The position numbers and the translations under genes are program-made. From an uncultured SAR116 cluster alpha proteobacterium (GTDB lineage: Bacteria > Pseudomonadota > Alphaproteobacteria > Puniceispirillales > Marisalimonadaceae), in NCBI GenBank assembly GCA_902616615.1, contig CACMTN010000004.1:49543-113542 (forward strand): a stretch of DNA of 64,000 nucleotides, written 5' to 3'. Of this stretch, positions 1 to 64,000 are shown piece after piece. The notes beneath the pieces are model-generated. The model had not been told where the DNA came from. It ran no database searches and saw only the letters and a program-made list of their open reading frames with translations. How positions within the stretch are numbered: the first letter of the stretch is position 1; each line of letters starts with the position of its first letter.

Positions 1-470
1 GAAAAAAATATTTCTGGAAACTCAATACTTCTAACAGCTAATTTAGATACGTCTTTTTGAGATAATTTTTTTGTAATTAAGATTTCTTTTGGATCATTTT
101 TTTTTCTAGATTTTATCTGATCATAAAAATTATTTAAATCTTTTTCATTTATATTTATAACAGTCAAAATTTTTCTTATTGTTTTATCTATGTTTGTATT
201 TTTATTGTATTTAAGTACTAATGAAAACCCATCCATATTCCCGGCTAGCAATCTCATTTTCCTATCTAAAATCCTTCCTCTTTCTGGTGCAATCATATCG
301 TAATTAAATTGATTTTCATCAGAGAGTTTTTCATACTTTCTATTCTCTATCATTTGTAAATCAAAAAATCTCCAACCTATTGCACCAACAACAATACCTT
401 TGAAAACAGATAATAAAAAGAATCTCTTTGTAATTTTTTTTTCAACATTTTTTTGACTTTTATTTTTCAT
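1..470 (-). CDS. mrdA: Penicillin-binding protein 2 (partial, C-terminus outside window)
   Basis: Reverse-strand reading from ATG at 470 gives MKNKSQKNVEKKITKRFFLLSVFKGIVVGAIGWRFFDLQMIENRKYEKLSDENQFNYDMIAPERGRILDRKMRLLAGN, a typical PBP2 N-terminus. ATG overlaps the mreD stop; mreBCD-mrdA order. Confidence 0.85.
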   Translation of the reverse strand, partial: MKNKSQKNVEKKITKRFFLLSVFKGIVVGAIGWRFFDLQMIENRKYEKLSDENQFNYDMIAPERGRILDRKMRLLAGNMDGFSLVLKYNKNTNIDKTIRKILTVININEKDLNNFYDQIKSRKKNDPKEILITKKLSQKDVSKLAVRSIEFPEIFF

Positions 471-997
471 TAATTAATTTTTATTAATTCTGTTACATAA
501 TTAAAAAAACTTATACTAATATTTACGATTGGGTAAAGTATTAATGTAACACCTACATGAAAGAAAATAGGACTTAGGTTAGGTACTGACATATTAATTA
601 TAATATTGAGAAAAAAAACAACGCTAAATGAAAAAACAAAAATCATGGTAAAAAATATCCATTTATCTTGGTTATTTTTGTTAATTTTCTCTAATATCAT
701 TACTTGTGTTAAATATTTAAATAAGAGAAGATAGATTAAGGTGATACCTAAATTATTTCCAATCATAATATCATGAAGTAAGCCTAAAAAACATAAAATA
801 CTATTACTAGGAATTATATTTAACCTAACAATAAATACATATATGATTATTAAAATTAAATTTGGAGTTGATATTGCGAAAATTGGAAATAAACTTAATG
901 ATGTTTGGAAATTTATTAAATAAAACAAAAATATAAAAAAAATTATATTTTTTGAAACTTTATATAAATTAAATAAAATATTATTATTTTTAATCAA
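470..997 (-). CDS. mreD: Rod shape-determining protein MreD-like
   Basis: Multi-TM 175 aa protein between mreC and mrdA; position and hydrophobic profile. Confidence 0.75.
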   Translation of the reverse strand: MIKNNNILFNLYKVSKNIIFFIFLFYLINFQTSLSLFPIFAISTPNLILIIIYVFIVRLNIIPSNSILCFLGLLHDIMIGNNLGITLIYLLLFKYLTQVMILEKINKNNQDKWIFFTMIFVFSFSVVFFLNIIINMSVPNLSPIFFHVGVTLILYPIVNISISFFNYVTELIKIN

Positions 998-1929
998 TCT
1001 TTTGAACTTTCAATAATTCTTTTCCCTCTTGAATTTAAGCCTTTGAGATAAATTGATGTTTCAGGTTTTTGCAATGGTGCAAAACCCTGAAAAGTTTTTG
1101 AATAGTTAGGTTGAGTGTTTTTGTTTGTAACAACAGAAACATAAGTAAGTCTCTGAAAATCAACAGTTGGCTTCACATAGAATTTACCAGAAAAACTTTT
1201 TACAATTTTACCAACATTTATCCCTGCAGGCAACCTACCTCCATGCCCAGATGTCTGGACAACCTCACCTTCAATTGGTTTAGCTTTAGACGATAAAAAT
1301 TTAATTTTTAACAAGTTTCCACTTTGTCCCTGTACAACTGCAGGCCAATTACTACTAGTTAAATATATCGGAATCATGGAGTTAATATCTATTATTAATA
1401 GAATTCTACTTGTTTTTAAACTAACATTTTGAACATATCCCACTAAACCAAGAGAAGATATAGCTGGTTGTCCAATCTTTATACCATAGTCTTTTCCTGC
1501 GTTTATTAAAACAGTGTTAGCAAAAATTCCACCAGGAGCTGTTATTGCTCTTCCTGTAACTATTTGACTTTTTTGTTTTGGCAAAACTTTGAGTAATTCT
1601 CTAAGTTCTAATAATTCAAGCTCTTGACTAGATGTTTTGCTATTAATGACTTTAAGCTTTCTAATTTCACTTTTTAGTCTAATGTTTTCTTCTCTCAAAG
1701 AACCAGCAGACTTTACATCCTCAAATACGCCAGCTATCTCTTTAACTGGTTTGTTTAATACATAAGTAACTGGAGCTAAAAAATCAGAAAGAAAGGCTTT
1801 AATATTCCTTACTGCTATAAGATCTAATTTTCCTAAAAAAACTAACGTGAGACACATTAATATCAAAATGAAATTAAAATTTTTTCCAGTTTTAAATAAT
1901 TTTATATTTGACGGTTTTCCTGAAACCAT
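994..1929 (-). CDS. mreC: Rod shape-determining protein MreC
   Basis: 311 aa, N-terminal TM, coiled coil, beta domain with GLVGYVQNVSLKTSRILLIID; next to mreB. Confidence 0.9.
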   Translation of the reverse strand: MVSGKPSNIKLFKTGKNFNFILILMCLTLVFLGKLDLIAVRNIKAFLSDFLAPVTYVLNKPVKEIAGVFEDVKSAGSLREENIRLKSEIRKLKVINSKTSSQELELLELRELLKVLPKQKSQIVTGRAITAPGGIFANTVLINAGKDYGIKIGQPAISSLGLVGYVQNVSLKTSRILLIIDINSMIPIYLTSSNWPAVVQGQSGNLLKIKFLSSKAKPIEGEVVQTSGHGGRLPAGINVGKIVKSFSGKFYVKPTVDFQRLTYVSVVTNKNTQPNYSKTFQGFAPLQKPETSIYLKGLNSRGKRIIESSKD

Positions 1930-1960
1930 CTTATCTCACTCGTTATTATTTTTTTCACTA

Positions 1961-3010
<1,050 letters not shown>

Positions 3011-3094
3011 CTAAAAGTCTTTGGTTCACCAACATCAGAAGATTTAGTTAAATCATATTTGAAGTAGTAGCTTAAATCAAAGAATTAATAAATA

Positions 3095-4114
<1,020 letters not shown>

Positions 4115-4181
4115 TTAAAACTCCTTGTATTTATAATAATTTATTATCTTAATTTCAGGTATGAGTTTATTAACAGGAATT

Positions 4182-4733
4182 TTATATTTGATCTAGTAGT
4201 TTTGTTTCTGTTTTATGACCTCTTGAGATTGCAGACACACCAGTCCTTGATATTTCTGTATCTCCTAGTGATCGCATTAAATCAATAAAAGCATCTAATT
4301 TGCTAGGTTTTCCAGTAAGTTCAAAAACAAAACTATATAATGTAACATCAAGTGTTCTAGCTCTAAAAGTCTCAGCTATTCTTAACGCCTCAACTCTATT
4401 AGCACCTTTAACAACAAGTTTGACTAGTGCAAGCTCACTTTTTATAAATGGGCCTTCCAATGTAAGATCCCTAACTATATGCACTGGAACTATTCTTAAT
4501 AATTGTGATTTTATTTGCTCAATCGTCATTGAATTCCCTCTTGTTACAAGAGATATTCTAGATAAATTTCGAATTTTATCTATTTCTGTGACGTTTAAGC
4601 TTTCTATATTATAACCCCTACCAGAGAAAAGTCCTATAACTCTAGCTAATGTACCTGGTTGATTATCAACAACTAAAGATAAAGTTCTTGAAGTTTCAAC
4701 CTCTTTAACTTCATTTTTTTGATATACAGACAT
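4182..4733 (-). CDS. ilvN: Acetolactate synthase small subunit
   Basis: ACT domain: LSLVVDNQPGTLARVIGLFSGRGYNIESLNV. Gene symbol could be ilvH. Confidence 0.95.
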   Translation of the reverse strand: MSVYQKNEVKEVETSRTLSLVVDNQPGTLARVIGLFSGRGYNIESLNVTEIDKIRNLSRISLVTRGNSMTIEQIKSQLLRIVPVHIVRDLTLEGPFIKSELALVKLVVKGANRVEALRIAETFRARTLDVTLYSFVFELTGKPSKLDAFIDLMRSLGDTEISRTGVSAISRGHKTETKLLDQI

Positions 4734-4743
4734 TCTAGCTAAC

Positions 4744-6522
4744 CTATACTAGAGCAAGACCTTGATTAGAAGTGTCTTTATTATTATCGTCAGAACTTAA
4801 AATCATCTCATTGTGTGCTGCACCTGACGGTATCATAGGAAAACAATTTTCCTCTTTTTCAACCCTAATATCTGCAATTACCGGTCCCTCAATATTTATC
4901 ATATCATCAATAGTGGTTTCTAAATTTTTAATATTATCCACTCTCAAACCAGTTATACCAAAAGATTCAGCAAGTTTTACAAAGTCTGGCAATGACGCTG
5001 TATAGCTTTCGCTGTATCTTGATCCATGGTTTAACTCTTGCCATTGTCTAACCATACCCATCCACTCATTATTTAAAATAAATATTTTAACAGGGAGTTT
5101 ATATTGAACTATTGTTGAAAGCTCTTGCATATTCATTAGAAAAGAAGCTTCTCCTGAAATGTCTATTACTAATGACTTAGGATGAGCAATTTGTACCCCA
5201 ACGGATGATGGTAATCCATAACCCATTGTGCCTAATCCACCAGAAGTCATCCAATGATTAGGCTTAGAGAAACCAAAATACTGTGCAGCCCACATTTGGT
5301 GTTGACCAACTTCTGTTGTTATGTACGTATCAAAATTTTTTGTTTTTTCATATAAAGATTTAATAGCTTGTTGTGGTTTTATATTTTTTCCAACTTGTTT
5401 GAAGCCAAGCGAATCTTTTTCTTTCCACTCATTTATTTGAGACCACCATTTTGTTTTAGATTTAATTTTATTTTGGTTGTGAAGATTTTTAACTTCTTGA
5501 ACTAACGCTGATAATACTATTTTGCAATCACCAATAATACCATAATCAACAGAAACAACTTTATTAATAGATGATTTATCAACATCAATATGAATTTTTT
5601 TAGAGTTAGGAGCGAAGGCATTTAATCTTCCTGTTACCCTATCATCAAAACGTGCACCTACATTTAGCATCACGTCACAATTATGCATTGCTAAGTTTGC
5701 TTCATATGTTCCATGCATACCTAACATTCCTAAAAAATTCTTGTTAGTATTTGGCACACAACCTAATCCCATAAGAGTAAGGGTTACTGGGCAGTCTAAT
5801 ATATTTACTAATTCGGTTAATAGTTTGGAGGCTTCAGGCCCAGAATTAATTACACCTCCACCACCATAAATAATTGGGCGTTCTGCCTGCAATAATAATG
5901 TTGCAATTTTATTAATTAAATCTTTATCTATATTAAAGAAATTATCTTTATGATGTTTTTCTATTTTAGTAATTTTATTTATATATTCAACATTTGAAAG
6001 TTGTATATCTTTTGGAAGATCAACAAGAACTGGTCCAGGCCTTCCTGAAGAAGCAATATCAAAAGATTTGTGAATAATCTCACATAATTTATTGGCATCT
6101 TTTACTAAGTAATTATGTTTTGTACATGGTCTTGAAATACCAGTAGTGTCAGCTTCTTGAAAAGCATCTGTACCAATTAAATGAGTGGGTACTTGTCCAC
6201 TAAGACAGACTATGGGGATAGAGTCCATTAATGCATCTGTCAATCCAGTAATTGCGTTAGTTGCACCCGGGCCAGAAGTTACTAGTACACATCCGACTTT
6301 ACCTGTTGATCTAGCATAACCTTCGGCTGCGTGAACGGCTGCTTGTTCATGTCTAACTAATATATGTTTAATTTTTTTATTCTCGAATAGAGCATCATAA
6401 AGAGGTAAAACAGCACCACCAGGATATCCAAATATTACTTCAACACCGTTTTCCACTAAGGCATTAATTACTGCTTCTGCTCCACTAATATTTTTAGCTT
6501 TCATTTTATTTATTACTTTCAA
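4744..6522 (-). CDS. ilvB: Acetolactate synthase large subunit
   Basis: TPP enzyme: GVEVIFGYPGGAVLPLYDAL, GGLGTMGYGLPSSVGVQ; operon with ilvN/ilvC. Gene symbol could be ilvI. Confidence 0.96.
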   Translation of the reverse strand: MKVINKMKAKNISGAEAVINALVENGVEVIFGYPGGAVLPLYDALFENKKIKHILVRHEQAAVHAAEGYARSTGKVGCVLVTSGPGATNAITGLTDALMDSIPIVCLSGQVPTHLIGTDAFQEADTTGISRPCTKHNYLVKDANKLCEIIHKSFDIASSGRPGPVLVDLPKDIQLSNVEYINKITKIEKHHKDNFFNIDKDLINKIATLLLQAERPIIYGGGGVINSGPEASKLLTELVNILDCPVTLTLMGLGCVPNTNKNFLGMLGMHGTYEANLAMHNCDVMLNVGARFDDRVTGRLNAFAPNSKKIHIDVDKSSINKVVSVDYGIIGDCKIVLSALVQEVKNLHNQNKIKSKTKWWSQINEWKEKDSLGFKQVGKNIKPQQAIKSLYEKTKNFDTYITTEVGQHQMWAAQYFGFSKPNHWMTSGGLGTMGYGLPSSVGVQIAHPKSLVIDISGEASFLMNMQELSTIVQYKLPVKIFILNNEWMGMVRQWQELNHGSRYSESYTASLPDFVKLAESFGITGLRVDNIKNLETTIDDMINIEGPVIADIRVEKEENCFPMIPSGAAHNEMILSSDDNNKDTSNQGLALV

Positions 6523-6605
6523 TTAAAAAATATTAGTTACCAACAAAATTTTTGATCGTCAACTTTTTAATATAAAATTATAAATATTTATCTTTTTGTG
6601 TAACT

Positions 6606-7592
6606 TTATTTCATATTTATGTATTTATACGGAATAAAATTATGTGAAAGCCATGTAATTTGTCTTTTAACATATCTTCTTGTGTCTCTCTTGCTAAGCT
6701 TAACAGCTTCTTCAAAAGTAATTTTATTATCCAAATAACTTAACAACCACCTTACACCAAGGCTTTTTGCAATCGGTAGTGATCTATCAATATTATTAAC
6801 ATGTAATTTTTTAACCTCATTAATTGCTCCTTTTTCAAGCATATTATCAAACCTTAAGTCGCATCTTTTATAAATTAACTTTCTTTCTAAATTTACTAAA
6901 AAACTATAAATGTTTTTATTAACTGCACCCTCCCTAGGCTTTTTATGCCAATAAGTGATATTTTTTTTAGTTTGAAGAAAAACAGCATATAATCTTAATA
7001 ATCTTTGTTTATCTTGATTTTTAGCAACAAATTCAGGGTCAATATTGAAATTTATTTCTTTAAAGTTATTTATCCCATTTTTTTTTAACAATAATAAACT
7101 TTTATTTTTATTTTCTTCTGAAAGCGTTGGAATTGGTGCCAAACCATTAATAGCTGCATTTAAATACAAACCTGATCCTCCTACTAGGATCGCTATTTTT
7201 TTTATTTTCTCAATTTTTTTTAATACTTTGTGTAATTGTTGCAACCAGTCAGCTACTGAATAGTTGATATGAGAATTAACATAGCCATATAATAAATGAG
7301 GAGCTTGATTCATATCTTCTACTGTTGGCCTAGCAGATAATAATTCTAGATCCTTGTAAACTTGGACAGAATCGGCGTTTATAAGTACTCCATCGATTTC
7401 TTTAGCTAATTTTATTGCTAGACTTGATTTGCCAACACAAGTAGGTCCTGCAATAATAATTAAATCATTTTTATAGTCATACCGATTTTTTATAAGATCA
7501 AAATATGCTGTAATATTCAATGAACTAGACATAATTAACACTATAATATAATTAAATTCATATGAAAGACTACTTATTAATATCGAACACAA
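6606..7592 (-). CDS. miaA: tRNA dimethylallyltransferase (start probably internal, at MSSSLNI)
   Basis: IIAGPTCVGKSSLAIKLA, INADSVQVYKDLELLSARP, VGGSGLYLNAAING. Confidence 0.94.
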   Translation of the reverse strand: MCSILISSLSYEFNYIIVLIMSSSLNITAYFDLIKNRYDYKNDLIIIAGPTCVGKSSLAIKLAKEIDGVLINADSVQVYKDLELLSARPTVEDMNQAPHLLYGYVNSHINYSVADWLQQLHKVLKKIEKIKKIAILVGGSGLYLNAAINGLAPIPTLSEENKNKSLLLLKKNGINNFKEINFNIDPEFVAKNQDKQRLLRLYAVFLQTKKNITYWHKKPREGAVNKNIYSFLVNLERKLIYKRCDLRFDNMLEKGAINEVKKLHVNNIDRSLPIAKSLGVRWLLSYLDNKITFEEAVKLSKRDTRRYVKRQITWLSHNFIPYKYINMK

Positions 7593-8476
7593 CAGAGGAT
7601 AAAATTAAAGGAAACTTTCTTGATTTCATATCTTCACAAGTAGAAAATTATTTAAATAAAAAAATTAATTATAAAGAATTAAGTCCAGGTAAAGCATATG
7701 AGTGGGAATTAACTCCTAATAAATATAATGAAAAATTTAAAAATACAATTTTTGAATTAAAGAAAAATTATGATCTTGATTTTAACTTTATAAAATCATC
7801 TTCAAATAGAAAGAAAAAATTACTAGTTGCTGATATGGACAGTACTATTATAAAAGAGGAAAGTTTGGATGAACTTGCAAAACAAATTGGAAAAGAAAAA
7901 GAGATTAGCTTTATTACTAGTGAAGCCATGAATGGAAGAATAGAATTCAAAAAAGCTCTCATTGAAAGAGTGAATATTTTAAAAGGAAGACCTATAAGTA
8001 TTTTAGAAACCTTAAAACAAAATGTAAGTATAAATGATGGAGCAAAAGAATTAGTTAAAACAATGAACATGAATGGATCAATAACTGTTCTTGTTTCTGG
8101 AGGCTTCACATTTTTAACTGAGTATTTAAAAGAATTACTCGAGTTTAAATATACTCATGCTAATAGACTGCAAATTATTCAAAAAGAATTTCAAAAAAGC
8201 GAGATAACAGGCAAAATTGATGGTCCAATCTTGGATAAGAAAGCAAAACTTTATTACTTAAATAAATATATTAAGAAATATAAGCTAAATCATAACGATA
8301 CAATAAGTGTTGGTGATGGGGCAAATGATATTGAAATGATACAAAAAGCTAATCTAGGTGTAGCTTTTAATGGCAAACCAGCTTTAAACAAAGTTGCAAA
8401 CATACATTTTAATAACACTAATCTATTAGGTTTGTTATATGCACAAGGATATTCTGATAAAGACATAATAAAATAA
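7562..8476 (+). CDS. serB: Phosphoserine phosphatase
   Basis: HAD motifs LLVADMDSTIIKEESLDELA and ISVGDGANDIEMIQKANLGVAFNGKP. Confidence 0.94.
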   Translation: MKDYLLISNTTEDKIKGNFLDFISSQVENYLNKKINYKELSPGKAYEWELTPNKYNEKFKNTIFELKKNYDLDFNFIKSSSNRKKKLLVADMDSTIIKEESLDELAKQIGKEKEISFITSEAMNGRIEFKKALIERVNILKGRPISILETLKQNVSINDGAKELVKTMNMNGSITVLVSGGFTFLTEYLKELLEFKYTHANRLQIIQKEFQKSEITGKIDGPILDKKAKLYYLNKYIKKYKLNHNDTISVGDGANDIEMIQKANLGVAFNGKPALNKVANIHFNNTNLLGLLYAQGYSDKDIIK

Positions 8477-8483
8477 ATAAATA

Positions 8484-9923
8484 TTATTTTAATTCTAATG
8501 CAATGAACCTTGTACCATTATCAACTTTAACTAAAAGTAATAAAGCTTTTCTTTCCTGTTTAATAGCGTTTTTAATTGCTTCATCAATTACATCAAGGGA
8601 ATTGACTTCTACTTGACCAACTCTAATAATAACCATACCTGGACTTAGACCAGCATTTTGAGCTGAGCTGTCATTTTTAACAGCTGTAATCAAGACGCCA
8701 GTGTTAATATTTTTAAGTTTAAATTTAGATTTATTTTCTTCAGACAGTTCTTCTGCCGAAAAACCTAGTTTATCATATTCTTTAGATTTCACATTCTTTT
8801 TAGAAGTTTTACCAATTAGGTTTTCTTTTTCTGCTAACTCAAGTTCACCCAGTGTTACATTTAATGTTATTTCTTTTCCATTTCTTAAAATTACAAGCGG
8901 AACAGATTTTCCAACCGGGGTTCCAGCAACTACTCTAGGAAGTTCTTTCATATTTTTTATTTCAGTATTGTTAAATTTAATTATTACATCACCAGTTTTT
9001 ACACCAGCTTTTTCAGCAGGGCCACCTTCTGTGGCAGACGAAACTAAGGCTCCTCTGGCAGTTTTCATACCTAAACCTTCGGCAATTTCTTCAGAAATTT
9101 CTTGAATTAGAACACCAAGCCAACCTCTTTTTGTTCTTCCATACTGTTTAAGTTGATCAGTAACTTGTTTAGCTAAATTTGATGAAACTGCAAATCCAAT
9201 ACCTACTGAACCACCAGACTGAGAAAATATAGCCGTATTTATCCCAACAACATTTCCTTTCATATCAAATAATGGTCCACCAGAATTACCTCTATTTATG
9301 GATGCATCGGTTTGAATATAATCGTCATATGATCCAGATAAATTTCTTCCTCTAGCAGAAACAATACCTGCCGTAACTGTTCCACCAAAGCCAAAAGGAT
9401 TTCCGATTGCCATTACCCAGTCACCTACCCTAAGTTTATTAGAATTTCCAAATTTTACAGCTTTCAGTTTTATTTTTTTTGGATCAATCTTCAAAAGTGC
9501 AACGTCAGTTTTTGGATCTTTACCTACTACCGTAGCTTCAAATGAAGTATCATCAAATAAAATAACCATGATTTTTTCAGCATTGTCAATAACATGATTG
9601 TTAGTGATAATATAGCCTGTTTCGTCAATGATGAAACCTGAACCTAATGATTGTGCTCTTCTCTTTTTATTTCCAGGTTTGTCAAATTGTTTAAAAAAAT
9701 CCTCAAAAGGAGATCCAGGCGGAAAAGAAGGCATTTCTCTTGATTTTTGTTCAATAACTGTAGTTGTAGAGATATTGACAACGGAGGGACTTAATTTTTC
9801 AGCTAAATCAGCAAAGCTTTCTGGAACACCTTTTGCATTTGCAAGATCTATTGAACAAAACAAAATAAAAAAATTTAAAATAAAAGTGTGGTAATAAAAA
9901 TTTCTAAGTTTCATATATGACAT
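8484..9923 (-). CDS. degP: Do/DegP-family periplasmic serine protease with two PDZ domains
   Basis: Trypsin-like motifs NNHVIDNA, DVALLKID, RGNSGGPLFD; PDZ repeats. Confidence 0.93.
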   Translation of the reverse strand: MSYMKLRNFYYHTFILNFFILFCSIDLANAKGVPESFADLAEKLSPSVVNISTTTVIEQKSREMPSFPPGSPFEDFFKQFDKPGNKKRRAQSLGSGFIIDETGYIITNNHVIDNAEKIMVILFDDTSFEATVVGKDPKTDVALLKIDPKKIKLKAVKFGNSNKLRVGDWVMAIGNPFGFGGTVTAGIVSARGRNLSGSYDDYIQTDASINRGNSGGPLFDMKGNVVGINTAIFSQSGGSVGIGFAVSSNLAKQVTDQLKQYGRTKRGWLGVLIQEISEEIAEGLGMKTARGALVSSATEGGPAEKAGVKTGDVIIKFNNTEIKNMKELPRVVAGTPVGKSVPLVILRNGKEITLNVTLGELELAEKENLIGKTSKKNVKSKEYDKLGFSAEELSEENKSKFKLKNINTGVLITAVKNDSSAQNAGLSPGMVIIRVGQVEVNSLDVIDEAIKNAIKQERKALLLLVKVDNGTRFIALELK

Positions 9924-10017
9924 GTAATCACCATTAAATTTTGTTTAAAAAATGTACAAAATAAGCTAAATTAAGGTTAAATTAAGCAATTATTTTGTTA
10001 GTTTTGAGGCAATATAA

Positions 10018-10890
10018 TTATTTTTTTCCGTCCTGCTTACCAAAAAAACTAAAAAAATCACTATCTGGGCTCAGTAACATTGTCGTTCCGTCATCTGCAA
10101 ATGTATTTTCATAAGCTAACATAGACCTATAAAATTTGAAAAAATTTTCATCTTGCCCAAATGCATCAGAATAAATCTTAATTGCTTGGGCATCTCCATT
10201 ACCCCTTAAAGCTTCTGCTTTCCTTTTACTCTCTGCGACAAGCACTACTTTTTGTTTTTCTGCATCTGCACGAATTTTTTGAGCCTCTTCCGCACCTTCG
10301 GCTCTGAATTCTTTAGCCTCTTGCTCTCTTTCAGTTTTCATTCTGTTAAAAATATTTTGGCTAGTTGCTTCTGGGTAATCCGCCCTTCTAATACGGACAT
10401 CGACAATTTCCATACCTAATTTTTTGATAGTTGAATTAACCTCATCTCCAATATCTTCTACAATTTTTGTCCTAGAGTCTGACAGAATTGCAGTAAGTTC
10501 AAACTTTCCGAACACTCTTCTAACAGAAGAATCAATAATCGACTCCAAACGTTGGCGGGCACCAAATTCATTTCTTACTGTCTGATAAAATAATAAAGGA
10601 TCAGTTATTCTAAATCTTGAATAAGTGTCAACCTCAAGTCTTTTTTGGTCTGCAAGTATAACTTCTTCTGAGTCCTGGGAAACTAGAGATAGTACCCTTT
10701 TTTCAAAGTAAGTAACTTCTTGAATGAAAGGGATTTTAAAGTTCAAACCTGGTTTATTGACAAGTCTTTTAGGCTCACCAAATTGAAGAACTAGAGCTTG
10801 TTGAGTTTGATCAACGGTAAAAAAGGAACTTAAGATACCAAATAGAATTGCGAAAAAACCTAATCCTAATATTATTTTAGATGAAGACAT
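10018..10890 (-). CDS. hflC: HflC, SPFH/band 7 protease modulator
   Basis: SPFH protein, QALVLQFGEPKRLVNKPGLNFKIPF; adjacent to hflK. Confidence 0.94.
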   Translation of the reverse strand: MSSSKIILGLGFFAILFGILSSFFTVDQTQQALVLQFGEPKRLVNKPGLNFKIPFIQEVTYFEKRVLSLVSQDSEEVILADQKRLEVDTYSRFRITDPLLFYQTVRNEFGARQRLESIIDSSVRRVFGKFELTAILSDSRTKIVEDIGDEVNSTIKKLGMEIVDVRIRRADYPEATSQNIFNRMKTEREQEAKEFRAEGAEEAQKIRADAEKQKVVLVAESKRKAEALRGNGDAQAIKIYSDAFGQDENFFKFYRSMLAYENTFADDGTTMLLSPDSDFFSFFGKQDGKK

Positions 10891-12077
10891 TACTGATTTC
10901 CTTTTTGTTTTAATTGATCTAATGGCAAATACGGAACTACGCCAGAAGAACTTGCAGAATTATCCATTATAATTTTCTTTACTCTTGAAAATACCTTTTC
11001 CATTGTTTCAAGGTAAATTCTTGATTCTGTTACTTCAGGGTTAAGTTTATAACTTTCATAGATTGAATTAAATCTATCAGCATCACCCTTAGCCCTATTA
11101 ACAACCTCACTAGCATATGCTTCAGCTTCCGATATAAGTTGAGCTGCCTCACCTCTAGCTCTTGGCACAATATCATTCCTAAAAGCTTCAGCTTCGTTAA
11201 TTAGAGTATCTCTGTCCTGTCTTGCTCTTTGAACATCGTTAAAAGCGTCAATAACCTCTGAAGGTGGATTAACAGACAGTAATTGAACATCTCTAATCTC
11301 AACTCCAGCTTCATACTCGTTCAATAGTTCTTGGAGCATATTCTTTGCTTTCAACTGTATATCTTGTCGACCTCCAGTAAGAGCTGTTTGTATTTTTGTC
11401 TGTCCAATAATATCTCTCATAACTGATTGTGCAGCAACCTTAACTGTTTCTGGAGGATCTTGAATATTGAACAAATATGCACCTGCATCTGAAATTTTCC
11501 AAAAAACAATGAAATCAATATCAATATTGTTTTCGTCACCTGTAATCATTTTAGATTCGTCAGGAACATCTCTTCTACTGGTAGCAGCACCACCAAAAGA
11601 CCTATATCCAATTTCAATCCTGTTATCTCTAGTTACATCAGGTGTAAGAACTTTTTCTATCGGAGTAGGTAAATGATAATGTAAGCCGGGTGGTGTAGTT
11701 CGTACCCATTCACCAAATCTCATAACTACGCCTTGTTGTTGAGGGTTAACTCTATAAATTCCAGTTAGTAACCATATAGCTAATAAAACAAATAAAAGTA
11801 TCGTAAAGCCTCTACCACCACCAAAGCCTGTTGGCATCATCTTTTTTAATTTATCTTTACTTTCTTTAAGCATTTGATCAACATCAGGGGGTGTTCCGTT
11901 TGAATTTGGTCTTTTACCCCATGGATTTTGATCGTTACCACTACCCCAAGGGCCTGAACCGTTATCGTTGATATTGTTAATTATCATTTGATACTCCGAA
12001 TAAGAAAGATAATATAGATTTTGTAGATATTTTAATAAATTAATATATGATATTTGCACTGTGATATTAAATTTCAA
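10890..12077 (-). CDS. hflK: HflK, SPFH/band 7 protease modulator (start probably internal at MIINNIN)
   Basis: GSGPWGSGNDQNPWGKRP N-terminus, YRVNPQQQGVVMRFGEWVRTTPPGLHYHLP. Confidence 0.94.
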   Translation of the reverse strand: MKFNITVQISYINLLKYLQNLYYLSYSEYQMIINNINDNGSGPWGSGNDQNPWGKRPNSNGTPPDVDQMLKESKDKLKKMMPTGFGGGRGFTILLFVLLAIWLLTGIYRVNPQQQGVVMRFGEWVRTTPPGLHYHLPTPIEKVLTPDVTRDNRIEIGYRSFGGAATSRRDVPDESKMITGDENNIDIDFIVFWKISDAGAYLFNIQDPPETVKVAAQSVMRDIIGQTKIQTALTGGRQDIQLKAKNMLQELLNEYEAGVEIRDVQLLSVNPPSEVIDAFNDVQRARQDRDTLINEAEAFRNDIVPRARGEAAQLISEAEAYASEVVNRAKGDADRFNSIYESYKLNPEVTESRIYLETMEKVFSRVKKIIMDNSASSSGVVPYLPLDQLKQKGNQ

Positions 12078-12109
12078 CCTTTCATAGAAATTATTTATAG
12101 GCGTATGAA

Positions 12110-13174
12110 ATGAATAATAAAAATTTAGACGAGATAATTAAAATTTTGAAGTCTATTACCTTACAAAATCAATCTCATAATATTTATGAAAGTAAAATGG
12201 TAAATGGTTTAAAATACGAAAATAACATAATTTCGTTTACTCTTGAGCTCCTCCCAGAACAATTAAAACAATCCCATTCAATAAAAAAATTTATTCAAGA
12301 AAAATTAAATGTTGTTAATAATATTAAACAAGTAGAAATAATTTTAACTTCACATAAATCAAAAAAAAATCCCACTATTAATGAAACATTAAAACCTGCT
12401 AAACATATTATTGCAGTCGCAAGTGGTAAAGGGGGTGTTGGAAAATCAACCACAGCAATTAATTTAGCTTTGTCATTATCAAAATGGAATTATAATGTTG
12501 GAATTTTAGATGCTGACATCTATGGTCCCAGCTTGCCAAAATTAACTGGCATTAACAATAAACCTCAAAGTAATGGAAAAAAAATTATTCCACATGTTGC
12601 ATTTGGATTACAGGTAATGTCTATTGGTTATTTGGTACCAGAAGATGCTGCTACTATTTGGAGAGGGCCTATGGTTATGAGCGCAATTGAACAACTGCTC
12701 AAAGATGTAAATTGGTCTAATCTTGACTTTTTGGTAATTGATATGCCACCTGGAACTGGAGATGCTCAATTAACATTATCCCAAAGAGTTCAACTTTCTG
12801 GAGCAATTATTGTTTCAACCCCTCAAGACTTATCTCTTATAGATGCAAGAAAAGGTCTAAATATGTTCAAAAAAGTAAATGTTCCTATTTTAGGTATTAT
12901 TGAAAATATGAGTTATTTTGAATGTTATAATTGCAATACAAGGCATGAAATTTTTGGTAATGGAGGAGCAAAAGCAGAAGCTGATAAATTAGGTGTAACA
13001 TTTTTGGATGCAATTCCTTTAGATATTTCTCTTAGATCAACATCTGATGAAGGAAACCCTATTGTTCATAAAGAGCCGAATAGTGATATTGCTAAGAAAT
13101 ATTTGGAAATTGGATCTAAAATATTGAAAAAAATTGAAAATGACAAAAAACAAACCCCTCAAATTATTCAATGA
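12110..13174 (+). CDS. mrp: Mrp/ApbC/NBP35-family Fe-S carrier P-loop ATPase
   Basis: VASGKGGVGKSTTAINLALSL, DADIYGPSLPKL, CXXC near C-terminus. Confidence 0.95.
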   Translation: MNNKNLDEIIKILKSITLQNQSHNIYESKMVNGLKYENNIISFTLELLPEQLKQSHSIKKFIQEKLNVVNNIKQVEIILTSHKSKKNPTINETLKPAKHIIAVASGKGGVGKSTTAINLALSLSKWNYNVGILDADIYGPSLPKLTGINNKPQSNGKKIIPHVAFGLQVMSIGYLVPEDAATIWRGPMVMSAIEQLLKDVNWSNLDFLVIDMPPGTGDAQLTLSQRVQLSGAIIVSTPQDLSLIDARKGLNMFKKVNVPILGIIENMSYFECYNCNTRHEIFGNGGAKAEADKLGVTFLDAIPLDISLRSTSDEGNPIVHKEPNSDIAKKYLEIGSKILKKIENDKKQTPQIIQ

Positions 13175-13178
13175 ACCA

Positions 13179-13724
13179 TTATTTTCTTCTATAGTGCCAA
13201 TAACTATGTTCAGGGACATTTATTGTTGCTAAATGATGCTCAAGTTTAGTTTTTTTCCACTCACTTTCATTTAATTCTGGGAACTTGATACCAATATCTG
13301 TATCAAATTTAACTTTTGTCATTTCTATATTGTCACAATATTCTAAACCTACTTTATATATTTCGGCTCCACCAAATAAAAATATTTTTTTTTGGATTAA
13401 ATTTTGATTATTTAAAATATTAAGATTGATCCATTCATCAGCTTTATTAATAGCATCTTCAAATGTATTAACTACTATAGCCCCATCAGCACTCCAAGAA
13501 ACAGAATTTGTTAGTACAATATTCGCTCTTCCTGGTAAGGGCCTTCCAATTGAATCCCAAGTTTTTCTGCCCATTATCAATGGGCTACCCATAGTCAATT
13601 TTTTTACCCTTTTAAGATCCCCAGGTAAATACCAAAGTAAATTTTTCCCATCACCAATAATTCTATTTTCATTCATAGCTACAATGCAAAATATCGGATT
13701 TTTTAAGTTTTCTTTTATTATCAT
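13179..13724 (-). CDS. folA: Dihydrofolate reductase
   Basis: IVAMNENRIIGDGKNLLWYLPGDLKRVKKLTMGSPLIMGRKTWDSIGRPLPGR. Confidence 0.96.
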   Translation of the reverse strand: MIIKENLKNPIFCIVAMNENRIIGDGKNLLWYLPGDLKRVKKLTMGSPLIMGRKTWDSIGRPLPGRANIVLTNSVSWSADGAIVVNTFEDAINKADEWINLNILNNQNLIQKKIFLFGGAEIYKVGLEYCDNIEMTKVKFDTDIGIKFPELNESEWKKTKLEHHLATINVPEHSYWHYRRK

Positions 13725-14519
13725 TTAAACTGCTACTGGTGCGGGAATATTTGGATATGGGTCATAATCAGTAATATCAAAATCTTCAAATTTAAAATCA
13801 TTTATATCAGAATGTATTTTAGAAATTTTTAATTTTGGTAACTTTTTAGTTGATCTACTCAATTGCAATTTAGCTTGTTCGATATGATTACTATATATAT
13901 GCGCATCACCTAATGTATGTACAAAATCACCAACGCACAGACCAGTAACATTAGCTATCATGTGTGTCAAAATTGAATAAGAAGCTATATTAAATGGTAC
14001 TCCAAGAAATATATCCGCACTTCTTTGGTATAATTGACAGGATAACTTGTTGTCAGCTACATAAAATTGAAACAAACAATGACATGGTGGTAGAGCCATA
14101 CTGCCTACATCTGATGGATTCCAAGCAGAAACTATCATTCTTCTTGAGTTAGGGTTATTTTTAATTTCATTTATAACGTTATTTAATTGATCAAGTTTTC
14201 TTCCATCTGCGGTGTCCCAACTCCTCCATTGTTTTCCATAAACAGGCCCAAGATCACCATTCTCGTCTGCCCACTCATCCCAAATAGACACATCATTTGC
14301 TTTTAAGTAAGATATATTGGTCTCACCTCTAATAAACCATAATAACTCGTGAATGATTGACCTTATATGGAGTCTTTTTGTTGTTAACAATGGAAGGCCT
14401 TCATTTAAATCAAACCTCATCTGCCAACCAAAAATTGACCTTGTTCCCGTTCCAGTTCTATCATCCTTAATATCACCTTGTTGCAAAACATGACCTAATA
14501 AATCTAAATATTGCTTCAT
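13725..14519 (-). CDS. thyA: Thymidylate synthase
   Basis: [43 protein letters not shown]. Confidence 0.98.
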
Positions 14520-14624
14520 AAAAAACTCAATGTAAAAAATCTATTTAATTATTATTATGTGCTCTTTAATTAAAAAAATAAATATTGTATAGTAAAAAAG
14601 TCAATTAGATGACTATAGTGATAA

Positions 14625-14925
14625 ACATTTTTTAGAATAAGCTTAGCGGACCCGGGGGCGGTACCCGGCACCTCCACCAAAAAATATGGGGGTGAAATAG
14701 GATCGACGCATGTAGTAAAAATTAAACTTTCACTCGGCATTGTACCACCGTTATCGGACTATTTAAATAGTTGCAAACGACAACTATGCTCCGGTAGCCG
14801 CAGCAGCGTAAGCAGCCAAAGCAACCGAAAACTAGTTCAGTTCTATAGCTAGAACTGGCGGGGTTATTGTTTACCTGGCAACAGAAAAACTTTGGTGGCG
14901 AGAAGAAACTTCTCGCCATCAAAAA
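14625..14925 (+). ncRNA. ssrA: Circularly permuted (two-piece, alpha-type) tmRNA; acceptor piece ends CCA at 14679, coding piece starts ~14688; outer ends approximate
   Basis: CCGGG-GGCGGTA-CCCGG T-arm, CACCTCC-ACCA 3' end, then after 8 nt GGGGGTGAAATAGGATCGACG (5' end). GGGGGTG pairs with CACCTCC. Tag frame 14773-14811: GCAAACGACAACTATGCTCCGGTAGCCGCAGCAGCGTAA = ANDNYAPVAAAA*. Confidence 0.95.
14891..14923. terminator. Strong inverted repeat at the 3' boundary of the tmRNA locus (terminator or processing hairpin)
   Basis: TTTGGTGGCGAGAAG-AAA-CTTCTCGCCATCAAA, 15 bp stem with one G-U; no classic T-tract on the + strand. Confidence 0.55.
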
Positions 14926-14996
14926 AATAAATTTTGAATGAAAAATTGATCTTGTGAAATCTAGGATGTTTTTCAATTCTATATGAGGCATAAATT

Positions 14997-15497
14997 TTGA
15001 CAAATAAAAAAGATAATAATGGATTTGATTACGATATTTTAGTTGAAGAAAGTCTAAAGAATGTGGTTAAAAAAGTTTTAAAAATTACTTCTGAGACTGG
15101 TCTTATTGGTGATAGTCACTTTTTTATAACATTTAATGGCAATGATCCAGATGTTAGAGTTCCCTCAGAGTTGAAACAAACCGAAGAGTCTGAAATAAAA
15201 ATAATCATTCAACACCAATTTTGGGATTTAAAAACAACAAGTGAACATTTTGAAGTTACCCTCTCTTTTAATGGTGAAAAAAAACATATTTTTGTTCCTT
15301 TTAAGGCAGTTACATCTTTTACTGATCCCTCTGTTGGTTTTGGACTTCAATTTAAAATCGAAGATAATATAATAGACACTAAATTAAATGTTAAAGAGAC
15401 CTCAGATCCTAATGAAAAACAACTAGTTCCTGCCGAAAACACAGAGATTAAATCAGGGGAAATAGTTTCACTTGATGAATTCAGAAATAAAAAATAA
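14997..15497 (+). CDS. sspB: SspB-family ClpXP adaptor (ssrA-tag binding), alpha type
   Basis: SHFFITFNGNDPDVRVPSELKQTEESEIKIIIQHQFWDLKTTSEHFEVTLSFNGEKKHIFVPFKAVTSFTDPSVGFGLQF. Start TTG. Confidence 0.9.
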   Translation: MTNKKDNNGFDYDILVEESLKNVVKKVLKITSETGLIGDSHFFITFNGNDPDVRVPSELKQTEESEIKIIIQHQFWDLKTTSEHFEVTLSFNGEKKHIFVPFKAVTSFTDPSVGFGLQFKIEDNIIDTKLNVKETSDPNEKQLVPAENTEIKSGEIVSLDEFRNKK

Positions 15498-15518
15498 TAC
15501 CTTTAGCAGGAGATTATC

Positions 15519-17129
15519 TTGAGCGATTTTCATTATTCACCAATGTTTCCAGTTTTTACTGATGATACAGAATACATAAAATTATCAGATTCATATATAA
15601 AAACTTCAAAATTAAATGATGAAGAAATTTTGATAATTGATCCTAAGGCACTTACTCTATTATCACAAAGAGCTTTTAAAGATGTATCTCACTTTCTTAG
15701 AAAATCACATTTAAAACAGCTTAGAGATATACTTGAAGATGAAGAAGCCTCTAGTAATGACAAATTTGTTGCTTTAACAATGTTAAAAAATGCAAATATA
15801 TCTGCATCAGGAGTTCTTCCTATGTGCCAAGATACTGGTACTGCAATAATCTTAGGTTATAAAGGCGAAAAAGTTTTCACTAACTCTGATGATAATGAAT
15901 TTCTTTCTTTAGGAGTTTACAACACATATAAAGATAATAATCTACGTTTCTCTCAACTTGCACCAGTTTCTATGTTTGAAGAAAAAAATACCTCTAACAA
16001 TTTACCTGCAGAAATAAGTATATTTGCTAATGAAGGACAAGAGTATAAATTTGCCTTTGTACAAAAAGGAGGGGGATCTGCAAATAAAAGTTTTTTATTC
16101 CAGGCAACCCCAACTACTCTAAATCCTGAAAATTTAAAAAATTTTCTTTATGACAAAATTATTTCTCTAGGCACTGCCGCCTGTCCACCTTATCATTTAT
16201 CAGTGGTTATTGGAGGCACATCAGCTGAATTTAATTTAAAGACAGTTAAACTTGGATCTATGCGTTATTTAGATAATTTACCTAAAGCTGGAAATTTCAA
16301 ATCTGGACATGCATACAGAGATTTAAAATGGGAAAAAATAATCTTAGATCTCACTAGGGAGATGGGTGTAGGTGCTCAATTTGGGGGGAAATATTTTTGT
16401 CATGACGTCAGAGTTATTAGGCTTCCAAGACATGGTGCATCACTGCCAATAGGAATTGGAGTTTCTTGTTCAGCCGATAGACAAATCTTAGGGAAGATAA
16501 ATAAAAAAGGAATTTTTGTTGAAAAACTCGAAACAGAACCAAGTAAATATTTACCCGATGTGAATTTAGACGAAATATCGGAAGATGTTACGGATATTGA
16601 TTTAAATCAACCAATGAAAAATATTTTAAAACAATTAAATGAATGTAATATTAAGAAAAGAGTTAATCTTTCTGGACCCCTGGTTGTTGCAAGAGACATA
16701 GCTCATGCAAAGTTACTTCAAAGATTAAATGAGGATGGCAAGCTACCTGATTATATAAAAGATCATCCTGTCTACTATGCCGGCCCAGCTAAAACCCCAA
16801 AGGGTATGCCTTCTGGATCTTTTGGCCCAACAACTGCTGGTAGAATGGATGCTTATGTAGATAAATTTCAAGAAAATGGTGGATCAATGGTTATGTTAGC
16901 AAAAGGAAACAGATCAAAGCAAGTAAAAGAAGCTTGCAAAAAACATGGAGGATTTTACCTTGGAACTATTGGAGGAACTGCTGCAAAAGTTGCACTAGAT
17001 TGCATTAAAAAAACAGAGGTTTTAGAATATCCAGAGCTTGGAATGGAGGCTGTCTGGAAAATTGAAGTTAAAAACTTTCCTGCATTTGTGGTAATTGATA
17101 ATAAAGGGAATGATTTTTTTGATATTTAA
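15519..17129 (+). CDS. Class I (Fe-S) fumarate hydratase
   Basis: [70 protein letters not shown]. Confidence 0.93.
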
Positions 17130-18325
17130 GCTACCATCTGCTTCATTACTGAAAAAAGATCAGATTTTCCTTCAAAACCAATTCCAGATATTTCAGGTAA
17201 AGTCACAAAGCTTTTTTCTACCCTAACACCATCAGGGAATCCTCCATACGGTTGAAAAAGATCTGGATAACTCTCATTTCCACCAAGTCCTAATCCCGCT
17301 GCAATTGCTAAAGACATTTGATGTCCTCCGTGAGGGATACACCTTGAAACATCCCATTGATTTTCTTTAAGCATTTCAATAATCTTTAAATACTCAACTA
17401 AGCCATAACTTAAAGCGCAATCAAATTGAAGCCAATCCTTATCTTTTCTCATTCCAGCATATCTAATGAGATTTCTTGCGTCATTGACTGAGAATAAATT
17501 CTCTCCAGTGGCTAATGGAGCTAAATAATGCTTTGACAGCTCCTTATGAAGTTCGAAATCTAAAGGATCGCCTGGCTCTTCGTACCAGAATAAATTATAG
17601 TTTGATAAAGCTTTACCATATTCAATCGCTGTTTCAAGATCAAACCTGCCATTTGCATCAACAGCAAGTTGATCTTCAGGACCTAAAATTTTTAAAATAG
17701 CTTCTATCCTTTTACAATCTTCTGATAGAGAAGCTCCTCCTATTTTCTTTTTAACTACTGTATAACCAAGATCTAAATATTTTTTTATTTCGTCAGTTAA
17801 ACCATTAATTCCTTGATTTGGCCAATAATATCCACCAGCAGCATAAACAAACACTTTTCTATTTGGCACACCATCACCATATCTTTCTGCTAGCATTTGA
17901 AATAATGGCTTATCTTCGATTTTAGAAATAAGATCCCATAATGCCATGTCAATGGTCCCTACAGCCACAGATCTTTCCCCATGTCCGCCAGGTTTTTCAT
18001 TTTTCATCATGACTTTCCACATCTTTATGGGATCGAAATTTGTACCTTCATCATTTAAAATTTCATTTATATTTGCTTCTAATAATCTTGGAGCAAATCT
18101 CTCTCTGATAAGGTGACCCTGTCCATACCTTCCATTCGAATTAAATCCATAACCAATTAAAGGCTTACCATTTTTAACAACATTAGAACAAACAGCGACA
18201 AGACTTATCGTCATTTTTGAAAAATCGATATATGCATTCTTAATATTGGAACTTATAGATTTAGTTTCTTCAATTATATTAGTTATCTTCATTATACTAT
18301 GCCTATGTATGATAATGCATATCAA
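17126..18325 (-). CDS. Enolase-superfamily dehydratase, D(-)-tartrate dehydratase-like
   Basis: MR/MLE fold. [54 protein letters not shown] and [43 protein letters not shown] closely resemble the Bradyrhizobium D-tartrate dehydratase as I recall it. Confidence 0.82.
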
Positions 18326-18367
18326 GAATTAACTAAGACAATATTTTTTTTTAAAAGAGCCTAGAAG

Positions 18368-18493
18368 TTAACCCTGCCGAGCCTTAAATCTTGGGTTCCT
18401 TTTATTAATAACGTATAGACGACCTCTACGTTTTACAATTTGAGAGTTTCTATCTCTGACTTTAAGAGTTTTTAAAGAACTTACTACTTTCAT
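18368..18493 (-). CDS. rpmJ: 50S ribosomal protein L36 (41 aa, cysteine-free C- form); absent from the supplied ORF track
   Basis: Reverse-strand translation [41 protein letters not shown]. Confidence 0.95.
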
Positions 18494-18571
18494 GATCGCC
18501 CTACTAAATAATTATTGATTTGATATAATAACAATTCATTTTGGTCAAGATCAAAAATAACTTTAGCAAAT

Positions 18572-19198
18572 TTATTTAAATTTAACTCCACAACCACCCA
18601 AGCCACAATAACCATTTGGATTTTTATAAAGGTATTGTTGATGATAGGTTTCAGCAAAATAGAAATCTATATTTTTTTTTATTTCAGTCGTGATTTCATT
18701 AAATCCTGCTGAATCAAGTAAATATTGAAATTCTGTTTTAGAAGTCTTCACATCATTTAGGTTTTCAGAATTATTTACAAAAATTGCAGATCTATATTGA
18801 GTGCCAATATCATTACCTTGCCTCATACCCTGAGTTGGATCATGTCCTTCCCAAAATTCAATTAAAATAGTTTTTAAATTTAATTTATTAGGATCATATA
18901 CCACTCTAACAACTTCTGTATGACCCGTTAACCCACTACAAACTTCATCATAGGTTGGATTTTTAGTATAACCTCCAGCATACCCAACTGATGTATGATA
19001 AACCCCTTCAAGCTTCCAAAAAATTTTTTCAGCACCCCAAAAACATCCCATCCCAAGTATAATTATTTCAAAATTCTTTGGAATTTCCATTAGATTACGA
19101 CCATTAATCTCGTGAAACAACTCATTTTCAATAGGATCATTTCTCCCTACTAATGCATCTGATTTATCTACTAGATTATTTTTTTTAATAAAAAACAT
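18572..19198 (-). CDS. msrA: Peptide-methionine (S)-S-oxide reductase
   Basis: GMGCFWGAEKIFWKLEGVYHTSVGYAGGYTKNPTYDEVCSGLTGHTEVVRVVYDP. Confidence 0.97.
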   Translation of the reverse strand: MFFIKKNNLVDKSDALVGRNDPIENELFHEINGRNLMEIPKNFEIIILGMGCFWGAEKIFWKLEGVYHTSVGYAGGYTKNPTYDEVCSGLTGHTEVVRVVYDPNKLNLKTILIEFWEGHDPTQGMRQGNDIGTQYRSAIFVNNSENLNDVKTSKTEFQYLLDSAGFNEITTEIKKNIDFYFAETYHQQYLYKNPNGYCGLGGCGVKFK

Positions 19199-19308
19199 TA
19201 GAAAATAGTTACATAAAAAAATTAAGTTTTAAAATTAGATAAAAGCATAACTTGACCGATCGTTAATTGCAATATAATCAAATCATTTAAAAATTAAAGG
19301 CCAAAAAT

Positions 19309-21186
19309 ATGGATGATGATATTTATGGAATTAAAAAATGGGGTGATGATATCCTTGAGATCCTGAATAATGGAAATATAGGACTTAAAAATCCATTTTA
19401 TCCATCTAATCCTTCTATCGACCTAATTAAAATTATAGAAAGCCTTAATGAAAGAGGTATTAGTTGCCCAGTACTATTAAGAGTTACAGATTACTTAGCA
19501 TTTAGAATAAAACAAATTAATGAGTCTTTTTTTAAAGCAATAAAAGAAGTTAGATATAAAGGTTATTATAAGGGTGTTTTTCCAGTTAAAGTTAATCAAC
19601 AGGCACAAGTAATTGACAGAATAGTTGATTTTGGAAAAGAATTTGATTTTGGTTTAGAAGTTGGATCTAAACCTGAATTATTAATAGCTTTAGCCCACGA
19701 TCTCTCTAGTGAATCTACCATTATATGTAATGGGATTAAAGACAGAGAATTTATTAATTTGGCAATATTATCACTGAAAATTGGTTTTAAAACTATTTTA
19801 GTTTTAGAAAGTCCACGTGAACTTGATCTAATCATTCAAGTTTCTCAAGAACTAAATGTAAGACCATTACTTGGAATAAGAGTAAAATTAACAAACAAAG
19901 TAAGTGGTAATTGGTCTCAATCAAGTGGAGATCGAAGTGCATTTGGAATGTCCGTTGAACAAGTCATGAAAGTTATTACAAAATTAAAAGTTAATAACTA
20001 TCTTGATTGCTTGGTTCTACAACATTCACATCTTGGCAGCCAGATTCCTGATATTATTGAAATTAGAAAAGCAACACAAGAGGCTTGTAGATTTTTCTCA
20101 GAAATGTGTAAACAAGGTGCACCATTAGAATATTTAGATCTTGGAGGCGGCTTAGGTGTGGATTATACTGGGGAACAAAAGTCTTCTCTTAACTCAATAA
20201 ATTATTCATTAGATGAATACTGTATAAATATTGTTGAAACTGTTAAATATGAATTAGATCAATCAAACGTGGATCATCCCATAATTGTTACTGAATCTGG
20301 AAGAGCATGCATTGCATCTAGTTCAATGCTAATTTTTAATATTTTAGAGACAACAAACTTTGATAGCGAAAAAAAACAGGAAATTAATTCAAAAGACCAT
20401 CCCTTATTGAAAAATATGATTCAAATTCCTGAATATTTAAATTTAGAAAGAGCTCAAGAATGTTTGAACGATTTAAATTATTATAGAGAAGAAATAAGAG
20501 CTCTTTTTAGAAGTGGTCAAATAGATTTATCAAATATGGCAAAAACTGAAGAGACTTATTTATACATCATAAATAAAATTAAAACTGTACTTTCTTCAAC
20601 ACCGGAAATAACTGAAGAACTTCAAGATGCAATTGATAATATGGCAGATATATATCATGGCAACTTTTCTTTATTCCAAAGCCTACCAGATGTTTGGGCT
20701 ATTGATCAAATTCATCCTATTGCACCACTTCAAAAACATAATAAGCAACCAAACAGAAGAGTTATTTTAAATGATATTACTTGCGATAGTGATGGTATAA
20801 TAAATAAATTTGTACTGAAAGACGGTATTTCAAACACATTACCTTTACATGACATTAGTGATGATGAGGACTATTTTTTAGGCGTGTTTTATATTGGTGC
20901 CTATCAAGAAACGTTGGGAGATCTTCATAACTTATTTGGTGATACAAATGTGGCTACAATAAAATTAAAAGAAAATGGAGGATTTCAGCTATTACATGAG
21001 CAAGAAGGTGATACTATTTCAGAAGTTTTAACTTATGTTGAATATGAGCCTAAGAACATAATTAATAGGTTCAAACATATAGTAGAGGATGCAGTAAGAA
21101 GTAGAGACTTATCACTTTCAGAAAGAAAAAAAATAACTCAATCTTTCAAGGATTCGATTTCTGGTTATACTTATTTCGAAAAATAA
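19309..21186 (+). CDS. speA: Biosynthetic arginine decarboxylase
   Basis: 625 aa fold III PLP enzyme: YKGVFPVKVNQQAQVIDRIVDFGKEFDFGLEVGSKPELLIALA, ESGRACIASSSMLIFN. Confidence 0.96.
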   Translation: MDDDIYGIKKWGDDILEILNNGNIGLKNPFYPSNPSIDLIKIIESLNERGISCPVLLRVTDYLAFRIKQINESFFKAIKEVRYKGYYKGVFPVKVNQQAQVIDRIVDFGKEFDFGLEVGSKPELLIALAHDLSSESTIICNGIKDREFINLAILSLKIGFKTILVLESPRELDLIIQVSQELNVRPLLGIRVKLTNKVSGNWSQSSGDRSAFGMSVEQVMKVITKLKVNNYLDCLVLQHSHLGSQIPDIIEIRKATQEACRFFSEMCKQGAPLEYLDLGGGLGVDYTGEQKSSLNSINYSLDEYCINIVETVKYELDQSNVDHPIIVTESGRACIASSSMLIFNILETTNFDSEKKQEINSKDHPLLKNMIQIPEYLNLERAQECLNDLNYYREEIRALFRSGQIDLSNMAKTEETYLYIINKIKTVLSSTPEITEELQDAIDNMADIYHGNFSLFQSLPDVWAIDQIHPIAPLQKHNKQPNRRVILNDITCDSDGIINKFVLKDGISNTLPLHDISDDEDYFLGVFYIGAYQETLGDLHNLFGDTNVATIKLKENGGFQLLHEQEGDTISEVLTYVEYEPKNIINRFKHIVEDAVRSRDLSLSERKKITQSFKDSISGYTYFEK

Positions 21187-21208
21187 ATAATTAGGAAATT
21201 TATGGGAG

Positions 21209-22420
21209 TTGGAAATGGACAATATTTTAGTTATTGGAGCAGGTGGTGTTAGTCATGTAACTGTTCACAAAATGGCAAAAAATTCTAATTATTTTAAAAA
21301 TATAATTTTAGCAAGTAGATCTATCGAGAAATGCTTCAAAATTAAAGAAAGTGTTAAAGATAAATATAATATTAACATTACAGTAGCAGAGCTAGATGCA
21401 GACAATATTGACGAAACGGTGGCATTAATTAAAAAATTTAACCCCTTTTTGGTTGTCAACCTAGCTCTTCCCTATCAAGATCTTAATATAATGGATGCTT
21501 GTTTGTTAACTAATACACATTATTTAGATACCGCCAATTATGAACCTAGGCACGAAGCAAAGTTTGAATACAAGTGGCAATGGGATTATGATAAAAAATT
21601 TAAAGAAAAGGGCCTTATGGCTCTTTTAGGATCAGGTTTTGATCCAGGTGTTACGAATGTTTTTACAACTTTTACTAAAAAACATCATTTGGATAGTATT
21701 GATTTTTTAGATATTCTTGACTGCAATGATGGTGATCATGGACACCCATTTGCTACTAATTTTAATCCCGAAATAAATATTAGAGAGGTTACATCTGATT
21801 CTAAGCATTGGGAAGATAATCAGTGGAAGATTGGGCCTGCTCTTAAGAAAAAAGTCTCTTTTAAATTTCCTGAAATTGGAAATAAAAATATGTATTTAAT
21901 GTATCATGAAGAATTGGAGAGTTTAATAAAACATTATCCTGAGATTAAAAGAGCAAGATTTTGGATGACATTCGGTGATAACTATTTAAAATATTTAGAT
22001 GTTCTCCAAAATATTGGTATGACATCTATCGACCCAGTCAATTATAATGGGAAAGAAATAATTCCATTACAATTTTTACAAAGTGTTTTACCAGATCCTG
22101 GCAGTCTTGGAGAAAAAACTAAAGGGAAGACTTGTATAGGCACAATAGTTACTGGTAAAAAAAACAATTTAGAAAAAACATATTATACATATAATATCTG
22201 CAATCATGAAGATTGCTTCAAAGAAGTGGGTAGCCAGGCAATTTCATACACTACTGGTGTCCCCGCAATGATAGGATCATTGCTAATGTTAAAAAAGAGC
22301 TGGTTTAAACCTGGAGTTTGGAACATGGAGCAATTTGATCCAGATCCCTTTATGGAACTTCTCAATAAGCATGGTTTACCTACTAAAACCATACAGCTAG
22401 AAAACAAAGTAAATTTCTAG
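21209..22420 (+). CDS. Carboxynorspermidine/carboxyspermidine dehydrogenase (saccharopine dehydrogenase family)
   Basis: ILVIGAGGVSHVTVHKMA, LGSGFDPGVTNVF; directly upstream of an nspC homologue. Confidence 0.92.
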   Translation: MEMDNILVIGAGGVSHVTVHKMAKNSNYFKNIILASRSIEKCFKIKESVKDKYNINITVAELDADNIDETVALIKKFNPFLVVNLALPYQDLNIMDACLLTNTHYLDTANYEPRHEAKFEYKWQWDYDKKFKEKGLMALLGSGFDPGVTNVFTTFTKKHHLDSIDFLDILDCNDGDHGHPFATNFNPEINIREVTSDSKHWEDNQWKIGPALKKKVSFKFPEIGNKNMYLMYHEELESLIKHYPEIKRARFWMTFGDNYLKYLDVLQNIGMTSIDPVNYNGKEIIPLQFLQSVLPDPGSLGEKTKGKTCIGTIVTGKKNNLEKTYYTYNICNHEDCFKEVGSQAISYTTGVPAMIGSLLMLKKSWFKPGVWNMEQFDPDPFMELLNKHGLPTKTIQLENKVNF

Positions 22421-23601
22421 TGGATAAAATTTTTCAAACTATGGGAGGAGATCCAAGAAATTTTAATAAACTAGATTTGTATAAATTACCAAGTCCTTGT
22501 TTTGTTATAGATAAAAGAGCATTAATTAAAAATTTGTTAACCTTAAATCACCTAAAATCACAAACAGGTATTAAAATTTTAGTTGCTCTGAAGGCTTTTT
22601 CTACTCCTTATTTTGGTCCCTTAATATCTGAATATTTAGATGGATGTTGCAGTTCTGGTTTATATGAAACAAAGTTAGCAAAAAAATATTTTAAAGGAGA
22701 AATTAGTACTTTTTCTCCAGCATATAAAAAAGATGATATTAGAGAAATTGTTAACTTATCAGATCATATCGTTTTTAATTCCTCAAACCAATTGAATGAT
22801 TTTTATAATATTGCAATAAAATTTAAGAATGAAATTGGTTTAAGAATTAATCCACTTTATTCTGAAATAGATAATGACAAATATAATGCTGCTAGTACCA
22901 ATTCTAGATTAGGCATGCATTTAAATGATTTAGATAAAATTGACATAAAAAAATTAAATGGTATTCATTTTCATACCTTATGTGAACAAAATTTCACTCC
23001 TCTGGAAAATACTTGGGATAAAATTAAAAATGATATTGTTCCCATCTGTAAAAAATTAAATTGGCTTAATCTTGGTGGAGGTCATCATATTACCAGAAAT
23101 GATTATGAAATTGATAAATTAGAAATTTTTCTAAAACAACTCGCAGATGAAACTAGCTGTCAAATTTATATTGAACCAGGAGAAGCTGTGGTATTAGATT
23201 CGGGTATTTTAGTTGGAGAAATTATAGATAGTTTTAAACCTAGCAATGAGCTCTCACCAAATATCGCAATTACAGATATTAGTGCAGTCTCTCACATGCC
23301 TGATGTAATTGAGGCGCCATATAGGCCAGCATTACTTAATGAACCTAAATACGGATACAAAGTTATGCTTGGTGGACCTAGCTGTTTAGCAGGTGATATC
23401 ATTGGAGAGTATAATTTTAAGTCTACACCCAAAGTTGGAGATAGAATAGCTATATTAGATCAAGCACATTATACTATGGTAAAAACTAGTTTTTTTAATG
23501 GAGTAAAAATACCATCTGTAGCAATTTGGGATAGTGATAATGATAATTTAGAAGTAATCAAAAGATTTACTTATGAAGACTTTGAAAATAAATTATCTTA
23601 A
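22420..23601 (+). CDS. nspC: Carboxynorspermidine/carboxyspermidine decarboxylase (GTG start)
   Basis: LPSPCFVIDKRALIKNLLTLNHLKSQTGIKILVALKAFS; IYIEPGEAVVLDSGILVGEI. Confidence 0.92.
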   Translation: MDKIFQTMGGDPRNFNKLDLYKLPSPCFVIDKRALIKNLLTLNHLKSQTGIKILVALKAFSTPYFGPLISEYLDGCCSSGLYETKLAKKYFKGEISTFSPAYKKDDIREIVNLSDHIVFNSSNQLNDFYNIAIKFKNEIGLRINPLYSEIDNDKYNAASTNSRLGMHLNDLDKIDIKKLNGIHFHTLCEQNFTPLENTWDKIKNDIVPICKKLNWLNLGGGHHITRNDYEIDKLEIFLKQLADETSCQIYIEPGEAVVLDSGILVGEIIDSFKPSNELSPNIAITDISAVSHMPDVIEAPYRPALLNEPKYGYKVMLGGPSCLAGDIIGEYNFKSTPKVGDRIAILDQAHYTMVKTSFFNGVKIPSVAIWDSDNDNLEVIKRFTYEDFENKLS

Positions 23602-23615
23602 TTTCAGGTAATGAG

Positions 23616-24494
23616 ATGAAAAACACAAAAAAAAATTTTTTAAACTCAGAACTCTCTGTGGAGGAAAGAAGTAAAGAAAAAGCAAAATTTCATATCCTCC
23701 CAATACCTCTAGAGAAAACAGTCTCTTGTGGCAGAGGTACATCAAAAGGTCCTGAAGCTATACTAAATGCGAGCAACGAACTGGAAAGATTCACTGGTAA
23801 AAGTGAACCTTGCCTTAGTGGTATTTTTACTCATCCTTTTTTAAATTGTAATTTTCCTATAGAAAATGTGATGCTTAATATAGAAAAGACTACAAAAGAA
23901 ATTTGCAAACAAAACAAAATACCAGTAATCCTTGGCGGTGAGCACAGTATTACTTTTGGTGCTGTAAATGGTATTTTTAAAGGATTAAATTTCTCAAAAT
24001 ATGAAGAAATAGGGATTATACAAATTGATGCTCATGCTGATTTAAGAAAAAATTATGAAAATCAAGTGCATTCACACGCAAGTGTTATGTATCTTTTAAG
24101 CAAATCAAAATATAAAGTAGCACAATTTGGTGTAAGAGCATTAAGCAAAGAAGAAGTAAAAAATAGAAATATTTTTGAAATATTCTATTTTGACATTGAA
24201 GATATTAAAAATAACAAAGACCTAAGATTACCCGTAAACTTTCCACAAAACATATATATTACTTTCGACGTAGATGGATTAGATCCGTCAATAATGCCTG
24301 CTACGGGAACGCCAGTACCTGATGGTCTTGGATTTAATGAAAGTTTACAATTAATAAAAAGTTTAATCACAGGTAGAAAAGTAATTGGATTTGATGTTGT
24401 TGAATTTTCACCAATTAAAAATTTCTTTGCATATGACTTTACAGTAGCATCGTTAGTTTACAAGATAATGGAATTAATAGATTTAAATGACTAA
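23616..24494 (+). CDS. speB: Agmatinase / ureohydrolase
   Basis: LGGEHSIT, IDAHADLRKNYENQVHSHASV, ITFDVDGLDPSIMPATGTPVPDGL. Confidence 0.93.
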   Translation: MKNTKKNFLNSELSVEERSKEKAKFHILPIPLEKTVSCGRGTSKGPEAILNASNELERFTGKSEPCLSGIFTHPFLNCNFPIENVMLNIEKTTKEICKQNKIPVILGGEHSITFGAVNGIFKGLNFSKYEEIGIIQIDAHADLRKNYENQVHSHASVMYLLSKSKYKVAQFGVRALSKEEVKNRNIFEIFYFDIEDIKNNKDLRLPVNFPQNIYITFDVDGLDPSIMPATGTPVPDGLGFNESLQLIKSLITGRKVIGFDVVEFSPIKNFFAYDFTVASLVYKIMELIDLND

Positions 24495-25432
24495 AGATTG
24501 TGGCTTTGTATCCATTTTTCAGCATCAAGCGCAGCCATGCAACCCATACCTGCAGCTGTTACGGCTTGCCTATAAATTTTATCAACACAATCACCTGCAG
24601 CAAAAACACCATCTAAATTAGTAATTGTTGTACCTGGTTTTTGAGCTATTATATAACCTTCATAGTCCATTTCCAGTACATCTTTAAAAGGCTTTGTTGA
24701 TGGACTATGACCAATTGCAATGAAAACACCATCAACTTTAATTATCTTTGATTTATTTTGTTTAGTTGAGATTAATTTAAGAGCATTAACCCCATTTTCA
24801 TCACCAAGAATTTCGCTAACTTCATTATTCCAAATAATATTTATATTTTTCTTGGAAAAAAGTCTGTCTTGTAAAATCTTCTCTGATCTTAGTGCATCAC
24901 GTCTATGAATTAAATTTACCTTAGAACATATATTTGATAAATACAAAGCTTCCTCAACAGCTGTATTACCTCCTCCAACTACTGCAACTTCTTTATTTCT
25001 GTAAAAAAAACCATCACAAGTTGCACAAGCAGAAACACCTCTTCCATTATATTTGTTTTCACTTTCTAAACCTAACCATTTAGCCTGTGCTCCAGTGGCT
25101 ATAATTATAGTATCTGCTATCAAAGATTTATTTGAATCTAAAACCACTATCTTTTCATTTTTTTTTAATTCAATTTTAACAACTATATCATTGATTACAC
25201 GAGCTCCAACTTTTATTGCCTGAGATCTCATTTGTTCCATCATCCATGGACCTTGAACAACATCAGCGTATCCTGGGTAGTTTTCAACATCTGTAGTTAT
25301 TGTAAGTTGGCCTCCAGGTTGGATTCCCTCAATTATAATTGGATTTAGATTAGCTCTTGCCGCATATATTGCAGCGGTTAAACCTGCAGCTCCTGAACCA
25401 ATAATTATAACTTTTTCTTTTTGATTTTTCAT
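24491..25432 (-). CDS. trxB: Thioredoxin reductase
   Basis: GSGAAGLTAAIYAARANL, CATCDGFFYRNKEVAVVGGGNTAVEEALYLS. Confidence 0.96.
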   Translation of the reverse strand: MKNQKEKVIIIGSGAAGLTAAIYAARANLNPIIIEGIQPGGQLTITTDVENYPGYADVVQGPWMMEQMRSQAIKVGARVINDIVVKIELKKNEKIVVLDSNKSLIADTIIIATGAQAKWLGLESENKYNGRGVSACATCDGFFYRNKEVAVVGGGNTAVEEALYLSNICSKVNLIHRRDALRSEKILQDRLFSKKNINIIWNNEVSEILGDENGVNALKLISTKQNKSKIIKVDGVFIAIGHSPSTKPFKDVLEMDYEGYIIAQKPGTTITNLDGVFAAGDCVDKIYRQAVTAAGMGCMAALDAEKWIQSHNL

Positions 25433-25434
25433 AC

Positions 25435-26313
25435 TTAAATTCTCTGTCCTCTAAATACGATTGTTCTATTATCATTTAAAAAAACTCTTCTTTCAGAATG
25501 AGCTTTTATGGCTCTGTACAAAACTCTTGCTTCAATATCCCTTCCCATTAAAACCAAATCACTAGGCATCATTTCGTGATTAACCTCTTGAGTATCTTGT
25601 TCAATTATGGGTCCCTCATCAAGATCTTTTGTAACATAATGTGCAGTTGCACCAATGACCTTCACTCCTCTTTCAAAGGCTTGATGATAAGGTCTCGCTC
25701 CTTTAAAACTAGGCAAAAAACTATGATGTATATTAATAATTTTTCCTGCATAATCATTTGTGAATTCTTCTGATAACACTTGCATATAACGAGCTAAGAC
25801 AATTAACTGAACATCATTATTATTAATAATTTCTTTTAATTTTTTTTCCTGATCTAATTTATTTGATTTTTCAATTGGTAAATAATGAAATGGAATATTA
25901 GAAAAATTTGCTATCTCTTCTGCGGTTTTATGATTTGATACAACAGCTTTAATTTTTAAATTTAATGAGTTATTTCTAACTTTAAACAAAATATCATTTA
26001 AACAATGATCAAATTTAGAAACAAGCAAAATAGTATTCATGGGACTTTCAATCTCAGATAAGAAAAAATCTGCATTTAATTTCTTTGCTAATATCTCTAA
26101 ATTATTTTTTACATTTGATAACATTTCATTATTAAGTAATAAAAAACTTTGTCTGATAAAAAAGTTACCATTTTTTTGATCTGTAAATTGTTTAGACTCA
26201 ACAATATTACAGTTCGATTCAGCCAATATCGAAGAAATTTTTGCAACAATTCCAACCTGATCTTTACAAGATAATTTCAATATATGTGTTTCTAATTTCA
26301 TATCCATGAACAT
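25435..26313 (-). CDS. purU: Formyltetrahydrofolate deformylase
   Basis: N-terminal ACT domain plus formyltransferase core IINIHHSFLPSFKGARPYHQAFERGVKVIGATAHYVTKDLDEGPIIEQD. Confidence 0.95.
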   Translation of the reverse strand: MFMDMKLETHILKLSCKDQVGIVAKISSILAESNCNIVESKQFTDQKNGNFFIRQSFLLLNNEMLSNVKNNLEILAKKLNADFFLSEIESPMNTILLVSKFDHCLNDILFKVRNNSLNLKIKAVVSNHKTAEEIANFSNIPFHYLPIEKSNKLDQEKKLKEIINNNDVQLIVLARYMQVLSEEFTNDYAGKIINIHHSFLPSFKGARPYHQAFERGVKVIGATAHYVTKDLDEGPIIEQDTQEVNHEMMPSDLVLMGRDIEARVLYRAIKAHSERRVFLNDNRTIVFRGQRI

Positions 26314-26350
26314 TTAATACATTTTTTAATATTTAGAAACAATACGATAT

Positions 26351-27172
26351 TTAATAATTTAAAAATTTATTTGAAGCTTCATAAAATTCTAAGGGATTTT
26401 CTATGTGTAAAAAGTGGTCTGCATCTTTAATTTCATGAAAAAAAATATTAGAAAAAAACTTTTTAAATATCTTGAAATATTCCTCTTTAACATAATTACT
26501 TTTTCCTCCATAAATGCAAAGTACTTCTTTATCAAATTTATTAATTTTATTAATGGTAGGAAACTTTCTTAAATCATTAAGAGATTTCTTAATTGCTTTT
26601 AGATTTACTGACCATTTATATTTTCCATCTACTAATTCAAGATTTTGTAATAAAAATGACCTTAAAAAATTGTGATCTATATATTTAGACAAAACAACAT
26701 CAGCTTCTCCCCTACTTTTTATTAAATCTATATTCATATCTAATAGAGAATTTATTATTAGGTTATCATCATTTTCATAATCAACAGGGGCTATATCAGC
26801 AATTATAACCTTATTAACATATTTTGGCTCCAATAAGGTAATTATCATAGCTAATTTACCACCCATTGAATGGCCCAATAAATTAGTTTTTTCTACGCCC
26901 AGCAAATTAAAGAGATTTACAACATCATTCATCATTAATATATATGACATATCTTCTTCGAAATCATTTCCTCCATGATTTCTTAGATCCACAGTCACAA
27001 CTATCTGATTTTTTTCTTTACTTAATTTTTTAGAAAATGTTTGCCAATTTTTACCTCTTCCATATAGCCCATGAAAAATAAATAATGTTTGAAAATTTTT
27101 ATCATTAAAGTTCACATTATTTTTTTCAAATTCTATTTGTTTTCCATTTTTATATATTTGAAAATTTATCAT
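26351..27172 (-). CDS. Alpha/beta hydrolase (YbfF-like esterase)
   Basis: FIFHGLYGRGKNWQTFSK, VDLRNHGGND, NLLGHSMGGKLAM. Confidence 0.85.
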   Translation of the reverse strand: MINFQIYKNGKQIEFEKNNVNFNDKNFQTLFIFHGLYGRGKNWQTFSKKLSKEKNQIVVTVDLRNHGGNDFEEDMSYILMMNDVVNLFNLLGVEKTNLLGHSMGGKLAMIITLLEPKYVNKVIIADIAPVDYENDDNLIINSLLDMNIDLIKSRGEADVVLSKYIDHNFLRSFLLQNLELVDGKYKWSVNLKAIKKSLNDLRKFPTINKINKFDKEVLCIYGGKSNYVKEEYFKIFKKFFSNIFFHEIKDADHFLHIENPLEFYEASNKFLNY

Positions 27173-27251
27173 TATGAGGATTTAAAAATTAATGTCCTAA
27201 AAATTAAAATTATATCAGTTTAGTCGTTAGATTAAATATAAAAATAAATAA

Positions 27252-27512
27252 TTGAAGGTAAATATGGGCCAGATAATTAAATTAGATTTTTCTTCATACA
27301 ACGCAAACCAAGAAAATTTATATGAAAAAAAGCTTATTAGGATTAGAGACGAAATTGAAGATTATCTTAATCAAGCCTCAACAGTTGAAAAAGATGATCT
27401 AGCTATAGCTCTTGCAGCAGGAAGGTACTCTTCAATGAAACTTGCAAAATTAACGGGTGAAGAAAGCACAAAAAAATTTTTTAATGAATGTATTAAAACA
27501 ACTTTAAAGTAA
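27252..27512 (+). CDS. Conserved-looking small protein, function unknown
   Basis: 86 aa ORF in an intergenic position, plausible RBS (GAAGG); family not recognised. Confidence 0.6.
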   Translation: MKVNMGQIIKLDFSSYNANQENLYEKKLIRIRDEIEDYLNQASTVEKDDLAIALAAGRYSSMKLAKLTGEESTKKFFNECIKTTLK

Positions 27513-27527
27513 AATATTTCAAAATAA

Positions 27528-27842
27528 TTACGAAATTCTAGTTATACTTCCTGAAACTTCTGCCCCTAAATCGATAGATAAAGCATTGGTTTTCAAATTA
27601 CCTTCAACTTTTGCACTGCTAGCTACATTAAGAGTATTTGCAGCCACTTCACCTTTAACTAACCCGCCTAATGTAACTTTATCAGCAATTAAATTACCAT
27701 CAAAAATGCTGTTAGCTTCAAGTAGTACATCTTTAGCTCTTAACTCACCTTTAAATCTTCCAGCAACAACTACTGATGATCCAGCGGAATCTAAGTTACC
27801 TTCCATAACCAATTCTTCTGATATGTATGTAATTTCACTCAT
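27528..27842 (-). CDS. Bactofilin (polymer-forming cytoskeletal) paralogue 3
   Basis: Beta-helix DUF583 pattern: VVVAGRFKGELRAKDVLLEANSIFDGNLIADKVTLGGLVKGEVAANTLNVASSAKVEGNLKTNALSIDLGAEVSGSI. Confidence 0.88.
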   Translation of the reverse strand: MSEITYISEELVMEGNLDSAGSSVVVAGRFKGELRAKDVLLEANSIFDGNLIADKVTLGGLVKGEVAANTLNVASSAKVEGNLKTNALSIDLGAEVSGSITRIS

Positions 27843-27867
27843 AATTAATCCTCTAAAAAAACTTAAT

Positions 27868-28260
27868 TTATTTTTCTTCTATTTGATCTTCTTCAACTTC
27901 ATCATTTTCATTAGTTTCTTCAATTTTTTCTGCATCAGCTTCATTCCAATTATGAACTACTCTGCAATTTAAAGCTGCGCCTCTATCCATTTGTAATGAT
28001 TTATAATGAACCTCTCCACTAATTCTTGAAGTTTCAGTTAGCCAAACACTATCAGCTTGCATTTTACCTTCATATTCTCCTGCAATGACTACTAATTCTG
28101 AATCAACTTTTCCAAGAAATTTTCCAGTTGATCCAATTGTAACTTTTTCAGTTGTTAAATCAGCTTCAACATAACCATTGATTTCAATTGATTTAGCATT
28201 AGATATTTTTCCAGTAAATCTTGCACCTGAACCTAAAACTGCCTGTTTATTTGCCATCAA
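27868..28260 (-). CDS. Bactofilin paralogue 2, with acidic C-terminal tail
   Basis: GSGARFTGKISNAKSIEINGYVEADLTTEKVTIGSTGKFLGKVDSELVVIAGEYEGKMQADSVWLTETSRISGEVHYKSLQMDRGA. Confidence 0.9.
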   Translation of the reverse strand: MMANKQAVLGSGARFTGKISNAKSIEINGYVEADLTTEKVTIGSTGKFLGKVDSELVVIAGEYEGKMQADSVWLTETSRISGEVHYKSLQMDRGAALNCRVVHNWNEADAEKIEETNENDEVEEDQIEEK

Positions 28261-28277
28261 ACGTCTCCTTTAAAATT

Positions 28278-28616
28278 TTATTTTTTTCTCTTTCCAATTT
28301 GAGCCTCAACTACAGCTCCTTCCTCTATTGAAATATTTTCATAAAAAACTTCTCCAGTAATTTTACCTGAAGACCTGATTGAAACGACATCACCTGAAAC
28401 TTGACCGTCACATTTACCAGAAACTGTTACAACATCTGCGTCAATGTTGCCCTTTAAAGTACCAGTATCTTCAACAGATAGACTATGACATTTAATGTCT
28501 CCAACAACTGATCCTAATAATACTAAATCTCCATCTGCTGAAATTTTACCTTTTATTTTCATATCACTTGAAATTACTGATTTTTCATTTTCAGTATCAT
28601 TTGTTTTTCCTAACAT
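28278..28616 (-). CDS. Bactofilin paralogue 1
   Basis: ISSDMKIKGKISADGDLVLLGSVVGDIKCHSLSVEDTGTLKGNIDADVVTVSGKCDGQVSGDVVSIRSSGKITGEVFYENISIEEGA. Confidence 0.92.
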   Translation of the reverse strand: MLGKTNDTENEKSVISSDMKIKGKISADGDLVLLGSVVGDIKCHSLSVEDTGTLKGNIDADVVTVSGKCDGQVSGDVVSIRSSGKITGEVFYENISIEEGAVVEAQIGKRKK

Positions 28617-28720
28617 CTTGGAAATCCTTTTTCTGATTATTAAAATAAATTTTAACTAACTTACTACATCTAATAATATATAGTAAATTTATATTTAAAA
28701 TTTTTCAAAATTTATTAATT

Positions 28721-28736
28721 TGGTATGAATGATGCA
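28721..28736 (+). promoter_or_regulatory. Candidate sigma-54 (-24/-12) promoter upstream of the 28779 / M23 peptidase genes
   Basis: TGGTATGAATGATGCA; GG and GC in correct register, weaker match to TGGCACG-N4-TTGCA. Confidence 0.45.
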
Positions 28737-28748
28737 ATTAACTTGCCA
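28733..28748 (-). promoter_or_regulatory. Candidate sigma-54 (-24/-12) promoter for the bactofilin operon
   Basis: Reverse strand TGGCAAGTTAATTGCA: one mismatch to TGGCACG-N4-TTGCA. Confidence 0.65.
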
Positions 28749-28778
28749 TAATAATATTCTCAATTAAAAAATAGAGAG

Positions 28779-29162
28779 TTGGAAGTTATGGCTGAGGAAA
28801 TAATTGATATAAGAGATCGTATTGAAAAAATGCGAATACAGATAGAAACCGAGGCTACAGAACAAATTTCTGACGACAAACCTCTTGAAGCTCATCAAAA
28901 AAATGGTAATTCTAACATATCACTTTCATTAGAGAATAAAAAAAGTTTCCCGAATCAAAATTTTAAGGTAGAAAATGATTCTGAAAATTTAGAAAATTTT
29001 GGTCAAAATGATAAGGAAAAATTTGTTAAAACTGAAACTTTCCCGTCTGTTAGCTTATCAGTAAAAAATCCAGTTTCTAGTAAAATTTTGATTATCTTAG
29101 TTAGTTTGCAAATTTTATCTAATATTGGGATTTTATATTTTTTATATTTAGGTATGGAGTAG
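28779..29162 (+). CDS. Small coiled-coil protein with C-terminal transmembrane segment, function unknown
   Basis: 127 aa ending in a hydrophobic helix (SSKILIILVSLQILSNIGILYFLYLGM); directly upstream of the M23 peptidase. Confidence 0.65.
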   Translation: MEVMAEEIIDIRDRIEKMRIQIETEATEQISDDKPLEAHQKNGNSNISLSLENKKSFPNQNFKVENDSENLENFGQNDKEKFVKTETFPSVSLSVKNPVSSKILIILVSLQILSNIGILYFLYLGME

Positions 29163-30542
29163 TTGGTGGTTAATTCCACAGTAAATAAATTTGGGAAAAA
29201 GCTTCTTCCAGTTAAAACTGGTCAACGTTTTGGTGAAGAAATAAAAAAAGATAAAAAAGTAGGACTATTCTCCGAGAGAAGATTTTTAATATTTACAAAA
29301 AGAGGTCCAATTGAAATAGCTTTTAAGCCAATTCATTATGCAAGTGTTATAATGACTACAGTAATTGGATTAACTAGTATAATGTACTGGTCAGTAAAAG
29401 GAATATATTCAGCAATAGATGTAGCAAAAAAAAATGATATTATTACTGAAGCTTCGGCAAATATTAGCAGTCCAATCGAAAATGACTCTGATACAGTTGT
29501 TAATATAAACATACAAGATCAATCAAATATTTCTTTACCTATTCCCAAAAGTAATTCTCTTTTTGAAAAAAATGAAACACTCTCTTACAGAACTATAAAT
29601 AATGTTGATGTTAATAATACTTCAGATAACTCTATCCAAGATTTTACAAAGACTAATAAAAAAAACATAATCTTTCAAAAACAAAAAACTAACCAGGAAC
29701 AAATAGCGAAAAGGTCAAGTATAGATTTATTCAATAAAACTATGAGAAATCAAGATTTACCCAAAAGTTTTTCTAGACCAATTGTAAACGAAAGTAATAT
29801 TTATATCTCTGAAAAATCTAATTTTGATGAAAATAATGAAAGTTTTGTACCCCAACCTCCTAAAATAAGCGAAAAAGTAAAAACGCTTCGTTTTCTTGCT
29901 TCTGTTGATAATGAGCTAATTCAAATGGAAAATGTTTTTAAATCAATAAATGTAGAGTTAAAAAATAGTGATTTAGTAAGTTTAAAGTCAATTATCAGTA
30001 ATGTTAAACAGGTTGATCCAGACAGTGATGATTTTTTTAGAAACCTTAAGAAAAAGATAAATCTTCTCGCAATTTACAAAGATGCACTTCAAAATATTCC
30101 TTTAAAACCACCAATGGAACATTATTACGTTTCTAGTCCATATGGACCTAGAAAACATCCAGTTACTGGTAAATATAGAATGCATCATGGTATTGATTTA
30201 GCTGGAACATGGCAAGAAAATGTATCAGTTTCAGCTGATGGAACAGTAGTATTTGCGGGCTATCATGGATCATTCGGGAAAGTAATTAGAATTAAACATA
30301 ATTATGGAATTATGACTACTTACGGACATTTAGCAAAAATCAATGTTAGGCGAGGTGATTTAGTCAGTGAGGGCCAAGTGATAGGAAAGATGGGTCGGAC
30401 TGGGAAGGTCAAGGGAGCTCATCTACATTATGAAATTTCAGTAGGTGGAAAATCTCAAAACCCAGCTATTTACATTAAAATAGGTAGAAATCTTCTAAGT
30501 AGAACTAGTTTAAAAAATTTTGCAAACAAGACCTTTAACTAA
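29163..30542 (+). CDS. M23-family metallopeptidase (LytM, LmdC-like) with N-terminal TM
   Basis: VSSPYGPRKHPVTGKYRMHHGIDLAGTWQENVSVSADGTVVFAGYHGSFGKVIRIKHNYGIMTTYGHLAKI and KGAHLHYEISVGG. Start codon TTG. Confidence 0.92.
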   Translation: MVVNSTVNKFGKKLLPVKTGQRFGEEIKKDKKVGLFSERRFLIFTKRGPIEIAFKPIHYASVIMTTVIGLTSIMYWSVKGIYSAIDVAKKNDIITEASANISSPIENDSDTVVNINIQDQSNISLPIPKSNSLFEKNETLSYRTINNVDVNNTSDNSIQDFTKTNKKNIIFQKQKTNQEQIAKRSSIDLFNKTMRNQDLPKSFSRPIVNESNIYISEKSNFDENNESFVPQPPKISEKVKTLRFLASVDNELIQMENVFKSINVELKNSDLVSLKSIISNVKQVDPDSDDFFRNLKKKINLLAIYKDALQNIPLKPPMEHYYVSSPYGPRKHPVTGKYRMHHGIDLAGTWQENVSVSADGTVVFAGYHGSFGKVIRIKHNYGIMTTYGHLAKINVRRGDLVSEGQVIGKMGRTGKVKGAHLHYEISVGGKSQNPAIYIKIGRNLLSRTSLKNFANKTFN

Positions 30543-30550
30543 TCAATATT

Positions 30551-30566
30551 TGGCATGAGGAATGCA
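30551..30566 (+). promoter_or_regulatory. Candidate sigma-54 (-24/-12) promoter upstream of the 58-aa ORF
   Basis: TGGCATGAGGAATGCA: two mismatches to TGGCACG-N4-TTGCA; ~30 nt upstream of the ATG at 30595. Confidence 0.6.
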
Positions 30567-30594
30567 TTAAATTCATTTCACATGGAGATAAATA

Positions 30595-30771
30595 ATGTCA
30601 TTAGAAAAACTAAACAAACATTTAGATAGTGAGAAAGCTCTAGTAAATATTATAGATAATTATATAATAAAAATCGATTATTTTGACCAAAAAGGAAAGA
30701 TAAAAAGTAAAAGTAATATTCCTTTGATGCACATATTTGATCAAAAATCTATTGTTACTAAGATTTCTTAA
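30595..30771 (+). CDS. 58-aa small protein of unknown function; absent from the supplied ORF track
   Basis: MSLEKLNKHLDSEKALVNIIDNYIIKIDYFDQKGKIKSKSNIPLMHIFDQKSIVTKIS*; RBS-like GGAG upstream. Confidence 0.6.
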   Translation: MSLEKLNKHLDSEKALVNIIDNYIIKIDYFDQKGKIKSKSNIPLMHIFDQKSIVTKIS

Positions 30772-30795
30772 AAGTATGTCTACTTAATTTATAGT

Positions 30796-32349
30796 CTAAT
30801 TTGATGCAAACCTCGTTAATCTAGCTTGTTTTCTTCTTTGTGAGCTAGACGGTATATTTAACATGTCCCTATATTTTGCTACTGTTCTTCTAGCAACATC
30901 CATACCTTCCTTGTTCAATATTCCAGCCAACTTATCATCACTTAAAGGTTTTCCTGCAATTTCTGTCGAAATCAAGGTTTTAATAGTTTCTCTGACAGCA
31001 GAAGCAGCATGAAACTCAGAATTCTCTAAACCAGATATTGATGCTGAAAAGAAGTTTTTCAAAGGCATAATACCCCATTCAGTCAATATTAATTTACTAT
31101 TTGTAACCCTCGAAACTGTACTTTCATGCATACCTATAGAATCTGATATATCCTTTAAAATCATTGGTTTCATATGACTAAATCCATGCCTAAAAAACCC
31201 AACTTGTTTTTTTACTATCTCGGATGTAACTTTTAGGATTGTTTTATTCCTTTGTTCTACTGCTTTTTTCAACCAACGAGCTTCTCCAATTTTTTCTAAA
31301 GCAAAAGTATTTCCTTTTTCATCAAGATTATAATTATCAATTTCTTCGATATAATTCTCATCAATGTTTACACTTGGTAAAGTTGAATTATTTAAATCAA
31401 TACGCCATCCTTTTGCTGATTTTTTTACAATGATATCTGGTTGCTCGATTTGAACATTTTCTATACCAAAATGTTCAGCAGGTTTTGGATTTAATGTTTT
31501 TAAAAATCTAATCATTTGAAATAATTTTTCTTCTGAAATTTTGCAAAGCTTGCTTACTTGTTTGAATTTACCCGATGGTAAAATGCTAAGATTATCAAGA
31601 AGTAATTTGTATTCCTGATTATATTGTTTGTTTTCAATTAGTTGAATTTTTAAGCATTCGGCTAAATTTTGAGAAAATATGCCTGTAGGCTCAAACTTTT
31701 TTAATTTATGGAGAGTTTGTTCGATGATACTAATTTCAACATTCAAATCTTTTGCAACATCACTAGTTGATGCTATAAACCAACCACTTGGGTGAAGATA
31801 ATCGATCATTGAAATTGCAACATTTATATTTTTTGCTTCATTGAAATTGATGTTAATTTGATTAACAATATGTTCTCTCAAAGATACTTTATATTTCAGT
31901 GTTTTTTCAATTACTTCACCAGCTGATTTTATAGTACCTGATTTTACAACTTCTTTTTCATAAAGTTTAGTATTTTCTAGTTTTGAATTTGAAGAAATAT
32001 GAGTATCAAAATTATTTTCTAAATCAAGTCTACTCTCTTGTTTTAATGGATCTAAAGAACTATTCATATTTTCACATACATTAGAATTTTTTTCATCTAA
32101 AATTTTTGAAATATTAATTTGTTTACTGTCTTTTAAAAATGGATTTTCTAATTGAGCTTTATCTATAAAATCTGCTAGTTCAATGTTAGTTAATTGCAAC
32201 AATTTAATAGCTTGTTGTAGTTGAGGAGTCATTATTAAAGACTGATTTTGTTTAATTTTTAATTGTTGTCCTAGTTTCATTTCAATCTCCAACTTTGTTT
32301 GCTTTCTATTAATTAAGGAGATTGAAACAATTAATTTTGAGAAATTCAA
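30796..32349 (-). CDS. rpoN: RNA polymerase sigma-54 factor (start probably internal at MKLGQQLKIKQNQSLIMTPQLQQAIKLLQ)
   Basis: MTPQLQQAIKLLQLTNIEL activator domain and RpoN box ARRTVAKYRDMLNIPSSSQRR. Confidence 0.97.
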   Translation of the reverse strand: MNFSKLIVSISLINRKQTKLEIEMKLGQQLKIKQNQSLIMTPQLQQAIKLLQLTNIELADFIDKAQLENPFLKDSKQINISKILDEKNSNVCENMNSSLDPLKQESRLDLENNFDTHISSNSKLENTKLYEKEVVKSGTIKSAGEVIEKTLKYKVSLREHIVNQININFNEAKNINVAISMIDYLHPSGWFIASTSDVAKDLNVEISIIEQTLHKLKKFEPTGIFSQNLAECLKIQLIENKQYNQEYKLLLDNLSILPSGKFKQVSKLCKISEEKLFQMIRFLKTLNPKPAEHFGIENVQIEQPDIIVKKSAKGWRIDLNNSTLPSVNIDENYIEEIDNYNLDEKGNTFALEKIGEARWLKKAVEQRNKTILKVTSEIVKKQVGFFRHGFSHMKPMILKDISDSIGMHESTVSRVTNSKLILTEWGIMPLKNFFSASISGLENSEFHAASAVRETIKTLISTEIAGKPLSDDKLAGILNKEGMDVARRTVAKYRDMLNIPSSSQRRKQARLTRFASN

Positions 32350-32526
32350 AATCTTAATTTGACAAAAATAAATGACAAAAAAATGACTTTTTTATTTTAA
32401 TTTAATTAAGAATTTTTTTAATGAATACAGTAAGTTAACTATATAAAATTTTTAATGTTTTAAAATATTTAAATTTTATTTAAAGTATGTTGTCAAAAAT
32501 ATGTCTACAATATCTTGCAACTATAA

Positions 32527-32781
32527 ATGATTAAAAAAAATAAAATTTTACAAAATTCAAAAAACGAACAAAAAGTTTATAAATGCAGAAACTGCTATAT
32601 TATACGTTTATTTCTTTTAGCTGTTATATTTATTATATTATTTTCTTTTGTACAAAGCGATAATTTACATTATCTGAAGTTTGTTACTCCTACAAATGCT
32701 GCAACTTTGATAATTATTTTTGGTTTAGTGATGTTTTTAATTAAATTAGCTAAATATATTATTGAAAAAAAAAATAGTTAA
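32527..32781 (+). CDS. Small membrane protein (two predicted TM helices), function unknown
   Basis: 84 aa with two hydrophobic stretches. Confidence 0.5.
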   Translation: MIKKNKILQNSKNEQKVYKCRNCYIIRLFLLAVIFIILFSFVQSDNLHYLKFVTPTNAATLIIIFGLVMFLIKLAKYIIEKKNS

Positions 32782-32784
32782 AAT

Positions 32785-33291
32785 TTATCTGTCTCTAACT
32801 AATCTTACATAATTTGGAATAAAACCTGGAAATCTTCCAAAAGTATGACCTGTATAAAAGTTAACAGTCCACATAAATTGTGATTGCCAAGGATTTTTTT
32901 CACTAGTCCAAAAAGACTCCGGTGGTGTTCCAGGAAATATTCGAGAATTGATCTTTACTTTTTTGCAGTTTTTACAAACTAAGCTCTCTAATTCTTTTCT
33001 GCTCGGTAAACGCCAACTACCTTCAAGTTGTTCATTAGCTTGACTTATAATAGTATCTATCTGATCTAATTTCACCTTTATTGGTTTGCCCACACACTTT
33101 TTTTGATCCCATACCATACCAACAGTGCATGTCATCCATTCCAGCTTAAAATTTAAATCTATTACATAATATCCCCTAGAAATAAAATTATTAGCCCAAA
33201 CTTTGTTGAAATTAACTAATATAAATAATATTATAATAATAGTATAAATTTTAAAGAATGATAATCTAAGTTGTAACATAGCAAATCCCAT
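32785..33291 (-). CDS. Secreted DUF1566-like protein
   Basis: Hydrophobic N-terminal segment; WRLPSRKELESLV ... FWTSEKNPWQSQFMWTVNFYTGHTFGRFPGFIPNYVRLVRDR. Confidence 0.7.
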   Translation of the reverse strand: MGFAMLQLRLSFFKIYTIIIILFILVNFNKVWANNFISRGYYVIDLNFKLEWMTCTVGMVWDQKKCVGKPIKVKLDQIDTIISQANEQLEGSWRLPSRKELESLVCKNCKKVKINSRIFPGTPPESFWTSEKNPWQSQFMWTVNFYTGHTFGRFPGFIPNYVRLVRDR

Positions 33292-33321
33292 TAGGTATTT
33301 TTTTTTTAATTAATTTAACTT

Positions 33322-33337
33322 TGGTCTCATTCTTGCA
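33322..33337 (+). promoter_or_regulatory. Candidate sigma-54 (-24/-12) promoter for the PomA/PomB operon
   Basis: TGGTCTCATTCTTGCA: perfect -12 TTGCA with GG at correct spacing; ~48 nt upstream of the ATG at 33385. Confidence 0.55.
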
Positions 33338-33384
33338 GAATTTATGCCTAATATCATTATTTTAAAATAAAAAAAGGCAAGCAA

Positions 33385-34149
33385 ATGGATATAGCATCTT
33401 TAATTGGACTTATAGGGACTCTAGGAATGATTGCTGGGGCAATGATATCATCTGGTGGACTTGGTGCCTTCATTGATACACCTTCTATGTTGATTGTTAT
33501 TGGAGGAACTTTCTTCGCTGTAATGTATAGATCAACATTACCAATGTTTCTAGCCTCATTTGGAACACTTGTTAAAGTTTTTATGCCGGGAGCAAAAAAA
33601 CATGATGAATTAATTACAAGGATTACGGAACTTGCTGGCATTGCAAGAAAAGATGGAATGATGGCGCTTGAAGGCCAGGAAGTACCAGATAAATTTTTTG
33701 AAAAAGGACTTCAAATGCTTGTCGATGGTGCCGATGAAACTAAATTAACTGAACAACTAAACAAAGAAGTCAAGGCAATGAAAGCTAGACATGAAGATAT
33801 GACAGGCGTTTTTCAGGCTTGGGTGGATTTAGCACCCGCAATGGGGATGATTGGAACATTAATTGGATTAGTTGCTATGTTAGGTAATATGGCTGACCCA
33901 AAAGCAATAGGACCTGCAATGGCAGTTGCATTATTAACAACTTTATATGGAGCTATGATTGCAAACTGTATTTTCATGCCTATTGTTACAAAACTTGAGG
34001 GTTATTCAGCTCACGAATTACTTTATAGAGAAATGGTTGTAATGGGACTAAAATATATTTCCAGAGGTGAAAGTCCAAGGAATATAACTGATCAGTTGGT
34101 AGCTCTTATGCCTCCAAAAATTCAAGCCCAAATAGAAGAAGCTGCTTAG
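33385..34149 (+). CDS. pomA: MotA/PomA-type flagellar stator protein
   Basis: MDIASLIGLIGTLGMIAGAMISSGGLGAFIDTPSMLIVIGGTFFAVMYRS, DLAPAMGMIGTLIGLVAML. Confidence 0.9.
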   Translation: MDIASLIGLIGTLGMIAGAMISSGGLGAFIDTPSMLIVIGGTFFAVMYRSTLPMFLASFGTLVKVFMPGAKKHDELITRITELAGIARKDGMMALEGQEVPDKFFEKGLQMLVDGADETKLTEQLNKEVKAMKARHEDMTGVFQAWVDLAPAMGMIGTLIGLVAMLGNMADPKAIGPAMAVALLTTLYGAMIANCIFMPIVTKLEGYSAHELLYREMVVMGLKYISRGESPRNITDQLVALMPPKIQAQIEEAA

Positions 34150-34175
34150 TTAGTTTTAATAATTAGGAGTTTATC

Positions 34176-35357
34176 ATGGCTGAAGCACAAGTAGAAGGAA
34201 GAGAAGAAGAGGAAGAAGAAGAATGTCCTAAATGTCCGCCTGCAGGTGCCCCTGCATGGATGGCCACATTTGCGGATATGGCTACACTATTGATGGCATT
34301 CTTTGTACTAATCTTATCTTTCGCAGAATTTAATGTTCCAAAATTTAAACAAATTAGCGGTAGTTTAAAGAATGCCTTTGGAATTCAAAGGATAGTTCCA
34401 GTTGTAGAACAGCCAAAAGGAACAACAGTTCTTTCTCTTGATTTCAGCCCATCTCCTGCACCATCAGTTACTAAAAACCTTACCCAACAAACCACCGATG
34501 CGGAACAAAAAAATTTAGACTTAAAATCTGAAATTGATGAGGGAGATAGTGCTAAAAGTAATTCTAAAGAGGTTTTAGATGCAAAAGATTTAAGCGAAGA
34601 AATCAAAAATAATGTATCTTCTGAGGATGTGAAAGTAGAAACTGTTAATGACAAAGTTTTAGTTAGCGTTAATACAGAAGACAAAACTTCAAAAGAAATT
34701 TCAAAATTAATCAAAGATACTGTTGACGCTGTTGAAAAAGCTCGTGAAAACACAGGTGCTACAGAAACAGATGTGCTTATTGGTGGGATTAATCAAGATA
34801 TTCAAAAAATGGCATCAGCAACAATCGAAAATAAAATTTTAAAAGATCAAGTGAATGATCTTGAAAAAAAGAGTTCTGATAATAAAAATGAAACTCAAGA
34901 AAAAACTAAAAAGGCTGAGTTTAGTGAAGATCAGCTAAGAGTAGCACTAAAGCAAGAAATTGGAAAAGGGTTGGCAGAGGTTCAACGAGAAAAAGATAGA
35001 GTTATAGTAACCGTTGGTTCTGCTGGTGCATTTAGTTCAGGATCTGCAAAACTAACAAAGCAAGCTAGAGCAATAATGCAAAAAATTGCTACAGTAAGTG
35101 GTAAAGGTGCTGGTCAAATTAATGTATCTGGTCATACTGATGACGTCCCATTGATTTTCGGTGGTCAATATCGAGATAATTGGGATCTAGCGGCTGCAAG
35201 AGCATCTAGTGTTGTGCAAGAATTATCAAAATCTGGTACAATTCCGTCAGATAAACTTAGAGCAATTAGTTTTGGAGAAACTAAACCGATAGAGCAAAAT
35301 GATACAAAACAAGGTAGAGAGAAAAATAGAAGAATTGAAATTGAAATAAAGTACTAA
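34176..35357 (+). CDS. pomB: MotB/PomB-type stator protein with OmpA-like domain
   Basis: APAWMATFADMATLLMAFFVLILSFAEFNVPKFKQISGSLKNAFGIQ (PomB-like) and C-terminal OmpA: INVSGHTDDVPLIFGGQYRDNWDLAAARASSVVQEL. Confidence 0.9.
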   Translation: MAEAQVEGREEEEEEECPKCPPAGAPAWMATFADMATLLMAFFVLILSFAEFNVPKFKQISGSLKNAFGIQRIVPVVEQPKGTTVLSLDFSPSPAPSVTKNLTQQTTDAEQKNLDLKSEIDEGDSAKSNSKEVLDAKDLSEEIKNNVSSEDVKVETVNDKVLVSVNTEDKTSKEISKLIKDTVDAVEKARENTGATETDVLIGGINQDIQKMASATIENKILKDQVNDLEKKSSDNKNETQEKTKKAEFSEDQLRVALKQEIGKGLAEVQREKDRVIVTVGSAGAFSSGSAKLTKQARAIMQKIATVSGKGAGQINVSGHTDDVPLIFGGQYRDNWDLAAARASSVVQELSKSGTIPSDKLRAISFGETKPIEQNDTKQGREKNRRIEIEIKY

Positions 35358-35387
35358 CTTTAATATAATTTTTATAGGATATTAAGA

Positions 35388-36194
35388 ATGGATGAAGGAA
35401 ATTATATTTCAGCTAACCTTGATGAAGGTTATTCTCCAGAAGCAATAGCGAACATGGACAATGCGCTAGAAGAGTTTGCTATTTCTTTAACAGAAATAAG
35501 GCCGGAAGATGCTAATATTGCTGTCTTCAGAGGTCTTAAGTTAACTCTTAAAGGACGCCCCAGAAGACTTGCAGAATTGGGTAACGTAGAATCACCTGAC
35601 GATCCAATGAAAATTGAACTGATGATTTATAATAAAGAGCAAATAGAAGAAGTATTAGAGTTTATAAAGAAAAATGGCTTTCCAGCCAAAAACGAACCTG
35701 GTTCACAATTCATCCACATTAGAGTACCAAAGCCTTCTAGAATGCAATTGGAAGAATTGGGAGATGAGGTAATTAGAAGAACAAACTCAGCCTGCACTAG
35801 GCTTATGAAGATTAAAACAAATACTGGCCTTAGAATTAGAGCTGCTATGGAAAAAGAATATATAGACCAGCGCATATCCGGTGTTGCTTTAAAAAAGATT
35901 GATAACGCATTAGAGAGAATTACGAAAGAAATGAAAATAATTGGTGTAATGAAAAGAAAAGCAATTCTTGGTTCTTTTTTTAAAACTATTGAAAGAGATG
36001 ATGCAGATATAATTAAGGTTATAAATAAAAGAATAAAATTAGAGAAAGATAAAATTGCAAAAGAACAGGAGCTAAGAATCCAAGCTGAAGCACTAAAAAA
36101 CCAAGAACAAAACAAAGAAAAAATAGAAACTTTAAATACAGAAAATGTTTCATCACAAATAGTTGATGACAACAACATCCGTACATCAAATTAA
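35388..36194 (+). CDS. Ribosome recycling factor-like domain protein in the stator operon
   Basis: Collinear with E. coli RRF by eye: [43 protein letters not shown] ~ [67 protein letters not shown] ~ [23 protein letters not shown]. Confidence 0.65.
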   Translation: [268 protein letters not shown]

Positions 36195-36198
36195 AAAA

Positions 36199-37548
36199 CT
36201 ATCGCTTTACATAGGGGTTCTGACCTTTTCTGAGTATTATTCTTATTGGTACACCAGATAAATCAAAAGTTTTTACAATAGATGCTAATAAAAAGCGCTT
36301 ATAACTATTTGGAAGATCATCTGGACTAGACATAAATAAAGCAAATGTAGGAGGTTTAACATTTACTTGAGTTATATATCTAATATTATTTTGTCTTCCT
36401 TTATAAAGTGGCGGTGGATTATTTTTTATTATAGTTGATAACCATCTATTTAACTTACCTGTTGTAATCCTTGTACTTAATTTGCTTTTTGTATCAATAA
36501 TTTTATCAAATAATTTTTCTATACCTCTATTATGAAGACCTGATAAAAAAACTATTGGTATTTGTTTTATCTGTGATAGAGAAACCCTTAATTGATTTTT
36601 AATTTCATTTTTAATAATATTTTGGTCAGTAACTTTATCCCATTTATTTGCACCTATGATAACCCCTCTTCCTTCTCCTATTATCATTCTTGCAATAGTT
36701 AAATCTTGTTTATCTATATTTTGAGAAGCGTCTATAAGTAAAACACAAATGTCACTAAATTTAATAGACTTAAGTGTATCACTAACCATATCTTTTTCTA
36801 AAATTTTTCTTATTTTTGATTTTCTTCTAAGACCAGCAGTGTCAATTAAACAAAAGTTTTGATTTTTATAATTCCATTTAATTTCGATAGAGTCTCTTGT
36901 AATTCCGGCATCTGCTCCAGTAACTAACCTATTTTCTCCTATTATATTATTTATTAAAGTTGATTTTCCTGTATTAGGTCTTCCTGTAACACTAATTCTA
37001 ATAGTGGATTCAATGTTATAATTGGAACCTTTTTTTTGATGTATTTCTGGATTTTCAACTTGTAAATATTCCTTTAAAAAATCATATATATCAGGTAAAC
37101 CTTCTCCGTGTTCTGCAGAGATTGGAATTACATTATCAATACCTAAAAAAGCAGACTCACTTAAACCAATTAATCCTTTTGAACCTTCACTTTTGTTTAT
37201 TAAAACAACTATTGGTTTGTTTTGTTTTTTAAGTTTCATTACAAAAGACTTTTCAATTGGTAACACACCCTGTCTTCCATCAATTACAAAAAAAATAATA
37301 TTAGCATCATCAATTGCAAGTTGACTTTGCTCTCTTATCTTTGACTCTGTGCTTCCACTTAAAGAATCGTCAATTCCTGCTGTATCTATAATAATAAAAT
37401 TTAAATCAGCTAAATTTCCCTGGCCGTATTTTCTATCTCTAGTAACACCCGGTTCATCATTAACAATTGCTTTTTGTGAACGAACTAAACGATTAAATAA
37501 AGTAGATTTACCTACGTTAGGTCTCCCTACTAAAACAACCTTAAACAT
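36199..37548 (-). CDS. der: GTPase Der (EngA)
   Basis: Tandem G domains VGRPNVGKSTLFNRLVRSQKAIVNDEPGVTRDRKYG and TGRPNTGKSTLINNIIGENRLVTGADAGITRD. Confidence 0.98.
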   Translation of the reverse strand: MFKVVLVGRPNVGKSTLFNRLVRSQKAIVNDEPGVTRDRKYGQGNLADLNFIIIDTAGIDDSLSGSTESKIREQSQLAIDDANIIFFVIDGRQGVLPIEKSFVMKLKKQNKPIVVLINKSEGSKGLIGLSESAFLGIDNVIPISAEHGEGLPDIYDFLKEYLQVENPEIHQKKGSNYNIESTIRISVTGRPNTGKSTLINNIIGENRLVTGADAGITRDSIEIKWNYKNQNFCLIDTAGLRRKSKIRKILEKDMVSDTLKSIKFSDICVLLIDASQNIDKQDLTIARMIIGEGRGVIIGANKWDKVTDQNIIKNEIKNQLRVSLSQIKQIPIVFLSGLHNRGIEKLFDKIIDTKSKLSTRITTGKLNRWLSTIIKNNPPPLYKGRQNNIRYITQVNVKPPTFALFMSSPDDLPNSYKRFLLASIVKTFDLSGVPIRIILRKGQNPYVKR

Positions 37549-37575
37549 TTTTTAACCTTAGATTTTAATAAGAGA

Positions 37576-38886
37576 TTACTTATAAGCTAATAATTTACCA
37601 TTTGAAGTAAGAAATAATAATTTACTATCTATTGGGATTGGAGAAAAAGCCAACTCAGCTACTTTTAAACTACCAATCATTTCTCCGTTATTTGCATTTA
37701 TTATGATTATTTTACCTTTTTGATCTGATATTAATAATTTTGAATCGACTAATGAAGGACCTTTATAAATTGCAATTTCTTTATCTAAAAAAAAAGAGTT
37801 TTCATTCAGATAAGGAGAAAATCTTTTTTCCCATCTCAATTTTCCAGAAATCGTGTCTATGGCTGCTAAATGTCCCATATTTCCAACTACAAACATTGTT
37901 TTTCCAGAAATTGTAGGAGTTTCCAAGCCACCTATTGGAATACCCCAAAGCTTTTTAGATGAATTTATATCAAAAGCAGCCGTAAAACCTGATTGTGAAT
38001 TTATAAAAATCTTACCATCATAATATAAAGGATTAGCAACAATATCACCAGTATGAAAAAGTTTTGGTAACAGATAATTTGATGAAATATTTTCACTCCA
38101 TAAAACTTCTCCAGTATCCATTGAGATTACAAAAAAAGTTCCACCTGTAGTAGGAACTATAATTTTATTTTTTGCAACTATTGGTCTAGCACTTGAGTAT
38201 ACGGAACTATACTCACTACCCAAAAATATATTCCGTAATATTTTACCATTTTTATTATTAATTGATAAAAAGTTTCCATCAAAATCATTAACTAGAATTA
38301 AATTTTTAAAGGAGGTAATCCCTCCTCTAAACGGTAACTTTCTCTCTATTTGCCAGGTTAAAGCTCCTTTATCTCCATCAATTGCTACAAGTTTTCCAGA
38401 ACCATTATGAGCAAATAACGTAACTTTATTAAATTTATTTTTTGTGCCAGAAATAGCTGGAGTTCCAATAATGGTATTTTCTAAATCTTTGAAAATTAAT
38501 TTTTTCCATATTATAGCACCATTTTCAGAATTTATTTTGTATAAAAATCCTCTATTATTCAACAAATATATATTTGATTCAAAAAATAGTGGTTCTGGTA
38601 AGTATGGATTTTTATCATCTATTTTTTGATTTGTATCTAATTGCCAAATTTTTTTAAATGGATATTTAATTTGAGAATTTATTAAATTATGAGCTTTAGA
38701 ATTTAAAATTTCTTTTATATTGCTTAACAGAGCAAGCTGAGAGTCTTTTCTTTCTTTTTCATCTACAAATGATAATGTCGTTCTTGGCTCAAATATACTG
38801 ACAGAATTTGATAAATCAACATTATCATTTTTTGAGCAACCCAAAGTAATTAAAAAAATAAAAATAAGTATATATTTATTGTTCAT
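37576..38886 (-). CDS. bamB: BamB-like PQQ/beta-propeller outer membrane assembly lipoprotein
   Basis: Lipobox LITLGCS; repeated propeller blades (NGAIIWKKLIF, KGALTWQIERKLPFRGG, TGEVLWSENIS); adjacent to der. Confidence 0.87.
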   Translation of the reverse strand: MNNKYILIFIFLITLGCSKNDNVDLSNSVSIFEPRTTLSFVDEKERKDSQLALLSNIKEILNSKAHNLINSQIKYPFKKIWQLDTNQKIDDKNPYLPEPLFFESNIYLLNNRGFLYKINSENGAIIWKKLIFKDLENTIIGTPAISGTKNKFNKVTLFAHNGSGKLVAIDGDKGALTWQIERKLPFRGGITSFKNLILVNDFDGNFLSINNKNGKILRNIFLGSEYSSVYSSARPIVAKNKIIVPTTGGTFFVISMDTGEVLWSENISSNYLLPKLFHTGDIVANPLYYDGKIFINSQSGFTAAFDINSSKKLWGIPIGGLETPTISGKTMFVVGNMGHLAAIDTISGKLRWEKRFSPYLNENSFFLDKEIAIYKGPSLVDSKLLISDQKGKIIIINANNGEMIGSLKVAELAFSPIPIDSKLLFLTSNGKLLAYK

Positions 38887-39523
38887 TTTTATATATTTTA
38901 TTTATCAATTCTAGTCTATTTTTTTGTTCAAAAGTTATATCAGACCTTTTTAGTAATACATTCAAAGCCTTTTTAGCTTCTCTAATCTTGTTGAACTTTA
39001 TAAATAACATTACTTCCAATTCTGAAGCAAGTAATTGCAACTTGCTAGGACTATTTAATATTGGTTCTAATAATAATTTTTGTTTTTCAAACGAACTTGA
39101 ATTATCCTTAATTACACTTAAAATTCTTGACAAATTTCTGTAATAAATATCAATGCTTTTATCATCATAGATAGTTTTATAATTCACTAACATTTCATCT
39201 ATATTGCCGACTTTAAAATTTGCCTCAGCCAAACCAAAGAGAGACAACATTTTGTATCCGTCTTTGTGGTTCTGTAAATTTTGTTGGAATAAAGTTTTAC
39301 TATTAGAGTAATTTTTTTTTTCTAAATTATCGAGAGCTTTTAAGTATTGCTGTGAAATTGTATCTAATTTTTTTTTATTCAGGTGTATATATGTTTGGTA
39401 TGAAATTATAGATATAGTTATAACCAAGACAAAACCAATGATTAATTTTGAATATTTTTTCAAAGCTTTAATTAATTGATCATGTTTTAATTCTTCAGAA
39501 ACTTCGTCAAAAATATCTGCCAT
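38876..39523 (-). CDS. YfgM-like tetratricopeptide/membrane protein
   Basis: DIFDEVSEELKHDQLIKALKKYSKLIIGFVLVITISIISYQ; in the der-bamB cluster. Confidence 0.75.
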   Translation of the reverse strand: MADIFDEVSEELKHDQLIKALKKYSKLIIGFVLVITISIISYQTYIHLNKKKLDTISQQYLKALDNLEKKNYSNSKTLFQQNLQNHKDGYKMLSLFGLAEANFKVGNIDEMLVNYKTIYDDKSIDIYYRNLSRILSVIKDNSSSFEKQKLLLEPILNSPSKLQLLASELEVMLFIKFNKIREAKKALNVLLKRSDITFEQKNRLELINKIYKNEQ

Positions 39524-39646
39524 GTGAATATCTACCTAAGTATTTAATGAGAAATTATAGTTTTAAACTCATATTAAAAAAAGATCAAATGAATATCTTT
39601 ATTAATTGGAGAATGCTAAGATTTGAGATATAAGATGGAATAAATA

Positions 39647-40057
39647 TTGGAAGTTATTATGAATATTTTTAAATTTGAAAAACAAAAATTTATTTCTAAA
39701 TTACATAATGAAAATTTCGGAAAACAAAGTCTAAGAAAAATTGAAAGAAATTCTATATTTTTTTCAAAGTTAGAACTTACTTCAATTTTAAATTTATATA
39801 GTAAACAAGTTTCAAAAGGATCTTGGAAAGATTACGCATTAGATAGTCAAATTGATAATGCTATTTTTTCTGTGTATAAACACAGCCAAGATAAACCAAT
39901 TTATCAAATAATAAAAAATAGCCAAAAAGGGTTTAGAAACAGACCAAGTTTTTATATAAAAAAAGATAATGTTGTTATTAGTAAAAGCAACGACTTATTA
40001 ATGATATTATATAATTTTGAAAAAAAATTATGTATTAAAAAATTAAAGATCAACTAA
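39647..40057 (+). CDS. DUF2794-like protein
   Basis: FSKLELTSILNLYSKQVSKGSWKDYALDSQIDNAIFSVYKHSQDKPIYQIIK matches the recalled DUF2794 pattern. Confidence 0.65.
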   Translation: MEVIMNIFKFEKQKFISKLHNENFGKQSLRKIERNSIFFSKLELTSILNLYSKQVSKGSWKDYALDSQIDNAIFSVYKHSQDKPIYQIIKNSQKGFRNRPSFYIKKDNVVISKSNDLLMILYNFEKKLCIKKLKIN

Positions 40058-40105
40058 TATAATCAAACATAAACTTTCTAAAATATATTAATTAGGAAAA
40101 TACAA

Positions 40106-40318
40106 ATGGATAGAAACACAATAAGTAAAATTCAAAATTATATGAGATTAACTTTAGGTTCAAAACATATAAAAGTTGAAGGTAGAGAAAACAAAATTGA
40201 CTCAGCAGATGTGACACTAAATGGCGAGTTTTTGGGTGTTATTTTTTTGGATGAAGAAGATGGAGAAACTTGTTATCACTTTAATATGACAATTTTAGAC
40301 ATAGATTTAGAAACCTAA
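40106..40318 (+). CDS. DUF3126-like protein
   Basis: 70 aa: MRLTLGSKHIKVEGRENKIDSADVTLNGEFLGVIFLDEEDGETCYHFNMTILDIDL. Confidence 0.7.
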   Translation: MDRNTISKIQNYMRLTLGSKHIKVEGRENKIDSADVTLNGEFLGVIFLDEEDGETCYHFNMTILDIDLET

Positions 40319-40320
40319 AA

Positions 40321-40863
40321 TCATATCTTAGATAAAACATCAATGATTATTAATTCTACAACAGAAAAATCAAATGGAAAAGTAAATAACCATAATGTCA
40401 TTATACCCACAATCAAAAAATATATAAAAATTTTAAAATTAAATCTGTTTGATTTTATTTTAGGACTATTAGGATTGTATTTATTGAGGTTATAGTTTTT
40501 TTCAAGCTTTTCGACTTTCTGTGACAATTCTAATATCACTTCTACTGCTTCATTAAATTTATTAGCAAGCATTAAAAACTGCGCAGCATTGTCACTTATT
40601 AAATAATCAGTATTTGGATTAACTAACTTTTTGTGATGCGAAATTTTATTTTCCATAATATTCTCTAGATCTTTAGATTTTGTTTCTCTAGTTTTTTGAT
40701 TATTAGTAGTAACGAGTTCTGATTTTTTTGTGTTTTCATCTTTAATACTATTTTCAAATTTTGACATTAGATTGCTATCTAAAGAGTTTTGATTAGAAAT
40801 AACAAGATTATTGCTTTCTCTCATTTTAAGTATTCTTTTTCTCAAATCTAAACTTTCATTCAT
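40321..40863 (-). CDS. Hypothetical coiled-coil protein with C-terminal TM helix
   Basis: 180 aa ORF; IFIYFLIVGIMTLWLFTFPF near C-terminus. Confidence 0.5.
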   Translation of the reverse strand: MNESLDLRKRILKMRESNNLVISNQNSLDSNLMSKFENSIKDENTKKSELVTTNNQKTRETKSKDLENIMENKISHHKKLVNPNTDYLISDNAAQFLMLANKFNEAVEVILELSQKVEKLEKNYNLNKYNPNSPKIKSNRFNFKIFIYFLIVGIMTLWLFTFPFDFSVVELIIIDVLSKI

Positions 40864-40917
40864 TCTGAATTTCCATTAATTTCAATTTTATAAAAGGATT
40901 TATCTCTTAATTTAAAT

Positions 40918-41205
40918 TTATTTAAATTTGAATTTATAAAAACCTTCTTTAATTAATAGTTTCTTTTTTGTTTCAACTCCACCTAGACCACTATAACCAC
41001 CTAGATACCCGTCCGATCTTATAACCCTATGACAAGGTATTTGAACAATTATTGGATTTTTAGCACATGCATTCGCAACAGCCCTAGAAGCATTAGGTTT
41101 GCCTAAGTTACAAGCAATTTCTTTATAAGTTTTTACGGTACCTTTTGGTATTTTTTTAATTTCTTCCCAAACTTTTATTTGAAATATTGTGCCTTTGATT
41201 TTCAT
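40918..41205 (-). CDS. Short Ogt/MGMT-type methylated-DNA--cysteine methyltransferase
   Basis: FQIKVWEEIKKIPKGTVKTYKEIACNLGKPNASRAVANACAKNPIIVQIPCHRVIRSDGYLGGYSGLGGVETKKKLLIKEG; PCHRV motif. Confidence 0.9.
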   Translation of the reverse strand: MKIKGTIFQIKVWEEIKKIPKGTVKTYKEIACNLGKPNASRAVANACAKNPIIVQIPCHRVIRSDGYLGGYSGLGGVETKKKLLIKEGFYKFKFK

Positions 41206-41228
41206 ATTGATATGGTATTTAAAATTTT

Positions 41229-41756
41229 TTATTTGATAGTAGCATCTTTATCTAAAGGTTTGAATTTCTTTTTCCATCTAATTTTTTGCTTACTAATGTA
41301 TTTAAGGTATAGTTCTTCTTTTTTTCCATATTCAAAACCAGCCGTTTTATTTAAAAAATAACCACCTTCTATTGGAATATTTATGTATGAATACTCTTCT
41401 TTTTCTCGTTCTCCTTTAGTAATTAGATGAGTTTTTTCATTTTCGTCAATTATTTTCCAAAAATCTTTTATATCAAACTTACGATCAAGTATTTTTTTTA
41501 ACGTTTCACTAAATGTAATTGGTTGATATCTTATAAATCTTTTGTTTGCTCTCTTGAATTTAGTTACCTTTTTAAAATCATTTTTTTTATATTCCTCAAA
41601 ACATTGTTTTGAAATACTTGTTATTCTCATTAGACAATATTCACCAGAAAATAGAGCTTTAAGTAATATTTTTTTTTTTTCTATTGAAAAATTACTATCA
41701 AAAATTTGTGAATATACTTTGTAAAATTCTTCAGATTTATAATTCCAAAATCGCAT
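41229..41756 (-). CDS. Hypothetical protein
   Basis: 175 aa ORF, lysine-rich; family not recognised. Confidence 0.5.
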   Translation of the reverse strand: MRFWNYKSEEFYKVYSQIFDSNFSIEKKKILLKALFSGEYCLMRITSISKQCFEEYKKNDFKKVTKFKRANKRFIRYQPITFSETLKKILDRKFDIKDFWKIIDENEKTHLITKGEREKEEYSYINIPIEGGYFLNKTAGFEYGKKEELYLKYISKQKIRWKKKFKPLDKDATIK

Positions 41757-41966
41757 ATTTTGATGTCAAAAATTAAAATATCTAGTTAAATAAATAAAAA
41801 TTAATATTTAAAATATAACGTTTGAGATTTTATGCAACTTAGTTATTAATTTTAACTAATTATTCTCTAAACAATAAAATTTAAATATAATTATGCCTAT
41901 TAAACAGTTATTCCCACTCAACTTAATATGGCATATAAGTCATTGATAATAATAGTTTTTATTTTT

Positions 41967-41987
41967 ACTTGGTAACTACTTGGTAAC
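41967..41987 (+). repeat. Tandem ACTTGGTAAC repeat, inverted copy of 42467-42487
   Basis: ACTTGGTAACTACTTGGTAAC; exact reverse complement at 42467-42487. Confidence 0.9.
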
Positions 41988-42028
41988 TTTATAATTTTAA
42001 TAAAGGTCACTATTTTCAATTTAACTAA

Positions 42029-42424
42029 TCAACTACAGACACTTTCTAAAAGTTTTCCACTTACTGATTTAGGAGGAGGATAATTCCATTCTGGGTTTTT
42101 GGGATTTATAACGTCACCAATCCCCCCACCCATAGGTTCACTATGAAAGGAAAAACTCAAAAACTTAAACCGAAATAATTTACAATCACCTTGTTTATAA
42201 TATTTGCTAGAAAAACGCCCGTTTCTAGTTGGTTTCAAATAATTAGTCAAACCCCAAAAATAAACATAACCATCAACTTTTCTTATTTGTTCAAAATCTA
42301 TGAAGAAGATATCTCCACTATTCATACTGTCACCACCTTTAACCACTTCTGTCCATTTAGCAAAACTAGTGGATAAGAACATTACGGTGAATATGAATGT
42401 GAATATGGTGAGTAGAGATTTCAT
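42029..42424 (-). CDS. Small secreted protein, possibly surface-adhesin protein E-like
   Basis: Signal peptide MKSLLTIFTFIFTVMFLSTSFA; FFIDFEQIRKVDGYVYFWGLTNYL and C-terminal cysteine pattern. Confidence 0.6.
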   Translation of the reverse strand: MKSLLTIFTFIFTVMFLSTSFAKWTEVVKGGDSMNSGDIFFIDFEQIRKVDGYVYFWGLTNYLKPTRNGRFSSKYYKQGDCKLFRFKFLSFSFHSEPMGGGIGDVINPKNPEWNYPPPKSVSGKLLESVCS

Positions 42425-42466
42425 AATTTAAATGTATCAATAATAAATAATTTTGAAAGCAGAATT

Positions 42467-42497
42467 GTTACCAAGTAGTTACCAAGTGCTTGGTAAC
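42467..42497. repeat. GTTACCAAGT tandem plus inverted copy (palindrome 42478-42497)
   Basis: GTTACCAAGTAGTTACCAAGTGCTTGGTAAC; another ACTTGGTAAC at 42583-42592. Confidence 0.9.
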
Positions 42498-42691
42498 AAA
42501 ATAAAGTACTTTACCCTTTACCATGCTTCAAATGATATTCAAATATATCATTCTTCTCAATCGCCTACCTAGTTGGTAGCAAACTTGGTAACTATAAAAA
42601 TTAAGTCATTGTTTTTATTGAATATTATTTTTGAGTTTTTCACTTTTGAAAAAGTTAAGTTATTGATTTTATTGACTTTTATTTTTTAAAA

Positions 42692-44254
42692 TTATTCCCA
42701 TTCTATGGTTCCAGGAGGTTTAGAAGTTATATCATAAGTAACTCTGTTGATGCCTTTAACATTATTAATTATTGCTGTTGCAGTTTCACTTAAAAATTCA
42801 TGTGTAAACGGATAATAATCTGCAGTCATGCCATCTAATGATGTAACGGCCCTTAATGCACATACATAATCATATGTTCTTGTATCACCCATCACTCCAA
42901 CAGTTTTAACTGGTAAAATTACTGTAAATGCTTGCCATATTTTATTGTATAGTCCATGTTTTTTTATTTGTTGGATATAAATTGAGTCTGCATTTCTTAA
43001 AATATTTAATTTTTCATCCGTAATTTCACCTGGACATCTTATTGCTAAGCCTGGCCCAGGAAAAGGATGTCTCTCTAAAAAATCATTTGGTATGCCAAGT
43101 TCTTTTCCCAAAAGCCTGACTTCATCTTTGAATAATTCTCTGAGGGGTTCAATTAAATCTAAGTTCATTTTTTTTGGTAACCCTCCGACATTATGATGTG
43201 ATTTTATAGTTGCAGACGGACCTCCAGAAAAACTTACACTTTCTATAACATCAGGGTATAGCGTTCCTTGAGCAAGAAAGTTAACATCACCAATCTCTAA
43301 AGCATGTTTTTCAAATATCTGAATAAATAACTTACCAATTATTTTACGCTTTTTTTCTGGATTTTTTATTCCCTTTAAGTTTGATAGGAAAAGATTCTTT
43401 TCATTTACCTCTATTAAATTTAATTCATAGTGTTTTTTATATAAGTTTAAAATCTTTTCGCTTTCATTTTTTCTCATTAAACCATTATTTACGTAAATAC
43501 ACGTTAATTGATTACCAATAGCTTTATTTATAAGTATTGCTGTTACTGAACTATCTACGCCACCAGATAATGCACAAATTACTTTATTATTTCCTACTTT
43601 CTTTTTGATTTCTTCTACAGATTGATGGAGAAAAGATTGCATACTCCAATTGAAAGAAAAATTTGATAATTTAAGAAAATTCTTGATTAACACTTTGCCA
43701 TTTAATGTATGAATAACCTCTGGATGAAACTGAACTCCATAAAAATGTTTTTTTTCATTTCCAATAATTGCAAAAGGTGCATTTTCAGAAATACCGTATA
43801 CCTCAAAATCTCTAGGTATTGTTGCTACATGATCACCGTGAGACATCCAAACTTCTTCTTTCCCTTCATTTAAAAACAAACCTTTGAGAAATTTAATATC
43901 TTTACTTTTGTTATTTATATTTACAAGAGATTTTCCAAATTCTGATGTACCAGACCCAGATATAACTGATCCGCCTAGCATTTGCATCATTATTTGTTGT
44001 CCATAACAAATTCCCAAAATAGGAACACCTAAATCGTAAATAGTTAAGGGCGGCTTAGGAGCGTTATCATTAAAAACACTTGCTGGCCCTCCAGAGAGAA
44101 TAATTGCTTTAGGATTAAATTTTTGTAAAAAATCATCATCTACCTTATTAAAAGGATGTATTTCACAATAAACATTTAACTCCCTTAAACGTCTTGCGAT
44201 TAACTGAGTGACTTGGCTACCAAAATCAATAATTAAAACAATTTCGTTTTCCAT
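42692..44254 (-). CDS. guaA: GMP synthase (glutamine-hydrolysing)
   Basis: [50 protein letters not shown]; ends GTIEWE. Confidence 0.98.
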
Positions 44255-44284
44255 TAAGTAACTTTCTCTTCTTAAATTATTATT

Positions 44285-45615
44285 CTATCTTTTTTTTTGA
44301 AACATTGAGATAAAAAAACCATCCATTTTATGTATAGCAGGATTAATAGTTATACTTTTATTACCACTATCAAATGGATATTGAAAAGTATTAGTTAAAG
44401 ATAAATTATCATTCCACATGTTACTCATATCAATTTCAGAAAAATCACTATTTACTGATATTTTAAATTTTTCAATTTGATCAACTCCCTCTTCAGGTAA
44501 AATTGAACAAGTTACATATGCTAACTTACCTCCTCTTGCAACCATAGTTGATCCTTTTAATAATAACTCAGATTGAATATTAATTAATTCTGTTAATTTT
44601 TTTTTATTGAAATTAAATCTTGAGTCTGGACTTCTTGCCCAAGTTCCAATACCAGAGCATGGAGCATCTATAAGAACTAAGTCAAATTTTTTTTCTAAAC
44701 CTTTTGTACTCCAGTTTAAATCAACCAAACGTGTTTCAACATTATGAACTCCTGCTCTCTTAAAACGTAATCTTGCCTGATTTAATCTTTTTTGATTTAT
44801 ATCTAAAGATAAAATCCTTCCTTGATTTTTCATTATATCTGCCAAAATAAGAGATTTACCACCAGCACCAGCACATATGTCAGCAACTTGCATTCCTGGT
44901 TTTGCACCCAGTATCAATGCTGACAATTGAGATGCTTCACCTTGAATTTCTATATTACCAGACTTAAAGAGTTTATTTCCATTTATGGGAAATCGTTTAA
45001 GAAGTCTTATACCTTGCGGAGAATATTTACTAATTTTGGAAGGCACATTAATTTCTTTTAATGAATTCAAAATGTCATCTCTAGTTTTATTTTTTAGTGT
45101 ATTGACTCGGAGATCAACAAAAGCTTCTTCGTTTAGAGATAAAGCAACATTTTTCCAATCAAGTTTAAAATTTCTCTTTACACTCTCTAGTATAAATTCT
45201 GGCAGTTCATAGAACACACTTTCAGGCATATCGTTATCGATAAATTTTTTGAAATTTAGATTTTGTAAAAGACGTAAATCATTATCTTTAAAATTTTTGT
45301 TAAACTTATTATTTAAGAATAAAATTTCTTTAATTTTTGGAAAATCATTTTTGTAATCAATATTTAAAAAAAATAATTCTAAAATTATTTGTCTCTCAAA
45401 AGTTATTTTAAGATTATGATTTTTTAAATGCCAATTAATCTTATTACGATGTTTAATTATGTTCCAAAAACAACTGGATATAAATTTCCTATCTTTAGAT
45501 CCTATATTTTTATTAGATCTGAAATAATTTTGAATTAATTTACTAGCAATTTTAGATCCATAATTAAAAGACTTTAATAGCTCTAACACACACGAAAGTC
45601 TATCATAATCCAACA

Positions 45616-45616
<1 letters not shown>
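44285..45616 (-). CDS. rsmB: RsmB-like 16S rRNA m5C methyltransferase (NusB + Fmu domains)
   Basis: VADICAGAGGKSLILADIM, DAPCSGIGTWARSPDSRF, YVTCSILPEEG. Confidence 0.9.
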
Positions 45617-47073
<1,457 letters not shown>

Positions 47074-47158
47074 TTATACTCGGAACTGGATTTAAAATTT
47101 ATATCATAAGTTTTATATAAGCACTGTGTTAAATTTTGCAAAGTTTAATTCTTTTAAT

Positions 47159-47857
47159 TTATTTTCCTTTAAAACCTAAAGCAATAATATATCCTTCAAC
47201 TGATTCTTTTCGGCTTGCATCAGGTTTGACATGATGTACTTTGGAAAAGTTTTTTTGAATTAAATTTAAGGCTTCCTTTTCTGTTCCTCCTTTAAAACAT
47301 TTAGCTAAAAAAACTCCATTACTATTCAAATTTTCAATTGAAAAGTCTAAAGCAATTTCTAAAAGATGAGTGGTTCTTATATGGTCTGTTTGTCTATGAC
47401 CTGTTGTATTTGCAGCCATATCAGACAAAACAACATCTGGCTTCTGTCCTAGTAATTTTATTAAATGATCGCCAACTGTTTTGTCATTGATATCTCCAAT
47501 TATAGATTTACATCCGGCTATATCATCTGTTTTTAAAATATCTACACCAATAACTTTTTCATTGCCTGTAATTGAAGAAACTTTTTCAGATGCTATTTGT
47601 AACCATCCACCTGGTGCACATCCTAAGTCAATTACTGACAGTCCAGGAAGTAAAAAATTAAATTTATCATTTATTTGTAAAAGTTTAAAAGCAGCTCTTG
47701 ATTTATATCCTCTTTTTTGTGTCTCTAAGACATATGGATCATTAAGCTGTCGACCTATCCACCTAGTACTAGAAGGTTTTCTTTTTTTATTTTTTTTTAT
47801 TTTGTTTAATAATCCCCTGGAACTTCCAAATGAACCAGAATTATTTTTATTAGTCAT
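47159..47857 (-). CDS. rlmE: 23S rRNA (uridine-2'-O-)-methyltransferase (start taken at MTNKNNSG)
   Basis: RAAFKLLQINDKFNFLLPGLSVIDLGCAPGGWLQIASEKV, VLSDMAANTTGHRQTDH. Confidence 0.94.
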   Translation of the reverse strand: MTNKNNSGSFGSSRGLLNKIKKNKKRKPSSTRWIGRQLNDPYVLETQKRGYKSRAAFKLLQINDKFNFLLPGLSVIDLGCAPGGWLQIASEKVSSITGNEKVIGVDILKTDDIAGCKSIIGDINDKTVGDHLIKLLGQKPDVVLSDMAANTTGHRQTDHIRTTHLLEIALDFSIENLNSNGVFLAKCFKGGTEKEALNLIQKNFSKVHHVKPDASRKESVEGYIIALGFKGK

Positions 47858-48218
47858 TATGAATATCTTTTGTAGATTTAAAAAAACAGCTTTTTGCTCC
47901 TGTATGACAAGCAGCACCAGTTTGCTCTATCAAAGCAAGCATTGTGTCGTTATCACAATCTAATCTAAGTTCATGAAGTTTTTGAAAATGCCCACTAGTT
48001 TCACCTTTTTGCCAAAGCTTTTGCCTTGAACGAGAGAAGTAATACATATCTTTCGTATCAATTGTTTTTTTTAAAGCCTCTTCGTTCATCCAAGCCATCA
48101 TTAAAATAACACCAGTATGAACGCACTGAGATATTACAGGTACCAAACCATCATTGTTGAAGTTTATATCTGAAATTTGAAACTTTTCAGTACTTGAAAT
48201 TGTGTAATTATTCATCAT
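47850..48218 (-). CDS. hisI: Phosphoribosyl-AMP cyclohydrolase
   Basis: MMAWMNEEALKKTIDTKDMYYFSRSRQKLWQKGETSGHFQ, DCDNDTMLALIEQTGAACHTG. Confidence 0.96.
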   Translation of the reverse strand: MMNNYTISSTEKFQISDINFNNDGLVPVISQCVHTGVILMMAWMNEEALKKTIDTKDMYYFSRSRQKLWQKGETSGHFQKLHELRLDCDNDTMLALIEQTGAACHTGAKSCFFKSTKDIHND

Positions 48219-51200
48219 CTATATCCTTCTTTTAAACTTTTAATAAAATTTGATAAATCATTACTTATTCCCATCATTGAAGGGACTATAATCAGCACAA
48301 GTAAAGCAGTGACACCAAGACCAAAAACAATTGTAGCAGCCATAGGTATTAAGAATTGTGCTTGAAGAGATTTTTCAAACATTAGCGCTGACAATCCACC
48401 AATAGTCGTTAAAGAAGTTAGTAAAACGGGTCTAAGTCTATCCACCACACCTGAAATTATTGCTTCGTTGATAATATTTTGATCATTTAAACTATTTTCA
48501 GTGTCTTTAAGCAAATCATCAAATCTTCTTTCTATAGTAGATACTAAAATAATTGAGTTATTTACTACTATACCTGCTAAGGCTAGAAGAGCGAACATAG
48601 ACAAAATTGACATTGTTAAACCTAATATATAATGACCTAAAACCGCTCCAATAAAAGCAAACGGTATCATTATCATTATTGTTAATGGTCTTGACCACGA
48701 TTTAAAAACCCATGCTAATATAAAATAGATTAACATTAGTCCAACAATTGATCCAATTTTCATATCAGCAAAAGTTTCTTTCTGCTCTAAATCTTTGCCA
48801 TCAAACCTATAATTCAAATTATATTTCTTAGCAATTTCAGGCAATCCGTTCTGCAAAAGGAACTGTCTAGCTTGAGAAGTATTCATAAGTTGAGGAAATA
48901 GATCACCTGAAATTGTAACTTCACGAAAACCATTTTTTCTATTAATTGAAGCAAATGGTATCTCTTCACTTATTGTTATTATTTCTTCAAGTTTAAAACT
49001 AGTACCAATATTAGTTATAATCCTTAAATCATTAATCATATCAGTTTGTTTTTCGTTTTTTATTAATTTCAAGCGAACTGTAACTTCTTCATCAGCCTTG
49101 GGAAACTCAGATATAACAACTCCATTAATAGCAGACCTAACCTGTTCCCCTATTTCTGAAATTGACAAACCTAAAGATTGTCCTTTGTTATTTAGGCTTA
49201 ATATCCTCTCCTGCACACCAAATTCAAGATTGTCACTTAATGATGTTACCCCAGGAATTGTTCTAGCAATTTCAATTAACTCATCAGATGCTTTCTTCAG
49301 GTTTTCTAATTTTTCTCCTTGAAATCTTACATCAAGATCTCTCCCAGGAGGACCTCCACTTGGTGCTCTAATTGTTAACTTATCTAGTCCAGCAACTGAT
49401 TCAATATTATCTTTCCATGCCTTAATAAATTCTTTTGTTCTAACTTTTCTTTTATCCGCAGTTTTTAATTCAACAACCATAGATCCAAGTAAGTCACTTC
49501 CAATAGGACTTGGCCCAGCATCATTTGAAAAAGAAGTCCTATCTCCGATTGTGGACATTTTAAATTTTACCAAATTTTTAGAATACGAAAACTGTTTTGA
49601 TGTTTTTTCTAAACCAATTTCAATATTATTAAGCATTTCCAAGGTATTAGTTTTTTTGGTTCCAGAATGCATTTTAAAGTTTGCAATTATAATATCTGCT
49701 TCTGGAGTTGGAAAGAAGCTAAAAAGCACTCTTCCACCTGACATCATTCCCACTGATACTATAAACATACCAATAGCAACCATGAATGTTACATATCTAT
49801 AATTAAACGTTAATTTAACAAATTTTTTAAACAAGCACTCTTGGAAATAGATAAATTTATTATCAAACCATGATCTAAATTTACCTGGTAAGTTATTTTT
49901 ATTATCAAAGTGAGCTAGATGAGCCGGTAAAACTAAAAAACACTCAATTAAGCTAGCAACTAAAACAGCGCAAACCACCCAAGGGATAGCAGCAATTATT
50001 TCACCAATAACACCTTTGACCATAAATAGAGGGATAAATGCAGCAACTGTCGTGAGCATTGCTGAAATTACCGGCATTGACATCCTTGATGCAGCTACTA
50101 CAGGAGCTTGTGAACTATCAAGTTTTCTTTTAGTTTTCAAATATGAGGTGTGTTCACCTACAACAATAGCGTCATCGACTACTATGCCAAGAGCCATTAT
50201 TAAACCAAATAATGATATCATATTTATTGATTGCCCAGTTAATAACATAACTGCAAATGTAGCTAGAAATGCAATTGGAATACCTAATGCAACCCAAATT
50301 GCAGTATTACGACTTAAGAATAGGAAAAGTACAGCTAAAACTATACAAAGACCACTTAACCCATTTTTGACTAGTAAAGAAATCCTTTCTTGAATAAGTT
50401 CAGCAGCTGTGTTGTAAGTTTCAATTTTTATATTTTTACTAAGTAAACTTTGAGAACTAGAAATTACGTTTTCTACATTTTTTGAAACCTCTATGGCATC
50501 ACTTGTTTTACTTCTTCTAACCCACAGCTCCACTGCAGGTTTTCCATCTACAAATTTTAAAATACTACCTTTTTCAATACTATAAGTTATCTTTGCTAAG
50601 TCTTCGAGTAAAACTCTGCCACCAGAGCTAGAGCTTTTTAATTCTAATTTGTTAAATGCATCTACTAGTTTTTTTTCGCCTTCTGTTCTAACTCTTAATG
50701 AACCATCAGCGTAACTGCCACCAGAAACATCTTGGGTTTCAGATTTAATTAAATTAGCAATTTGATTAAAAGATAATTTAAGTTTTGCTGTTTCTAATTG
50801 TGGGATTTCTATTAAAATTTCTTCTTTAGGAAGACCTAATATGTCAACTTTATCAACACCTGAATTTAAAAGTAACTCTTTTAGATTTTTTGACTTTATC
50901 CTCAGTTCTGATAATGAAACTTTTCCAGACAGTACAATTCTAGTTACTGTGTCAAAAAATTCTCCAACAATAATTCTAGGCTTTTTGGACTTTTCAGGAA
51001 AATTTATTCTTGATACAGCCGTTTCAATATCTGTTCTTCCTTTCTGCATGTCATAACCGTATTGAAACTCAATTTGTGTACGACCAAGGCCCTCAACAGA
51101 TTTGGACGATACCTTTTTAACACCAGAAATTGGTCTCAGTTCTGGCTCCAATAGTTGGATAATATTTTTGTCAATTTCTTCAGCTGTGGCACCTGGCCAA

Positions 51201-51367
51201 TCAATCGTTACAGCTACAACTTCAATATCAAAATCAGGAAAAAATTGTTTGTTAAGTTTACCTATAGATAACAAACCTATAATTATCATTAATAACATGA
51301 TAATGTTTGCAGATGTTCGGTGTTCTACAAAAAATTTTAAAAAACTTGACTCTTTAAACCTTACCAA
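48215..51367 (-). CDS. RND (AcrB/MexB-type) efflux transporter, 1050 aa
   Basis: GLIMALGIVVDDAIVVGE, LTMSILSMFALLALAGIVVNNSIILV, LRPVLLTSLTTIGGLSALM. Confidence 0.94.
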   Translation of the reverse strand: MVRFKESSFLKFFVEHRTSANIIMLLMIIIGLLSIGKLNKQFFPDFDIEVVAVTIDWPGATAEEIDKNIIQLLEPELRPISGVKKVSSKSVEGLGRTQIEFQYGYDMQKGRTDIETAVSRINFPEKSKKPRIIVGEFFDTVTRIVLSGKVSLSELRIKSKNLKELLLNSGVDKVDILGLPKEEILIEIPQLETAKLKLSFNQIANLIKSETQDVSGGSYADGSLRVRTEGEKKLVDAFNKLELKSSSSGGRVLLEDLAKITYSIEKGSILKFVDGKPAVELWVRRSKTSDAIEVSKNVENVISSSQSLLSKNIKIETYNTAAELIQERISLLVKNGLSGLCIVLAVLFLFLSRNTAIWVALGIPIAFLATFAVMLLTGQSINMISLFGLIMALGIVVDDAIVVGEHTSYLKTKRKLDSSQAPVVAASRMSMPVISAMLTTVAAFIPLFMVKGVIGEIIAAIPWVVCAVLVASLIECFLVLPAHLAHFDNKNNLPGKFRSWFDNKFIYFQECLFKKFVKLTFNYRYVTFMVAIGMFIVSVGMMSGGRVLFSFFPTPEADIIIANFKMHSGTKKTNTLEMLNNIEIGLEKTSKQFSYSKNLVKFKMSTIGDRTSFSNDAGPSPIGSDLLGSMVVELKTADKRKVRTKEFIKAWKDNIESVAGLDKLTIRAPSGGPPGRDLDVRFQGEKLENLKKASDELIEIARTIPGVTSLSDNLEFGVQERILSLNNKGQSLGLSISEIGEQVRSAINGVVISEFPKADEEVTVRLKLIKNEKQTDMINDLRIITNIGTSFKLEEIITISEEIPFASINRKNGFREVTISGDLFPQLMNTSQARQFLLQNGLPEIAKKYNLNYRFDGKDLEQKETFADMKIGSIVGLMLIYFILAWVFKSWSRPLTIMIMIPFAFIGAVLGHYILGLTMSILSMFALLALAGIVVNNSIILVSTIERRFDDLLKDTENSLNDQNIINEAIISGVVDRLRPVLLTSLTTIGGLSALMFEKSLQAQFLIPMAATIVFGLGVTALLVLIIVPSMMGISNDLSNFIKSLKEGYR

Positions 51368-51397
51368 AACTCTATCCTAATTAGAAAATACTTTAAT

Positions 51398-52522
51398 TTA
51401 ATTTAATATTTTTATTTTTTGATTATTGAGATTTTCTGGAATTCTTGTAGTAATGATATAATCATTTTCAGACAAATTTCCATCAACTAAAATATATCCA
51501 GATCCTTTGTAAATAAGTTTTATTTTTTTTGGCTTAGCAATACCGTTTTCAACAATATAAACTTTATCAGTATACAAAGATGACTCTGGTAGCTTAAAAA
51601 CATTTTTAAAGTCACCAACAGGATAGTCTACCCTTACAAATGTACCTAAAGGGATATAATTTTCTCTTTTTTCAAATTTATCAATTCTAGCAAATAACTT
51701 TCCACCACCCTCTTCTTCATTTGTTTTTCCGTCTGATCTTTCAATTATTCCTTTCATGGTTTTCAAAGATGTAGTTCCACCTTTCCATAAAACATCAATT
51801 GATTTTCCGATTAGATCATTTGAATTAGAATAGATTTTTGAAGGCACAACAAACTCGACTTCTAAATTTTCAGTAGAAAATATATTAGCTATTTTTTCAT
51901 TACTATTTAAAAATTGACCTTGATTTATTTTAACATTAAACAATCGACCATTAAAGTGAGATTTCAAGACAGTGTCTGACAAGTCTTCTTTTGCCCTCTC
52001 TAACATAGTCTTTGCTCTAATATAATCAGATCTATTTTTTGAAAGAAGAATTAATTCGTTATCATATTTATTTTGAGAAACAACATTGTTTTTTAACATT
52101 GTTTTATATCTATTTACCTGTCTTTTTCGAATACCAAGTTGTTCAGCTAATTCTTTTGTCTCTGATGTAAGTTTTTCAATTTCTAGTAAGAATCTTCTTT
52201 GGTCTAGTTTTGCTAATATCTCTCCGTTAGTGACATAGGATCCATTGAGAAGTTTATCCGAGATAAAATTAACTCTACCTGACACTCCAAATCGAAGATC
52301 TCCACTTCTTGATGATATTATTTTACCATAGGCGTCTGAAGTTGGAGAATAATTATTTCTTTTTGGACTAATAACATTTACGTAAAAGGTTTTTTCTTCT
52401 ACTGTTAATGGCTTTGCTTCGGGTCTAGTTGAGACTAAGTATTTATATAAAAATATACTTATTCCTAAAACTAAGAAAAACATAATTATTTTAAAATTAA
52501 ATATTTTAAATAACACTTTCAT
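51398..52522 (-). CDS. RND efflux membrane fusion protein (HlyD/AcrA type)
   Basis: Lipoyl/hairpin architecture GYVTNGEILAKLDQRRF-like (SYVTNGEILAKLDQRRFLLEIEKL), upstream of the RND gene. Confidence 0.87.
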   Translation of the reverse strand: MKVLFKIFNFKIIMFFLVLGISIFLYKYLVSTRPEAKPLTVEEKTFYVNVISPKRNNYSPTSDAYGKIISSRSGDLRFGVSGRVNFISDKLLNGSYVTNGEILAKLDQRRFLLEIEKLTSETKELAEQLGIRKRQVNRYKTMLKNNVVSQNKYDNELILLSKNRSDYIRAKTMLERAKEDLSDTVLKSHFNGRLFNVKINQGQFLNSNEKIANIFSTENLEVEFVVPSKIYSNSNDLIGKSIDVLWKGGTTSLKTMKGIIERSDGKTNEEEGGGKLFARIDKFEKRENYIPLGTFVRVDYPVGDFKNVFKLPESSLYTDKVYIVENGIAKPKKIKLIYKGSGYILVDGNLSENDYIITTRIPENLNNQKIKILN

Positions 52523-52586
52523 TTTCCTAATTGATATTCAATGGTTAGATAAATTTAAACAAATTTTTAATCATTTACATTATAAG

Positions 52587-53006
52587 TTAATATAATCCTA
52601 ATTTTATTAATTCAGAATTTACCTCATCTGGTATTTCTTCGCTTCCATCGTCATTGGTATTTAAATCAGGTGGAATATCATCATCCATGTAATATCTCCA
52701 TCCCTGAAATGGTCTCATTGGTGTTGGTATTACTTTTATCAAATCTTTATCTAATTTTATTTCACAACCTTTACTACCATCACTCCTAATTACTGATGTT
52801 ATATCCAAAATTTTTTGTCTTACCAAAACGTTTCTTTGGATAATCCAATACATTGAGCCTGTTTTGATAAGATCTGCTTTTTGTTTAGGCATGTTTCTTG
52901 TTGAATGTAGAATAGCACCATAGTTTTCAAACAACATCTGTTGCCTTATTTTTAATCTTTCGATTGTTTTTATTCCAACTGCAATTTTTTTTAAATTATA
53001 CGACAC
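52587..53006 (-). CDS. DUF1489-family protein
   Basis: HSTRNMPKQKADLIKTGSMYWIIQRNVLVRQKILDI ... PTPMRPFQGWRYYMDDDIPPDL. Confidence 0.8.
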   Translation of the reverse strand: MSYNLKKIAVGIKTIERLKIRQQMLFENYGAILHSTRNMPKQKADLIKTGSMYWIIQRNVLVRQKILDITSVIRSDGSKGCEIKLDKDLIKVIPTPMRPFQGWRYYMDDDIPPDLNTNDDGSEEIPDEVNSELIKLGLY

Positions 53007-53019
53007 TGATTTGATCCAA

Positions 53020-54435
53020 TTATAAAATAATTATAGCAGAAAGTCCTAAAAAGGTAAAAAAACCAATTACATCTGTAGCTGTTGTTAAAAAAACAGAACT
53101 TGATATTGCTGGATCTATTTTAAACTTCTCTAATGTAAGTGGAATAAGAGTTCCTAGAATACCTGCAAAGAGTAAATTAGCTACCATTGCTAAACCCATA
53201 ATAATAGCAATCAATTCGTCATCAAACCATAAGTATGCTAACAACGCTGATAGTAAAGCAAATAAAAACCCATTTAAAAGGCCTACCCAAGTTTCTTTAA
53301 GAACAAATTTTTGCAAATTGGTATAATTTAATTGTCGTGTTGCTAAGGCTCTCACCGCTACAGTCACAGTTTGAGTGCCTGCATTTCCTCCCATGGAAGC
53401 AACAATCGGCATCAGGACTGCTAAAGCAACCAACTTTTCAATTTCTTCTTGAAACAACCCTATAACTGAAGAAGCAAGAATTGCAGTAAGCATATTTAGT
53501 ATTAACCATGAAAAGCGACCTTTAACAGTTTCAATAAATGAAGAGCTTATTGACAAGTCGCTCACACCTGTCAAACCTTGGAGGTCTTCTTCGGCTTCTT
53601 CATTAATTACATCAACAATATCATCCACTATAATAACACCTAGAAGTCTGTTAATATTATCAATAACGGGCATATCAACTAGTCCATATTGTTGAAATAA
53701 CAATGCAACTTCCTCTTGATCGGTTTCAACATTTACACTTCTTGGGCTGGTTACCATTAAATCTTTTAATCTTACGGGTCTTTTTGCTGACAATAATCTA
53801 GCTAATGATATTACACCTAATAATCTATGAGCAGGATCAACTACATAGATTGAATAAAAACTTTCTTCTTCTTCTTGAGGCTTCGCTCTCATATGATCGA
53901 TGGTCTGACCTACAGTCCAATTACTAGGAAATGCAAGAAATTCTCTTTGCATTAATCTTCCAGCTGATTCTTCAGGAAATGAAAGAGCTTCTTCAACCAG
54001 TATTCTGTCAGCTTTAGGAAGTTGTTTAATAACTACCTTTCTTTCTTCTTCTTCAAGCTCTTGAAGAATATCAACTGCATCATCAGAATGTAAAATAGGT
54101 ATAGCTCGTGCAAGAGCTCTTGGCCCAATTATATCAATAACCTTTTCTTGAACATTTTGATCAAGATAAACTAAAACCTCTGGATCAAGTTCTTTGCCCA
54201 AAAGAGATATAGCCGCAACTAATTTTTCACCAGTTAATCTTTCTAGCATATCAGCTTGATCAGCTGGATGAAGTGGCGTAATTAATTTTACTAATTCTTG
54301 CTTGTTATTATTTTCTATTGAAATTGAAATTGCATTTTCAACTTCAGGAGTTAGACCATATAAACTTCTAAAGTTTGTTTCTGTTTTAGAAACATCTTCA
54401 ATTTCTAGATCGTTTTTATTTTCTTTTAGGTCCAT
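53020..54435 (-). CDS. mgtE: Magnesium transporter MgtE
   Basis: MgtE_N domain, CBS pair, ASMGGNAGTQTVTVAVRALAT. Confidence 0.96.
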   Translation of the reverse strand: MDLKENKNDLEIEDVSKTETNFRSLYGLTPEVENAISISIENNNKQELVKLITPLHPADQADMLERLTGEKLVAAISLLGKELDPEVLVYLDQNVQEKVIDIIGPRALARAIPILHSDDAVDILQELEEEERKVVIKQLPKADRILVEEALSFPEESAGRLMQREFLAFPSNWTVGQTIDHMRAKPQEEEESFYSIYVVDPAHRLLGVISLARLLSAKRPVRLKDLMVTSPRSVNVETDQEEVALLFQQYGLVDMPVIDNINRLLGVIIVDDIVDVINEEAEEDLQGLTGVSDLSISSSFIETVKGRFSWLILNMLTAILASSVIGLFQEEIEKLVALAVLMPIVASMGGNAGTQTVTVAVRALATRQLNYTNLQKFVLKETWVGLLNGFLFALLSALLAYLWFDDELIAIIMGLAMVANLLFAGILGTLIPLTLEKFKIDPAISSSVFLTTATDVIGFFTFLGLSAIIIL

Positions 54436-54495
54436 AATTATACCTTAGTTAAAATTTATTTCATATAATTTGAGCCTTAACTATACATAATTATA

Positions 54496-54876
54496 TTATT
54501 CATCATCTATCTCTTGAAAAACTTCTCTGATTAATCTCAAAGATTCTAATCCTGCAGGAGCTCCACAATAAATTGTAATCTGTAACACTACATCTCTTAT
54601 TTGCAATCTTGTAAGCCCATTATTTAAAGCACCTCTCACATGTAGTTTAAATTCATGTGATCTATTTAAAGCAGCAATCATACCTAAATTTACTAAAGAT
54701 CTATCTCTATCTGATAAATTTTCCTTATTCCACACTTCTCCCCATGCATACTCAGTAACTAATTTTTGCATGTCAGCACCCAACTCATCAGCTGATGCAA
54801 GAGCTTTATCAACATACTCATCACCTAGGACTTTTCTTCTTTTGGCTATACCTTTTTTAAAAATTTTACTTTCCAT
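54496..54876 (-). CDS. Carboxymuconolactone decarboxylase family protein
   Basis: RSLVNLGMIAALNRSHEFKLHVRGALNNGLTRLQIRDVVLQITIYCGAPAGLESLRL. Confidence 0.9.
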   Translation of the reverse strand: MESKIFKKGIAKRRKVLGDEYVDKALASADELGADMQKLVTEYAWGEVWNKENLSDRDRSLVNLGMIAALNRSHEFKLHVRGALNNGLTRLQIRDVVLQITIYCGAPAGLESLRLIREVFQEIDDE

Positions 54877-54886
54877 AATTTTACCT

Positions 54887-55684
54887 CTATAAAATTTGTT
54901 GACTTATTAAATTTAAACCACATAGGAAAAGAGCAGAATGGCTAATGTGATAAAATAATCTGTCCGATAATTTTTTATTCAAAAACTTACCTAAATAAAT
55001 ACCAATTGGTAATATTGGTAAAACCACAATACTCAATAATATACTTGTAGAAGTAAATAGTTGAAGATCAAAGAAAAAAGGTAATTTTGCTAAATTTATT
55101 ATTAAAAAATAAAAACTCATAGTGCCCACAAATAATTGTCTTTCGAGCCCCATTGGTAATAAAAAAATTTGAGCTGGAATACCTCCAGTTAGAGCCACAA
55201 AACTTGAAAAACCAGAAAAACCACACCAACCAATTGCTCTTGATAATAACAATTTGATATTTTCTGTTTTTTTAATTGTTTTATTTTGAAAAAAAATCTC
55301 CTTAAAATATCTAATTGAAGTAATTAGAGCAAGTACACCTATTAAAACTAAAATAAATTTATCCTCTAGATATTCAAAACATATCCAACCTAGTACTTGA
55401 CCTAGAAGCCCTCCAAGCACCATCAATTTTAAGATCTTTAATACAGGAAATTTTCTCCATGTGTATGCAACAAAAATATCTGTGATTAAATATAAGGGTA
55501 ACAAAATTGCGATCGCAAGTTTTGGCGGAAAAGCTAAAACCATCACAGGTAAACCCAAAGAGCCTAATGCCCCTCCAAATCCAGATTTTGATATCGCTAC
55601 AAGAATAACTGAAAGAATTGCAATAGGAATTAAAATCTCTAATTGATTTATAAGTTTTAAATTATTTAATGTTTCTTCAATCAA
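54887..55684 (-). CDS. TauE/SafE family permease
   Basis: Multi-TM; SKSGFGGALGSLGLPVMVLAFPPKLAIAILLPLYLITDIFVAYTWRK. Confidence 0.88.
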   Translation of the reverse strand: MIEETLNNLKLINQLEILIPIAILSVILVAISKSGFGGALGSLGLPVMVLAFPPKLAIAILLPLYLITDIFVAYTWRKFPVLKILKLMVLGGLLGQVLGWICFEYLEDKFILVLIGVLALITSIRYFKEIFFQNKTIKKTENIKLLLSRAIGWCGFSGFSSFVALTGGIPAQIFLLPMGLERQLFVGTMSFYFLIINLAKLPFFFDLQLFTSTSILLSIVVLPILPIGIYLGKFLNKKLSDRLFYHISHSALFLCGLNLISQQIL

Positions 55685-55778
55685 TTTATAATTCCACTTT
55701 GATTTATTTTTGATTTATAAGTATCAAGAATAAAAAAACAAATCATAATTTTAATTTATACTTTTTTGAGGAAATTTC

Positions 55779-56684
55779 ATGTCTATGAGACCAATTTTAA
55801 ATGAAAAAATTTCAAGATCCGTTCTTGAAGGTGCAGGCGTCAGATTGGATAGAGCTTTTGGATTTGGAGATACAAGTGAGTTTGATCCATTTCTATTATT
55901 AGATGATTTCAGAAATAATGATCCTAGAGATTATCAAATGGGTTTTCCTTGGCATCCTCATAGAGGAATAGAGACCATAACTTATATTTTAAAAGGTTCT
56001 GTAGAACACAAAGATAGTTTAGGAAACTCAGGAGAATTATCTGATGGTGATGTTCAATGGATGACAGCTGGTTCAGGAATACTTCACCAGGAAATGCCTA
56101 AAGGCAATATTAAAGGTGAAATGCATGGTTTTCAATTGTGGGCTAACTTACCTTCAAGCCTAAAAATGACAAACCCAAATTATCAGGATATTAAATCAGG
56201 AGAAATTAAAGTTATCAATGAGGATGATGGAACAATTATTAAAATTATAATTGGAGATTATAAAGGGTATAAGAGTATAATCAAAGGAATAGCTGCAAAC
56301 CCTCAATATTTTGACATTTATGTGCCTCCAAATAAAATTAAGAGTTTTCCTATTTCAACTTACGATAATTGTTTTGCATATATTTTTGAGGGTGCTGCAA
56401 AATTTGACTATTCTTCTGATCCTAGAGGAATTAGAATTGAGAAATCAATAAATAATAGAGAGTACACAATTAAGGATATGAGTGGTAACAAAACCTTAAT
56501 TACTTTTGATAAAGGTAATGAAGTGAAACTTTTATCGGGAAATAACGGTGTAAGATTTCTTTTAGTCTCTGGAAATCCAATTCAAGAACCTGTTGCCTGG
56601 CACGGACCAATTGTAATGAATACAAACGAAGAAATTGAGCAAGCTATTACCGAATTAAATAACGGAACTTTTATTAGGCAATAA
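55779..56684 (+). CDS. Pirin family protein
   Basis: FDPFLLLDDFRNNDPRDYQMGFPWHPHRGIETITYILKGSVEHKDSLGNSGELSDGDVQWMTAGSGILHQEMP. Confidence 0.96.
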   Translation: MSMRPILNEKISRSVLEGAGVRLDRAFGFGDTSEFDPFLLLDDFRNNDPRDYQMGFPWHPHRGIETITYILKGSVEHKDSLGNSGELSDGDVQWMTAGSGILHQEMPKGNIKGEMHGFQLWANLPSSLKMTNPNYQDIKSGEIKVINEDDGTIIKIIIGDYKGYKSIIKGIAANPQYFDIYVPPNKIKSFPISTYDNCFAYIFEGAAKFDYSSDPRGIRIEKSINNREYTIKDMSGNKTLITFDKGNEVKLLSGNNGVRFLLVSGNPIQEPVAWHGPIVMNTNEEIEQAITELNNGTFIRQ

Positions 56685-56697
56685 AGGAGTATAAAAA

Positions 56698-57618
56698 ATG
56701 AAAATAGCAGTAATTGGTACTGGTGCAATGGGATCGATATATGCATCTTTTCTTTCCAAAAATAATAATGAGGTTTTAGTAATTGATATATGGGAAGAAC
56801 ATCTTGAAGCTATAAAAAATAATGGATTAAGAGTGTCTGGTTTTAGTGGAGACAATGTTGTTAGAAATATTAATGTATCAAGTAATATTGAAGATGCGAA
56901 AGGGTATGAATTATTTATAATTGCAACAAAAGCTTCTGGTGTTGGCACAGTAGCGTCAAAGTTAAGTAAAATTACTAATGATGACTCTTTAATTTTGACT
57001 ATTCAAAATGGACTTGGTGCTGGAGAGAGAATTGCTAAGTATATGCCTACAAATAATATTCTTCTAGGTGTTGCCCAAGGTTTTGGAGCTGCAATGAAAG
57101 GTCCTGGACATGCACATCACAATAATATGAGCATGATTAGAATAGGTGAAATGAATGGAGGAATAACTCCAAGATTAGAAAAATTAGTAAATTTATGGAG
57201 TAATGCTGGTTTCAATGCAAAGGCATTTGCTGATATAGAACAATTAATATGGGAAAAGTTTATTTGTAATGTAGCATGGAGTGGTTCTTGCTCAATATTC
57301 AGAAAAACTCTCGGAGAAGTAATGAATAATGAATATATGTTTGACATAGCTAAAGGTTGTGCATTAGAAGCAAGAAAAATGGGTGATTTGAAAAAAGTTA
57401 ATTTTACGTTCGAAAATACAGTTGAGTACATTACAGAGTTTGGCAAAAATCTCCTTCACTCTAAACCTTCTATGCTTCAAGATATTGAAGCAAAAAAACT
57501 ATGCGAAATTGACGCAATTAATGGGATGGTAGTTACCTTGGGCGAAAAAAATAACATTAAAACACCATATAATTCTGTTGTAACCTCATTGATTAAAGCA
57601 CAAGAGCTAGAATACTAA
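56698..57618 (+). CDS. Ketopantoate reductase (PanE/ApbA) family
   Basis: KIAVIGTGAMGSIYASFLSKNNNEV; C-terminal KPSMLQDIEAKKLCEIDAINGMVV. Confidence 0.92.
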   Translation: MKIAVIGTGAMGSIYASFLSKNNNEVLVIDIWEEHLEAIKNNGLRVSGFSGDNVVRNINVSSNIEDAKGYELFIIATKASGVGTVASKLSKITNDDSLILTIQNGLGAGERIAKYMPTNNILLGVAQGFGAAMKGPGHAHHNNMSMIRIGEMNGGITPRLEKLVNLWSNAGFNAKAFADIEQLIWEKFICNVAWSGSCSIFRKTLGEVMNNEYMFDIAKGCALEARKMGDLKKVNFTFENTVEYITEFGKNLLHSKPSMLQDIEAKKLCEIDAINGMVVTLGEKNNIKTPYNSVVTSLIKAQELEY

Positions 57619-57775
57619 AAAAAGTTACTTTATTTGAATCTTGCTATAATTAGATATTTTAAATATAGTTAAGTGTTTATTAAGTTCATGAATGTATAAG
57701 CCATGTTTTTTAATAAATAATTACTAACAAGACACTCTTTATATTATTTATAATGGGTTAAGAGAAGGAAAAAAA

Positions 57776-57982
57776 ATGGCAACAGGAACAGTCAAATGGT
57801 TCAACCCCACCAAAGGTTATGGTTTCATAGAACCTGAAGGGGGAGATAAAGACGTATTTGTTCATATTAGCGCTGTGCAGGCTGCAGGAATGACTACACT
57901 TGAACCTGATCAAAAAATTGAATATGAACTTGAAGACGGCAAAGACGGTAAAGTTTCTGCTGGAAACCTAAAAGCTATCTAA
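57776..57982 (+). CDS. Cold-shock protein (CspA family)
   Basis: MATGTVKWFNPTKGYGFIEPEGGDKDVFVHISAVQAAG. Confidence 0.98.
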   Translation: MATGTVKWFNPTKGYGFIEPEGGDKDVFVHISAVQAAGMTTLEPDQKIEYELEDGKDGKVSAGNLKAI

Positions 57983-58030
57983 AATTTTAATATAATTTTA
58001 CTTTAAAATTCAATATAATTAACAATTAAT

Positions 58031-58042
58031 TGTACTAGTACA
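58031..58042. promoter_or_regulatory. Candidate TrpR operator overlapping the trpR start codon
   Basis: Perfect palindrome TGTACTAGTACA, containing the TrpR half-site core GTACTAG. Confidence 0.6.
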
Positions 58043-58335
58043 TGAATACAAATTTACTTGCCAAATTACTCGTAAACACAAATGATTTAAATAACATGAA
58101 GTTATTACTTAAAGCTATCTTTACAAGTAAGGAATTAAAGGAGTTTGATAATCGTTTAAAAATATTTCAATTGCTAATGCAAGGAAAAAAACATAGAGAA
58201 ATATCTGAAAATTTAAATGTAGGAATAGCTACGGTTACAAGAGGCTCTTCAGCATTTGAAAAAGAGGAAATTTTTAAAATTAAAACAAACATAATAGATA
58301 TTTTAAGATCAAAAAAATTGGATAATGACAAGTAA
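58042..58335 (+). CDS. trpR: TrpR-like Trp repressor
   Basis: HTH LMQGKKHREISENLNVGIATVTRGSSAFEK ~ TrpR [30 protein letters not shown]; upstream of trpE/G. Confidence 0.9.
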   Translation: MNTNLLAKLLVNTNDLNNMKLLLKAIFTSKELKEFDNRLKIFQLLMQGKKHREISENLNVGIATVTRGSSAFEKEEIFKIKTNIIDILRSKKLDNDK

Positions 58336-59728
58336 AAAAGAACAAAAAAAAATTAATATTAATGGAAAACCTAAATATATTAATTTAGGCACCGATTATA
58401 ATTTTTTTGAATTATTCCAAAAAATCCAATTAAATTTTGTAAATTGTTTCTTATTTGAATCCCTGGGAGAAGAAAGTAACATTTCTCGATATCATATAAT
58501 CGGTTTTGATCCAAAATATATCATATCTTCTGAAAATGATTATGAACTAAGAATTAATTGTCCCACAAGTGGTGAAACTGAAACAATTACTTGTAATAAT
58601 CCATATTACAAATTAAGAGATATTATTCCTCAAAATGTTATTTCAAGAAAATATGCAGGTGGATTAGTAGGTTATATAAGTTATGACAGTATTAACTACT
58701 TTGAGAGTAACTTAAACATAAAAAAACATCCCAAGTTTGAATCTTTCAAGTTCGGAGTGTTTCTTGATGGTCTTATTTATGATCAAATGACTGGGGAAGT
58801 ATTTTATTATTATTATGAAGAAAATAAAATCGAGAAAATAAAAAATATCATCAAGCAAAAACGTAAAAAAAGTTTAAATATTAAATGTAAGTTTTTAAAT
58901 GATTCTATGACAAAGGATCAACATAAAAAAACTGTATTAAAAATCAAAGAAGATATAAAGAATGGATTAATTTTTCAATGTGAAGTTGGATTTAAAAGTC
59001 ATTATGAAATCAAAGGAGATCAAACAGCAATTTACGAAAAATTAAGAAACTTGAACCCTTCCCCACATATGTACTTTATGAAATTTTGTGATCAAATAAT
59101 AATTGGTGCATCTCCAGAACTACTCTTTAGACTAAGAAATGGTGAAATGGAAACATTTCCTTTAGCTGGAACAACAAAAAGAGGAAAAGATAAAATTGAA
59201 GATCTTAAACTAGCAAGAGAGTTATTAAACGATAAAAAAGAAATTGCAGAACACAATATGCTAGTGGATTTGCACAGAAATGATTTAGGAAGAGTAGCTA
59301 AATTTGGCACTGTCAAAGTTAGAAACTTAATGGATATTAAAAAATATTCACACGTTCAACATATCTCATCAGAAATTGCTGGCATAATAAGTGAAGAAGA
59401 AGATATGTTTTCTGCACTAGCATCAAATTTCCCCGCAGGAACCTTGTCTGGAGCTCCAAAAATTGAAGCAATGAAAATAATTAATGAAATAGAAGAAGAA
59501 GGAAGAGGACCTTACGGAGGTGCAATAGGACAATTTGGATTTAATGGTGATTGTACATTTGCAATACCAATTAGATCAATTTTTATAACAGGCGAACAAG
59601 CTTATGCCCAGACATGTGGTGGTAATGTATATGACTCTGATCCTGATAAAGAATATTTGGAAATAGAAAGAAAACTAGCTGCAATGAAGACAGTACTAGC
59701 TTCATTTGAAGAAAAGGAAATTAAATGA
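58325..59728 (+). CDS. trpE: Anthranilate synthase component I
   Basis: FPLAGTTKRGKD, HNMLVDLHRNDLGRVAKFGTVKV, FPAGTLSGAPKIEAMKII. Confidence 0.95.
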   Translation: MTSKKEQKKININGKPKYINLGTDYNFFELFQKIQLNFVNCFLFESLGEESNISRYHIIGFDPKYIISSENDYELRINCPTSGETETITCNNPYYKLRDIIPQNVISRKYAGGLVGYISYDSINYFESNLNIKKHPKFESFKFGVFLDGLIYDQMTGEVFYYYYEENKIEKIKNIIKQKRKKSLNIKCKFLNDSMTKDQHKKTVLKIKEDIKNGLIFQCEVGFKSHYEIKGDQTAIYEKLRNLNPSPHMYFMKFCDQIIIGASPELLFRLRNGEMETFPLAGTTKRGKDKIEDLKLARELLNDKKEIAEHNMLVDLHRNDLGRVAKFGTVKVRNLMDIKKYSHVQHISSEIAGIISEEEDMFSALASNFPAGTLSGAPKIEAMKIINEIEEEGRGPYGGAIGQFGFNGDCTFAIPIRSIFITGEQAYAQTCGGNVYDSDPDKEYLEIERKLAAMKTVLASFEEKEIK

Positions 59729-60387
59729 AAGTTTTAATAATTGACAATTATGACTCTTTTACTTTTAACCTTTATCAATATTGTGGTGAAATTTTAAATA
59801 AAAGAACATTATCTGGCCAAAATGAAATAATTGTTAAAAGAAATAATGAAATAACAGTAAAAAATTTAGAAAATTATAATCCTGATAAAATAATTATATC
59901 GCCGGGCCCAGGTTCTCCAGACAAAAAAGAATATTTTGGTAATTGCCAGGATATTATTCTTAAATTAGGAAAATCAATTCCTATTTTAGGAATATGCCTT
60001 GGAATGCAAGGGATAGTTCATTCTTTTGGGGGCAAAATAATACATGCAAAAGAACCTATGCATGGAAAAATTTCTTTCTTATTACATGATGAAAAAGCTA
60101 TATATGAAAACATACCCCAAAATATTGAAATTATGCGATATCATTCTTTGGTAGTTGACATTGAAACTTTACCTGATTGTTTTGACATAAATGGAATTTC
60201 ACAAGAAAATGATAATGAAAACAATATACTGGAAATAAAACAAATCACTCCTAATTGTGAAATCATGGCAATATCTCACAAAATCTACCCAATTTATGGT
60301 ATACAATACCATCCAGAGTCATTTGGCAGTGAAGGTGGAATAGAAATATTACAAAATTTTTTATTTAATGATAATGGTACTATATGA
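59725..60387 (+). CDS. trpG: Anthranilate synthase component II
   Basis: LIIDNYDSFTFNLYQYCGE, IISPGPGSPD, ILGICLGMQGIVHSFGG, IQYHPESFGSEGG. Confidence 0.95.
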   Translation: MKVLIIDNYDSFTFNLYQYCGEILNKRTLSGQNEIIVKRNNEITVKNLENYNPDKIIISPGPGSPDKKEYFGNCQDIILKLGKSIPILGICLGMQGIVHSFGGKIIHAKEPMHGKISFLLHDEKAIYENIPQNIEIMRYHSLVVDIETLPDCFDINGISQENDNENNILEIKQITPNCEIMAISHKIYPIYGIQYHPESFGSEGGIEILQNFLFNDNGTI

Positions 60388-61358
60388 AGACAAAAGTAAT
60401 TAAGATTTATGAACCTGGTTCAGTAGATGTTCTTAAAATTGAAGAAGTTGAAATTGATAAACCAGGTTTAAATGAGGTTTTAATTGAACACCTATATGCA
60501 GGACTAAATTTCATAGATATAAATCAAAGAAGAGGCACCTATCCACTTAAAACTCTTCCTCAAATTATGGGGATGGAAGCCTCCGGCATCATTAAAGAAG
60601 TAGGACAAAATGTATCAAAATTTAAAATTGGAGACAAAGTAACTCATTGTATGAATCTTGGATCCTACTCAAAATTTATGATATTGAATCAGAATAGAGT
60701 TATTAAACTAAAAAATAACATTGATTTAAGTATTGCTGCGGCCTCAACTTTACAAGGACTAACAGCACAATATCTTATAAACCACTCTTACAAATTAAAG
60801 CCTAACAATACTGTTTTAATTCACGCTATTGCTGGGGGGGTGGGACAAATACTGTGTCAATGGGCAAAAAATATTGGAGCTTACGTAATTGGTACAGTCA
60901 GCAATCCACATAAAGAGAAAATAGCTAAAATAAACGGATGTGATTTTATAATAAATTATACTGAAAATAATTTTGTTGAGAAAATTACAGAAATCACTGA
61001 AACGAAAGGTGTTGATGTTATTTATGATTCTATTGGGAAAGATACTTTTTTAAAAGGAATTAAATGTTTGGCACCAAAAGGTAGAATAGTAAGTTTTGGT
61101 GTTTCATCAGGACCAATAGAACCAATTAACATTAATTTATTGAGATCATTTTCTGGTTCAATTGCAACTGGAGGGCTGAACACATACATAAAAGACAGTA
61201 ATGAAATGCAGAGTAATGCTGACGCATTTTTTGAGTTGATTTTAAAAAAAGAAATAGATATCGACATTACAAACGAATTTAATATTGAAGATATTCAAAA
61301 AGCTCAATTGAGCTTAGAAAGCAGACAAACAACTGGATCAGTAATTCTTAAATTTTAA
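60384..61358 (+). CDS. NADPH:quinone oxidoreductase-like (zeta-crystallin MDR family)
   Basis: GVDVIYDSIGKDTF, AGLNFIDINQRRGTYPLKTLPQIMGMEASGII, IHAIAGGVGQILCQWAK. Confidence 0.93.
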   Translation: MKTKVIKIYEPGSVDVLKIEEVEIDKPGLNEVLIEHLYAGLNFIDINQRRGTYPLKTLPQIMGMEASGIIKEVGQNVSKFKIGDKVTHCMNLGSYSKFMILNQNRVIKLKNNIDLSIAAASTLQGLTAQYLINHSYKLKPNNTVLIHAIAGGVGQILCQWAKNIGAYVIGTVSNPHKEKIAKINGCDFIINYTENNFVEKITEITETKGVDVIYDSIGKDTFLKGIKCLAPKGRIVSFGVSSGPIEPININLLRSFSGSIATGGLNTYIKDSNEMQSNADAFFELILKKEIDIDITNEFNIEDIQKAQLSLESRQTTGSVILKF

Positions 61359-61424
61359 ATTTTTTACTTTATATAGTTATATAATTAAATATTATATGTT
61401 CGTAAATATGGAGTTGATACTCAG

Positions 61425-62528
61425 TTGCTTAATCTTGGATTATTTATGATGCCACTTCACCCTGCTGAAAAAGACGTTGGGGTTTCCTATGAAGAGGATA
61501 GACAATTAGTTCTTTTAGCAGATAAGCTTAATTATAAAGAGGCCTGGATGGGTGAACATTATAGTTCAACTGCTGAACCTGTTACTTCACCTTTAATTTT
61601 TAATGCTTCATTAATATCAGAGACAAAAAACATTAAATTTGGATCAGGAGTTATCTCTTTACCACAACAACATCCTGCTGTTATTGCTGGACAAGTAAGT
61701 TTATTAGATCATCTGTCTAAAGGCAGGGTCATTATGGGGGTTGGTGCTGGCGGGTTGGTTAGCGATTGGGAATTATTTGGCAATGAAGATGGTCGCAAAC
61801 GTGCAATTACTATGATTGAATCAGTGGAAGCAATTTTAGAGTTTTGGAAAGATAACGAAAGTTACAATTATAAGGGTGAGTTTCTAGACATATCATTGAA
61901 TAAAAATATTGTATCTGAACTTGGAATAGGAAAGTTTGTTAAACCATTTCAAAACCCACATCCAGAAATTGCAGTTTCTTTAAAGAATCCAAATTCTATG
62001 ACAGCAAAACTTGCCGGTGAAAAAGGATGGATCCCAATTTCAGGAAATTTTATTGATGGAAAAGATATAGCTACCCACTGGCCTACTTATCTTGAAGGGG
62101 CTGAAAAAGCTGGAAAAAAACCATTATTTGATAAATGGAGAGTTGGCAGAAGTATCCTAATAACAAATTCTAATCAAGAAGCTGATGAAATTCTTAATGA
62201 TCCAAACGGTGTTTTTTCAAACTACTTTCTTTATTTAAATACAGTTTCAAAACTTGCATCAGGTACCTTAAGTAAAGACATTAATATAAAAAGTGAACTC
62301 CCTGATGCTATGAAAAAAGCTAAAGATTTAATAATAATTGGCGATCAATCTACAGTTATAGATAAATTAATTGAATTTATAGATATTGTTGGACCTTTTG
62401 GAACACTTTTAATTACAGGTCATGATTTTGGTAATTCCAGAAAACTATGGGAAAGTTCATTCACTAAAATGTCAGAAAGTGTTGAACCTATATTAAGTAA
62501 GTATTTAAAACAGAAATTTGCAGCTTAA
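61425..62528 (+). CDS. LLM-class (luciferase-like) flavin-dependent oxidoreductase (TTG start)
   Basis: FMMPLHPAEKDVGVSYEEDRQLVLLADKLNYKEAWMGEHYSSTAEPVTSPLIFNASLISETKNIKFGSGVISLPQQHPAVIAGQVSLLDHLSKGRVIMGVGAGG. Confidence 0.94.
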   Translation: MLNLGLFMMPLHPAEKDVGVSYEEDRQLVLLADKLNYKEAWMGEHYSSTAEPVTSPLIFNASLISETKNIKFGSGVISLPQQHPAVIAGQVSLLDHLSKGRVIMGVGAGGLVSDWELFGNEDGRKRAITMIESVEAILEFWKDNESYNYKGEFLDISLNKNIVSELGIGKFVKPFQNPHPEIAVSLKNPNSMTAKLAGEKGWIPISGNFIDGKDIATHWPTYLEGAEKAGKKPLFDKWRVGRSILITNSNQEADEILNDPNGVFSNYFLYLNTVSKLASGTLSKDINIKSELPDAMKKAKDLIIIGDQSTVIDKLIEFIDIVGPFGTLLITGHDFGNSRKLWESSFTKMSESVEPILSKYLKQKFAA

Positions 62529-62531
62529 TAG

Positions 62532-63002
62532 TTATTTTGGCATCATTTTCTGGAATGGAAATCTATAAGTTTTTAGAGTAAATTCGTTGTTTCTGGATCT
62601 TTTGTCTTGATCTTCTTTTACAATTTCACCCATTTGAGGAACACCAGATCTTTCTGCGTTTCTTTTCGCTTGATCTAGTGCTTCTTCGTTTTCTTCTGTA
62701 TATGGAAATTTAAACAGCTTATTTATACCATCTTTAATAGCCCATAAAATAATAAATCTATCTCCTTGTTCATATACTACTGCATGATGTTCATAAACAA
62801 ATTGTTCAGGAGGTCTATCAAACATAGGTCGCCCAATGAACTCATGATTGGTATAAAAACTAAGCCAAATTGCTATAAAAATTATTGGAACAGTAAAAAA
62901 TCTTTGCCATATATTTTTAGTGAAAAAAGGTAGACAACAAATGGCCCCTGCAAATGACCAAATAAGCATTAACTGACCTGAGCTTATTGTGAAATCAATC
63001 AT
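62532..63002 (-). CDS. Small membrane protein of the ExbB/MotA-like operon, function unknown
   Basis: Two hydrophobic N-terminal helices; overlaps the next gene by 1 nt. Confidence 0.7.
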   Translation of the reverse strand: MIDFTISSGQLMLIWSFAGAICCLPFFTKNIWQRFFTVPIIFIAIWLSFYTNHEFIGRPMFDRPPEQFVYEHHAVVYEQGDRFIILWAIKDGINKLFKFPYTEENEEALDQAKRNAERSGVPQMGEIVKEDQDKRSRNNEFTLKTYRFPFQKMMPK

Positions 63003-63622
63003 TATACCCCACTCTTCTTTCTAATGACCTCACCATCAATTATAAGCTCATTTGTTGGATCTACATGAACTATGCCGTTATAATCAACTCTAAATTTAAA
63101 TGCAGGAAGTTCTTGCCCTTCTGCGCTAAAAAATAATTTTTTTGTGTATTCTTCTTTATATGGATTTACCTTAAGTAATTTTACAGTAGCATGCGTGAGT
63201 GGAGCAGGAAATTTTCTAGCATTATAAAAATGTATTGTTACAAGATACGATCTTGCTTCAGGAGTCCTGATTGCAACTACTTCCCGATTTTCTTTTAAAT
63301 AAACAGTTTTACCATTCTGATCTACATAAGTATCATTTACAGTTCCTAAATCATCTCTTTCTAAATGAATTAGAGCATCATCAGGTCTTCTAAAACTAAC
63401 AATATGTCCCATATTATCTTTAACCCAAATATCAAGATCGAATGGTTTCTCTCCATCCCATTCTAATTCTATAAAATACTCAGCTTTTGGTTTTATGGTC
63501 TCTTTCTTTGCAACTGGGTTAATTAATAAAAAAGCCAGCATAAAAAGAAAAACAAAGCCTATGAGCATATTGAATAAAAGGTCAATGAAGCCAAAAGATG
63601 ATCTATATCTTGGATCACTCAT
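63002..63622 (-). CDS. MotB/ExbD-like single-TM protein with atypical C-terminal beta-rich domain
   Basis: SSFGFIDLLFNMLIGFVFLFMLAFLLINPVAKKE (stator B-subunit-like TM with Asp), then FIELEWDGEKPFDLDIWVKDNMGHIVSFRRPDD. Confidence 0.6.
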   Translation of the reverse strand: MSDPRYRSSFGFIDLLFNMLIGFVFLFMLAFLLINPVAKKETIKPKAEYFIELEWDGEKPFDLDIWVKDNMGHIVSFRRPDDALIHLERDDLGTVNDTYVDQNGKTVYLKENREVVAIRTPEARSYLVTIHFYNARKFPAPLTHATVKLLKVNPYKEEYTKKLFFSAEGQELPAFKFRVDYNGIVHVDPTNELIIDGEVIRKKSGV

Positions 63623-64000
63623 ATTTTGTATTATTCTCTAAAATTACCATTTGAATTTTTGTTAATACACTACCAACCAAACCTGAAAGTGTTGTACATA
63701 AGGCGGTACTCATGCCAAGTGCCATATTTGAGATTACTTTTTGAACATTTTCAACGTTACTTACGTCTAAATTATCAAATGCAGAACTCAACATTAATAA
63801 AAAGCCCGCTACTGTTCCTATTAAGCCAAGTGTGACCATTGTCTCTGATGCAAACCAAATATAGTTACTAAGTTTTATATATTGGGTATCAGATCTAAAA
63901 CTTAGAAATCCTGTTGCAATAGAAGTTGCAAAAAAGATTATAATTATTATGAAACTAATTTTTGTTTGATCTGCATTCCATAACTCATCAAACCAACCAT
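63615..64000 (-). CDS. MotA/TolQ/ExbB proton-channel family protein (partial; frame stays open to window edge)
   Basis: Frame extends upstream of the listed ORF: WFDELWNADQTKISFIIIIIFFATSIATGFLSFRSDTQYIKLSNYIWFASETMVTLGLIGTVAGFLLMLSSAFDNLD; then ALGMSTALCTTLSGLVGSVL. Confidence 0.82.
   Translation of the reverse strand, partial: GWFDELWNADQTKISFIIIIIFFATSIATGFLSFRSDTQYIKLSNYIWFASETMVTLGLIGTVAGFLLMLSSAFDNLDVSNVENVQKVISNMALGMSTALCTTLSGLVGSVLTKIQMVILENNTKYE

Follow-up and report, generated by a model that had tools for sequence, protein, structure and literature searches.

The decamer repeats next to guaA are very probably the arm-type sites of a guaA-specific, lambda-type tyrosine integrase, carried on a 784-bp non-autonomous cassette in which an Adhesin_E gene stands where autonomous relatives have the integrase gene. 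The comparison with related genomes establishes the duplication of the att core, the conserved spacing between arms and core, the homology of left ends which lead into guaA integrase genes, the concerted change of the arm sequences and the spread of comparable cassettes. In this explanation, the cassette would be moved by an integrase acting in trans.

The window, that is, the whole stretch of 64,000 nucleotides that was analysed, contains the array between positions 41967 and 42592. The decamer ACTTGGTAAC occurs there five times exactly, on the plus strand at 41967, 41978 and 42583 and on the minus strand at 42467 and 42478, and once with one mismatch, as GCTTGGTAAC on the plus strand at 42488. 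All six sites of the original prediction were recovered where it had placed them, and a direct comparison of the 21-mers at 41967-41987 and 42467-42487 bore out its statement that they are perfect (100%) reverse complements. Its list lacked a further arm-type unit (GCTACCAACT, 42571-42580), the duplicate of the guaA core (41908-41922 / 42692-42706) and three CAATRACTTA boxes, all of which are present. A hairpin predicted in the array derives from the inverted arm units.

Decamer sites with one mismatch number 10 in the whole window, against a shuffle mean of 3.6 and a largest shuffle value of 8. The genome of the window is a draft (1.73 Mb, 63 contigs, 75% complete), in which six exact copies were counted, five of them inside the 626-bp array; the sixth, G000:C38:231-240, is located in apparent coding sequence, and the scan of this draft gave no second cluster. 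The decamer, whose abundance elsewhere had been named as a point against arm-type sites, is therefore not common outside the array. It is a local cluster and no genome-wide motif, because the reversed-pattern control reached a similar total (7 genome matches versus 6).

The insert measures 784 bp from core to core and is located at the 3′ end of guaA, and its cores are direct repeats of the guaA end. The conserved flank (orf175, ogt) starts beyond the second core; window positions 41229-41756 encode a 175-aa protein, which borders the hotspot on the right as a conserved flank in 18 genomes of the genus. The only open reading frame of the insert is the Adhesin_E gene, with neither an integrase nor a regulator gene inside it, and the 64-kb window holds no tRNA gene. 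The features, read along guaA, are as follows.

42692-42706, minus strand: att core at the guaA 3′ end, ATAGAATGGGAATAA, left boundary; from the core scan, position common to all guaA loci compared
42656-42665, minus strand: box CAATAACTTA, conserved at the corresponding place of G063, G042 and G004
42602-42611, minus strand: second box CAATGACTTA; from the repeat search (repeat D1/D2) and alignment with relatives
42583-42592, minus strand: arm-type unit GTTACCAAGT, first unit of the outer left pair; aligns with GTTTCCAAGA of G063 and G042
42571-42580, minus strand: arm-type unit GCTACCAACT, second unit of the outer left pair; aligns with CTTTCCAACT of G063
42547-42561, minus strand: core-like sequence ATTGAGAAGAATGAT inside the left end; aligns with ATTGAAAAGAAC (G063) and ATTGAATACAAC (G042)
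42488-42497, minus strand: arm-type unit GTTACCAAGC of the inner left cluster; aligns with GTTTCCAACC of G063
42478-42487, plus strand: arm-type unit of the inner left cluster, reading GTTACCAAGT on the plus strand; from the repeat search and alignment with relatives
42467-42476, plus strand: arm-type unit of the inner left cluster, reading GTTACCAAGT on the plus strand; its counterpart in G063 and G042 abuts the int ATG
42029-42424, minus strand: cargo gene for a 131-aa predicted secreted protein of the Adhesin_E family (PF16747, E 1.6e-16)
41978-41987, minus strand: arm-type unit GTTACCAAGT, first unit of the right-end pair, 65 bp from the core start
41967-41976, minus strand: arm-type unit GTTACCAAGT, second unit of the right-end pair, 11 bp on from the first
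41936-41945, minus strand: right-end box CAATGACTTA; from the motif scan and comparison with relatives
41908-41922, minus strand: att core GTTGAGTGGGAATAA, the second copy, bounding the insert on its right side; from the core scan and comparison with relatives

The left end of the insert contains TTTTAAAAAATAAAAGTCAATAAAATC, and the right end contains GTTACCAAGTAGTTACCAAGT followed by GAGTGGGAAT. Read on the minus strand, the outer left pair is GTTACCAAGT-TT-GCTACCAACT (42592-42571), the inner left cluster GTTACCAAGC-ACTTGGTAAC-T-ACTTGGTAAC (42497-42467) and the right-end pair GTTACCAAGT-A-GTTACCAAGT (41987-41967). The core-like ATTGAGAAGAATGAT might have been a degenerate att core belonging to another insert; this was rejected, since the alignment with G063 and G042 identifies it as a part of the left end that keeps its position throughout this class of elements. 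Homologues of the cargo protein are found near tRNA genes in four relatives (G001, G041, G038, G018), so the Adhesin_E family looks like recurrent island cargo; in G038 the homologue has a tRNA-Val copy on either side, the two copies being separated by 14 kb.

The left end of the insert has counterparts in elements with an integrase. In G063 and G042, the stretch from the core to the int ATG aligns with the window nearly without gaps, and the boxes, the outer arm pair, the core-like sequence and the inner cluster occupy equal positions in all three. Over 227 bp, the ungapped matches amount to 122 for G063 (z 9.7), 96 for G042 (z 4.6) and 139 for the integrase-less G004 (z 12.5), with the z scores computed against dinucleotide shuffles. 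The inner arm cluster leads directly into the int ATG in G063 and G042, and the Adhesin_E gene stands at that place in the window. Judged by this alignment, the left end of the window's insert is the left end of an integrase element without the integrase. The arm units changed in concert, as all units of the window carry A where the G063 set carries T (GTTACC versus GTTTCC). When the left and right arm sets of eight elements (units chosen by eye) were paired, the match within elements was the best, better than the other 40,319 of 40,320 pairings. G063 and G042 have an arm pair at +64 of which the window and G004 show only a decayed form, so the present mobility of the window's element is uncertain and it may now be immobile.

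The guaA 3′ end proved to be an insertion hotspot in the SAR116 order, to which the window belongs. The region is hypervariable among relatives and not syntenic; stability and synteny would have contradicted the original prediction. The interval between guaA and orf175 in members of the genus ranges from about 0.1 kb (G016) through 0.4-1.8 kb to 7.4 kb (G023) and 22 kb (G013). G016 represents the empty site and G022 a clean 622-bp insertion, the matching filled site, and most inserts at guaA close with one more core copy. When the 110 bp ahead of each of 25 downstream cores were scanned for their best period-11 repeat, it was located 62-67 bp upstream of the core in 23 cases (65 in the window); random segments of the same DNA satisfy this spacing in 12% of cases and in 0.9% when a repeat of at least 8/10 identity is demanded. 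The inserts share ancestry and are not fully independent, so that the quoted probabilities overstate their independence, and the assemblies are drafts. The two exceptions, G082 and G098, have their best period-11 repeat about 77 bp from the core.

The sequence of the repeat differs between groups of inserts, which can be described as arm dialects. GTTTCAAAGT occurs in G001, G013, G017, G022, G035, G038 and G051, GTTACAAAGT at the left ends of G023, G032 and G083, GTTTCCAAGT in G042, G063 and the left end of G004, CTTACAAAGT in G018, G061 and G107, GTTAGAAAGT in G003 and G024, and GATTCAAACT in G014, which also has a remnant of the window's GTTACCAAGT. Geometry that is kept while the arm sequence drifts is as would be expected for protein-docking sites. 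Searching for the 21-mer with up to two mismatches led to relatives in which the arrays are mostly guaA-linked. Direct repeats of the target core bound the insert and repeats lie at a fixed distance outside the core, two of the properties expected of an arm-type att region of a lambda-type tyrosine integrase. The proposal of arm-type sites near att in a guaA-adjacent insertion is supported by the core repeats, by 11-bp-phased pairs that recur in relatives with equal spacing to the core and by a layout which in G063 and G042 leads into a guaA integrase. Sequence by itself is enough to recognise the pattern, in which a core repeat is accompanied by a period-11 pair at a distance of about 64 bp.

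Candidates for the protein that reads these sites are tyrosine integrases encoded directly behind guaA, for example about 0.3 kb after it in G032 and G023. A profile of seven such proteins, run against 136 genomes of the order, yielded 13 guaA-linked integrases, and all 13 close relatives are located directly downstream of guaA. They comprise every match above 147 bits together with one fragment (G097, 112 bits); the remaining matches stay below 147 bits, none of them beside guaA and two beside tRNA genes. The AlphaFold model of the integrase (mean pLDDT 78) has the tyrosine-recombinase fold, matches the solved structures of XerH, Tn1549 Int and Cre, with a best E of 6e-7, and contains an N-terminal unit of three strands plus a helix before the helical core-binding domain. 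By analogy with lambda-type integrases, this unit may be the arm-binding domain; in Pfam, the protein has weak matches to DUF6538 and Phage_int_SAM and no match to a curated arm domain. A cognate integrase with the additional N-terminal unit is found beside the same arrays in G063, G042, G023, G032, G051, G061 and others, not for the window's own dialect. The expected neighbourhood of arrays and an integrase gene is therefore seen at guaA in relatives and not in the window, whose insert has no integrase of its own. The window's genome, which is 75% complete, yielded no integrase of the guaA family. An integrase with the GTTACCAAGT dialect was found neither there nor in the 136 genomes of the order, where GTTACCAAGTNGTTACCAAGT with one mismatch retrieved only the window's own copies.

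Several observations concern the integrase elements themselves. The autonomous element spans about 7.25 kb from core to core in G023 and G083 and carries the integrase, several small genes and differing cargo, with a serine resolvase in G023 and G032. Viral relatives of the element (G023, G032, G083) were not found; viral contigs contained neither an integrase relative nor the 21-mer, phage records contained no integrase relative, and plasmid records gave only matches of 23-26% identity to the integrase. Decaying guaA integrases occur in G059, which lacks the N-terminal part, and in G013 and G107, which have in-frame stops. The int start codon of G063 and G042 directly adjoins the innermost arms, which suggests that the integrase represses its own gene.

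Integrase-less cassettes have moved. A GNAT-acetyltransferase cassette of 622 bp, without an integrase, has a 607-bp body that is 98.0-99.3% identical and gapless in four species of two genera (G013, G017 and G022 of one genus, G083 of another), and the guaA ends of these hosts are only 69.6-86.4% identical. It stands alone in G022 and in tandem behind an integrase element in G083. The cassette of G018 recurs in G107, from another family of the order, with 89.5% identity versus 65% for guaA, and precedes a decayed integrase there. G038 and G044 share two one-gene cassettes (64-aa and 114-aa ORFs) in different order. By these sequence comparisons, integrase-less cassettes at guaA have spread horizontally, at least one of them between genera. 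One arm pair appears to be enough for a cassette, because several travelling cassettes have the right-end pair alone. Among the genomes compared, the Adhesin_E cassette is seen in one only.

In the proposed mechanism, the integrase of an autonomous guaA element would bind the cores and arms of the cassette and move it in trans. The C-terminal domains would most likely occupy the cores and the N-terminal domain the phased arm pairs, whose units, one helical turn apart, would place two protomers on one face of the DNA. An intasome would be assembled on the cassette ends and then recombine with guaA, the cassette contributing DNA sites only, and the matching arm sequence would decide which integrase uses which cassette. 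The arms next to int in G063 and G042 may have regulation of this gene as a second role; in KplE1, IntS acts from attL as a repressor of its own gene (PMC2951348).

The alternative that survives best accepts the arm-type identity and differs in the history of the insert. It describes a dead remnant, an att region left from an autonomous guaA island after deletion of the integrase, never mobilised as a cassette and not mobile now. We consider this possible, if somewhat doubtful: the left end homologous to integrase elements, the missing integrase, the decayed arm pair, the decayed integrases of G013, G107 and G059 and the lack of an identical copy of the insert elsewhere all agree with it, but the five perfect decamers and the perfect 21-bp pair, with both array ends exact, point to selection or recent age, and other integrase-less cassettes at guaA clearly crossed genera.

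It is improbable that the decamers serve as operators through which a transcriptional regulator, or the integrase as repressor, controls the Adhesin_E gene. Phased inverted sites do lie upstream of that gene, and the innermost sites next to the int ATG in G063 and G042, with IntS of KplE1 as a parallel, would suit such a role. The gene, however, has such sites on its downstream side too, where their spacing from the att core is fixed; this geometry adjoins many unrelated cargo genes at guaA inserts, and the insert has no regulator gene. Still less credible is an invertible element, or the MITE-like one that the original prediction had kept as an option, defined by the perfect 21-bp inverted repeats on both sides of the gene. 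These repeats lie inward of the att cores, and the boundaries themselves are formed by direct repeats of the guaA end; the element occupies a single locus in the genome, and the arrays of relatives track the att core, not the gene. The inverted pair was accordingly rejected as a transposon terminus, being the right-end arm pair facing the innermost left arm pair. Chance or a simple local duplication without function, conceivable for short units in AT-rich intergenic DNA, has practically no probability, as the genome background rate makes five copies in 626 bp a matter of about 1e-15 per window by Poisson statistics and the conserved spacing of independent inserts already refutes it.

Returning to the reading as arm-type sites, there is an even chance that it extends to the whole order, with guaA serving as an integron-like platform of lambda-type integrases and one-gene cassettes with their own att and arm ends, in which dialects are matched to integrases, tandem cassettes are shuffled and passage in trans crosses genera; the window would represent the GTTACCAAGT dialect, with an integrase not yet seen. 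How single genes are swapped in streamlined ocean bacteria is largely open. If the proposal is true, integrase-less cassettes of 0.3-1.8 kb would offer a traceable route of single-gene transfer with lock-and-key arm dialects, and a natural data set on how integrase N-terminal domains read arm sequences. Relative to known guaA systems, new features would be how small the cassettes are, the dialects of their arms and their shuffling; within the incomplete coverage of our literature search, guaA islands and CIMEs were found and no description of one-gene guaA cassettes with arm dialects.

Several known systems can be compared with these cassettes. Tycheposons, described as 4-200 kb elements at tRNA genes, share the streamlined marine hosts, the tyrosine recombinase and the cargo genes (PMC10872708); the insert of the window was rejected as one of them, as it is 784 bp long, lies at guaA and has no recombinase, with no tRNA gene in the window. 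Integron cassettes and CALINs (PMC11389934) are likewise one-gene, integrase-less, shuffled and served by a tyrosine recombinase in trans, but they use attC, whereas the guaA cassettes have the guaA target with the core GAGTGGGA and double-stranded arm-type pairs. This class was also rejected for the window: by inspection, GTTACCA has C where the attC motif GTTRRRY / RYYYAAC needs R, the boundaries are guaA-core repeats, and no IntI was noticed.

CIMEs are closer, being att-flanked, without a recombination gene and occurring either singly or as tandem neighbours of full islands at a single target gene, and the insert of the window has attL and attR and no integration or transfer genes. Origin by loss of the recombination module would agree with a left end homologous to integrase elements; for accretion beside a neighbouring element, the window has no neighbour, and tandem arrangements are found in G083 and G107. 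The integrase-less ssrA islands of Dehalococcoides, an example of CIMEs (PMC3146451), depend on serine recombinases, whereas the guaA cassettes would be served by a lambda-type tyrosine integrase with arm sites, are very small and pass singly between genera. A precedent for the proposed mechanism is GIsul2, whose integrase acts on the guaA core GAGTGGGA and mobilises the CR2-sul2 unit as well (PMC9376610). Both systems combine a tyrosine integrase at this 3′-end core with a neighbouring integrase-less unit mobilised between att sites; they are set side by side by target site, not by integrase sequence, and GIsul2/CR2-sul2 is a multi-gene system of about 15 kb in gammaproteobacteria, whereas the guaA cassettes of SAR116-related alphaproteobacteria are one-gene units that measure 0.3-1.8 kb and show phased arm pairs and dialects. 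By analogy, the cassette of the window would function as a satellite of guaA integrases that brings its own att sites, with CIMEs and GIsul2/CR2-sul2 as near equivalents.
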